Shown here piece after piece: positions 1 through 41,019 of a DNA stretch of 41,019 nucleotides; position 1 is the first letter of the stretch; the number at the start of each line of letters is the position of its first letter. The DNA lies in assembly GCA_020350285.1 (NCBI GenBank), contig CP070708.1, positions 865,055-906,073 of the forward strand, in the 5' to 3' direction. The notes beneath the pieces were generated by a model. The model saw only the letters and a program-made list of their open reading frames with translations, did no database searches and was not told the DNA's origin. The DNA comes from Anaerolineaceae bacterium. GTDB taxonomy: Bacteria > Chloroflexota > Anaerolineae > Anaerolineales > E44-bin32. Made by a program: the position numbers and the translations under genes.

Positions 1-1454
1 AAATGGGAGGAGAGTACATCAACGGGCTCATGCTCTTTGGAGAGCCTGGCACTGGCAAGACCATGTTGGCCAAGGCGATGGCCGGAGAAGCGGGTGTCGC
101 CTTCATGTCCGTTGAAGGCTCGGGCTTCAGGGGTATGTTCTGGGGGATGGACACTTTGAGAATGATGACCTTTGTGAATAAAGCCCGTAAGTTAGCCCGA
201 GAGTATGGAGCCGCTATCGCCTACATTGACGAAGTCGATGCCGTGGGTATGTCGCGCGGAGGCGTCATGGGCGGTCAGGCCGGCGGGATGGGTAGGATGC
301 CCTTCATGGGCGGTGGCGGCGCACTTACCCGCCTGCTCTACGAGATGGATGGCATCGGCGAGCCGACATTTTGGGAACGGATACAGGCAAAGATCTACAA
401 GCTTCTTGGCAAACGCCCACCCAAACGCAATTGGCACGTCCTCTTCATGGGCTCGACCAACCGCCCAGACGTCCTTGACCCAGCGCTGTTGAGACCTGGT
501 CGGTTCGATCAAGTGATCAAGGTGGAACGACCAGACCGGATAGGACGGAAAGAGATCATCAAGGGCTACATCTCGAAGATCAAGCACGATCCGGCTCAGA
601 TCAACGTTGATGACATCGTTGCGGACACCCCACACGCCACGCCGGCACAGATCATGTCCGCTGTAACCAAGGATTCCGTGCGGAGAGCGTTATTCGAAGG
701 GCGCGATTACGTCATTCAGGAAGACATCGATCAGGCGATCCAGGAACAAATGGTGGGCATGGCCAACCCCATCGCTGATATGGATCCGCTGCAGCTCAGA
801 CAGGTGGCTTACCACGAAGCCGGGCACGCTGTGGTTCAGCATTACGTCATGCCGGATCAGCGCATCTCGCGCGTAAGCATCATTCGACGATCGAGCGGCG
901 CTTTGGGTTATGTGCTCTCGGTGGACACCGATGAAATCTACGCTCAACCACTCCGCCGCATCGTCGGCCGGATCATGGTCTCCCTGTCAGGACACATCGC
1001 GGTGAAGATCTTCATGGGAGAGTTCTGGACAGGAGCCACGGGTGACTATAACCGTGCCCGCACGATGCTTCGTTTATTGGCTATGCACGGATTCTTCGGA
1101 CCACCGGTTTCTGAACTATTCACCGATTTCAAGGAACTTCGCTTCGATGACGAACGTGTGGAACGAGTTTGGCGTCAACTCGAGGAGCAGGTCGAGCGCG
1201 TCCTGATCGAGCACGGACATGAGGTAGAGGCTTTGGTTGACGAGTTATTGAGCAAGAAGGAGCTCACCAACCGAGATGTCCTCTCGATACTCGGCAAGAA
1301 CAGCCTTCAACTAGTGCAGGAGGAGGGACAAGAAGTCGAGAGTGTGCTCGCCGAGTTGGGCGTGAACCCCAAAGGAATACCTCTGCCTCGCGAGTCCTCC
1401 GCTAGTAAGGGCGCTAAGACGGACTCCCCTGCAGAGGAGAAAGCTGGGGATTGA
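1..1454 (+). CDS. FtsH-type AAA+ zinc metalloprotease, 5' end outside window
   Basis: The frame is open at the left edge, so the true start and any N-terminal membrane part are missing. Counting from the first visible Met (base 3), Walker A GEPGTGKT is at residues 13-20, a pore-loop-like MFWG at 45-48, Walker B ending IDE at 75-77, and a second region of homology with STNRPDVLDPALLRPGRFD after it. The zinc protease motif HEAGH starts at residue 271, and the downstream TGATGDYNRA supplies the Asp that is the third zinc ligand in FtsH. This order, AAA+ then M41 peptidase, is diagnostic of ATP-dependent membrane protease FtsH. It is not a standard FtsH: a Gly/Met-rich insert (about 82-107) and a basic insert of about 30 residues precede the second region of homology. 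It is probably a divergent paralogue rather than the housekeeping copy. The gene is followed by dyad repeats and faces a minus-strand lipoprotein gene. Confidence 0.85.
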   Translation, partial: MGGEYINGLMLFGEPGTGKTMLAKAMAGEAGVAFMSVEGSGFRGMFWGMDTLRMMTFVNKARKLAREYGAAIAYIDEVDAVGMSRGGVMGGQAGGMGRMPFMGGGGALTRLLYEMDGIGEPTFWERIQAKIYKLLGKRPPKRNWHVLFMGSTNRPDVLDPALLRPGRFDQVIKVERPDRIGRKEIIKGYISKIKHDPAQINVDDIVADTPHATPAQIMSAVTKDSVRRALFEGRDYVIQEDIDQAIQEQMVGMANPIADMDPLQLRQVAYHEAGHAVVQHYVMPDQRISRVSIIRRSSGALGYVLSVDTDEIYAQPLRRIVGRIMVSLSGHIAVKIFMGEFWTGATGDYNRARTMLRLLAMHGFFGPPVSELFTDFKELRFDDERVERVWRQLEEQVERVLIEHGHEVEALVDELLSKKELTNRDVLSILGKNSLQLVQEEGQEVESVLAELGVNPKGIPLPRESSASKGAKTDSPAEEKAGD

Positions 1455-1506
1455 TTCTAGGATAATATATAAGTTAGGTAGGGGTGATTCGCGAAACGGT
1501 CCTTCA

Positions 1507-1539
1507 AGCTCCTCGCGAGCTTGAAGCTCGCGGGGAGCT
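1507..1539. repeat. CTCCTCGCGAGCTT dyad, copy 1
   Basis: Two 16-base arms (1507-1522 and 1524-1539) pair around one central base, with a single G-T type mismatch. The arm ends in GCGAGCTT and matches the perfect dyad at 39054-39086, so this is a dispersed family. It sits 53 bases past the protease stop. Confidence 0.75.
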
Positions 1540-1551
1540 GATGAGAGATGG

Positions 1552-1577
1552 CAGGGGCGGAGTAACCCCGCCCCTAC
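1552..1577. repeat. Palindrome of the GGGGC...GCCCC family, degenerate copy
   Basis: GGGGCGGAG, loop TAA, then CCCCGCCCCTAC. There is one mismatch in the stem and CAG in place of GTAG at the left end. It has the same core as the perfect copy at 28279-28305. Confidence 0.65.
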
Positions 1578-1596
1578 ACCATAGGAAGAACAAACC

Positions 1597-1621
1597 AGAA
1601 GGCCTCATACTGAGGCCTTCT
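1597..1621 (-). terminator. Hairpin between convergent genes, likely terminator
   Basis: An 11-bp perfect stem, AGAAGGCCTCA / TGAGGCCTTCT, closes a 3-base loop. Read on the minus strand it is followed by a T-rich stretch (GGTTTGTTCTT), which suits termination of the lipoprotein gene ending at 1661. On the plus strand no T-run follows, so action on the protease transcript is less certain. Confidence 0.55.
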
Positions 1622-1660
1622 ATCCTTCACTCATCAAACACAAACAAGGTGATCAAAGGT

Positions 1661-3010
1661 TTATTTCCAAGACCAAAAAGCAAGTCTCCCTTCGGTCAGG
1701 AAGCGCGGTGCGTAGGCGCCCGATGAGGGCACGATGAATATACTCGGGCCAACCTCAGTAAGCGCTGAGAGCACCAGATAATTGCCATCTGGCGACCAGA
1801 TGGTGGCTGAGCGTTGGAATTGATCATATAGAGGGATGATCTGCATTAATTCTGTCGTCGGCTGGAAGGCGGCGATCCGCTGTGTCATACCCGTTTCCGC
1901 ATTGGCCACGTGTAAATTGAACATCTCCACGGTTACAGCCTCGCCTCCTTCCTCTTCAGGTCCTGCGGACATCAGCACCGGCTCAAAGTATGCGATCCAA
2001 TTTCCGTCCGGTGACCAGAAGAACCCGATTACATCATGGGCTTCGATCTCGATCGTTTGAGGGTTGGACGGATTTTCCAAAGAGACAAGATGGAGGCTTC
2101 CTGGTTCGAGCCTGGACGGGTTAAGACTTTCAACATAAGCAAGACGGTCACCTTTAGGCGACCAATCAAAGGCAACGATCCCTTCCAATGACGTGATTTC
2201 TGATTGCACTCGACCGGAGGAGTCGGTCACGACCAAGCTTTGCCCACCGCCCACACGATCTGTCGCCAAGACGGCAAACCGCCCATCCGGAGAATACGCC
2301 GGAGCCTGGAAGAAAGCCGGTGCCAGACCAAGACCAACTTCTGACACAGGATCATTGAGGGTCAACCGTGATATTCGCGCCTGCTCGGGGTTCTCCACGG
2401 GAGGGCCACCTACATGAGCAAGGATGCTTAGGTCAGCAGGAGACCACGTCCAATAGTATGGATAACCAACGTCAACCACCGTCACATCACCCCCAATACT
2501 GGGAGCCACCATGAGGGCGTATTTATTGCTGCCAAGACCTATCGTGAGGAACCCAAGCTGCTCGCCGTCCGGAGACCAGTTTGCATAGAAAGGGAAGTAA
2601 CGTGGGCTGCTGAAGATCTCTACAAGGTCGTCCTCACCCATTGAACTGGTGTAAAGCGCGGAAGACATAGGGGTACCGTCCTCATTCGCAATGGCACGGA
2701 TGAAAGCCAACTGTTTTGCATCTGGCGACCATGTGGGCAAAAAATAAGACAATTGAATTCCCGCATCCTCCACTTGGAGGGTCGCATCTTGGGTGATAGA
2801 AACCTTATCGCCACCAGCCTGGTTAATGGTGTAGATGTTCCCATCCACCCCTACATATGCGATCAAACCCGACTTACGCTCCAACGAAGATAGGAGTGGG
2901 CTCTGCGGCATATTCATACCCTGGGAACCACAAGCGGCCACCATCAGGAGCAGGGCAATCCAAAATCCAACGAGCCAGCCTTTTCTTCCCGTCATCGAAG
3001 ATTTTTCCAA
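1661..3010 (-). CDS. TolB/PD40-type beta-propeller lipoprotein
   Basis: A predicted exported lipoprotein of 449 residues. The N-terminus has a basic start (TGRK), a hydrophobic core and a lipobox VAAC with Cys27, so it should be lipid-anchored outside the cytoplasmic membrane. The rest is built of repeats with the recurrent motif WSPDG (also WSPDAKQLAF, YSPDGRFAVL), typical of PD40/TolB-like WD40-type propeller blades; six or more blades can be seen. No catalytic domain is visible, so a binding or scaffold role is inferred. The start at 3010 lacks a good ribosome site. An alternative Met at 2995 keeps the whole signal peptide and is equally possible. The gene runs against the protease gene and away from degV. 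Confidence 0.8.
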   Translation of the reverse strand: MEKSSMTGRKGWLVGFWIALLLMVAACGSQGMNMPQSPLLSSLERKSGLIAYVGVDGNIYTINQAGGDKVSITQDATLQVEDAGIQLSYFLPTWSPDAKQLAFIRAIANEDGTPMSSALYTSSMGEDDLVEIFSSPRYFPFYANWSPDGEQLGFLTIGLGSNKYALMVAPSIGGDVTVVDVGYPYYWTWSPADLSILAHVGGPPVENPEQARISRLTLNDPVSEVGLGLAPAFFQAPAYSPDGRFAVLATDRVGGGQSLVVTDSSGRVQSEITSLEGIVAFDWSPKGDRLAYVESLNPSRLEPGSLHLVSLENPSNPQTIEIEAHDVIGFFWSPDGNWIAYFEPVLMSAGPEEEGGEAVTVEMFNLHVANAETGMTQRIAAFQPTTELMQIIPLYDQFQRSATIWSPDGNYLVLSALTEVGPSIFIVPSSGAYAPRFLTEGRLAFWSWK

Positions 3011-3272
3011 TCGCGTATCACATCCGTAGATGAAGCAATTCTAACATGGGTGTAAAGAAGCACGTGAGCAGGATAATCTAGCTATAGTGTGCAGTCTGAG
3101 TTCCCGCGTATCTCTCACAACGCCCCCAAGACACGCAGGTCAAACAAATACCCATCGATGTGTGATCCGAGAAGCTTGTCCCTTACCGCCCCCTCGACTA
3201 AACTCGGAGTGAATCAAAGTGTAATCTCAAGGGTTCAATTCAACACCCTAATGAAGACTCGTGGAGGAAACC

Positions 3273-4127
3273 ATGACCAATCAGAAGATCACCATCGTAA
3301 CCGATAGCTCAGCTTATATTCCAAAATCCGCTCAAGAGGGGTTGGATATAGCGGTTATTCCTCTATGGCTCATATGGGATGATGATCGTTTTCAAGACGG
3401 AGTCGACATTGATCCTCAAAGCTTCTATGATCGATTGAAGAAATCAGCCACCCTCCCCACCTCATCTCAACCCTCAGCCAAGGAATTTGAGATTTTCTTC
3501 CGTCAAGTTGCTGAAGAGTGTGACGCCATCGTCAGTGTCCTCGTCTCATCAAAGATAAGTGGCACGGTTGACTGTGCACAGATGGCGTTGTCAGAAATCC
3601 AAGATTTCCCAATCCGAATTGTGGATGCGATGTCGAGCTCGATGGGATTGGGCTTCGTTGTATTAGCTGCTGCCCGTGCAGCCGCTGCCGGTGCGGATCT
3701 CGATGACGTGGTCGCTGCGGCTGAGAAAATGCGGGACAACGTACAGCTCATCTTTGTCGTGGACACCTTGGAATATCTCCACCGCACTGGGCGCATCACG
3801 GGCGCGAAGCGATTGTTGGGCACAGCATTAAGGATCAAGCCAATCCTTGAGTTTAAAGATGGGCTCATCCAATCGCTCTCCCAAGCTAGGACAAAGGGCA
3901 AGGCTTTTGAACAACTGCTTCAAATTTCGGAGGAACGGTTAGGCGATAAGAGAATGGCCGAAGCAGCGATCGTTGATATTGATAACCCTGAGGATGGCGA
4001 AGCCGTGGCGAGAATGACAAATGAACGATTTAGCCCAGCGATCATCCATCGCGCCGAAGTTAGCCCAGTTGTTGGAACCCATGTCGGTCCTGGCGCCATT
4101 GGCATCGCTTTCTACCCCGAGGAATAA
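3273..4127 (+). CDS. DegV family fatty-acid-binding protein
   Basis: 284 residues. The N-terminus KITIVTDSSAYIP is the signature of DegV, followed by VIPLWLIWDD, a segment with TSQPS, and the EYLHRTGRI(T)GAKR region. The C-terminus ends with the GTHVGPGAIGIAFYPEE motif of this family. DegV proteins bind a fatty acid between two domains and, in Firmicutes (FakB), present it to a fatty acid kinase. No FakA kinase gene is adjacent here, so the partner is unknown. The start is the ATG at 3273, which has GGAGG at 3263-3267 with a five-base spacer. An in-frame GTG at 3261 would place that site inside the gene and is rejected. Confidence 0.9.
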   Translation: MTNQKITIVTDSSAYIPKSAQEGLDIAVIPLWLIWDDDRFQDGVDIDPQSFYDRLKKSATLPTSSQPSAKEFEIFFRQVAEECDAIVSVLVSSKISGTVDCAQMALSEIQDFPIRIVDAMSSSMGLGFVVLAAARAAAAGADLDDVVAAAEKMRDNVQLIFVVDTLEYLHRTGRITGAKRLLGTALRIKPILEFKDGLIQSLSQARTKGKAFEQLLQISEERLGDKRMAEAAIVDIDNPEDGEAVARMTNERFSPAIIHRAEVSPVVGTHVGPGAIGIAFYPEE

Positions 4128-4211
4128 ACAGGCCTGGTGGTTCTTTTTGATACATGAATGCACAAAAAATGAGGGAGGGGAAGGAGACACACTAGCTCAG
4201 GAGATACATAA

Positions 4212-4670
4212 ATGAATCAAGAAACCTATCAAATGATTCCCATTGGATACGTCCGACGGACGGATCAGGATATCCATCTTGAGATTCTCGACGCCTACAG
4301 ACCGGCTTTGCTCCAGCTTAACCAATTCAGCCATGTCATGGTATTTTGGTGGGCAGATAGGCATGACAACGAGGCCAGTCGAAGCGTGATGCAAACAGAA
4401 CCGCCATATGCTCCCGGACAGGTCTGTGGTGTATTTGCCACCAGGGCGGAATATCGCCCCAATCCCATTGCCATGACGACGTGCAAGTTGGAAGGCGTTG
4501 ACCAAGAAAAAGGGGTCGTACGTATTGCCGACATTGATGCCTATGACGGCACCGGTGTGGTCGATCTGAAGGCGTACTTCCCCGTGTGTGATCGTGTGGA
4601 GGAGTTTCGGGTTCCTGAATGGGTCTCGGATTGGCCGGAATGGATGCCGGAGGAGGGACTGGGATTGTAA
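4212..4670 (+). CDS. trmO: TrmO/TsaA-like tRNA methyltransferase
   Basis: 152 residues of the UPF0066/TrmO family, which methylates t6A37 of certain tRNAs using S-adenosylmethionine. The two family signatures are intact: GVFATRAEYRPNPIA at 73-87 and DAYDGTGVVDLKAYFP at 109-124. The protein is the short form. E. coli TrmO has an extra C-terminal domain of about 70 residues that is absent here, so the exact tRNA substrate is not assured. AGGAGA at 4199-4204 sets the start. It follows degV by 84 bases on the same strand and could be co-transcribed with it. Confidence 0.8.
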   Translation: MNQETYQMIPIGYVRRTDQDIHLEILDAYRPALLQLNQFSHVMVFWWADRHDNEASRSVMQTEPPYAPGQVCGVFATRAEYRPNPIAMTTCKLEGVDQEKGVVRIADIDAYDGTGVVDLKAYFPVCDRVEEFRVPEWVSDWPEWMPEEGLGL

Positions 4671-4755
4671 TCCGCTACCGTAAAGTCAAACACCCATCCA
4701 CCGTAGCCAACTTCACATTTGGGAATGATTTTTCACCTCATGGAAAGATGCTGAT

Positions 4756-5886
4756 ATGAACAATAAAAAACTGCTCATATTAGGCGGCTATGGAAATACC
4801 GGCCGACTCATCGCTCGTTTGCTCCTGCAGGAAACAAATGCCGAACTCATCCTGGCCGGACGATCCATCACTAAAGCCGAGGATCTCGTACGGCAACTTA
4901 ACGGTGATTTCGAAGGAAATAGAGTGACAGGGATTCACTCGGACGCCTCGGATGCCGAAAGTCTTAAGCAAGCATTTCACGGAGTGGATCTGGTACTCGT
5001 CGCTTCAAGTACGGCTATATACGCTGAGTGTGTCGCCGTGGCCGCGCTTGAGGTGGGTATCGATTATATGGATATCCAATACTCAACAGAAAAAACGTCT
5101 CTTTTAAAATCCATGACCTCGGAGATTGAGAAAAGCGGTCGCTGCTTCATCACTGATGGCGGGTTTCACCCTGGGCTTCCTGCGGCTTTGGTCCATTACG
5201 TTGCCCAACATTATGACAAGCTTGAAAAAGCCCTTGTGGGAAGCGTCATTAAAGTGAACTGGGCTGGATTGTCTGTAACGGAGAGTACGGCTTATGAGTT
5301 CATGTCCGAGCTAGCCGACTATGAGAGCCTGGTCTACAAGAAGGGCAAATGGCAGAAAGCCCGTTTTCAGGGAATGTTGGATTTTATAACCATGGATTTC
5401 GGCCGCGGATTCGGTCGGCAATACGCTGTCCCTATGTTTCTAGAGGAGATGCGTTCTATCCCTGAGACATACCCTTCGCTCTCTGAGACCGGGTTCTATG
5501 TGGGCGGATTCAATTGGTTTGTGGACTGGCTGGTTTTTCCCCTTGCTGCAATATTATTGAAGTTGTTCCCGAGAAGAGCGGCTAAGCCCACAACAAGGCT
5601 CATGAGTTGGGGATTGAAAACATTCTCAAAGCCGCCATATGGCACGCTCTTGAGAGTAGAATCCGCTGGTACCAAAGACGGCAGACCCATTACCAAAGAT
5701 GTGACACTTTATCATGAGGATGGCTACATGTTTACCGCAATCCCGGTGGTCGCATGTTTACTTCAGTACCTAGATGGATCGATCAGGAAACCCGGTTTTT
5801 GGACGCAGGCGAACATTGTGGAGCCTAACCGATTGATGGATGACATGGAGCGAATGGGCGTCGATGTCACAAGTCAAGGTCAATGA
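4756..5886 (+). CDS. Saccharopine-dehydrogenase-like NAD(P)-binding protein
   Basis: 376 residues. The N-terminus KLLILGGYGNTGRLIARLL is a Rossmann dinucleotide-binding loop (GGYGNTG, residues 10-16), followed by AELILAGRS. The middle holds FITDGGFHPGLPAALVHYVA, as in the saccharopine dehydrogenase / trans-acting enoyl reductase superfamily. Around residues 250-275 a hydrophobic stretch (FVDWLVFPLAAILLKLF) may touch the membrane. Members reduce or oxidise diverse substrates, so the reaction cannot be fixed from sequence. No lysine biosynthesis genes are nearby. A weak purine-rich site (GGAAAG) precedes the ATG. Confidence 0.7.
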   Translation: MNNKKLLILGGYGNTGRLIARLLLQETNAELILAGRSITKAEDLVRQLNGDFEGNRVTGIHSDASDAESLKQAFHGVDLVLVASSTAIYAECVAVAALEVGIDYMDIQYSTEKTSLLKSMTSEIEKSGRCFITDGGFHPGLPAALVHYVAQHYDKLEKALVGSVIKVNWAGLSVTESTAYEFMSELADYESLVYKKGKWQKARFQGMLDFITMDFGRGFGRQYAVPMFLEEMRSIPETYPSLSETGFYVGGFNWFVDWLVFPLAAILLKLFPRRAAKPTTRLMSWGLKTFSKPPYGTLLRVESAGTKDGRPITKDVTLYHEDGYMFTAIPVVACLLQYLDGSIRKPGFWTQANIVEPNRLMDDMERMGVDVTSQGQ

Positions 5887-6108
5887 CCCAAGGGCGATCA
5901 CCAAAGTAGGACCTGTGTGTTGGCTTCTTCAAACTTCGAAGATCTGACAACGAAAAACGAGAGAGAATGGACAGTCAATTCGCCTCAAAGCCCAAGCATG
6001 TGTTGGATCAGACACCTCAAACAACTAATGCAAGGCTCGCGATCTGAAGTTTAAAACTTTAGTCTCCCCACATTGACTTAAAGGAAAAACTGTCTGAAGA
6101 TAGATCCC

Positions 6109-7539
6109 ATGACTACCCACGATGCCGGAATACCTACCCCTACCGGAGACCATGAGAAGAAACTCGTTGCGCGGAGTTCCGTTCTCGCGGCTGTTTTCCT
6201 GACGCTTATTAAACTGGTTATTGGGATCATAACTGGTAGCCTGGGCATCTTGTCAGAGGCGGCTCATTCCGGTCTTGACTTAGTTGCTGCCGGTGTGACG
6301 TGGTTTGCCGTCAGCGTTTCATCAAGCCCCCCCGACAGCGAGCACACTTACGGCCACGGTAAGATCGAGAACTTGTCGGCACTTTTTGAAACCTTCCTCT
6401 TGCTACTGACCTGCTTGTGGATCATCTACGAGGCTATTCAGCGACTGTTCTTCAAGGAAGTCGAGGTCGAGGCGAATTTCTGGGCTTTCCTCGTCATGGC
6501 CACCTCGATTGTGGTCGATATCTCCCGATCGCGCGCACTATACCGCGTCGCCAGGAAGTACAAGAGCCAAGCGCTCGAAGCGGATGCGCTCCATTTTGCC
6601 ACCGATATTTGGTCATCGGCCGTCGTGATCGGGGGTTTGACTCTGGTGCGTTTATCCGATGTCCTCGGTGTTGAGTGGTTGGTCAAAGCTGACGCCATTG
6701 CAGCATTGGCAGTTGCCGGAATCGTCATATATGTCAGCGCGAAGCTAGGTATAAGAACGATTTCTGCACTGCTTGACGCCGTTCCTGCAGGCTTGCAGGA
6801 TGAAATCGTATATGTTGCTCATGTGCCAGGCGTGTTAAAAGTAAAGCGTGCGCGTGTCCGCATCGCGGGACCTGAAGCCTTCGCCGACCTCACACTCATG
6901 GTCCGTCACGATACCACCCTCGAACAAGCCCACGAAATCGCCGACCAAGCTGAAGAGGCGGTGCGTCAAATCCTGCCAGGCGCCGATGTGGTGGTCCATA
7001 TCGAGCCCCTTGTTCGAGGAGAGAACGGTATCGTTAATACCGTTCGTCGCTTGGCGGCGAACCATGGGATGAGTACTCACGCACTGCGCATCTATGATGT
7101 CGCTGAGAGGCGATTGCTGGAATTGCACATTGAAGTTGAGGACTCTCTCAGCGTTGACGAGGCGCACGCCAAAGTCTCAATCTTTGAGAGCGAGATTCGT
7201 AGCGCTCTACCTAGCATCGACCAGGTTGTCTCCCACATCGAACCCATTGGAGAGCCTGAAGAAAGGCAAAGAGGATCTCCTGACGACGAGAGTTTGGTCT
7301 ATACCGTCCTTCAGGAGTTGAAGGAACGCATGGGTCAGGAATGCCGCTTCCACCAGGTAGAGGTGCATCGCACTGAAAGTGAGCTCTTCGTAACGCTTCA
7401 TTGCACCGTTGATCCAGACACAGCAATCGTCGATGCACACACGTTCACCGAGGAGGTTGAGAGCGAGCTCCGTTCAAGAATCCCTCAACTGAACCGTGTT
7501 GTCATCCACGTTGAACCACCAGATGCTGATGAAGCGTAG
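6109..7539 (+). CDS. Cation diffusion facilitator with three C-terminal domains
   Basis: 476 residues; CDF proteins are usually about 300. The membrane part (about 20-215) has the metal-site pairs H53-x3-D57 in TM2 and H162-x3-D166 in TM5, plus the EHTYGHGKIE loop at 78-87. The cytoplasmic part is three successive copies of the ferredoxin-like CDF dimerisation domain. Each ends in the same motif: HIEP at 297-300, HIEP at 376-379 and HVEP at 467-470, and each has an AH pair 22-23 residues before that His. The HD/HD sites suggest Zn2+ (or a similar divalent ion) efflux by proton exchange. A ZIP transporter follows at 7749. No Shine-Dalgarno sequence is visible. TTGACT at 6073-6078 with a poor -10 (GAAGAT, 6096-6101) would give a nearly leaderless mRNA, which I hold as weak. 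Confidence 0.9.
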   Translation: MTTHDAGIPTPTGDHEKKLVARSSVLAAVFLTLIKLVIGIITGSLGILSEAAHSGLDLVAAGVTWFAVSVSSSPPDSEHTYGHGKIENLSALFETFLLLLTCLWIIYEAIQRLFFKEVEVEANFWAFLVMATSIVVDISRSRALYRVARKYKSQALEADALHFATDIWSSAVVIGGLTLVRLSDVLGVEWLVKADAIAALAVAGIVIYVSAKLGIRTISALLDAVPAGLQDEIVYVAHVPGVLKVKRARVRIAGPEAFADLTLMVRHDTTLEQAHEIADQAEEAVRQILPGADVVVHIEPLVRGENGIVNTVRRLAANHGMSTHALRIYDVAERRLLELHIEVEDSLSVDEAHAKVSIFESEIRSALPSIDQVVSHIEPIGEPEERQRGSPDDESLVYTVLQELKERMGQECRFHQVEVHRTESELFVTLHCTVDPDTAIVDAHTFTEEVESELRSRIPQLNRVVIHVEPPDADEA

Positions 7540-7748
7540 ACAGCTGATTTATCGCAACCGCTCAACGTAAAACCAATTTACAGCGCCTATCACTTCGTGT
7601 ATCCTGTTGGAATCCGGGATGTGGGAAAAAGCCTGATCTGTGTTAAGTCGATGGTTGGGATATTAAATAGTAGCACTCCAAATTCCACAGATCACGATGG
7701 GGTTTAACCTCATCTCTCACCGTATCACGGTATCAAAGGAGTTTTCTG

Positions 7749-8561
7749 GTGTTTGACTGGTTCGTCGATCTCAATCCCATACTGCAAGCCCTCTTGGCGA
7801 CTTGCTTTACCTGGTTTCTAACCGCACTAGGAGCTGGAGCAGTTTTTGTGTTCAAAACCGTAAGCCGTAAGGTCTTGGACGGCATGTTGGGTTTTGCCGC
7901 CGGCGTCATGATCGCTGCTAGCTTCTGGTCGCTCCTGGCGCCCGCGATTGAGATGGCCGAGGAATTCAGCCTGCCCTCTTGGGTTCCAGCGGTTGTTGGC
8001 TTCCTGCTCGGTGGGGCATTTCTAAGACTTGTAGACAGTGTGCTGCCCCACCTCCACATGGGTTTCCCGATGGAAAAGGCAGAAGGTGTTCCAACAAATT
8101 GGCGCAGGATCGTTCTTTTAATATTAGCGATCACCTTACATAATTTGCCCGAAGGCTTAGCCGTCGGCGTGGCTTTTGGTGCGGTAGCCTCTGATCTGCC
8201 ATCCGCCACTTTGGCAGGGGCGATGGCATTAGCCCTGGGCATTGGGATTCAAAATTTTCCTGAGGGAACAGCCGTATCCGTGCCGTTACGCAGAGAGGGG
8301 ATGTCACGATTGAAGAGTTTCTGGTACGGACAGCTTTCGGCTGTCGTTGAACCCATTGCCGGCGTGATTGGCGCTGCGGCTGTACTTCTTATGCGTCCCA
8401 TTCTTCCCTATGCTCTGGCGTTCGCTGCGGGTGCGATGATCTTTGTTGTGGTAGAAGAATTGATACCCGAGTCGCAACTTGGGGGACACACAGACATCGC
8501 GACATTGGGAGCGATGCTCGGTTTCGCGGTGATGATGACCCTGGACGTTGCTCTAGGATAA
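7749..8561 (+). CDS. ZIP family divalent metal transporter
   Basis: 270 residues, about the length of ZupT. It has eight hydrophobic segments and the two ZIP metal-site helices: HNLPEG at 131-136 and QNFPEG at 168-173, the paired TM4/TM5 signature. A His-containing loop (PHLHMG, about 100-105) lies before TM4. ZIP proteins bring Zn2+, Fe2+ or Mn2+ into the cytoplasm, opposite to the CDF exporter encoded 209 bases upstream. The pairing suggests a metal-homeostasis locus, though no regulator gene is adjacent. The start is GTG, with AAAGGAG at 7736-7742 and a six-base spacer. Confidence 0.9.
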
Positions 8562-8629
8562 ACTAAAAGGTAAGGCCCAACAAACCTCTTCATGGATCTC
8601 TACCCGAACAACCACATGAGGTGAACTCG

Positions 8630-9295
8630 ATGATACGAGGGATCGTAATTGCTATTATCTATCTCACCTCGCTTGTGGTCATCCTCTTCGTCTCGGCTGG
8701 TCGTATTGACTGGCCGATGGGATGGGCTTCGTTGGGCATCTATATCCTTATCAGCATCATCAACTTTATGCTTGTAGACCCCACATTAGTAACAGAGCGC
8801 GCACAGATAAGAACGGGTGTCAACATTCGAGACATGATCTTGGCCAGCCTCTCGTTCCTCTTCTTCTTTCCTTTGACCTTACTTGTTGCAGGGCTCGATA
8901 TCGGACGTTACGCATGGTCGCCCACCATTCCCCTTGCCATACAGGTGATCGCTCTCCTTGTGTTCGCGTTTGGGAACGCGATCGGCAGCTGGGCAATGGT
9001 CCAAAACAAGTATTTTTCGACCTTCATCCGTATCCAGGAGGATCGCGATCACGAAGTCATCACTAGTGGCCCATATCATTGGGTACGGCACCCTGGCTAT
9101 GCAGGGGTGATTTTGGCTTCGATCGCCCTCCCGATCTCGCTGGGTTCACTTTGGGCGCTCATACCTGCGTTCATAGGGGCGTGTGGTTTCGTGGTCCGCA
9201 CCTTCTTTGAGGATCGCGTCCTCTTGGAAGAGCTCAACGGTTATCGTGAGTATGCACAATCCGTCCCATTCCGCTTGCTTCCTGGCATCTGGTGA
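8630..9295 (+). CDS. Isoprenylcysteine carboxyl methyltransferase family protein
   Basis: 221 residues, with five or so membrane helices and the C-terminal signature of the ICMT/PEMT-like family: NKYFSTFIRIQEDR, then HEVITSGPYHWVRHPGYAG, then FFEDRVLLEELNGYREY. The HPGY and RxHE/ED residues form the S-adenosylmethionine and substrate site in characterised members. The bacterial substrate is unknown and may be a phospholipid, an isoprenoid or a small thiol. The ATG at 8630 has GAGGTGA (8618-8624) five bases upstream and is preferred over an in-frame GTG at 8621 that overlaps that site. Confidence 0.8.
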   Translation: MIRGIVIAIIYLTSLVVILFVSAGRIDWPMGWASLGIYILISIINFMLVDPTLVTERAQIRTGVNIRDMILASLSFLFFFPLTLLVAGLDIGRYAWSPTIPLAIQVIALLVFAFGNAIGSWAMVQNKYFSTFIRIQEDRDHEVITSGPYHWVRHPGYAGVILASIALPISLGSLWALIPAFIGACGFVVRTFFEDRVLLEELNGYREYAQSVPFRLLPGIW

Positions 9296-9348
9296 GGCGT
9301 CGATGGTAGCCAACAACCAATGCCCAGCGAGAGAGGAGATGGTTCTTC

Positions 9349-9906
9349 GTGGTGTCCTTAAAATCACGCAAACTACCTGAAGCCACAGAGCAGAGATTGC
9401 GTCGCATCCTGGCGGATCAGATCGCGCGCTACCCACAGATGGAAATCCAGGACCTCTACAAATTACTCTTTCATGCTGCCATGGGAAGTGAACACGCAAT
9501 TAGCAACCTCGACGCCGTTCGCAACTGGTTAACGCGGGAATTGGAAAACCTTCCCGAAGGTCCCAATGAACCAACTATCGATGAGATATCTCCTGATGGG
9601 GACATCGTGCGGGTCAACTTGCGTCCGTTCATACAGAGTGGAGGGGATCCGATTTCACTCCTGGATGCCTTTGTGCGGACCGCAAATGAGCATCACGGAA
9701 CCACAGAAAATTTGTACCTTTATTGGTCCTTTGCTGAGCGCATGGCAGAGGATGGTGATCTCCCGTTTGAACGAACAGAAATGCGAGACTTTTTCAAAAG
9801 GGTGGAGCAGGACGGTTTTCCAGCGGTTCATCACTCTACCCGCTATGAAGAAGCCTACCACCCTGCTTATCGTGTCATCAAACAAGACTACGTAGAAACT
9901 CTTTAA
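9349..9906 (+). CDS. Conserved protein of unknown function
   Basis: 185 residues, soluble, with no signal peptide or membrane segment. The N-terminal half is helical and contains YPQMEIQDLYKLLFHAAMGSEHA. A middle part (DIVRVNLRPF) looks like a short beta segment. The C-terminus is again helical, with HHSTRYEEAYHPAYRVI. Three clustered His/Glu patches (GSEHA, NEHHG, HHS..EAYHP) could bind a metal, but I recognise no known active site. GTG is the start, preceded by GAGAGGAGA at 9331-9339. It lies 53 bases after the methyltransferase on the same strand. Confidence 0.7.
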   Translation: MVSLKSRKLPEATEQRLRRILADQIARYPQMEIQDLYKLLFHAAMGSEHAISNLDAVRNWLTRELENLPEGPNEPTIDEISPDGDIVRVNLRPFIQSGGDPISLLDAFVRTANEHHGTTENLYLYWSFAERMAEDGDLPFERTEMRDFFKRVEQDGFPAVHHSTRYEEAYHPAYRVIKQDYVETL

Positions 9907-10047
9907 GAAAGCTGAGCGAAACTCGTAAGGGTTGATAAAGAGATGTAACACCTAAATTGAACAAATTGATCAATGCTTTCGATATACCACTGGTGCTCTG
10001 GATAATCCATCGCCGTGTCACTCACATGGCTGAAAGGAAAACGCAGG

Positions 10048-10926
10048 ATGAAAATTACAGAAATCTGGAAAACGAGCCAAAAACCGACTGTCTCCTTTGA
10101 GTTGTTTCCCGCCAGATCCGACAAGGCGGCCGAGAGACTTGAACAAACCATCGATGAATTATCCGCTCTGAAACCGGATTTTGTCTCGGTCACATTCGGA
10201 GCTGGTGGGTCAACGCGGGAAGGATCACGTCAGCTTATCGAGAAACTGAAGGATGAGAAGGGACACGAGGTCATCGGATATTTCGCAGGTTATGGGTTGG
10301 GGCCGGAGGACATCCACGCAGTTCTGGACAGCTATCATGTCATTGGGGTGGAGAACCTGCTCGTCGTGCGCGGAGACCCACCTCGAGAAGGAGATTTCAC
10401 GCCTCACCCGGATAGCTTAACCTACGCTTCCGATCTCATGGCGTTCATCCGTCCAAAGTACGACTTTTGCCTCGGGGTTGCAGGTTACCCAGAGGGGCAT
10501 GTCGACGCGCCCAATTTGGCTAAGGACATCGAATACCTTAAGCTCAAGGTGGATCTTGGCGCCGAGTACATCATCACCAATTACTGCTACGACAACCAAT
10601 TCTTCTTCGACTTCTTAGAACGCTGCAAGGCGGCGGGGATTAACGTTCCCGTACTACCTGGCGTGATGCCTATCTACAGCGTGAAAATGATGGAAACATT
10701 AGCAAGCCTGTGTGGCGCTACGATCACCGATGAACTCCGTCAAGGGATTAACGATTTACCTGAAGGTGACAAAGAGGCGCTCCTGTCCTTTGGGATCGAG
10801 TTCGCTATCCGTCAATGCAGAGAATTAATCGAGGGGGGTGTACCAGGGTTGCACATTTACACCATGGATCGAAGCACATCCTCAATTGGGATCATAGATG
10901 GTTTGCGAGGCGAAGGACTCCTTTGA
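10048..10926 (+). CDS. metF: Methylenetetrahydrofolate reductase
   Basis: 292 residues, the size of bacterial MetF. It reduces 5,10-methylene-THF to 5-methyl-THF using FAD, supplying methyl groups for methionine. Visible marks are SFELFPAR with the catalytic Glu at residue 18, SVTFGAGGSTR, VENLLVVRGDPP, and GAEYIITNYCYDNQFFFDF in the barrel. The ATG at 10048 fits homologues and has AAAGGA at 10034-10039; an in-frame start at 10015 adds an unrelated 11 residues. No methionine synthase gene is in the window. Confidence 0.92.
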   Translation: MKITEIWKTSQKPTVSFELFPARSDKAAERLEQTIDELSALKPDFVSVTFGAGGSTREGSRQLIEKLKDEKGHEVIGYFAGYGLGPEDIHAVLDSYHVIGVENLLVVRGDPPREGDFTPHPDSLTYASDLMAFIRPKYDFCLGVAGYPEGHVDAPNLAKDIEYLKLKVDLGAEYIITNYCYDNQFFFDFLERCKAAGINVPVLPGVMPIYSVKMMETLASLCGATITDELRQGINDLPEGDKEALLSFGIEFAIRQCRELIEGGVPGLHIYTMDRSTSSIGIIDGLRGEGLL

Positions 10927-10971
10927 ACCACCCTTTCATCCACCGCTTCTACAGGTTCGCACTGACGCAAG

Positions 10972-10985
10972 GGTGATATATCACC
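10972..10985. promoter_or_regulatory. 14-bp perfect palindrome upstream of the DUF849 gene
   Basis: GGTGATATATCACC is a perfect dyad ending 19 bases before the start codon at 11005. Position and symmetry fit a repressor operator, or the ribosome-site-proximal arm of a regulatory hairpin. No regulator is encoded nearby. Confidence 0.35.
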
Positions 10986-11004
10986 TGGAGATAAAACTCT
11001 AAAA

Positions 11005-11832
11005 ATGTCAAAAGTGATCATCACGGCAGCGGTAACGGGTTCCAGACCGACAAAGGAGATGAATCCCGCTGTTCCATATTCTCCAGAGGAGATCGCGCAA
11101 GCTGCGATCGATTGCTGCCATGCCGGCGCGGCGATCGCTCACATTCATGTTCGGGACCCACAAACAGGAATGCCCTCTTTCAAGTTCGAGTATTTTCAAG
11201 AGGTCATGGAACGCGTCCGTGCTGAATGCGACATGCTCCTCAACCTGACCACAAGCGGGTACCATCTCCAGGGACCGGATATCATTGAGCAACGTCTTGG
11301 ACCTGTCGCACTACAACCCGAGATCTGCTCACTCGACATCGGTTCGGTCAATTTCATCGATGGGGTCTTTGTAAACCCTCCAGAATGGGGGAGGGCTGCT
11401 GCTGAGAGGATGCGAGAGCAGGGAGTGAAGCCTGAGATCGAGGTTTTTGATGTCGGTCATATATACCAGGCACTTGATTTTATCGATCAAGGCCTGATCG
11501 ATGCGCCGCCCTATTTTCAATTGTGCATGGGGATCAAATGGGGGATCGAGGCAACACCAGAAAACCTCCGTTTTATGCAAACTAAAATACCTGCAGAAGC
11601 CTGTTGGTCGGTCTTGGGAGTCGGTCGTTCACAGTTCCCCATGATCACCCTGGGGGTTCTCATGGGGGGTCACATCCGTGTAGGGTTTGAGGACAACCTC
11701 TATCTGAAAAAAGGCTTCTTGGCTGAAAGCAACGCCCAATGCGTAAAGGCGGCTGTAGATCTGGTAAAGAGTCTCCAGCGGGAAGTCGCAACGCCTGCGG
11801 AGGCGCGCGAGATCCTTGGGATTCCTATGTAG
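11005..11832 (+). CDS. Beta-keto acid cleavage enzyme (DUF849/BKACE)
   Basis: 275 residues of the Kce-like TIM-barrel family, which condenses a beta-keto acid with acetyl-CoA to give acetoacetate and a new acyl-CoA. The prototype is 3-keto-5-aminohexanoate cleavage in lysine fermentation. The zinc ligands are in place: AHIHVRD with H46 and H48, and E229 in VGFED. NLTTSG (80-85) and [10 protein letters not shown] are further family signatures. No other lysine fermentation genes are present, so the keto acid is unknown. The ribosome site is weak (TGGAG, 14 bases upstream). The gene is flanked by a palindrome upstream and a strong hairpin downstream. Confidence 0.88.
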
Positions 11833-11913
11833 ATAAAGAAATCACACGGTGGCTTTCGGTGCAGCTTCTCTCGTCAGCAACCTCATGTTCCCGCATAACC
11901 TATCAGAAACGAT

Positions 11914-11946
11914 GTCGTCATGCTTCGACAGGCTCAGCATGACGAC
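11914..11946. repeat. Hairpin of the CTTCGACAGGCTCAG repeat family
   Basis: Arms GTCGTCATGCT (11914-11924) and AGCATGACGAC (11936-11946) pair perfectly around TCGACAGGCTC. The same core, CTTCGACAAGCTC, is seen inverted at 28125-28145 and truncated near 36704. Translated on the plus strand it gives MLRQAQHDD, which creates a false N-terminal extension of the next gene. Confidence 0.75.
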
Positions 11947-12051
11947 ATAGCGCTAATCTTATATAGGTTTTTCCTTTCAAATGAACTACTTTGGAGTGCG
12001 CAATCTTCGTTTGCGCCCCTCTTCGAGTCATCATTCATAGAGGATAGACAA

Positions 12052-12966
12052 ATGCAAGCTTACAGCAGTATCAAGGATACGATCGGTAAAACCCCTTTGC
12101 TTCGTCTCGGGCGTCTGGCTGAAGATCGATCAATCTACGCTAAATGCGAGTTCCTGAATCCCATCAGCCTCAAAGATCGACCCGTATTACAGATCATCGA
12201 GGACGCCGAGCAAGACGGTCGACTCAAGCCCGGAAGCACGCTCATCGAAGCGACAAGTGGAAACACTGGAATGGCAGTCGCCTCGATTGCTGCCATCAAA
12301 GGTTATCGAGCCATCCTCGTGATGTCGGAGATCCAAAGTCTGGAACGGAGAATGGTGCTGCAGGCTTTCGGGGCCGAATTGATCTTAACCCCGGCCTCAG
12401 AGGGGACGGCCGGCGCGATGCAGAAGCTGAAAGACATCTTGGCTGAACATCCGGAGTACTTTTATATCGGACAGCATGTCAACCCATCCAACCCCAGGGC
12501 GCATTACGAAACGACAGGTCCAGAGATCTGGGATGACACTGCGGGGAAGGTCGATATTCTGATCGCTGGATTGGGAACGGGGGGCACCATATGTGGTGCG
12601 GGTCGATATCTAAAAGACAAGAAACCTGAGGTAAAAACGGTCGCGATTGAGCCGAAGGAAGCTCCCTACATCTCTCAGGGGATATTCCATCCCCACCGCA
12701 TGATGGGAACGGCGCCAGGATTTGTGCCTAAAACGCTTGAGCGCGAAGTCATTGATGAGATCTTTATAGTCAGTGAGGAGGAGGCATTTACGATGTGTCG
12801 CAAGATTGCGCGCACGGAAGGAATCCTGGTTGGGATCTCGTCTGGTGCGGTTGCTCATGCTGCGTTATCCATCGCCGAGCGTCCTGAAAACGAGAGTAAG
12901 CTGATCGTGGGTATATTTGCGGACACGGGTGAGAGATATTTGAGCGTAGAAGGTTTGTTCATTTGA
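12052..12966 (+). CDS. Cysteine synthase-like PLP enzyme
   Basis: 304 residues of the fold-type II PLP family (CysK/CysM/CBS). IKDTIGKTPLLRLGRL opens the protein, K41 in NPISLKDRP is the Schiff-base lysine, TSGNTG at 68-73 is the substrate loop, and GLGTGGTICGAGRYL binds the cofactor phosphate. GILVGISSGA closes the C-terminal part. CysK normally reads NPGGSVKDR, and here two of those residues before the lysine differ, so the amino acceptor or donor may not be O-acetylserine and sulfide. The start chosen is the ATG at 12052. An in-frame start at 11920 lies in a repeat and would add 44 spurious residues. Confidence 0.85.
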   Translation: MQAYSSIKDTIGKTPLLRLGRLAEDRSIYAKCEFLNPISLKDRPVLQIIEDAEQDGRLKPGSTLIEATSGNTGMAVASIAAIKGYRAILVMSEIQSLERRMVLQAFGAELILTPASEGTAGAMQKLKDILAEHPEYFYIGQHVNPSNPRAHYETTGPEIWDDTAGKVDILIAGLGTGGTICGAGRYLKDKKPEVKTVAIEPKEAPYISQGIFHPHRMMGTAPGFVPKTLEREVIDEIFIVSEEEAFTMCRKIARTEGILVGISSGAVAHAALSIAERPENESKLIVGIFADTGERYLSVEGLFI

Positions 12967-13015
12967 GAGGGGTGAGGTTCGCGAAGAACAGATGACATCT
13001 TACTCAATATATTGG

Positions 13016-14140
13016 TTAGATATGCAACCGATAAACACGATACCGTTTGTAGATCTTGGCTCCCATATGCTCCGCAAGAATGGGCGTGTTGGGATTGTCC
13101 GCTGAGGTAAGGGAGAGGTCCGCCCACTTGTACCCCTTGGCCATCGCCCGCCTGGCCATCTCATCAAAAAGCACCACCGCAACGCCTCGGTTCCAATATT
13201 CCGGTAATACCACCACACTTTTCAGGGCTAAGCACTCCGGCTGACGACGCATGAACCACCAAAGCTTGAGATAATCCCACGGTCGACGTAAACCATTGGC
13301 ACGGATAATGGCTTCATTCAGATTGGGAATACCTGCCAGCCAACCTACGGGCTCACCGCTCACCTCCGCAAACAGAACCAGCTCAGGGTCAGCGATCGCC
13401 CGGAACTGCGACAGGGTGGCCTCCACGGCATCTCGATGCCAGCCGATGTGATCCGGGAGATGGGCTAGGCTGGTGTTCAGTAAATAATGAACACGATCAA
13501 CCTCCGCATCAAACTGTGTCAAATCGCTTCCGCGAACGGATATCCGACCACGAACCCGAAGCTTTTCCGCCAACCGCGTTAGACGTGGTAAACCCGGCGC
13601 GCTTGGGTCGATTTCGAAAGCCAGATTGTCCCCGCGCGCAGGTTGGAAGCCGAATTCGTCCATAAAATGCTGATAATAAGAAGGTGAATGTCCGCAGAGT
13701 AATGCAGGCGGTCGATCACGCCCTTCAAGGAGCACTCCGTAGCTGTCTTCGTAATCCAAGTTAAAGGGTCCAAAAAGCGCGTTGAGTCCTCGATCCTTCG
13801 CCCAATGGATAACCCGCTGGACCAGGGTGCCAGCAACTTCCTGATCATCGATGTACTCAAAGAAACCGAAAACGCACTCCTGTTTGCCCCGCTTTGCGTT
13901 GGTTGGTGGGTCCTCTGCAGCACAGATGGTCCCAACCGGTTCCCCATCCCGCCATGCAACAAAGAAGTCTGCCTCCCCGCGCTTAAAGAACGACCCCCGT
14001 TGTGGGTCGATCGCTTTCGCCCTTTCCGGGATCAAGGGAGGCACCCACAATGGGTCATCGTGATAGATCCGCCAGGGAAACGTAAGAAAGATGCGTTTTT
14101 CACGCGTGGTGCGAACGGTTTGGATCTCAATGGAATTCAT
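13016..14140 (-). CDS. GNAT-fold acetyltransferase, large form
   Basis: 374 residues. The C-terminal part has the acetyl-CoA-binding signature VVVLPEYWNRGVAVVLFDEMARRA, followed by YKWADLSLTSADNPNT, as in GNAT enzymes. The N-terminal half carries a second, weaker GNAT-like unit (FFVAWRDGEPVGTICA), so a double-GNAT fold is likely. The substrate is unknown. The start is the ATG at 14140, with an AGGAGAGG-type site, and it overlaps the stop of the upstream symporter gene as ATGA. The two proteins are therefore translationally coupled. An in-frame upstream extension to 14293 lies inside the symporter gene and is rejected. Confidence 0.8.
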   Translation of the reverse strand: MNSIEIQTVRTTREKRIFLTFPWRIYHDDPLWVPPLIPERAKAIDPQRGSFFKRGEADFFVAWRDGEPVGTICAAEDPPTNAKRGKQECVFGFFEYIDDQEVAGTLVQRVIHWAKDRGLNALFGPFNLDYEDSYGVLLEGRDRPPALLCGHSPSYYQHFMDEFGFQPARGDNLAFEIDPSAPGLPRLTRLAEKLRVRGRISVRGSDLTQFDAEVDRVHYLLNTSLAHLPDHIGWHRDAVEATLSQFRAIADPELVLFAEVSGEPVGWLAGIPNLNEAIIRANGLRRPWDYLKLWWFMRRQPECLALKSVVVLPEYWNRGVAVVLFDEMARRAMAKGYKWADLSLTSADNPNTPILAEHMGAKIYKRYRVYRLHI

Positions 14141-15501
14141 GAATCCACCTCTCCTATGCCAGTTCTTCGGTCTTCCAACTCTTGGACCACCTGAGTGTAT
14201 TGTTCGCGTTCGAGAGGGTATACATACGCGAACAGAATCCCGGCACATAGTAGAACAGCGGGAATGGGTCCGATCACGATGCGGATGCCCCATAACGCAC
14301 TGCTGGGCTGCTCTGCGACGATGGGCACATACCCAGTGACATCAAGGAGCAGGAGCGCGAGAGGGACTGCGATCGAAGAGGCGGCCTTCCTTATCAGTGT
14401 AACCAGACTATAAAACATGCCTTCGTGACGTTCACCCGTTTGCCACTCCCCCCATTCGATGGCGTCGGGGATCATCGCCCAGGGCAAGACGTGGGCTGCA
14501 GCGACCCCAATGCCGGCCATCACGCACAAGATCATGATCAAAGACAATCCGGTAGCCGGGGTGACAGTGATCAGTACCAGTTGCACACCCGCCCAAAACG
14601 CGATCCCGGCGATGTATGCCCAGCGCTTGTTCCATTTCCGAGATACCCACTCCCAGAGAGGAAGGGCGAAGATAGCCGTGACGAAGATCGCAGCCATGAT
14701 CAACTCGTTTTGCGGTTCTCGCTGTACCACATACTTGATATAAAAGATCAATGTGGCTTGAACGATCTCCACCGCCACCCATGTGAGCAGGAAGACGACC
14801 ATGCCGTATACAAAGGGGCGGTTTTTCCTCGCTGCGCGCAATGACTGGCGGAGCGTTGGGCGTTCCATCTCCATGAATTCCTTCCGCTCCTTCGTCGTGA
14901 AGAAGACGAAAAAGAAGGGCAATGTGGATATGGCCGCGAAAATCAATGCGTTCGTGAACACTCTGGGGGCGTTATCGGGAGCGAAGGATCCAATGATCAT
15001 CAGTGGAAGTGTGAACGCTATCAGACTGCCCAAGATGGAAAAAAACATCCGGTAAGTGGTTAGCGTCGTGCGTTCATCATAGTCGGAGGTCAACTCAGGG
15101 GTGAGCGCGAAGTAGGGCATATACAGAAAGGTAGCCGCGGCGTCGAAGAGGACATAAGCAACGGCGTAATAGATTGCCAAAGGCAGCACAGCCTTCCATG
15201 GAGGGACCCACCACAACATGAGAAACGTCAGGGCGAAAGGCAGCGCCCCGAACAGGAGGTAAGGACGTCTTCTCCCCCAACGAGTTCGAGTGCGGTCAGT
15301 AATATGCCCGATGATGGGGTCATTGATGTAATCCCAACTTCGCCCTATGAAGATAGCGGCTGCGGCGATGCGGGGCGCGATTCCGACAACATCGGTCATG
15401 AAGATGGCAAAGTACGCTCCAATGAGGGTGCTCGTCAGGCTGAAGCCTGTGTCGCCGGCCCCATAGATGAACTTGGTCCAGCGGGAAAGTTGCTTCGTCA
15501 C
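14137..15501 (-). CDS. GPH-family sodium/sugar symporter (MelB-like MFS)
   Basis: 454 residues, about 12 membrane segments. The N-terminus FIYGAGDTGFSLTSTLIG and the loop DPIIGHITDRTRTRWG are signatures of the glycoside-pentoside-hexuronide:cation symporter family. The cytoplasmic RRRPYLLFG follows that loop. Members import melibiose, xylosides or similar sugars with Na+ or H+. The sugar cannot be told, as no glycosidase gene is adjacent. It starts with GTG at 15501, with CAGGAG eight bases upstream, and is coupled by ATGA to the GNAT gene. It is divergent from the DinB gene at 15684. Confidence 0.85.
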   Translation of the reverse strand: MTKQLSRWTKFIYGAGDTGFSLTSTLIGAYFAIFMTDVVGIAPRIAAAAIFIGRSWDYINDPIIGHITDRTRTRWGRRRPYLLFGALPFALTFLMLWWVPPWKAVLPLAIYYAVAYVLFDAAATFLYMPYFALTPELTSDYDERTTLTTYRMFFSILGSLIAFTLPLMIIGSFAPDNAPRVFTNALIFAAISTLPFFFVFFTTKERKEFMEMERPTLRQSLRAARKNRPFVYGMVVFLLTWVAVEIVQATLIFYIKYVVQREPQNELIMAAIFVTAIFALPLWEWVSRKWNKRWAYIAGIAFWAGVQLVLITVTPATGLSLIMILCVMAGIGVAAAHVLPWAMIPDAIEWGEWQTGERHEGMFYSLVTLIRKAASSIAVPLALLLLDVTGYVPIVAEQPSSALWGIRIVIGPIPAVLLCAGILFAYVYPLEREQYTQVVQELEDRRTGIGEVDS

Positions 15502-15683
15502 GGTATGTGCTCCTGCGCGTTAATGAAACGGGGAGTAGTTCTCACAGGGTTCAAATTCTACGAAGACCGGTGGAAATCTTCAACCAGATAACACCTGGGA
15601 TTTGTCGTGGTTCCGATGTGAGGAGATCAAGAGTAGAATTATTACCGAACATACCTGTGTTAGGCCAATTTGAAAGGAGCCCG

Positions 15684-16136
15684 ATGGATCCGGTACTCGA
15701 ACCATACTTTGATATCCTTGTAACTCTGCACGAGGGATGCCGAACGCAGATCTCAGGGATGACACAAGAGGAATTAGACTGGCGCCCCAGCAATGATATG
15801 AACTCCCTTGCCGTCCTTGTCGCTCATATCGCAGGAGCTGAACGGTATTGGATTAGCGATGTCGTTATGGGGGAAGCGACAGGTCGCGACAGAGACAGCG
15901 AATTCGCGACCACAGGCGTGAGAGAAAATGAGCTGTCAAATCTTTTGGATTCGGCGCTAGAGTACATTCGAAAGGTCTTCGACAACTTGTCATATGATCA
16001 TCTTGCCGAAGTCAGAATATCACCTCGAGATGGGCGAACATATACAGTAGCTTGGGCCATTGCTCACGTACTGGAACATACCGCTTTGCATCTTGGCCAA
16101 ATGCAAATCACTCGGCAATGGGTGAAGTCACAGTAG
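15684..16136 (+). CDS. DinB-family putative metal-dependent protein
   Basis: 150 residues, a four-helix-bundle DinB/YfiT-like protein. The likely metal triad is H48 (in VLVAHIAGAERYW), H132 and H136 (in HTALHLGQMQITRQ). Family members include bacillithiol and mycothiol S-transferases and many of unknown role. The ATG at 15684 has AAAGGAG at 15673-15679. The longer open frame from 15507 includes 59 residues without DinB character. The gene is divergent from the symporter gene. Confidence 0.8.
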   Translation: MDPVLEPYFDILVTLHEGCRTQISGMTQEELDWRPSNDMNSLAVLVAHIAGAERYWISDVVMGEATGRDRDSEFATTGVRENELSNLLDSALEYIRKVFDNLSYDHLAEVRISPRDGRTYTVAWAIAHVLEHTALHLGQMQITRQWVKSQ

Positions 16137-16276
16137 ATTGGATGGTCAAGATCGCGTCTTGTCGACCGAACTACTCTTTGGAGTGGACACAACCTCAGCG
16201 CGAGTTTGTGTTCAAAGTGTCTGGACGGGTCGCTCAGATCGCAACTGTAAGACACTTGAATTGTAGATGAAGAACG

Positions 16277-16885
16277 ATGATGAAGAACCTGCTCTTCGCC
16301 TTGATGATCCTTCTCATTACCTCTGCGGGGTGCAGACCGGTTGCACCCACAGATGTCCTTTCAGAAAGCACCCTCGAACCTACAACAGCACCGTTCCATA
16401 CACAGATCCCTACTCCCACAACTCCTAGCGCACGAAGCGACGTTGGTGAATTCTCGATCTACTTGGTAAAGGGTGAGATTTCGTCCGAAATGATCCTGGA
16501 AGCTGATTTGGATCAACTTGAACTTGAGGAAGTGCCCATTCTTTCCCTGGCAGATATCACCGCTTATACCTGGGAAACCCACGAGATGGAACTCGCGCCT
16601 TCAGCCTATGGAAGACTCACTGAGCTGCAATTCTCAACTTCATTACTCGCAGGGTGGCCATTTGTGGTTTGCGTAGGATCCGAACGCGTGTATGGTGGCG
16701 CTTTCTGGACATCCTATTCATCCGCACCATTCGGCGGCATCGTGATCGATGTGTACCCCGCTGAAAAGTATCGACCTGTTAGGATCCAACTTGGATATCC
16801 GTCTGCAGAGTGGTTTAAAGGTGAAGATCTGAGATCTGATCCGAGAATATTTCAATCATTGCAGGAGGAAGGGAAATTAAGGTAA
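16277..16885 (+). CDS. Small lipoprotein of unknown function
   Basis: 202 residues. The signal peptide KNLLFALMILLITSAGC ends with lipobox TSAGC and Cys19. A Pro/Thr-rich linker (about 27-50, TPTTPSAR) follows, a usual tether for surface lipoproteins. The globular part begins near VGEFSIYLVKGEIS and has FSTSLLAGWPFVVCVG and GGAFWTSYSSAPFGGIVIDVYP, mostly beta. I do not recognise the domain. The start could be either of two adjacent Met codons, and no clear ribosome site is seen. Confidence 0.7.
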   Translation: MMKNLLFALMILLITSAGCRPVAPTDVLSESTLEPTTAPFHTQIPTPTTPSARSDVGEFSIYLVKGEISSEMILEADLDQLELEEVPILSLADITAYTWETHEMELAPSAYGRLTELQFSTSLLAGWPFVVCVGSERVYGGAFWTSYSSAPFGGIVIDVYPAEKYRPVRIQLGYPSAEWFKGEDLRSDPRIFQSLQEEGKLR

Positions 16886-17096
16886 GCAACAGCATTTGGA
16901 ATTTTTTTGGGGAGGAGAAGGTCCTTGAGGCAAGAATGGAAAAAAGAGCGGAAAATCTGAATATATTCGGAAGATAAGACAAGGACTCGAGGTCAGATAA
17001 ACGTCTCTACAACATCGACATCGCTACTGCCCTCTACGGCTCTGATTGCACTGAATATATCCACGACAAAGACAACAACGATTACTTGAGATCCCA

Positions 17097-18356
17097 ATGA
17101 AAAGACACCCACGAAATGCTTTAACCGTCTTCCTTGTCTTGACTGGAGCGGAATGGCTGATTTACAGCCTGTTCTTTACCGTTGTCTATGTCTACCTGGC
17201 GACGTATATCACAGACGACCCGTTTCAACTTGTGCTTATCGAGACAGTATTCACAACAACGATACTGCTATTTGAAATCCCTACCGGAGTTGTCGCTGAT
17301 GTGTATAGCCGACGCTTGTCTGTCATTGTTGGTTACGCGATGGCAGGGATTGGAGCTATCATCCAAGGAGCTTTCCAGATATACGAAATGGTGCTATTGG
17401 CGCAGGTAGTGTGGGGTTTAGGTTTCACTTTCACCAGTGGAGCGAAGGATGCCTGGATAGCCGACGAAATTGGTGAGGAGAGGGTAAGTCACGCCTATAT
17501 GCGCAGTTCCCAAGTGGGACAGGTTGCTTTTCTCATCGCGATACCGATCAGCACGGCTCTCGGCACCATCGCGCTGAATATCCCAATTATTCTTGCTGGA
17601 GCGCTCCTTATCCTCCTCGCGATCTACCTGATAGCGGTCATGCCTGAAGAAGGATTCCAGCGCAAGACAGAGGGTGATCGTAAGTCGTGGCGGACGATGT
17701 TTAAGACACTTTCAGAAGGTTTCCAATTGGTGAGGGGTCGCACAGTGCTCATCGCCATTCTGCTTATCAGTGCCGTTTACGGTCTTTCCAGTGCAGGTTT
17801 CGACAACCTTTGGACAGTGAACATGCTGGAAAATCTCTCTTTTCCAACGATTGGGAATTTTAAACCAGTGGTCTGGTTTGGTTTCTTGAATGCCGTTATG
17901 ACGATTTTAGGGATTGTCGGAATCGAGATCGTGCGACGTAAAGTGGACATAAGCGGCCAGAGCGGGATTGTCCGCACACTGATGTTCCTGACCGGCGCGA
18001 CGGCGATCTGCATGGTTATATTCGGGTTGACGAGAAACTTCTGGTTGGCAGGGACGGTCTACTGCCTGAGCATCACCCTGCGTACGACCAGCGATCCCAT
18101 CTTCCGAACTTGGATCAACCAAAACACGTCCTCCGCTGTGAGAGCCACGATACTGTCGATGGATTCGCAGGTTAATTCGTTGGGGATGATCATTGGCGGA
18201 TCAACCATCGGTGCCATTGGTTCCGCGATTTCGCTACCGGCAGCGTTGGTTACAACCGGTCTGGCACGTATACCTGTCACGCTGCTTTTCGCGCGGTTGG
18301 TGCTTCAGGGCAAGAGAGAGCAAGAAGAGATTCTTCAGCCCAGAAGCGAGACATAG
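17097..18356 (+). CDS. MFS transporter
   Basis: 419 residues, about 12 membrane segments. The loop GVVADVYSRRLSVIVGYAM between helices 2 and 3 is a form of the MFS motif GxxxDRxGRR, and SGAKDAWIADEIG follows helix 4, as in the drug/multisolute efflux type. A central cytoplasmic loop (EEGFQRKTEGDRKSW) separates the two six-helix halves. Substrate and direction are unknown. It precedes a DinB-like gene by 37 bases and may be co-transcribed with it. Confidence 0.8.
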   Translation: MKRHPRNALTVFLVLTGAEWLIYSLFFTVVYVYLATYITDDPFQLVLIETVFTTTILLFEIPTGVVADVYSRRLSVIVGYAMAGIGAIIQGAFQIYEMVLLAQVVWGLGFTFTSGAKDAWIADEIGEERVSHAYMRSSQVGQVAFLIAIPISTALGTIALNIPIILAGALLILLAIYLIAVMPEEGFQRKTEGDRKSWRTMFKTLSEGFQLVRGRTVLIAILLISAVYGLSSAGFDNLWTVNMLENLSFPTIGNFKPVVWFGFLNAVMTILGIVGIEIVRRKVDISGQSGIVRTLMFLTGATAICMVIFGLTRNFWLAGTVYCLSITLRTTSDPIFRTWINQNTSSAVRATILSMDSQVNSLGMIIGGSTIGAIGSAISLPAALVTTGLARIPVTLLFARLVLQGKREQEEILQPRSET

Positions 18357-18393
18357 AGCGTGTTTTTTTAAGATCATCTATTAGGAGTTTCGT

Positions 18394-18966
18394 ATGCTGA
18401 ATTTTAGAGCGGTGCGTAACAAAGAAATGCCTTTTCACGATCTCGTCGCGGATTTGACACGTGATGATTTGCACGATCTGACGAACGAGATGATCGACAC
18501 AACCTTGAAGTTGATCGAGGATTGTACTGATGCGTATGTGTACTTCGAACCGCATGATCCCGATGCGCATGACTCATTCGCAGCACGTCCCGAGGACGTG
18601 GATCTAGCTTGGAATCTGGGGCATGTGATCGTACACATTACCGCATCGTCGGAGGAATCAGCCGCGCTAGCAGCCGAGTTGGCGCGAGGTGTGGCATTTC
18701 ATGGGCGTTCGCGATATGAAACGCCCTGGGAGACAATGCTGACCATCACCTCATGCCGCCAGCGGTTGGAAGAGAGCCGTCGAATGCGGCTGACAAGCTT
18801 GGATATGTGGCCGGATGAGCCACATTTGGATAACAGCTACACACCATGGCCGGGGGCGCCCAAGGTCAACGCCATCGGCCAATTTGTGCTCGGACTGATG
18901 CATGACGACAGCCATATCGAACAGCTTGCCGAGATCGTGCGTCAAGCCAAGGCCGCACGTCTGTAA
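18394..18966 (+). CDS. DinB-superfamily-like protein
   Basis: 190 residues, helical. Two His pairs are placed as in DinB folds: H77/H81 in LGHVIVHI and H171/H175 in [12 protein letters not shown]. It is a distant relative of the protein at 15684, not a recent duplicate. The ribosome site AGGAG (18383-18387) is six bases before the ATG. The stop codon is followed immediately by a heptad repeat array. Confidence 0.65.
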
Positions 18967-19153
18967 TCAGTAGTCAGATGTATGTAGTCAGTAATCAGAA
19001 ATCTACACTCGGTAAAATATGGTCAGGCTGATAAGTTACAGTCTACGTCGAGAGACAGGATTGAAATAAACTACTAATACCTGACCACTGATGTCTGACT
19101 GCTGACTACTGCCTACTGATCTCTGATTACTGACATCAGACGACTGAAACCTG
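18967..19153. repeat. Inverted heptad array D1 (CAGNNNT / ANNNCTG)
   Basis: From 18968 at least five consecutive 7-base units follow, four of them CAGNNNT (for example CAGTAGT, CAGATGT, CAGTAAT). From 19077 to 19153 there are eleven units in the complementary form ANNNCTG, nearly all in strict register. About 75 bases of non-repetitive DNA lie between. The arms can pair partly, for example CAGTAATCAGA with TCTGATTACTG. The array begins directly after the stop at 18964-18966 and ends 23 bases before phzF. Confidence 0.85.
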
Positions 19154-19176
19154 ATCGCTAAACAAGGAGAAAGGGC

Positions 19177-19992
19177 ATGGGAATAAAGATTTACCAGGTT
19201 GACGCATTCACGGAACTGCCTTTTAAAGGCAATCCGGCTGCGGTTTGTCTTCTACATGAACCACGGGACGAAACGTGGATGCAGAATGTGGCGAAAGAGA
19301 TGAACCTGTCGGAAACGGCCTTCCTCCATCGTCGGGAAGAAGGCTTCAATCTGCGTTGGTTTACACCTGCGGTCGAGGTTGAATTGTGCGGTCATGCCAC
19401 ACTTGCCAGCGCACACGTTCTTTATGAAACCGGTTTGCTTGATGAACAGGAACAAGCGCGGTTCCACACGCTCAGCGGCTTATTGACGGCAATCAGAAGG
19501 GACGAGCAGATCGAATTGAATTTTCCCGCAAGACCTGACGAACCGGCAAGCGCCCCACCGGGTTTACTCGAGGCGCTAAGCGTTGTCCCAAAATACGTCG
19601 GCAAAACCAAGTATGACTATCTGCTGGAGCTGGACTCGGAGGAAGCGGTAAGGAACTTGAGCCCTGATTTTGCGATGTTAAAAGCGCAGGCAATTCGAGG
19701 GGTCATGGTCACGAGCGTTGCATCAACGGAGGGTTTCGACTTCGTGTCGCGGTTCTTTGCACCAGGTGCTGGGATAGATGAAGACCCAGTGACGGGAGCG
19801 GCGCATTGCTGCCTGGGTCCTTACTGGCGCAGACGCCTCGGAAAAGACGAGTTCGTTGCCTATCAAGCGTCGGCTCGCGGGGGTATCGTACATGTCCGCG
19901 TGGAAGGTGAGCGGGTGATTCTGGGAGGCCACGCGGTGACCATTCTGCGCGGGGAGTTAACAGATGTCAGTAGTCAGTATTCAGATGTCTGA
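19177..19992 (+). CDS. PhzF-family isomerase
   Basis: 271 residues of the PhzF/YddE fold (diaminopimelate-epimerase-like). Signatures are IYQVDAFTELPFKGNPAAVC, the catalytic Glu46 in MNLSETAFL, FTPAVEVELCGHATLASAHVL, and FDFVSRFFAPGAGIDEDPVTGAAH. True PhzF isomerises a phenazine precursor. No phenazine genes are present, so the substrate is unknown. The ribosome site AAGGAG is clear. The last nine codons and the stop (19963-19992) lie inside heptad array D2, giving a C-terminal DVSSQYSDV that is repeat-derived rather than family sequence. Confidence 0.85.
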   Translation: MGIKIYQVDAFTELPFKGNPAAVCLLHEPRDETWMQNVAKEMNLSETAFLHRREEGFNLRWFTPAVEVELCGHATLASAHVLYETGLLDEQEQARFHTLSGLLTAIRRDEQIELNFPARPDEPASAPPGLLEALSVVPKYVGKTKYDYLLELDSEEAVRNLSPDFAMLKAQAIRGVMVTSVASTEGFDFVSRFFAPGAGIDEDPVTGAAHCCLGPYWRRRLGKDEFVAYQASARGGIVHVRVEGERVILGGHAVTILRGELTDVSSQYSDV

Positions 19993-20019
19993 CTACTGGC
20001 TACTGACTACTGAATACTG
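19961..20019. repeat. Inverted heptad array D2
   Basis: Four CAGNNNT heptads (19961-19988), the triplet CTG, then four heptads ending CTG (19992-20019, such as ACTACTG). It overlaps the end of phzF and supplies its stop codon. It leaves the next gene (20028) only eight bases, with no Shine-Dalgarno sequence. Confidence 0.88.
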
Positions 20020-20027
20020 ATAAAACC

Positions 20028-20849
20028 ATGTTAAAAGTAAGCCAATACGACACCGTCACTCGATTTGACCTGGCTCGAACCATCGCTGGTCGAGGGCGTT
20101 ATTGGACGAGTGCGTATATGGTTGACGGCCTGATGGTGGACACCGGTTGTGCATACACCGCGAATGATTTGCTAAGAGCACTGGATGGAATTCCGCTCGC
20201 ACACATCTTCAACACCCACAGCCACGAAGACCATATTGGGGCAAATGGCCCTCTGCAGCGAGAGAGGTCCACCCTTGATATCCTGGCTCACCCTCTGGCT
20301 TTGCCCATTCTAGCCCGCCCTCGGGAGATGCAACCCCTTCACCCCTACCGACGCCTCTATTGGGGATGGCCTGAACCCTCGTCAGGCAAACCTGCATCTC
20401 ATCACGAAACAATTGAGACCGAACACCATCGCTTCCGTGTCATCCATACTCCCGGCCACAGCCCCGATCACCTATGCCTCTATGAACCGGATCGTGGATG
20501 GTTGTTCACCGGCGATCTGTTTGTCGGTGGTCGAGAGCGCGCGTTACGTGCGGATTATGATATTTGGCAAATCATCGATTCACTGAAGAACGTTGCAGGA
20601 TTGCTGCTGAATTGGATCTTTCCGGGAAGTGCCCGCGTCCGCGAAAATCCGAAAGAGGATCTCGATTCTAAAATCTCCTATTTGGAAGGGTTCGGGGGAC
20701 GCGTTTTGGAACTCCATGAGAAAGGTCTGGGTGTTAATTCGATCGTCCGCGCGCTATGTGGAAAACCAATGCCGGTGGAATGGATTACGCTTGGACATTT
20801 CTCACGGCGCAACCTTGTGCTCTCTTACCTTAGAAATCGACCAGAATGA
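20028..20849 (+). CDS. Metallo-beta-lactamase-fold hydrolase
   Basis: 273 residues. The MBL metal motif THSHEDHIGA gives H64, H66, D68 and H69. Later metal-site parts are IHTPGHSPDHLCL and the Asp in LFTGDLFVGG. Members of this glyoxalase-II-like group hydrolyse thioesters or phosphodiesters, or act as lactonases; the substrate is not clear. A C-terminal region with EKGLGVNSIVRALCG is helical. No ribosome site is seen upstream, where heptad array D2 ends, so translation may depend on coupling to phzF or on an atypical start. Confidence 0.8.
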   Translation: MLKVSQYDTVTRFDLARTIAGRGRYWTSAYMVDGLMVDTGCAYTANDLLRALDGIPLAHIFNTHSHEDHIGANGPLQRERSTLDILAHPLALPILARPREMQPLHPYRRLYWGWPEPSSGKPASHHETIETEHHRFRVIHTPGHSPDHLCLYEPDRGWLFTGDLFVGGRERALRADYDIWQIIDSLKNVAGLLLNWIFPGSARVRENPKEDLDSKISYLEGFGGRVLELHEKGLGVNSIVRALCGKPMPVEWITLGHFSRRNLVLSYLRNRPE

Positions 20850-21039
20850 GATATGAACTCATCTTAGGGATGGTTATCTCAAGTCGTGCGGCTTGAAAGA
20901 GCCTCATCATTGTTCCTCCGTGCCCTTTGGCAGATGCAGAATCTGGTACCGGTCACGATCTGAGCAAGATGACAAGGCTTGATATCAAACAACACCGACT
21001 TTATGTTCCGCCCTGATCCATCAACCGTGGAGAGGTGTC

Positions 21040-21753
21040 ATGTTCGAAACGATCGCTTTTGATGCCGATGATACCCTTTGGCACAATGAAATTCACTATC
21101 AGGAAGCGAAAAAGCAGTTTTCCCAACTGCTGTCAAAATATCAGGGCGCAGATTATGCCCGGCAAAGGCTGGATGAAACTGAGGTCAAAAATATTGATAT
21201 TTACGGATACGGCATCAAGATGTTCACCCTCTCCATGATCGAAACTGCCATTGATTTGTCGGATGGGAGGATTACGGGTCCTGAGATTCGCCAACTCATC
21301 GATATCGCCAAGGAGATGCTTACGAACGAAGTCGAGTTATTTGAGCATGCGGAAGAAACACTTGAGAAATTAATACCACGCTTTGATCTGATGCTGATCA
21401 CAAAGGGCGATTACTTCGAACAGGAAAGAAAAATCGCGCTTTCAGGACTTTCAGGATATTTTCGATACATAGAGATCGTGATGGAGAAATCGCAAGAGAT
21501 TTATCAGTCAATATTGGCAAAACACGACATACATCCCCACCGATTGCTCATGGTTGGCAATTCCTTACGGTCAGATATCCAGCCCGTTCTCGCCATTGGG
21601 GGTAGAGCTGTATATATCCCCAATGAGCAAACGTGGTTCCATGAGAACCTACCGGTGGAGGAGGTCGATCCCACGGCGTATGATGAATTAGAGCACATCG
21701 CACAATTGCCGGATCTTATTGATCGACTCATGAAAGATGAAACTGCTTCATGA
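21040..21753 (+). CDS. HAD-superfamily hydrolase
   Basis: 237 residues. HAD motif I is FDADDTLW with nucleophile D8 and acid D10; motif II is MLITKGD; motif III/IV is in EKSQEIYQSIL and MVGNSLRSDIQPVLAIGG. The helical cap sits between motifs I and II, so this is a C1-type small-molecule phosphatase, close to the YjjG/nucleotidase-like type. The substrate is unknown. A GTGGAGAGG stretch (about 21028-21036) precedes the ATG. Confidence 0.82.
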   Translation: MFETIAFDADDTLWHNEIHYQEAKKQFSQLLSKYQGADYARQRLDETEVKNIDIYGYGIKMFTLSMIETAIDLSDGRITGPEIRQLIDIAKEMLTNEVELFEHAEETLEKLIPRFDLMLITKGDYFEQERKIALSGLSGYFRYIEIVMEKSQEIYQSILAKHDIHPHRLLMVGNSLRSDIQPVLAIGGRAVYIPNEQTWFHENLPVEEVDPTAYDELEHIAQLPDLIDRLMKDETAS

Positions 21754-21914
21754 TTGAAGCCGCGACGGATCGGTTATTCACTGGTTTTAAACGATAATGA
21801 GTGACCAGAAACTATGCGAAAATGTAGTCGACGAAGGATGCCACCAGTTACCTCATACTTCCGATAGGTCACTTTGAGCTAAATGAGGGCGAGATATTCG
21901 ATGGGGGTTGAGAA

Positions 21915-22604
21915 GTGAAAGATAGAGTGGAAACCTACGAATCTCAAAAGCCGAAGCTCCTGCTCGATTTCAAAAAGATACTTCAACGCATGATGGGATT
22001 CCTCGAATCACATTTCCACGACATTCAAACCGACCTACTCATCGATGAATTCTTAAAAGAATACGAGACTCTTATCCCTCAATTACCCAATATTGGGGGT
22101 GAAAGTAATTTAAATAATGTTGACCTCATCCAGTCCACATGGGCTTTAGCCATTTACAGGGTGTTAAAACGCCATGTTAAGTCGGTTGAAGAGGTGGGAG
22201 AGTTCCTCTACAAAAGCCGCGAGGCCTTGATACTGACCTTTCCTAAAGTCCTCATTCGCTTCCACAGCTGGTACAGGTTCACCAGCTTCTTCAAGAACAA
22301 GTGGAGGAGTTTTGCATTAGAAACGCAAAAGCGGGAGTACCGTGACAACTTCGTCGTGACTTTCGTAGAAGGCGATGGTAAGGGGTTCGATTACGGCTAC
22401 GATTACTCCGAATGTGCCATTCTCAAGTTCTTTGAATCGCAAGGTGCGCCCGAACTTGTGCCTTACATCTGTGCCACGGACATTCCCGTATCCAAAGTGC
22501 TCAACATGGGATTGGAGCGCACAACGACGTTAGCGTTGGGTGGTGATAAATGTGACTTCAGATTCAAGAGAGGTCGAGAGACACGAGAAGATTGGCCTTT
22601 ATAA
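21915..22604 (+). CDS. L-2-amino-thiazoline-4-carboxylate hydrolase-like protein
   Basis: 229 residues. The C-terminal half carries the marks of the ATC hydrolase family (PF14196): GFDYGYDYSECAILKFF with C167, ELVPYICATDIPVSK with C186, and TTTLALGGDKCDFRFKRG with C213. The N-terminal 100 residues are helical. Characterised members open ATC to S- or N-carbamoyl-cysteine, but many homologues stand alone and untested, as here. The start is GTG, after a G-run. It sits between a HAD phosphatase and a tRNA editing gene, with no sulfur or cysteine gene adjacent. Confidence 0.7.
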   Translation: MKDRVETYESQKPKLLLDFKKILQRMMGFLESHFHDIQTDLLIDEFLKEYETLIPQLPNIGGESNLNNVDLIQSTWALAIYRVLKRHVKSVEEVGEFLYKSREALILTFPKVLIRFHSWYRFTSFFKNKWRSFALETQKREYRDNFVVTFVEGDGKGFDYGYDYSECAILKFFESQGAPELVPYICATDIPVSKVLNMGLERTTTLALGGDKCDFRFKRGRETREDWPL

Positions 22605-22694
22605 TCAAACAAGAATACCGGTTTCGATAATCGTCACACCATTCACGATGTTAAATATGCCGCACGCACCTCGAACGAGGAGAAGGAGGTTCCG

Positions 22695-23162
22695 ATGGCC
22701 CCGAGCAAGGTAAGAGAATTTCTGGACAGCAAGAAGATCAAGTACACCTCCGTAAAACACTCGGAGGTCTACACCGCCCAAGAGATCGCTGCTGCGTCGC
22801 ACATTCCTGGGAGGCAGTTGGCCAAAACGGTGATGGTCAAGATCGATGGGGACATGGCCATGGCCGTCCTCCCAGCCCCCTACAAAGTGGATTTTGCCAG
22901 CCTAAAGAAGGGCACAGGAGCGAAAAAAGTTGGTCTCGCCACCGAGGACGAATTCAAGGATCTGTTCCCTGATTGCGAGGTGGGTGCCATGCCGCCCTTC
23001 GGGAATCTTTACGGGATGAACGTCTATGCGGATGAAAGCTTGGCAGAGGAGATCGAAATCGCGTTCTGCGGGGGTTCACACACCGAACTGATCAGATTAG
23101 CCTACAAGGACTTCGCCAAGCTTGCTGAACCGAAGGTGCTAAGTTTCTCGGTAAAAGAGTAG
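22695..23162 (+). CDS. YbaK/EbsC-type aminoacyl-tRNA deacylase
   Basis: 155 residues of the YbaK/ProX trans-editing family, which removes wrongly attached amino acids from tRNA. Family features are KIKYTSVKHSEVYTAQEIA, the conserved Lys in GRQLAKTVMVKIDG, VGAMPPFGNLYG and FCGGSHTELIRL. The last two line the 2'-OH and substrate pocket. Whether it acts on Cys-, Ala- or other mischarged tRNA cannot be told. The site AAGGAGG before the ATG is strong. Confidence 0.85.
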   Translation: MAPSKVREFLDSKKIKYTSVKHSEVYTAQEIAAASHIPGRQLAKTVMVKIDGDMAMAVLPAPYKVDFASLKKGTGAKKVGLATEDEFKDLFPDCEVGAMPPFGNLYGMNVYADESLAEEIEIAFCGGSHTELIRLAYKDFAKLAEPKVLSFSVKE

Positions 23163-23351
23163 GCCTGTCACAACCAACCTGCCATGCCGAACACTGGACA
23201 AGGCATCGTTGATATGGTCATCACCCACAAATGATCAATTTATGCGATCGACTCAACCCTTTTTCATCGAGGTCTGTACTCGCAAATTGCATTACCGTGA
23301 TGTAGGGATCCCCTGAATGAAATATCCAGGCTGATATTGCGAGGGGATGAT

Positions 23352-24368
23352 ATGGAACCCGACCTCTGGTACTTGTACAGACATATGTTCCGCAGTCGCC
23401 TGTTCGAGCAGGTAGTCCAGGTGTTTTGGGAGCAAGGCCTGATTTCTTTCGATATGCATATGGGCTACGGAGAGGAGGCCATCGCAGCAGGTATCGTCTG
23501 CCAAATGGTGGATGGGGATGCCATGGCCCTCGATCATCGGGGGACACCACCCTTACTGATGCGAGGGATCGAGCCCACGTTGATACTGCGCGAACTCATG
23601 GGTCGACCTGATGGCCTCTGCGGTGGCCTCGGTGGACACATGCATCTCTATTCACGTGAACATCTCTGTGCATCTTCGGGCATCGTCGGCTCCTCAGGTC
23701 CTGCCGGTGCCGGTTTTGCCCTTGCTGCCCAGTATCTAAGACCAGGGACCTTGGCGATAGCCTTTTTCGGCGAGGGGGCGATCAACCAAGGAATGCTCTT
23801 GGAGTCGATGAATCTCGCCGTCGCATGGCAGCTTCCATTACTCTTCGTTTGCAAAGACGATAAATGGTCAATCTCTACCCGATCCGCTTCTGTCACCGGT
23901 GGGGAACTCGTCGAGCGTGCCAGGGGTTTCGGTTTACATACCGTCGAAGTTGATGGAGCCGATGTCGAAGCCGTATGGCACTCGGCAGGCGAGGCGATGA
24001 AGCGCACGCGTGATGGCGGCGGTCCAACCTTCCTCCACGCGCATTGCGTCCACTTAGAGGGACATCACCTTGGCTTTTTCCTCTTCCGTGTTGGGCGTGA
24101 TCAGATAAAGGAAATGATCCCCTTACTCGGTCCCCTGCTCAGATCGGCTACGAGGAGGAAGGGCGGCTCCTCACGAGAAAGAATACGGAGCCTCACCGAT
24201 ATCGCTACCCGCCCGAGAGACGCCGTTAAGGAACAGACACAGAAGGAAAAGGATCCACTGTATAGGACGCGACAAAAGCTCATCTCAGATCGAGATAGGC
24301 TTGAGGCCCTCGAGGCTGAGATTAACGTAGAGATCCAGGATGTCATGGAAGTCGCGTTAGAAGATTGA
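23352..24368 (+). CDS. 2-oxoacid dehydrogenase E1, alpha subunit
   Basis: 338 residues, thiamine-diphosphate-dependent E1 alpha of the pyruvate/acetoin/branched-chain type. Seen: MHMGYGEEAIAAGI, LDHRGTPPLLMRG, GGHMHLYS, SSGIVGSSGPAGAGFALA, and the TPP/Mg motif beginning GEGAINQG at about residue 140. The motif's usual GDG reads GEG, and its end reads CKDDKW in place of the common ENN. The usual YRxxGHS/DP loop is replaced by GHHLGFFLFRVGRDQ. The C-terminus KEKDPLYRTRQKL fits the family. The start is the ATG at 23352, with GAGGGG five bases upstream; a TTG at 23337 is rejected. The beta subunit follows at once, but no E2 or E3 gene does. Confidence 0.85.
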   Translation: MEPDLWYLYRHMFRSRLFEQVVQVFWEQGLISFDMHMGYGEEAIAAGIVCQMVDGDAMALDHRGTPPLLMRGIEPTLILRELMGRPDGLCGGLGGHMHLYSREHLCASSGIVGSSGPAGAGFALAAQYLRPGTLAIAFFGEGAINQGMLLESMNLAVAWQLPLLFVCKDDKWSISTRSASVTGGELVERARGFGLHTVEVDGADVEAVWHSAGEAMKRTRDGGGPTFLHAHCVHLEGHHLGFFLFRVGRDQIKEMIPLLGPLLRSATRRKGGSSRERIRSLTDIATRPRDAVKEQTQKEKDPLYRTRQKLISDRDRLEALEAEINVEIQDVMEVALED

Positions 24369-24387
24369 GGATCATAGAGAACGAGCG

Positions 24388-25404
24388 ATGAGAACGATGA
24401 GCTTCGATGAAACGATCGAAGATGTGCTGGCCCAGACTATGGCCGATGACCCACGGATCATCCTCTTCGGTGAAGATGTGCAACTGTTCCAAGCAAACCT
24501 GTACACCCAGTTCGGCGGGCGAAGGATCCGTGATACACCGATCAGCGAAGGCGCCTTTCTAGGTGCGGCTATCACGGCAGCTATGGCCGGGATGCGCCCT
24601 GTGGTGGAGGTGTCGCTCGTGGATTTCCTCGGGGTCGCCATGGACGCCTTGCTGAACCAAGCCTCAAAGCTTGAGACTTTCTCAGGTGGTAAATGGAAAG
24701 CCCCGTTTGTCCTCCGTACAACGTGTGGGGGTGGGTTAGGCGGCGGTGGCCAACATCAACAATCCCTTTGGGGTTGGTTGTCACACATCCCAGGACTTAC
24801 AGTCGTCGTTCCCTCTACACCTGCCGATGCTGGTGGATTGCTGTTTTCAGCACTACAACACGATGGACCCGTTATCTATATGACGCACAAATTGTTTACT
24901 GATTTCTGGGTGGAGAACCTGGGTTATCTTGGGCGAAAGACCGTGGATTTCGATCTTCCCCTTGCAGGGATGCGGGGGACTGTCCCAGAGAAATGGGAAC
25001 CGATACCGTTCGGTCAAGCAGCAATCAAGCGATCCGGGGTGGATCTCACGATCATTAGTGTCGGTGTTGGTGTGCACAGGACGCTTGAGGCGGCGGTTAT
25101 GCTCGAAGAAGAGGGGATCGACACGTGTGTCATCGATCTCAGAACCGTCTCGCCAATGGACACAGCAGCCATCTGCGAGGCCGTATCCAGTACCGGGCGT
25201 TTGCTCGTCGTCGATGAGGATTATCAGGGATTTGGCCTTTCAGGAGAGTTAGCCGCGATCATATTGGAAGCCGGAATTAACGCCAACTATGGCAGGGTCT
25301 GCACCGAAAAGACGATTCCATACTCCCGGGAGCTGGAGGCTCAGACCCTACCCAACAAAGAGAGGATCGTCGAGGGCGCAATAGAACTGATGGACCGATC
25401 ATGA
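24388..25404 (+). CDS. 2-oxoacid dehydrogenase E1, beta subunit
   Basis: 338 residues, the E1 beta partner of the gene ending 19 bases earlier. Seen: MSFDETIEDVLAQTMADDPRI, LFGEDVQLF (Glu that activates TPP), DTPISEGAFLGAAITAAMAG, the Gly-rich CGGGLGGGGQHQQSLWG, IPGLTVVVPSTPADAGG, and a transketolase C-terminal domain with IDLRTVSPMDTAAI and VVDEDYQGFG. Together the two subunits should decarboxylate a 2-oxoacid or a related compound (acetoin) and pass the acyl group to an E2 lipoyl protein, which is not encoded in the window. Confidence 0.88.
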   Translation: MRTMSFDETIEDVLAQTMADDPRIILFGEDVQLFQANLYTQFGGRRIRDTPISEGAFLGAAITAAMAGMRPVVEVSLVDFLGVAMDALLNQASKLETFSGGKWKAPFVLRTTCGGGLGGGGQHQQSLWGWLSHIPGLTVVVPSTPADAGGLLFSALQHDGPVIYMTHKLFTDFWVENLGYLGRKTVDFDLPLAGMRGTVPEKWEPIPFGQAAIKRSGVDLTIISVGVGVHRTLEAAVMLEEEGIDTCVIDLRTVSPMDTAAICEAVSSTGRLLVVDEDYQGFGLSGELAAIILEAGINANYGRVCTEKTIPYSRELEAQTLPNKERIVEGAIELMDRS

Positions 25405-25547
25405 TTCCATCTTGCTTGTCCCATTCCCATCTGCGTAGACAAATCCCGTCGTGAGGAGCAGGTAACGCAAATGCACCACCTCAAGAATCTCATGCCGCAC
25501 ACCGGTGATACAATCACAGATCAAAGGTTGACTATCTCCAGAGTGAC

Positions 25548-26132
25548 ATGATGACCACAATGATCGCAGAACATAACCTTAGCACTGGGCAAATTGTGCG
25601 TTTGATCCACGGTGACTTGACTAAAGAACGCGTGGACGCCATCGTCAATGCCGCCAATGCCCAATTGGCTCACGGCGGCGGAGTTGCGGGAGCCATCGTC
25701 CGGGTAGGTGGTCAGGAAATCCAAGCCGAAAGCACCGCCTGGGTGCGAGAATGTGGCCCAGTTTCGCACGAGAACCCGGCTATCACGGGCGCTGGGAAAC
25801 TGCCCTGTCGCTACGTGATCCACGCTGTCGGACCGGTCTGGGGTGAGGGCGATGAGGACGCAAAGTTGCGTTCCGCCGTGACCGGCTCGTTGGCATTGGC
25901 TGATGAAAGGTCTCTCACAAGTATAGCCCTCCCAGCGATCTCCACTGGCATCTTTGGCTTTCCCAAGGATCGCGGTGCCCGTGTGATCTTAGATGCCATC
26001 GTCGAATACTTTGCAGACATGCCTGATTCCTCGTTAAACGAGGTCCGTATCACCTTGATCGATGAGCCGAGTGTCACTATCTTTGCTCATGAATTCAGTC
26101 AGCGGTGGCCAGGAAGTGTGGTATCCGCATGA
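25548..26132 (+). CDS. Macro-domain ADP-ribose hydrolase
   Basis: 194 residues, essentially one macro domain. IHGDLTKERVDAIVNAANA, then HGGGVAGAI (42-50), then VIHAVGPVW and the phosphate loop ISTGIFGFPK (131-140), are the ADP-ribose-binding elements of the MacroD/YmdB type, which remove ADP-ribose from proteins or O-acetyl-ADP-ribose. The substrate is not known. It is the first gene of a tight three-gene set: its stop overlaps the next start as ATGA. Two adjacent ATG codons (25548, 25551) begin it; the ribosome site is weak. Confidence 0.88.
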   Translation: MMTTMIAEHNLSTGQIVRLIHGDLTKERVDAIVNAANAQLAHGGGVAGAIVRVGGQEIQAESTAWVRECGPVSHENPAITGAGKLPCRYVIHAVGPVWGEGDEDAKLRSAVTGSLALADERSLTSIALPAISTGIFGFPKDRGARVILDAIVEYFADMPDSSLNEVRITLIDEPSVTIFAHEFSQRWPGSVVSA

Positions 26133-26902
26133 TCACCTCCACTGCCAACCGCCGAGTAAAGTGGGTTCGTGCTCTTCAAACCAAGCGCCATGCTCGCCAG
26201 GAGGAAGGGGTCTTTGTCATCGAGGGCGTACGCTTAGCGCGCGAAGCTGTGGCATCACAATCTCCGATAAACCTGGTCCTGCATACCGATCACCTCAACA
26301 CACGGGAACGCGGATTGGTAAACAACCTCGCCCGATTGGGTGCGGAGGTCGAGGTGGTTTCCGACAGCGTCATGTCCGCCTGCTCGAGCACCGAAAGCCC
26401 ACCTGGATTGTTGGTTGTACTCCCGATACCAACGATCCCACCGCCTGAGCGATTGTCCTTAGCGCTGGTTCTCGACCGTTTAGCAGATCCAGGAAACTTG
26501 GGGACGATCCTACGTACCGCGCTGGCTGCTGGTGTAGAAACACTTTTCCTGACCAAAGGAACGGTGGATCCATTCAACCCGAAAGTTGTTCGCAGCGCGA
26601 TGGGAGCCCATTTCCACTTACCAATAGAATTCCTTGAGCCTCGTGCTCTCGCAAAGCGGCTCGAGGGATTGGAAACATGGATAGCTGAAGTCGGTCAAGG
26701 GGTCCTCTACCACGAGGTGAACTGGCACAAGCCGAGCGCTTTGATCATCGGTTGCGAAGCCCATGGCCCCCAACCAGCGATTCGCTCCCTGGCGAAAGAT
26801 CAAGTACAAATCCCTATGAAGGGACCTTCAGATTCGCTCAACGCCGCTATCGCAGCGGCCGTGATCCTATTCGAAATCGTTCGTCAACGAGGAGAGTCAT
26901 GA
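26129..26902 (+). CDS. TrmH/SpoU-family RNA 2'-O-methyltransferase
   Basis: 257 residues. An N-terminal substrate-binding domain (ITSTANRRVKWVRAL, VFVIEGVRLAREA) precedes a SPOUT catalytic domain with LVLDRLADPGNLGTILRTA, FNPKVVRSAMGAHF, IIGCEAHGP and the trefoil-knot motif IPMKGPSDSLNAAIAAAV. It should transfer a methyl group from S-adenosylmethionine to rRNA or tRNA ribose. The site is unknown. The ATG at 26129 overlaps the macro-domain stop by 4 nt, and its own stop overlaps the DUF711 start by 4 nt. Confidence 0.88.
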   Translation: MITSTANRRVKWVRALQTKRHARQEEGVFVIEGVRLAREAVASQSPINLVLHTDHLNTRERGLVNNLARLGAEVEVVSDSVMSACSSTESPPGLLVVLPIPTIPPPERLSLALVLDRLADPGNLGTILRTALAAGVETLFLTKGTVDPFNPKVVRSAMGAHFHLPIEFLEPRALAKRLEGLETWIAEVGQGVLYHEVNWHKPSALIIGCEAHGPQPAIRSLAKDQVQIPMKGPSDSLNAAIAAAVILFEIVRQRGES

Positions 26903-28119
26903 AAGTCCGCGCCCTAACAGGATTCGTCGACCCCGGATGGCCGATCAATCCCGAGGTCATCAAGAGCGTTGCCACCTGCCTTGATGCATGTCGGGATGCC
27001 ATACAAGAGGTCGGTATTGAAGTGCAGACCTTGAGGGTTGCCACCCCACCACCAAGCGAAATGAAGGGGCCTGTTCCTCCAGCTGAGCGTGCAAGCCTCG
27101 CACAAAAGCTGGAAGCGGAATGTTTCGCAAATGGTGTGGACTACGGGGCCATCGGTCCTGCCTTACCAGACGAGCCCGAAGGATATGACGTCATTCCTGA
27201 GGTCATCGCTGCGACGGAAAGTGTCTTCACCTCTGGCATCTTCGCTGACCCGTTGTATGGGATCTCACTACATGCAGCACAGTCATGCGCCCAAGCTATC
27301 CACGAATCCTCCACCATCTCCCCTGATGGTTTCGCCAACCTTCGTTTCGCGGCTCTGGCCAACGTACCGCCCGGCGCACCTTTCTTCCCCGCCGCGTTCC
27401 ATGACGGCGGTTCGCCGGCAATTGCGATCGCAACAGAGGCTGCCGATGTTGCCGTGGATGCCATCCTGAACGCATCCTCCCTAGAATCCGCTCGTCGTCA
27501 TCTTGTGGTCGCTATTGAAGATCACGCCTCAACGTTGAGCCAGGTCGCCCAGCGTACCGCCTCAAAACATGATCTCCGATTCCTAGGAATTGATTTTTCC
27601 CTAGCCCCTTTCCCTCAAGAAACGCGCTCTATCGGAACAGCTATGGAAGCGTTCGGTATCCCTGCCGCAGGTCTCAGCGGCACAGTGGCGGCCGCAACCT
27701 TCATCATAGATTGCCTCGATCGGGCGGAATTCTCACGCACTGGATTCTGCGGTTTGTTCTTGCCCGTGCTGGAGGATTCGGTCCTGGCTGCGCGCGCTGC
27801 GGAAGGCAAGCTAACGGTCACGCATCTACTGCTGTACGCGACGCTATGCGGTACAGGTCTTGACACCATCCCCCTTCCTGGTGATGTTACCCCTGGTGCA
27901 ATGGCCTCTCTGCTTGTTGACTTGGGCGCGCTGGCACTACGTCACAACAAACCCCTGACTGCGCGTTTAATGCCCATCCCAGGGAAGAATGTCGGCGACG
28001 AGATCCACTACGACTTTCCATACCTTACCGACAGCCGCGTGATGAACCTTCCAGCTGAGTTGCTCGAAGGTCTGCTGGGGGGATCTGGCGTCCTCGACAT
28101 CGGTCCCCGGATATCCTGA
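26899..28119 (+). CDS. DUF711/UPF0210 (PFL-like) family protein
   Basis: 406 residues. The protein matches the DUF711 family, known mainly from structures and archaeal/bacterial genomes, with no settled reaction. Visible marks are VRALTGFVDPGWP, VDYGAIGPALPDE, LRFAALANVPPGAPFFPAAFHDGG, IDFSLAPFP, and the C-terminal LCGTGLDTIPLPGDVTPGA followed by KPLTARLMPIPGK. The many Gly/Pro loops with small residues suggest a buried ligand site. Its start (ATG 26899, GAGGAG upstream) overlaps the methyltransferase stop as ATGA, so the three genes form one coupled operon. Confidence 0.7.
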   Translation: MKVRALTGFVDPGWPINPEVIKSVATCLDACRDAIQEVGIEVQTLRVATPPPSEMKGPVPPAERASLAQKLEAECFANGVDYGAIGPALPDEPEGYDVIPEVIAATESVFTSGIFADPLYGISLHAAQSCAQAIHESSTISPDGFANLRFAALANVPPGAPFFPAAFHDGGSPAIAIATEAADVAVDAILNASSLESARRHLVVAIEDHASTLSQVAQRTASKHDLRFLGIDFSLAPFPQETRSIGTAMEAFGIPAAGLSGTVAAATFIIDCLDRAEFSRTGFCGLFLPVLEDSVLAARAAEGKLTVTHLLLYATLCGTGLDTIPLPGDVTPGAMASLLVDLGALALRHNKPLTARLMPIPGKNVGDEIHYDFPYLTDSRVMNLPAELLEGLLGGSGVLDIGPRIS

Positions 28120-28124
28120 GGGTT

Positions 28125-28145
28125 GTCCTGAGCTTGTCGAAGGGC
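28125..28145. repeat. CCTGAGCTTGTCGAAGG repeat, inverted copy
   Basis: This core is the reverse complement of the CTTCGACA-GCTCAG family seen at 11914-11946. It begins six bases after the DUF711 stop codon. Confidence 0.7.
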
Positions 28146-28175
28146 TTGTCGTGTGTGCCTATTCACAATTCATGC

Positions 28176-28201
28176 GTAGGGGCAATTCACGAATTGCCCC
28201 T
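28176..28201. repeat. GTAGGGGC palindrome, AATTC core
   Basis: GGGGCAATTC (28179-28188) and GAATTGCCCC (28191-28200) form a perfect 10-bp stem. GTA precedes the left arm, but the outer right end has lost CTAC. The core equals that at 33593-33620. Confidence 0.8.
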
Positions 28202-28223
28202 GGTAAACACACCCTAGAATGGC

Positions 28224-28385
28224 GTAGGGGCGGTTCGCGAACCGCCCCTACAGTGTTGTGGATTATCCATCGTTTCTTGTAGGGGCGGGGTAACCCCGCC
28301 CCTACATCGTGGTGGATTACATCGTTTCCTGTAGGGGTGCACGGGCAGGGAAGATCAGCCTGCATCTTCGACCGTGCGCCCCTAC
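28224..28385. repeat. Tandem triplet of GTAGGGGC palindromes with different cores
   Basis: Copy one (28224-28251) is a perfect 28-base palindrome with core GGTTCGCGAACC. Copy two (28279-28305) has core GGGGTAACCCC. Copy three (28331-28385) has long arms GTAGGGGTGCACGG and CCGTGCGCCCCTAC around 27 bases that contain their own GCAGG/CCTGC and GAAGAT/ATCTTC pairs. The two spacers (27 and 25 bases) are related, both reading GTGGATTA..CATCGTTTC, so the unit of about 53 bases has been duplicated as a whole. Confidence 0.85.
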
Positions 28386-28431
28386 AGCATTTCGCTACTG
28401 TTATATCTTAGAGCACACCATCTCCCACATC
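28386..28431. other. Rest of the 28120-28538 gap
   Basis: Apart from the repeats listed and a possible helicase promoter, the 419-base gap holds short AT-richer DNA without an open frame that I can support. Confidence 0.5.
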
Positions 28432-28460
28432 TTGCCCTCCAGTCTACCGACCGTTAGAAT
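28432..28460 (+). promoter_or_regulatory. Candidate sigma-70 promoter of the helicase gene
   Basis: TTGCCC (28432-28437) and TAGAAT (28455-28460) are spaced by 17 bases. Transcription would start near 28467 and give a leader of about 70 bases carrying the hairpin at 28493-28515. Confidence 0.4.
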
Positions 28461-28492
28461 GAACACGGTTTACTCTTAAGCAGCACTTGACT

Positions 28493-28515
28493 CCCTCTCC
28501 CCTGTGGGGAGAGGG
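28493..28515. repeat. CCCTCTCCCC dyad in the helicase leader
   Basis: CCCTCTCCCC, loop TGT, GGGGAGAGGG: a 10-bp perfect stem ending 23 bases before the helicase ATG. Related dyads occur at 32811-32853 and 34480-34502. Confidence 0.75.
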
Positions 28516-28538
28516 GAAATCAAGCAAAAGCCAAGCCG

Positions 28539-30725
28539 ATGAAGATTCTTGAAGACTTGAACCCTCAGCAGCGAGTGGCGGTCACCACTCCACCGGGACC
28601 GGTGTTGGTGCTCGCTGGCCCTGGTTCAGGAAAAACCCGTGTCCTCGCTCATCGCATAGCATATATGATCGACCACCTCAACATCCGACCAAGCGAGATC
28701 GTTGCGATGACCTTCACCAACAAAGCCGCACGTGAGATGGCAGCGCGTGTTCGGGATCTCCTCGACCCTGAGGCCACCATCCAAGCTGCGGCACCAAAGG
28801 GCATAAGCATGGGCACTTTTCATGCGTGGTGTGCCCGCATGCTACGCCGTGAGGCCGATTTGTTACCCGTTACCCGTGAGTTTGTGATCTACGACGAAAG
28901 CGACCAGCACGCCCTCGTTCGCCAAGCGCTCAAGGAGATCAACCTCGATCCGAAACAAGTACAGCCCTCTCGCGTGCATGGGGTGATCTCACGCGCGAAG
29001 AATGAGTTGATCGAATTTGACACCTTTGCTGCCGAAACCTACTTCGCTGAGATCGCTCGCCGCGTTTATGAGCGCTACCAACAATTGCTGCTGGAGAATA
29101 ACGCTTTCGATTTTGACGATCTTTTGTTATGGGTGGTGCGATTGCTGCGCGATCATGATGAGCTACAGGCTAAATATCGCTCCCAGTACCCTCATATCCT
29201 GGTTGACGAGTTTCAAGACACCAACACGGCTCAATACGTCCTGCTCCGATTAATGGCCGGGGAGGAACCAGATCTCTTTGTGGTCGGTGACCCTGATCAA
29301 TCCATTTACCGTTGGCGTGGAGCCGATTACCGTAATGTGCATCGCTTTGAGGACGATTATCCACAGGCAAAAGTCTTCCTCCTCGAGCAGAACTACCGAT
29401 CCACCCAAACCATCCTCGATGCAGCGATGGCGATCATCGATCGCAACCCTGGACGACAACAGAAGAAGCTGTTCACTGAAAGAGGGGATGGGGTGCCCAT
29501 CGTCTTCAACGAAGCCTACGACGAGAACGACGAGGCTAATTTCATCATCGAAACTATCGCCAATCTGACCTACAGTAAGCAAGCCGAACCGGGTGACTGT
29601 GCTGTTATGTACCGGACCAATGCTCAATCGCGGGCATTAGAGGAAGCGTTTCTCCGAGCCGGGTTGCCTTACCGATTGGTCGGTGCCCAACGGTTTTATG
29701 GTCGTCGAGAGATCAAGGATCTGATCGCCTACCTGCGCCTGATCCATAACCCCGTTGATCAAGTAGGTTTGTTGCGCGTGCTCAACACACCACCGCGTGG
29801 GATCGGGGCTAAAACGGTCGACGCACTTCTCGAAACCGCGTCTCGTGCCGACCTACCCACAGCGGAAGTGTTGCTTGATCTCGCTGACGGTGAGGATTCT
29901 GAGTTCGCTGGCGTATTCGCTGCGCGGGCCAGAACAGCATTATCAGGATTCGGCAGGGCACTCAAGGGCTGGATCGATGTGCGTGACAAAGTCCCCCTCG
30001 TCGGACTGATTGACGACGTGCTCGAAAAGACAAGTTACAGAGAATATATCGACGACGGCACCGAGGAGGGCTATGAGCGTTGGGCGAACGTATTGGAGTT
30101 GCGCGGCGCGGCGGAGGAGTTCGAGGACGTCGGGCTGACCACTTTTCTTGAACACGTCGCCCTCGTCTCCGATCAGGACACGTTGACCGAAACCCAAAAC
30201 GCCCCGACGTTGCTCACCCTACACGCAGCAAAAGGGCTCGAATTTCCGGTTGCCTTCATCATCGGATTGGACGACGGCGTTCTCCCCCATCAGCGCTCCT
30301 TCGAAGATCCTGAGGCGATGGAGGAGGAGCGGCGCCTTTTCTACGTCGGAATCACTCGAGCGATGGATCGCTTGATCCTACTGCGAGCCTTCCGTCGACG
30401 ACAGGCGGGGGTTTCTTCCCTGAGCACCCCGTCTCGATACCTTGAGGATCTCCCTCCCGATCTCGTGGAGGGCAACTTGAATACACACAGGAGCTGGGAA
30501 CAAGCCCTCTACCAACGCCAAACACGTTGGGACGCAAGCCCATCACGACCCGTAGAAGCTCGTTACCGGGTTGGGATGCGTGTGCTCCACCCAACCTTTG
30601 GAGAAGGCATCGTGATGGCTACGGAAACAGATCTCGACGATGAGGAGGTCACGGTTGAATTCGAGGGGGGTGAAACCAGACACCTGATCGCGTCACTCGC
30701 TGGGCTTACGATACTGGAGAAGTAG
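28539..30725 (+). CDS. UvrD/PcrA-type superfamily 1 DNA helicase
   Basis: 728 residues, the usual size of PcrA/UvrD, a 3'-5' DNA helicase for repair and replication restart. In order: LNPQQRVAV (Q motif), Walker A AGPGSGKT at 26-33, MTFTNKAAREM (Ia), DEFQDTN at 223-229 (II), GDPDQSIYRWRGAD (III), EQNYRST (IV), TLHAAKGLEFPVAFIIGLDDG (V) and RRLFYVGITRA (VI). The last 60 residues (VGMRVLHPTFGEGIV to HLIASLAGLTIL) are the C-terminal domain that binds RNA polymerase in PcrA. No ribosome site is close to the ATG; the nearest purine block is in the hairpin at 28506-28516. The stop codon's last base begins array E. Confidence 0.93.
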   Translation: MKILEDLNPQQRVAVTTPPGPVLVLAGPGSGKTRVLAHRIAYMIDHLNIRPSEIVAMTFTNKAAREMAARVRDLLDPEATIQAAAPKGISMGTFHAWCARMLRREADLLPVTREFVIYDESDQHALVRQALKEINLDPKQVQPSRVHGVISRAKNELIEFDTFAAETYFAEIARRVYERYQQLLLENNAFDFDDLLLWVVRLLRDHDELQAKYRSQYPHILVDEFQDTNTAQYVLLRLMAGEEPDLFVVGDPDQSIYRWRGADYRNVHRFEDDYPQAKVFLLEQNYRSTQTILDAAMAIIDRNPGRQQKKLFTERGDGVPIVFNEAYDENDEANFIIETIANLTYSKQAEPGDCAVMYRTNAQSRALEEAFLRAGLPYRLVGAQRFYGRREIKDLIAYLRLIHNPVDQVGLLRVLNTPPRGIGAKTVDALLETASRADLPTAEVLLDLADGEDSEFAGVFAARARTALSGFGRALKGWIDVRDKVPLVGLIDDVLEKTSYREYIDDGTEEGYERWANVLELRGAAEEFEDVGLTTFLEHVALVSDQDTLTETQNAPTLLTLHAAKGLEFPVAFIIGLDDGVLPHQRSFEDPEAMEEERRLFYVGITRAMDRLILLRAFRRRQAGVSSLSTPSRYLEDLPPDLVEGNLNTHRSWEQALYQRQTRWDASPSRPVEARYRVGMRVLHPTFGEGIVMATETDLDDEEVTVEFEGGETRHLIASLAGLTILEK

Positions 30726-30905
30726 GGATCAGGGATTAGGGATCGGGGATCAGGAACTGATAGGCACCAAGGCACTTGGACACCGGGGCACTAAGGCAGC
30801 AGGATTGTGATCACAATCACTAGGTGCCGAGGTGCCAAAGTGCCCAAGCGCCTTACTAATCCCTAATCCCCAATCCCTGATCCCTAGTTCTTTATCCCCA
30901 ATCCC
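30725..30905. repeat. Compound inverted array E: heptads and octads around a 16-bp palindrome
   Basis: From the left: four heptads GGGATNN (30725-30752), four or five octads of GGCACNNN type (30763-30802), the perfect palindrome GATTGTGATCACAATC (30803-30818), four octads NNNGTGCC (30821-30852), and four heptads NNATCCC (30857-30884) with two more at 30892-30905. The right side is the reverse complement of the left, module by module. The element begins on the last base of the helicase stop codon and runs to within 50 bases of galE. Confidence 0.85.
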
Positions 30906-30924
30906 TTTTCACCCCATTGAACGC

Positions 30925-30930
30925 TATAAT
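30925..30930 (+). promoter_or_regulatory. Candidate -10 box for galE
   Basis: TATAAT lies 21 bases before the galE ATG. The -35 region at the expected distance (TCCCTT) is poor and lies within the end of array E. Confidence 0.4.
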
Positions 30931-30951
30931 ACATATCCCAAAGGCTACCCG

Positions 30952-31932
30952 ATGAATATCTTCATTACCGGTGGTGCGGGTTATATCGGATCTGCAGCTG
31001 CCGATATCCTGGTTCAGAACGGACACCGAGTATCCGTTTACGACTCCCTCGTTACCGGCCACAAGGCCGCGGTACCTGAGGGGGCCAACTTCATCGAAGC
31101 CGACTTGGCCGACCGAACCGCATTGGAGTCTGCTCTGGGATCGGAGCCTTTCGACGCGGTGATGCACTTCGCCGCTTTCATCGAGGCTGGCGAAAGCATG
31201 CAGAACCCCGGAAAGTATTTCTACAACAATGTCGCTCTCTCGTTGGGTTTGATGGAAGCTTGCCGCCAAGCTGGTGTGCCGCGTTTCGTGCTCTCCTCAA
31301 GCGCCGCTGTCTATATGTCCAGTGATGAGCCCCTCTCCGAAGACTCACCTCTCGGCCCCGCCAATGTCTACGGACAAACCAAGTTAATGATCGAGCAATC
31401 CCTCGAGTGGTACCACCGGGTGCACGATTTGCACTACGCCGCCCTGCGCTACTTTAACGCCGCCGGCGCGTTACCCGGGCGAGGGGAAGCTCATCAGCCG
31501 GAAAGTCATTTGATCCCGCTCGTGCTCCAAGTGGCTCTCGGACAACGTCCAGAAGCCGAGATATTCGGCACCGACTACCCTACCCCTGACGGCACCTGCA
31601 TTCGCGATTACATCCACATCTCAGATCTGATCGCTGCTCACCTTTTAGCTCTCGACTATCTGGAAGATCACGATCGTCTGATCTACAACCTGGGAAACGG
31701 CGCCGGCTATTCGGTTCAGGAGGTGATTGATACAGCTCGCCAGGTCACTGGTCACCCCATCCCAACCCGCGCTGCACCTCGCCGTCCTGGAGACGCACCG
31801 CGGTTGGTCGCTTCCGCGGAGAAGATCCAGCATGAGTTGGGGTGGGAGCCACAACACCCCATGCTTGACGACATCATCTCCAGTGCTTGGGAGTGGCATC
31901 GAACTCATCCCCATGGCTACGCTGAGAGCTAA
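30952..31932 (+). CDS. galE: UDP-glucose 4-epimerase
   Basis: 326 residues of the extended short-chain dehydrogenase family. IFITGGAGYIGSAAADIL binds NAD, FAAFIEAGESM and SSSAAVY give the catalytic Ser/Thr region, and Y140-x3-K144 (YGQTK) is the catalytic pair. RYFNAAGALPG and GTDYPTPDGTCIRDYIH match GalE. It interconverts UDP-glucose and UDP-galactose for exopolysaccharide or galactose metabolism. The start is the ATG at 30952 with AAAGG at 30940-30944. A longer frame from 30832 begins inside array E and is rejected. Confidence 0.92.
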   Translation: MNIFITGGAGYIGSAAADILVQNGHRVSVYDSLVTGHKAAVPEGANFIEADLADRTALESALGSEPFDAVMHFAAFIEAGESMQNPGKYFYNNVALSLGLMEACRQAGVPRFVLSSSAAVYMSSDEPLSEDSPLGPANVYGQTKLMIEQSLEWYHRVHDLHYAALRYFNAAGALPGRGEAHQPESHLIPLVLQVALGQRPEAEIFGTDYPTPDGTCIRDYIHISDLIAAHLLALDYLEDHDRLIYNLGNGAGYSVQEVIDTARQVTGHPIPTRAAPRRPGDAPRLVASAEKIQHELGWEPQHPMLDDIISSAWEWHRTHPHGYAES

Positions 31933-32011
31933 AGACCTTCCTCACGCCCTCGCCACCACGTTACCTTAGGTCCCTCCCCGCCCACGCATGCGCACTCGAT
32001 GAACCGTTGCA

Positions 32012-32040
32012 TGGTTTCCGCCCCTCATCCTTGCTATAAT
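32012..32040 (+). promoter_or_regulatory. Candidate promoter of the endonuclease III gene, leaderless
   Basis: TATAAT (32035-32040) ends six bases before the GTG at 32047, with a weak TGGTTT 17 bases further upstream. Transcription would begin at about the start codon itself. Confidence 0.45.
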
Positions 32041-32046
32041 CTCTCC

Positions 32047-32742
32047 GTGCTCGCACCCGAAACCTTTGCGCTCGAAGTCCACCAACGGCTGCTCAAGGCC
32101 TACGGCCAACCAGTGTGGCGGGTACGCTTGGCTCCAGTGGACGAGTTGATCTCGACCATCCTTTCACAGAACACCAATGATGTAAACCGCGATCGAGCTT
32201 TCGCCTCACTCAGGGAGGCCTTTCCCACCTGGGAGGCGGTGCGAGATGCCAAGCCTGAAGCCGTGATCGAGGCCATCAAGATCGCGGGGCTATCGAACCA
32301 AAAGGGTCCTCGCATTCAGCAGGTACTGGATCAAATCTCTGATGAGCGAGGCGAGATCAACCTGGATTTCCTGCGTCAACTTCCACCCGATGAGGTTCGG
32401 GCTTGGTTGTTGCGCTTCAAAGGTGTGGGACCAAAAACGGCTGCGATCGTGATGTTGTTTTCATTGGATATGCCCGCTTTCCCGGTTGACACACATATTT
32501 ACCGGGTGACCGGACGATTGGGTTTGCGGCCCGAAGGCGTCAATGCAGAGAAAGCCCACGAGTTGCTGGGCGATCTTTTCCCACCGGAGACCTATTATGC
32601 CGTTCATCTCAACCTGATCCGACATGGTCGCCAGGTTTGCCTTGCGCGTTCGCCCGCCTGTGATCAATGCGTGCTTCAGGATTTATGTACCTACTATCGA
32701 GAGTTTGTGGCTGAATCCGCGACGCTAAGTTCGAATGGATAG
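32047..32742 (+). CDS. Endonuclease III-like DNA glycosylase/AP lyase
   Basis: 231 residues. The helix-hairpin-helix LLRFKGVGPKTAAIVMLFSL has the catalytic Lys at residue 130, and VDTHIYRV holds the catalytic Asp148. The C-terminal [4Fe-4S] loop is C198-x6-C205-x2-C208-x5-C214, as in Nth. It removes oxidised pyrimidines and cuts abasic sites. The usual LPGVGRKTA reads FKGVGPKTA, as in a sub-branch of the family. The GTG at 32047 fits the end of homology and the promoter position; the open frame reaches back to 31999, but the extra residues lie over the -10 box. Confidence 0.85.
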   Translation: MLAPETFALEVHQRLLKAYGQPVWRVRLAPVDELISTILSQNTNDVNRDRAFASLREAFPTWEAVRDAKPEAVIEAIKIAGLSNQKGPRIQQVLDQISDERGEINLDFLRQLPPDEVRAWLLRFKGVGPKTAAIVMLFSLDMPAFPVDTHIYRVTGRLGLRPEGVNAEKAHELLGDLFPPETYYAVHLNLIRHGRQVCLARSPACDQCVLQDLCTYYREFVAESATLSSNG

Positions 32743-32810
32743 ACAACCTTCCCTGCCCTGAAACATGGCTACACCCGAATGCAATCCGAATCGCCAGCAC
32801 CTAACATACG

Positions 32811-32853
32811 CTCCTCCCCATCGCTTGTCTCCTGTGCCCGATGGGGAGAGGAG
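32811..32853. repeat. CTCCTCCCCATCG dyad overlapping a ribosome site
   Basis: CTCCTCCCCATCG (32811-32823) can pair with CGATGGGGAG plus AGGAG (32839-32853) with a 2-base bulge and a 15-base loop. The right arm holds most of the GGAGG (32850-32854) that serves the gene at 32859. Confidence 0.65.
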
Positions 32854-32858
32854 GACAC

Positions 32859-33488
32859 ATGGCCAACCAACCCGTAGGTAACCGTTTCCGACTTCTACTT
32901 TACGAACGAAGGATCAAGCGCTTCCGCCGATCAGCATTGAGCTTGACACTGATGTTTTGGGTTTTATGGTACCTGGTCAAGGAAAACTACCTGGAATGGC
33001 CTCCACCTCCGAACGCTCCATTACTGTTGGCAGGTGCATTGGTTACGCTTATCCTTTGGATATTCACATTGATCGCTCCCCGGATGGCCTATGCACAACC
33101 GCGCGCAGATCATCTCCGCCTTCAAACCCCGATCTACCGGTTGAAGATCTCTTATCGCCGAATCCACAACACCCGCCCCATCGATTTTGCCAAAACATTT
33201 CCCCCTTCCATTGTTAGGCGGAGCGATCGATGGCTCTTGCAACCATTCTTCGGTGCGACCGCCTTGGGAGTCGATGTGACCGAGTGGCCTTTGCGACCCG
33301 CCTTGCTGAAGCTTTTCTTTAGCCGCTACTTTCTCGCACCTGACCAACCATCCTTCGTGATCCTCGTTCATGATTGGATGACTCTCAGTAACCAACTTTC
33401 CTCCATGATGGATGCCCAACGCGGTGTAAGCCGTGAGCGACCCCGCGGACCAGGGATCAGTGCTGCTGATATCCTCAGGGAGGACTGA
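32859..33488 (+). CDS. Small membrane protein of unknown function
   Basis: 209 residues. The N-terminus is strongly basic (YERRIKRFRR), followed by two hydrophobic segments at about 25-40 and 54-73, joined by a Pro-rich turn (EWPPPPNAP). The remaining 130 residues are probably cytoplasmic and contain RLQTPIYRLKISYRRIHNTRP, which resembles a PH-like (bPH2) domain edge, but I would not name it. The ATG at 32859 has GGAGG four bases upstream; that site lies in the arm of a dyad. Confidence 0.65.
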   Translation: MANQPVGNRFRLLLYERRIKRFRRSALSLTLMFWVLWYLVKENYLEWPPPPNAPLLLAGALVTLILWIFTLIAPRMAYAQPRADHLRLQTPIYRLKISYRRIHNTRPIDFAKTFPPSIVRRSDRWLLQPFFGATALGVDVTEWPLRPALLKLFFSRYFLAPDQPSFVILVHDWMTLSNQLSSMMDAQRGVSRERPRGPGISAADILRED

Positions 33489-33592
33489 GGGTATTCAAGA
33501 TTTCAAATAGCCTCGGAATTCGAATGAATTTCATCTGAATCGACGGTCTAGATCAATCAAGCCCACTGAAGTTCCAAGATCTTTAGATCGCT

Positions 33593-33620
33593 GTAGGGGC
33601 AATTCGTGAATTGCCCCTAC
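33593..33620. repeat. GTAGGGGC palindrome, AATTC core, perfect copy
   Basis: A 13-bp perfect stem GTAGGGGCAATTC / GAATTGCCCCTAC with GT in the centre, in the gap between the membrane protein and UPF0173 genes. Confidence 0.85.
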
Positions 33621-33661
33621 ACTGATTCAACGGGTAATAACACTCTGAAACCATCGAGCTT

Positions 33662-33691
33662 TGACATTGCGTCACACCTCGGTCTATACTC
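33662..33691 (+). promoter_or_regulatory. Sigma-70 promoter of the UPF0173 gene
   Basis: TTGACA (33662-33667) and TATACT (33686-33691) are separated by 18 bases, the best promoter match in the window. Transcription would start near 33698, about 35 bases before the ATG at 33733. Confidence 0.65.
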
Positions 33692-33732
33692 ATCCTTAGG
33701 ACCAAATCTGAATCAATAGGGAGGAGTCGTCC

Positions 33733-34416
33733 ATGGCTACTACAGTTACCTGGTATGGTCACGCCGCTTTCGGGGTCGAGATAGATGGGATCAAGCTATT
33801 AATCGATCCATTTTTAAAGGATAATCCGCTAGGCGCGATCAAACCTGAGGATACCGAGGCCGATTTCATCTTGGTCTCTCATGGGCACGGTGATCACGTT
33901 GGCGACGCTGTGGAGATCGCTAAGCGTACAGAGGCAACGGTCATTTCCAATGCCGAGATTTCTGGATGGTTCCAGGACCAAGGGATTCCAACACACGCAC
34001 AGCATATCGGTGGCGGTTTCAATCACCCCTTCGGTTACCTCAAGCTGACACTGGCGTTGCACGGCTCTAAACTTCCCGACGGTTCGGATGGCGGTAACCC
34101 TACCGGTTTCTTGCTCACCAACCCGGAGGGGAAGAAAATCTACTTCGCCTGTGACACCGGACTCTTTGGGGACATGCGGTTGATCGGTGAAGAGGGCGTT
34201 GACCTGGCGGTTTTACCCATCGGTGACAACTACACCATGGGGCCGGACGACGCTTTGAGAGCGGTCAAGCTGCTGGAGCCCAAGCACGTGATCCCTATCC
34301 ACTACAACACCTGGGATTTGATCGCTCAGGATCCTGATGCCTGGGCTGAGCGGGTTAAAGCTGAGACCTCAACCACACCACATGTAATCAAGCCAGGGGA
34401 GAGCTTCAGCTTGTAA
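33733..34416 (+). CDS. UPF0173 metal-dependent hydrolase
   Basis: 227 residues, an MBL fold of the YtkL/UlaG-like type. VTWYGHAAFGVEIDG opens it, the motif SHGHGDHVGD gives H50, H52, D54 and H55, and FACDTGLFGDM and LEPKHVIPIHYNTWDLI complete the metal site. The substrate is unknown; relatives act on phosphodiesters or lactones. The site AGGAGGAG (33719-33726) is strong, and a near-consensus promoter lies upstream, so this gene is probably well expressed as its own unit. Confidence 0.88.
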   Translation: MATTVTWYGHAAFGVEIDGIKLLIDPFLKDNPLGAIKPEDTEADFILVSHGHGDHVGDAVEIAKRTEATVISNAEISGWFQDQGIPTHAQHIGGGFNHPFGYLKLTLALHGSKLPDGSDGGNPTGFLLTNPEGKKIYFACDTGLFGDMRLIGEEGVDLAVLPIGDNYTMGPDDALRAVKLLEPKHVIPIHYNTWDLIAQDPDAWAERVKAETSTTPHVIKPGESFSL

Positions 34417-34479
34417 GATGTTTGTTGGAGAGAGGTAGGGCGAGGGGAGACGCAACAGATTCATTCACCCTCACCCCCG

Positions 34480-34535
34480 CCCTCTCCCTAAAAGGAAGAG
34501 GGAGGAAGCCCACTCTCCCCTGTTGGGAAAGGGGG
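34480..34535. repeat. CCCTCTCCCT dyad followed by a CTCTCCCC dyad
   Basis: CCCTCTCCCT, loop AAAA, GGAAGAGGG (one mismatch) at 34480-34502, then CTCTCCCCTGTTGGGAAAGGGG at 34512-34535. Both belong with the dyad at 28493-28515. Confidence 0.65.
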
Positions 34536-34589
34536 TAAGGACCCGATCCTCAAACCGCCACATTACCTACCCATGGAGGAGGATGAGTC

Positions 34590-36053
34590 ATGAAGAGAGC
34601 TCTACGCTGGTATGACTACATCACCGTCAACGTCTATTGGTTGGGCCTTTCAACCCTCTCACAAACCCTGACCCCACTCGTCTTCCCGTTGCTCGTCCAG
34701 GGTTTCGTCGGGGAAGAAACCAAAGGCACCTTCTTCGGAACACTCCGTCTCTGGTCGTTGATGATCGCTCTGCTGAGTCAGGCTTTTTGGGGGATGCTCT
34801 CCGACCACAGCACTTCCCGATGGGGACGCCGACGTCCCTTCATTTTCGGCGGGACGTTAGCCGACTTGGTCTTCATTATCGCCATCGGTTTCTCCGCTGG
34901 TCTTACAGGTATGAGCGGGTATTGGTTCGTGTTTGTTATGGCAATCCTGCTTCAGATCTCCTCCAACGCCGCTCACGGAGCCGAACAGGGTCTCATCCCT
35001 GATCTTATACCTGAGGATAAACGCGGTCGCTTCTCCAGCGTCAAGGCTGTCTTTGAGATCCCCCTCCCAGTGATCTTTGTCGCCTTCACCATCGGCCCCC
35101 TAATAGCAGAAGGGAAAATGTGGACCGGCATCATCATCGCGATGGCGATTCTTACATTGAGCATGTTGATCACCATGCTTGTACCCGAAGAGCCGCACCC
35201 TGATCCGCCCTCCAAGCTCAATTGGGCCCCCTTCTTGCGCCTATTTGTCATGACCGCTTTCTTTACCGCCATCATTATTGGCATGGGAGCATCCGTTAAG
35301 TGGCTAGGACGCCTCGTAGAGGGGATCGATGCCACCAGCTTGTTGCTGATCCTCATGGGAGGGGTCGGTCTTGTTACCATGGCCATCGCTATTGGGTTGG
35401 GGGTCTGGGCCAGCATCAGAATCAGCATCGGCGAGGCGGCCAAGGCTAATCCCTCATTTACCTGGTGGGTCATCAACCGGCTGGCGTTCCTGGTGGGGAC
35501 AACCAATCTCGCCGGATTCGCGGTGTACTTCCTGCAAGGACGCTTGGGTTATGCAGAGGAAGAAGCCGCAGAGCCGGCAAGTCAATTGATGATGATCGTG
35601 GGAGTCTTTATCTTGATCGCTGCTTTGTCAAGTGGTTGGCTATCCGACAAGTTCGGTCATAAGCGTTTAGTTGCGCTCAGCGGAATCATGGCCACAATGG
35701 GAACCCTGATCATCCTCCTCACGACCAACCTCAACATCATCTATGTCGGTGGTTGCTTCATAGGCCTAGCCGCCGGGCTCTTTTTCACCGCCAACTGGGC
35801 GTTAGGCACCGCATTGGTTCCCAAGCGTGAGGCGGGAAGGTACCTGGGCATCTCTAATCTGGCTGGTGCTGGAGCAGGAGCCGTTGGTGCGTACATCGGT
35901 GGACCGATCGCCGATTTTTTCACCGTCCACGTCCCAGAAATTCCAGGGCTGGGCTATGTCACTCTCTTTGCCATCTACGGTTTCCTCTTCATACTCTCTG
36001 TTTTCGCTCTTACGGGTGTGAAACCGGCGGAAATGGCACAGGTTGCGACATAA
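34590..36053 (+). CDS. MFS transporter, GPH/sugar-symporter-like
   Basis: 487 residues, 12 or more membrane segments. The loop WGMLSDHSTSRWGRRRPFIF resembles the GPH/sucrose symporter motif but lacks the Asp-Pro pair of MelB. The second half has SGWLSDKFGHKRLVALSG, the MFS motif between helices 8 and 9, and VPKREAGRYLGISNLAGAGAGAVGAYIGG. The substrate is unknown, probably a sugar or related solute. GGAGGAGGATGAG before the ATG is a good ribosome site. It is a paralogue only in fold of the symporter at 14137. Confidence 0.8.
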   Translation: MKRALRWYDYITVNVYWLGLSTLSQTLTPLVFPLLVQGFVGEETKGTFFGTLRLWSLMIALLSQAFWGMLSDHSTSRWGRRRPFIFGGTLADLVFIIAIGFSAGLTGMSGYWFVFVMAILLQISSNAAHGAEQGLIPDLIPEDKRGRFSSVKAVFEIPLPVIFVAFTIGPLIAEGKMWTGIIIAMAILTLSMLITMLVPEEPHPDPPSKLNWAPFLRLFVMTAFFTAIIIGMGASVKWLGRLVEGIDATSLLLILMGGVGLVTMAIAIGLGVWASIRISIGEAAKANPSFTWWVINRLAFLVGTTNLAGFAVYFLQGRLGYAEEEAAEPASQLMMIVGVFILIAALSSGWLSDKFGHKRLVALSGIMATMGTLIILLTTNLNIIYVGGCFIGLAAGLFFTANWALGTALVPKREAGRYLGISNLAGAGAGAVGAYIGGPIADFFTVHVPEIPGLGYVTLFAIYGFLFILSVFALTGVKPAEMAQVAT

Positions 36054-36220
36054 GCTACGGACCCATACGCTATGGAAGAAATTGCTCTTTACAGTTAGGG
36101 CAAATCAAGACCTACGAATGTGCGGAATTGCGTTGTACAATCAAGTCGTAGGAAATCAGAGGGACCGTTCGAGTCCCCCAGGCGTTACTGGTCAGCACCG
36201 ACGAGGAGAGGAGAAAGGCG

Positions 36221-36481
36221 ATGTCCAACGGAGAACGCATCGGTGAGGTGACCCATTTCTATAACAAGATCAGCGTCGCGGTGGTTAAGCTGAGCCAAGA
36301 CCTAACGGTCGGGGATTCGTTACACTTCCTCGGCCGACACACAGACTATCAACAGGAAATCACCTCCATGCAGATCGAACACCAACCTGTAACTGATGTG
36401 AAGGCGGGAGATGAAGTGGCCATCAAGGTCAAGCAGCGTGTGCGGCGCGGCGATTCGGTCTTCCGACTCACAGAGGAGTAG
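36221..36481 (+). CDS. EF-Tu domain 2-like small beta-barrel protein
   Basis: 86 residues. RIGEVTHFYNKISVAVVKLSQDLTVGDSLHFLG, then QEITSMQIEHQPVTDVKAGDEVAIKVKQRVRRGDSVFR, follows the strand pattern of translation-factor domain 2, with the GDxLxF and AGDEVAIKV turns. Stand-alone proteins of this kind occur in many bacteria and archaea; their partner (often a U32 peptidase-like or other RNA enzyme) is not adjacent here. GAGAGGAG (36206-36213) precedes the ATG by seven bases. Confidence 0.75.
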   Translation: MSNGERIGEVTHFYNKISVAVVKLSQDLTVGDSLHFLGRHTDYQQEITSMQIEHQPVTDVKAGDEVAIKVKQRVRRGDSVFRLTEE

Positions 36482-36904
36482 GGTTTTCAATCTCGTCGAG
36501 GTTTAATTAAGAACACAACAATCCCATCTTGAAATACGCCCCATCGTATGCATTAGGAGCTGCTGTGCCCAGCAATTCATTGCTGGGCGCGTTTCATCGA
36601 GTCTACTGCCTGGGCAATCCCCACACGAAGTGAACCTCTTGACAGAACTAAGGGCGACCGCTCGGTCGCCACCCATGAGGAACAAAATGTCATTCTGAGC
36701 GCTCCTTCGACAAGCTCGTTAATACCAACCCAACTCTCGACAGAAGCCTGAAGCCATGGATGATATTTTTCTGACCGAATCATCCTAAGAGAAATGCCCT
36801 TCTGGGCCCCTAAAACCTCTTGTTAACTACGAACCATTGTCGCCCACCTATGTTCATTGTATACTTCCTCCACACGATATTATCTCTCCAAGGATTTGTC
36901 CCTT
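36482..36904. other. Repeat-bearing gap upstream of dnaN
   Basis: It holds two hairpins: GCCCAGCAA/TTGCTGGGC (36567-36588, loop TTCA) and GGCGACC/GGTCGCC (36653-36670, loop GCTC). After them comes a mosaic of TCATTCTGAGCG joined to CTCCTTCGACAAGCTC (36690-36716). TATTAT at 36878-36883 is a possible dnaN -10, with TTGTAT only 15 bases upstream. No gene is seen. Confidence 0.6.
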
Positions 36905-38038
36905 ATGAAGGTTTCCTGCTTACAAGAGAACCTAGCCCGCGGTCTGAGCATCGTATCCCGGGCCGTCGCCCCGCGGAGCACGCTACCGGTCCTGGGGAAT
37001 GTGCTCTTAGCCGCAGAGGATGGCCAACTACGTCTCTCAGCTACCAACCTAGAGTTGGGGATCACTTGCTGGATCGGAGCTAAGATCAAAGAGGAAGGCT
37101 CCACTACAGTCCCGGCACGGACCTTTGTCGATTTGGTTAACACACTACCGAACGACCAAGTCGATATGGATCTCACCGTACGTACCCAAACGCTGAATGT
37201 GCGCTGCGGCGCGTTCAACAACGACATCAAGTGCATCGACGCCCAAGAGTTTCCGCCATTACCTCCCTCCGATCTGGATGATGGATTGACCCTCAACGTC
37301 GAGGACCTGCGTGAGATGATCCACCAGGTCACCTTCGCCGCATCCAGCGACGATGCCCGACCGGTGCTCACTGGCGTACTGGTCGATGTCAACGGCGGTG
37401 AGATGACTTTCGCTGCCGCCGATGGCTTTCGGCTTTCCGTCCGTTCGGCTCATCTCTCCACCCCCTCTGCCGGGCCGATCCGAGCCATCATTCCCGCCCG
37501 TGCGCTTTCTGAACTTGGCCGGGTCATTGCTGACGGCGAGGAAACACTCACCATGTCTATGCCCCCAAATCGAGGGCAGGTGATCTTCCGGGCCAAGAAC
37601 CTCGAAGTGGTCTCACAACTCATTGAAGGCACCTTTCCCGACTACGAGGGGATCATTCCAACCAGCTATACCACACGCAGCGTCCTTTCCACTGGATCGT
37701 TCCTCAAAGCCTGCAGAGCGGCCGATATTTTCGCTCGCGAGGCGGCTCACTCCGCTCGACTGCGCATCAATCCAGGAAGCGAGTTGGAACCAGGTACCGT
37801 CGAGGTCTCCGCCACCGCAGCCGAGACCGGATCTAACGAGACCATCGTCGACGGCACGATCGAGGGTGAAACCATTGAGATCGCCTTCAACGTGCGATTC
37901 TTGGTCGAGGTCCTAAACGTGGTTTCTACACCTAATGTCGCGCTGGAAACCACCGGTTCTACCTCTCCCGGCGTGATCCGTCCTGTGGGAAGCGAAGGCT
38001 TTCTGCATGTCATCATGCCCATGCAACTGGGCCGCTGA
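36905..38038 (+). CDS. dnaN: DNA polymerase III sliding clamp, beta subunit
   Basis: 377 residues, three clamp domains. MKVSCLQENLARGLSIVSRAVAPRSTLPVLGNVLLAAEDG is a typical N-terminus. Domain 2 has SDDARPVLTGVLVDVNGGEMTFAAADGFRLSVR, and the linker to domain 3 has EGTFPDYEGIIPTSY. The protein ends HVIMPMQL, close to the usual MPMR(L/V). It forms the ring that tethers DNA polymerase. The ATG at 36905 is used, with AAGGA at 36890-36894; an upstream in-frame TTG is rejected. dnaA and recF are not adjacent, so dnaN here is outside the classic origin cluster. Confidence 0.94.
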   Translation: MKVSCLQENLARGLSIVSRAVAPRSTLPVLGNVLLAAEDGQLRLSATNLELGITCWIGAKIKEEGSTTVPARTFVDLVNTLPNDQVDMDLTVRTQTLNVRCGAFNNDIKCIDAQEFPPLPPSDLDDGLTLNVEDLREMIHQVTFAASSDDARPVLTGVLVDVNGGEMTFAAADGFRLSVRSAHLSTPSAGPIRAIIPARALSELGRVIADGEETLTMSMPPNRGQVIFRAKNLEVVSQLIEGTFPDYEGIIPTSYTTRSVLSTGSFLKACRAADIFAREAAHSARLRINPGSELEPGTVEVSATAAETGSNETIVDGTIEGETIEIAFNVRFLVEVLNVVSTPNVALETTGSTSPGVIRPVGSEGFLHVIMPMQLGR

Positions 38039-38088
38039 CCATTTAAGCTGCCCCAATTCCTCTCAAACTAACCTATAGCTTGGCTTCA

Positions 38089-38113
38089 GCACCATGCTCC
38101 ATGGTGCATTTTT
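38089..38113 (+). terminator. Rho-independent terminator of dnaN
   Basis: GCACCATG, loop CTC, CATGGTGC, then ATTTTT: an 8-bp perfect stem and T-run 50 bases after the dnaN stop, between convergent genes. Confidence 0.75.
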
Positions 38114-38218
38114 AGAACCATCAACCAAACGACATGGGAGCCCAGCCCATACCGTAATGCTTGAATTTAACTCAAACCTTAGGGGGCAAACAGCTAGATC
38201 TGACCTACTTGCGAATAA

Positions 38219-38899
38219 TCACAACCACCAGGAGAAGGGGCGTTCGTCGGAATCCCAGCCGTGCTCACCGACCAGAGGGACAAAAGCCACTGGTGCTACC
38301 CGGTCGCGGCGGAAATCGTCCCCCTGGCGCTCCCAGCACTCGAGTATCTGTCCCGCCTGCTCTCCCACGGGTAGGACCAAGCGGCCCCCATCAGCTAATT
38401 GTTCTTTCAGAGGAACTGGCACCCTCGGTGCCGCGGCGGTGACCATAATGCCTTCAAAGGGAGCGTGTTCAGGTAAACCTTGTGAGCCATCAGCGACCAA
38501 AACCTCAACGTTATCAACCTTTAGCGCACGCAGGATTCCCCTGGCGTGCTCCGCCAATTCTGGAATCCGCTCCAAGCTGTAAACGCGTTTCGCTAAACGA
38601 CCTAAGATGGCCGCCTGATAACCCGACCCTGTCCCCACCTCAAGCACGGTCTCGTCGCCATCCAGATCGAGGAGCTCGGTCATCAGGGCAACGATGAAAG
38701 GTTGTGAGATAGTTTGTCGATGGCCAATCGGAAGGGGGGCATCAGCGTAGGCCAGGTGCCTGTTCTCTGACGGTACAAAAACATGACGCGGGATCGTAGC
38801 CATCGCTTCGAGGACACGTTCATCCTTGATGCCTCGACTACGAATCTGATTTTCGACCATACGCTCACGTTCGTGTGTGAGCTCTTCACTCTCCTTCAT
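38219..38899 (-). CDS. pcm: Protein-L-isoaspartate O-methyltransferase
   Basis: 226 residues. It repairs isoaspartyl residues in aged proteins with S-adenosylmethionine. Seen: MVENQIRSRGIKDERVLEAM, RHVFVP, the substrate loop GHRQTISQP at 59-67, motif I VLEVGTGSGYQ at 85-95, then VEVLVADGSQGLPEHAPFEGIMVTAAAP and GGRLVLPVG. All are characteristic of Pcm. A G-rich tract precedes the ATG. It is convergent with dnaN. Confidence 0.93.
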   Translation of the reverse strand: MKESEELTHERERMVENQIRSRGIKDERVLEAMATIPRHVFVPSENRHLAYADAPLPIGHRQTISQPFIVALMTELLDLDGDETVLEVGTGSGYQAAILGRLAKRVYSLERIPELAEHARGILRALKVDNVEVLVADGSQGLPEHAPFEGIMVTAAAPRVPVPLKEQLADGGRLVLPVGEQAGQILECWERQGDDFRRDRVAPVAFVPLVGEHGWDSDERPFSWWL

Positions 38900-39026
38900 G
38901 AACCCCCGTCTCGATTATACGACTTTCTAAAGACGTGGGAAAAGGTGACTTTTTAACCGAAGCGCAATTTCAATCAATGTTGAGACATCTCATCCGCTGC
39001 CGCATCCCTTAATGTAGGTGTTGAAA

Positions 39027-39044
39027 CGCAGGCTAAAGCCTGCG
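39027..39044. repeat. CGCAGGCT dyad
   Basis: CGCAGGCT, AA, AGCCTGCG: a perfect 8-bp stem, ten bases before the next dyad. Confidence 0.65.
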
Positions 39045-39053
39045 GCTACAGAC

Positions 39054-39086
39054 ACCTCCCCGCGAGCTTAAAGCTCGCGGGGAGGT
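39054..39086. repeat. CTCCCCGCGAGCTT dyad, copy 2 (perfect)
   Basis: Arms ACCTCCCCGCGAGCTT (39054-39069) and AAGCTCGCGGGGAGGT (39071-39086) pair perfectly around one base. It is the same family as 1507-1539. It stands just downstream of the oxidoreductase gene that ends at 39124 on the minus strand and could stop its transcript, though no T-run follows. Confidence 0.8.
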
Positions 39087-39123
39087 CATTTGATAACCTG
39101 CGTCTTGTGGATTGCGCCTTATA

Positions 39124-39771
39124 TCATCCCCGTACCAGACGCTGTTCCTTCCAGATGTCGGCTTCGTTGTGATAACCGGCTTGCTCCCAAAATCCGAGGC
39201 GGTCTTGTGCCATAAACTCCAGTCCGCGCAGCCATTTCCCGCCTTTCCAAAGGTAGACATCCTTTAGGTCCCTGCGACTGGGGATGGCGCCCACCACGCC
39301 GCGCAATGGGTAACCGTGGTCGAGTGTAAGGGGCTCCCCATTGAAGTGCGTTGCCATGAGAAAATTATCGGAGAGCGCTACTTCGATCGGCAGGTTGGTG
39401 GTAAAACCGTGCTCACAGTGCTGCAACACAAAGGAAGCCGTCGATTTGAGTTTGATCAGCCCCTCGTCGATCAAGCTTCGCAATGATACCCCCTCCCATG
39501 TGGTGTCGAACTTGCTCCAGCGGGTAACACAATGGATATCCATTTGGACTTCAGTGCGAGGGAGTTCTGAAAACGCTTCCCAAGTCCAGGTTACTTCTTC
39601 CTCCACCTCTCCCCAAACCCGGAAATCCCATGTGGCCAAATCGATCGACGGTACGGGACCGTAGTGAAGCACGGGGAACTTAAGGGTCAGGGACTGCCCG
39701 GGAGGCATACGACCCTCTTGGCGCATCTTATCTTCTTCTTTTTTGCGACGCTTAACTTCATCAAACATCAT
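39124..39771 (-). CDS. Sulfite-oxidase-fold molybdopterin oxidoreductase (YuiH-like)
   Basis: 215 residues. The core domain of sulfite oxidase/YedY is seen as FRVWGEVEEEVTWTWEAFSELPRTEVQMDIHCVTRWSK in pieces: DIHCVTRWS holds Cys81, the predicted Mo ligand. TTWEGVSLRSLID, HGFTTNLPIEVAL and the later DHGYPLRGVVGAI loop follow. There is no signal peptide or haem domain, so it should act in the cytoplasm with an unknown donor. The start is the ATG at 39771, six bases after GGAG; a TTG at 39783 is rejected. It is divergent from the Memo-like gene. Confidence 0.85.
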   Translation of the reverse strand: MMFDEVKRRKKEEDKMRQEGRMPPGQSLTLKFPVLHYGPVPSIDLATWDFRVWGEVEEEVTWTWEAFSELPRTEVQMDIHCVTRWSKFDTTWEGVSLRSLIDEGLIKLKSTASFVLQHCEHGFTTNLPIEVALSDNFLMATHFNGEPLTLDHGYPLRGVVGAIPSRRDLKDVYLWKGGKWLRGLEFMAQDRLGFWEQAGYHNEADIWKEQRLVRG

Positions 39772-39864
39772 CCAATTCTCCAATGTAAGTACGGCGAATT
39801 ATATCAGTCCTCTTATAGGTAAAATTACCTTGATCAGTGCACCAGGATATGCGAAGATGGGCTT

Positions 39865-40027
39865 CAGATGTCAGTAGTCAGATATCAGTAGTCAGACTTA
39901 AGACATCTTAGCAATTAGCTATCAGCGCTCAGTAGTCAGCAACCAAAAGTATATCGGTTTTAATTCGGATATCGGACTCAAAGAAAGTATTGAAGTCTGA
40001 GTACTGACTACTGACGTCTGACTACTG
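39865..40027. repeat. Inverted heptad array D3
   Basis: Five CAGNNNT heptads (39865-39899) are followed by a nine-base break and five more units in register (39909-39943). At 39993-40027 there are five ANNNCTG heptads. The outer arms pair over about 28 bases (39871-39899 with 39993-40028), with two mismatches and one extra heptad on the right. The element fills the divergent gap and ends 13 bases before the Memo-like gene. Confidence 0.88.
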
Positions 40028-40040
40028 AGAAGGTAACGCC

Positions 40041-40916
40041 ATGAAACGTGATCTTCCGGATTTCAAAACTCAGACGATCAGCGAACATGCCCGATTAGGG
40101 ACAGAAGGTGCTGTTCATCTCCTTGATGCCGGGCGAACCTGGAACCTCGCCCCCGCCTTACAAGCTGGCGGATGTGTGATTTTCCCTCACGCTGGATTGG
40201 AGGTATGCGGACACCAGATCGCCGCGGCAGTCCATGCCTGCTTAGATTGCGGAGCTGAACGTGTATTGGTCATCGGCGTACTTCACGCGCTAACACAAGA
40301 GTTAGAAGATGCGCGAGTGCGCGTCGCCCAAGGGTCGGATGTCACCCAGGAGCCGAGTTGGGGCATTCAGGGACCAGGGTTGGATGGTCGAGAGGATTGG
40401 CGTGATGAGTTCTCGCTGTTGAATTTCTTGTTTCTGTGGGAGGAAGAGACGAAACGACGAGGCATCCCTGGACCGGAGTTGGTGATACGTTACCCCTACT
40501 TGGCTGGTGGACGACCTGATATCTTACCTGGAATAGAGGAGGTGCAGGACATCGTTCGCAATGCGGTTGTCGTCGCCACGGCGGACCCATTTCATCATGG
40601 CATCGGGTACGGTGATCCACCTGAAGAATCCCTGGCGCCGGAGGAGGGAGGATTAGTTCTGGCGCGCCGGCGTATTGAAGAGGGGTTGGAACTGCTTCGT
40701 GTGGGAGATTATTGGGGCTACAACCAACATTGCGTGGATGCGAAAAGCGATGCCCGTGATGCGGGCCAAGTGCTTCGGTTTCTGCTTGGGCCGCTGGAGG
40801 GCAAAATTCTCGATATCGTCTCGGACGACATGACGGAGCCTTACAACAAACCCGCACCGACGTGGGTTGCCGGCGCGCTAATTGAAATGCTACCTACAGT
40901 AGTCAGTAATCAGTAG
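40041..40916 (+). CDS. Memo-family protein
   Basis: 291 residues. The metal-site residues of human MEMO1 (H49, H81, H192, C244) have counterparts: H50 in FPHAGLEVCGHQ, H82 in VIGVLHAL, D182 and H185 in ADPFHHG, and probably C231. The family relates to extradiol dioxygenases; its bacterial job is unknown, and it often travels with AMMECR1 and radical SAM genes, not seen here. GAGAAGG precedes the ATG. The C-terminal VVSNQ and stop codon are encoded by heptad array D4. Confidence 0.72.
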   Translation: MKRDLPDFKTQTISEHARLGTEGAVHLLDAGRTWNLAPALQAGGCVIFPHAGLEVCGHQIAAAVHACLDCGAERVLVIGVLHALTQELEDARVRVAQGSDVTQEPSWGIQGPGLDGREDWRDEFSLLNFLFLWEEETKRRGIPGPELVIRYPYLAGGRPDILPGIEEVQDIVRNAVVVATADPFHHGIGYGDPPEESLAPEEGGLVLARRRIEEGLELLRVGDYWGYNQHCVDAKSDARDAGQVLRFLLGPLEGKILDIVSDDMTEPYNKPAPTWVAGALIEMLPTVVSNQ

Positions 40917-40948
40917 TCTGACTACTGACATCTGACTACTGACTACTG
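40897..40948. repeat. Inverted heptad array D4
   Basis: Three CAGNNNT heptads, the triplet CTG, then four ANNNCTG heptads, all in register. CAGTAGTCAG and CAGTAGT pair with ACTACTG and CTGACTACTG across one 4x4 internal loop. The stop of the Memo-like gene (40914-40916) lies in the third heptad. Confidence 0.9.
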
Positions 40949-40964
40949 AAAAAGGAAAGAAGAC

Positions 40965-41019
40965 GTGGAAATCCTCAGCGTAGACGCTGACAATATCGAG
41001 CGGCTTGGCTTCTTCTGCT
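40965..41019 (+). CDS. Start of a gene cut by the window edge
   Basis: GTG with AAAGGA eight bases upstream opens a frame reading (M)EILSVDADNIERLGFFC to the edge. The opening looks like a GNAT-type N-acetyltransferase N-terminus, but 18 residues are too few to be sure. Confidence 0.5.
   Translation, partial: MEILSVDADNIERLGFFC

Follow-up and report, generated by a model that had tools for sequence, protein, structure and literature searches.

Heptad-armed inverted repeats in an Anaerolineaceae genome look like a mobile-type repeat akin to known seven-base repeats

For decades, heptanucleotide repeats have been on record in bacteria and, to our knowledge, there is no agreement on their origin. 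Small mobile repeats, which are relevant here, were reportedly described in cyanobacteria by Elhai et al. in 2008. In Geobacter metallireducens, the class 3 sites are opposite-strand pairs of five tandem heptanucleotides, MTYCTGA, present at eight places and read there, as a hypothesis, as putative sites of an IHF/HU-type global regulator (PMC2700814). CTGA-type heptads have been described in Nostoc (PMC2408588), and cyanobacterial 7-bp STRRs are described as hairpin-forming, with transcript stability or translational coupling discussed as possible roles (PMC2670836). The TAACTGA repeats of the Beggiatoaceae form single, non-degenerate direct arrays just upstream of start codons, with one inverted case in 170 (PMC4679880). 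An RNA-level role has been suggested both for the cyanobacterial STRR hairpins (PMC2670836) and for the TAACTGA repeats (PMC4679880).

The arrays considered here, found in a 41,019-base stretch of an Anaerolineaceae genome (the window; the 3.4-Mb genome that contains it is called G000), share features with each of these systems. As in the Geobacter class 3 sites, tandem CTGA heptads stand in inverted pairs whose spacing varies, with a fixed CTGA, three degenerate positions and an intergenic location, an example of which lies between proB and proA in Geobacter; the published account of that system differs in giving eight pairs of a single unit type, in reporting neither a core family nor a step-of-seven comparison, and in its MTY triplets, where the present arrays have the reverse complements of TAN and AYN (PMC2700814). 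A preliminary description of the window had held that no inverted, degenerate version of the cyanobacterial heptanucleotide STRRs was on record, which these Geobacter pairs contradict. The STRR and csR1 repeats of heterocystous cyanobacteria are likewise 7-bp repeats in spacers, and csR1.1 (ttgtcagttgtcagttgtca) and csR1.3 (ccactgactactgac) are TCAG/CTGA heptads (PMC2408588, PMC2670836), but they are mostly near-exact direct repeats, and a description of the inverted, degenerate, cored design is lacking there. With the Beggiatoaceae repeats the arrays have in common intergenic heptads of the CTGA type, there CTGA plus TAA, and differences in 7-nt steps, reported between Cyanothece strains (PMC4679880). 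The arrangement of those repeats, a forward unit upstream of start codons, does not describe the present arrays, in which CTGA plus TAA is rare, the arms are paired and no side bias is apparent. REPINs and MITEs are also short, extragenic, non-autonomous inverted-repeat units with a variable spacer and a dispersed distribution (PMC3116915). Their arms are a fixed 16-mer or a fixed terminal repeat (PMC3116915), whereas those described here are tandem heptads, and the present elements have neither a RAYT link nor a TA target duplication. The heptad hairpins look like a small mobile-type repeat akin to known seven-base repeats and not like a wholly new system. What appears to be new, against the open-licence literature, is a dispersed design with cores, pairing that ignores the register, alternation with a 14-base period, an inward polarity that is uniform across phyla, and inversion in place.

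All four arrays, D1 to D4, were re-found in the window where the preliminary description had placed them (Table 1). Chains of CAG or CTG with exact 7-base spacing formed 8 runs of three units or longer, where 0.4 would be expected, and 6 of four units or longer, where 0.0 would be expected. The expectation was taken from 50 second-order Markov sequences, and the other spacings from 4 to 15 bases, 7 and 14 set aside, gave 0-2 runs each. D1-D4 are made of 7-base units repeated head to tail above chance. There is no single exact unit sequence, as only TCAG is constant and the triplets vary. The statement that CAG and the final T are fixed is slightly overstated, because the D1 left arm includes the degenerate heptad ATGTATG and the outermost units frequently read ACAG or CCAG. 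The triplets that had been named (TAG, ATG, TAA and ATA) are present, together with TAT, ACA, ACG, ATT, TAC and others. The arms of D2 and D4, said to be separated by 3 bases, in fact abut, with 4 bases from CAG to CTG. For D3, the outer arms had been proposed to pair across about 28 bases, with a whole extra heptad on one side. The RNA fold (MFE -58.4 kcal/mol, z -6.1) agrees: the extra unit is the outermost one of the left side, and the first 7 bases are unpaired. No Rfam family was found in the window, and neither terminator-like T tracts nor promoter-like sites were present at D1-D4 beyond shuffles.

Table 1. Coordinates of the heptad arms and cores, and of an element of another class, within the window.
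Feature	Position	Strand	Description
D1 left arm	18967..18998	+	TCAG-type, 5 heptads, one degenerate; begins directly behind the upstream gene's TAA stop
D1 core	18999..19080		82 bases; no similarity to other cores found
D1 right arm	19081..19154	-	CTGA-type, 11 heptads, 9 exact; ends 22 bases before the phzF-like start codon
D2 left arm	19960..19988	+	4 heptads within the 3' end of the phzF-like ORF
D2 right arm	19989..20020	-	5 heptads; holds the TGA stop of the phzF-like ORF; next gene begins 7 bases on
D3 outer left arm	39864..39899	+	5 heptads
D3 inner left heptads	39922..39939	+	AGCGC, AGTAG class
D3 core	39940..39996		24 bases 87.5% like the core of element G000:C1:1711321, an unrelated locus
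D3 right arm	39997..40028	-	5 heptads; ends 12 bases before the start codon at 40041
D4 left arm	40896..40917	+	3 heptads = last codons and TAG stop of ORF 40041-40916
D4 right arm	40918..40949	-	5 heptads
Other-class element	30724..30906		inverted heptads of GGGATTA type on the outside, inverted GGCACYAA-like octads inside them, GATTGTGATCACAATC as palindromic centre

The gene at 40041-40916, which is bracketed by D3 and D4, has no Pfam or PDB match, and its only sub-threshold match is AmmeMemoRadiSam system protein B. Among the matches listed it has no DNA match in the related genomes G001-G004, and where the flank is available in G002-G004 the oxidoreductase neighbour stands without it.

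A search of the complete genome, as the preliminary description had proposed, gave matches far above the reversed control. The strict pattern TCAGTAGTCAGNNNTCAG has 45 copies in G000 against 0 for the control and the loose pattern TCAGNNNTCAGNNNTCAG has 113 against 5. With the listing of elements, these counts uphold the idea of a repeat class, present throughout the genome, in which some positions are fixed and others vary. Same-genus genomes hold 43, 12, 7 and 0 copies of the strict pattern, one further genome of the family outside the genus has 3 matches, and 21 of the 301 genomes in a scan of the phylum have any match. Since the counts across genus, family and phylum are so uneven, we regard the repeat as lineage-rich and patchy.

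In an element, TCAG-NNN heptads make up the left arm and CTGA-type heptads the right arm, usually with a core between the two. The core is 0 to about 150 bases long, usually 50-67, and some elements, such as G000 2561435-2561515 and 1465208-1465257, have an additional inner layer of TCAGC-NN heptads. The arms always face inward, with TCAG on the left and CTGA on the right: within the genus there are 41 FR and 0 RF cases, counts that include orthologous copies from several genomes and so are not all independent, and outside the genus, in other phyla among the matches listed, there are 28 FR and 0 RF cases. This architecture of arms and core, the cores common to several loci, the unmatched unit order of the two arms and the cross-phylum polarity were all missed in the preliminary view of the arrays. 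By gene calls from a simple ORF rule, 67 gaps between called genes hold an element and 2 elements lie well inside a called gene; the median gap is 158 bases with an element and 53.5 bases without. Typically the element starts 0-17 bases from a stop codon and ends just upstream of an RBS. The flanking genes are co-directional in 55 of the 67 element gaps, similar to the background of 218/282, and elements also occur between divergent and convergent genes. A start-codon-side bias of single arms, as in the Beggiatoaceae, is not apparent in the element listing.

Comparison with relatives bears out the suggestion that units are gained and lost in sevens. Unit number at the same locus differs between species, and it does so in whole units; of 93 indels that lie within elements and measure 4 bases or more, 38 are multiples of 7 (about 25 orthologous pairs). 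D2 has an orthologous element in the sister species G001 with an equal number of units and different triplets. G001 lacks D1 at the orthologous site, where both flanks are 84-87% identical and the spacer measures 34 bases against 208 in G000. This empty site does not correspond to a clean insertion, as a 23-base G001 spacer has been replaced.

Outside the window, the element at G000 3113732-3113835 is inverted with respect to G001:C66 between collinear flanks. Turning the element raises the alignment score from 474.5 to 537. The arms then differ only by +7 and +42 bases, of which the +42 amounts to three 14-mers, and roughly three quarters of the core positions match. At this locus ATATCATACAGTAG is found at both ends of the element in G000 and at one end in G001, a pattern that may have arisen by template switching across the palindrome. 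This was the one clear inversion among about 30 orthologous comparisons; inversion between inverted repeats, a feature of invertible switches, is seen here at one locus and between species. Single genes bracketed by elements, together with apparent rearrangements at elements, had also prompted the idea of gene-cassette or integron-like shuffling. G000 consists of contigs linked to one another by stretches of exactly 100 N, these joins were excluded from inference, and the shuffling idea was dropped because the apparent rearrangements of L038-L039-L040 cross them. Beside one heptad element lies a 204-aa gene (L034:4033-4647; G000:C1:63532-64146) that is missing from the collinear region of G001:C44.

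The cores are related to one another more often than expected, with 22 pairs matching at E<=0.01, where shuffled cores give 0.4. Core families include unrelated loci, for example G000 2560445, 2566126 and 3251085, and also D3 with 1711321, and homologous copies are thus dispersed over unrelated loci, as in MITEs generally. Several cores are singletons, and some orthologous elements have unrelated cores (G000 2566126 and G001 C49). At 3 mismatches, a single copy of GGCAACATATCTAGGACACCAATCTGA, the end of the family-1 core, is present per genome, which indicates that each core family is small and in part local. Family-1 core copies are grouped in one gene neighbourhood, a clustering that fits local conversion as well as transposition, and gene conversion between neighbouring elements is possible.

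The elements fold strongly. Compared with dinucleotide shuffles the mean MFE z is -4.85, and 95% of elements have z < -2, and permuting the triplets within arms leaves the folding unaltered (z 0.07+-0.15). This indicates that pairing is due to the constant frame of TCAG and CTGA together with a small set of interchangeable triplets. Any arm can pair with any other, and the hairpin is independent of register. In triplet order the left and right arms show 52 matches, compared with 48.6+-2.7 for permuted units (p 0.135) and 51.2+-3.7 with arms swapped between elements. We had considered arm-arm covariation as proof of a selected stem and rejected it, as there is nothing beyond permutation. The triplets are mostly of the TAN and AYN types and alternate along the arms, with 207 unlike neighbours against 152+-7 expected and 14 A-A neighbours against 34.7+-4.1 expected. 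From this alternation, the higher unit is the 14-mer TCAGTAGTCAGAYN.

We think it moderately probable that each array pair is a dispersed, non-autonomous, REPIN- or MITE-like intergenic hairpin whose arms are heptad microsatellites. Such an element would spread as a unit, we infer, either by a candidate mobilising activity or by recombination or gene conversion between elements, and its arms would lengthen and shorten by 7 or 14 bases through replication slippage. Because every TCAG unit can pair with every CTGA unit, the hairpin would survive slippage in either arm, and the same universal pairing would invite template switching and in this way explain the inversion of cores. The comparison of orthologous sequences supports slippage by 7 or 14 bases, template switching induced by the hairpin, and inversion of the core. 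Insertion would be tolerated only between a stop codon and an RBS, where the arms also provide stop codons, and an effect on the mRNA, if any, is unproven and would be secondary. No transposase or recombinase tied to the elements was found. A Tc1/IS630-like MITE with a TA target was considered and rejected on the counts for a TA target-site duplication, since TA precedes the outer CAG at 11/127 ends and is found at both ends in 1/45 elements.

A different and, in our opinion, unlikely explanation is that the arrays are paired sites for a putative DNA-bridging or DNA-bending protein, with arms that are bound independently, an inverted orientation that allows looping and a core free to vary in length. 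In favour of this are arms that need no matching order, the strict polarity, the TAN/AYN alternation with its 14-base register, and the identical layout of the published Geobacter class 3 sites (PMC2700814). However, elements are gained and lost at orthologous loci and cores are common to several loci; moreover, the position of the elements tracks gene spacers and not promoters, as the proportion of co-directional neighbours indicates, and no protein is known. We are equally sceptical of an RNA-level hairpin within polycistronic mRNA that acts on transcript stability, on translation coupling or insulation, or by attenuation. The strength of the hairpins and their position between co-directional genes, at the RBS, would suit this role, but it is opposed by an arm order unmatched beyond chance, by the lack at D1-D4 of T tracts or promoters exceeding shuffles, by the elements between divergent or convergent genes, and by single arms with no apparent preference for the start-codon side.

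The design has an independent counterpart in Firmicutes. In Pelotomaculum, Desulfotomaculum and relatives, arms of TCAGGAG and TCAGTAG and of CTGAATT and CTGACTC surround one constant core. This core, TCAGAATAAGAGAAYGGTTT, has 7-25 copies per genome in 5/6 Firmicutes genomes, and the reversed control has 0. In an alignment of 24 copies, conservation drops outside about 110 bases; the element ends near GTAACTA...TAGTA(AC), the family ends being GTAACTAYTCAGG, and the left arms extend 1-4 heptads beyond the core. Judged by its sequence, the family appears to match the expectation for a small dispersed element with microsatellite arms, and the 110-base Peptococcaceae element is a concrete family in which to seek mobility and the responsible enzyme. 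The 18-mer TCAGTAGTCAGTAGTCAG occurs in at least 120 stretches of named genomes, with carriers among the matches listed in Cyanobacteria, Chloroflexi, Planctomycetes, Firmicutes, Bacteroidetes and others.

Tentatively, and with considerable doubt, we raise the possibility that the heptad-armed hairpins of this genus, of Peptococcaceae-type Firmicutes, and of Cyanobacteria, Chloroflexota, Planctomycetota and others form one cross-phylum class of small mobile elements, with a common mobilising enzyme or replication process and with the core as lineage-specific cargo. If this were true, the degenerate arms would keep the hairpin foldable under slippage, and the common TCAG...CTGA polarity would reflect the common enzyme or replication process. 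Three separate curiosities, the cyanobacterial STRRs, the TAACTGA repeats and the Geobacter paired sites, are linked by these observations, and heptad repeats are recast as the arms of dispersed hairpins with defined cores, one polarity and a testable evolution. Pure local mutation, in which slippage and palindromic template switching would generate spacer microsatellites with no mobility, seems to us very unlikely. It would readily give expansions in 7- and 14-base steps, as well as inversion and flank copying at one locus, but not homologous cores at unrelated loci, the constant 110-base Firmicutes element or the identical words in many phyla (among the matches listed).

Finally, the idea that a Y1 (RAYT) transposase moves the arrays as REPIN or REP elements is scarcely credible as an explanation and already largely refuted: two inverted arms, a less conserved spacer and an extragenic location are indeed as in REPINs (PMC3116915) and GTAG is present in the arms, but Y1_Tnp does not follow the arrays (G004 has 9 hits and no arrays, G002 has arrays and no hit), and no Y1 gene among those examined has heptads at its flanks, while two have the palindrome CTCCCCGCGAGCTTAAAGCTCGCGGGGAG there. 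Since Y1_Tnp (RAYT-like) genes both at G000:C1:1352210 and at G004:C16:12804 are flanked by this palindrome, we take gene and palindrome for an ordinary REP/RAYT pair that has nothing to do with the heptad elements. In the window the palindrome is perfect at 39056-39084 and has one mismatch at 1509-1537.

The related element of another class at 30724-30906, in which the inverted arrays are nested (Table 1), forms a strong DNA hairpin (fold z -7.9), and a second array of the GGGATTA class is located at G000:C1:2333628. This suggests that there are several heptad and octad alphabets with one common layout.
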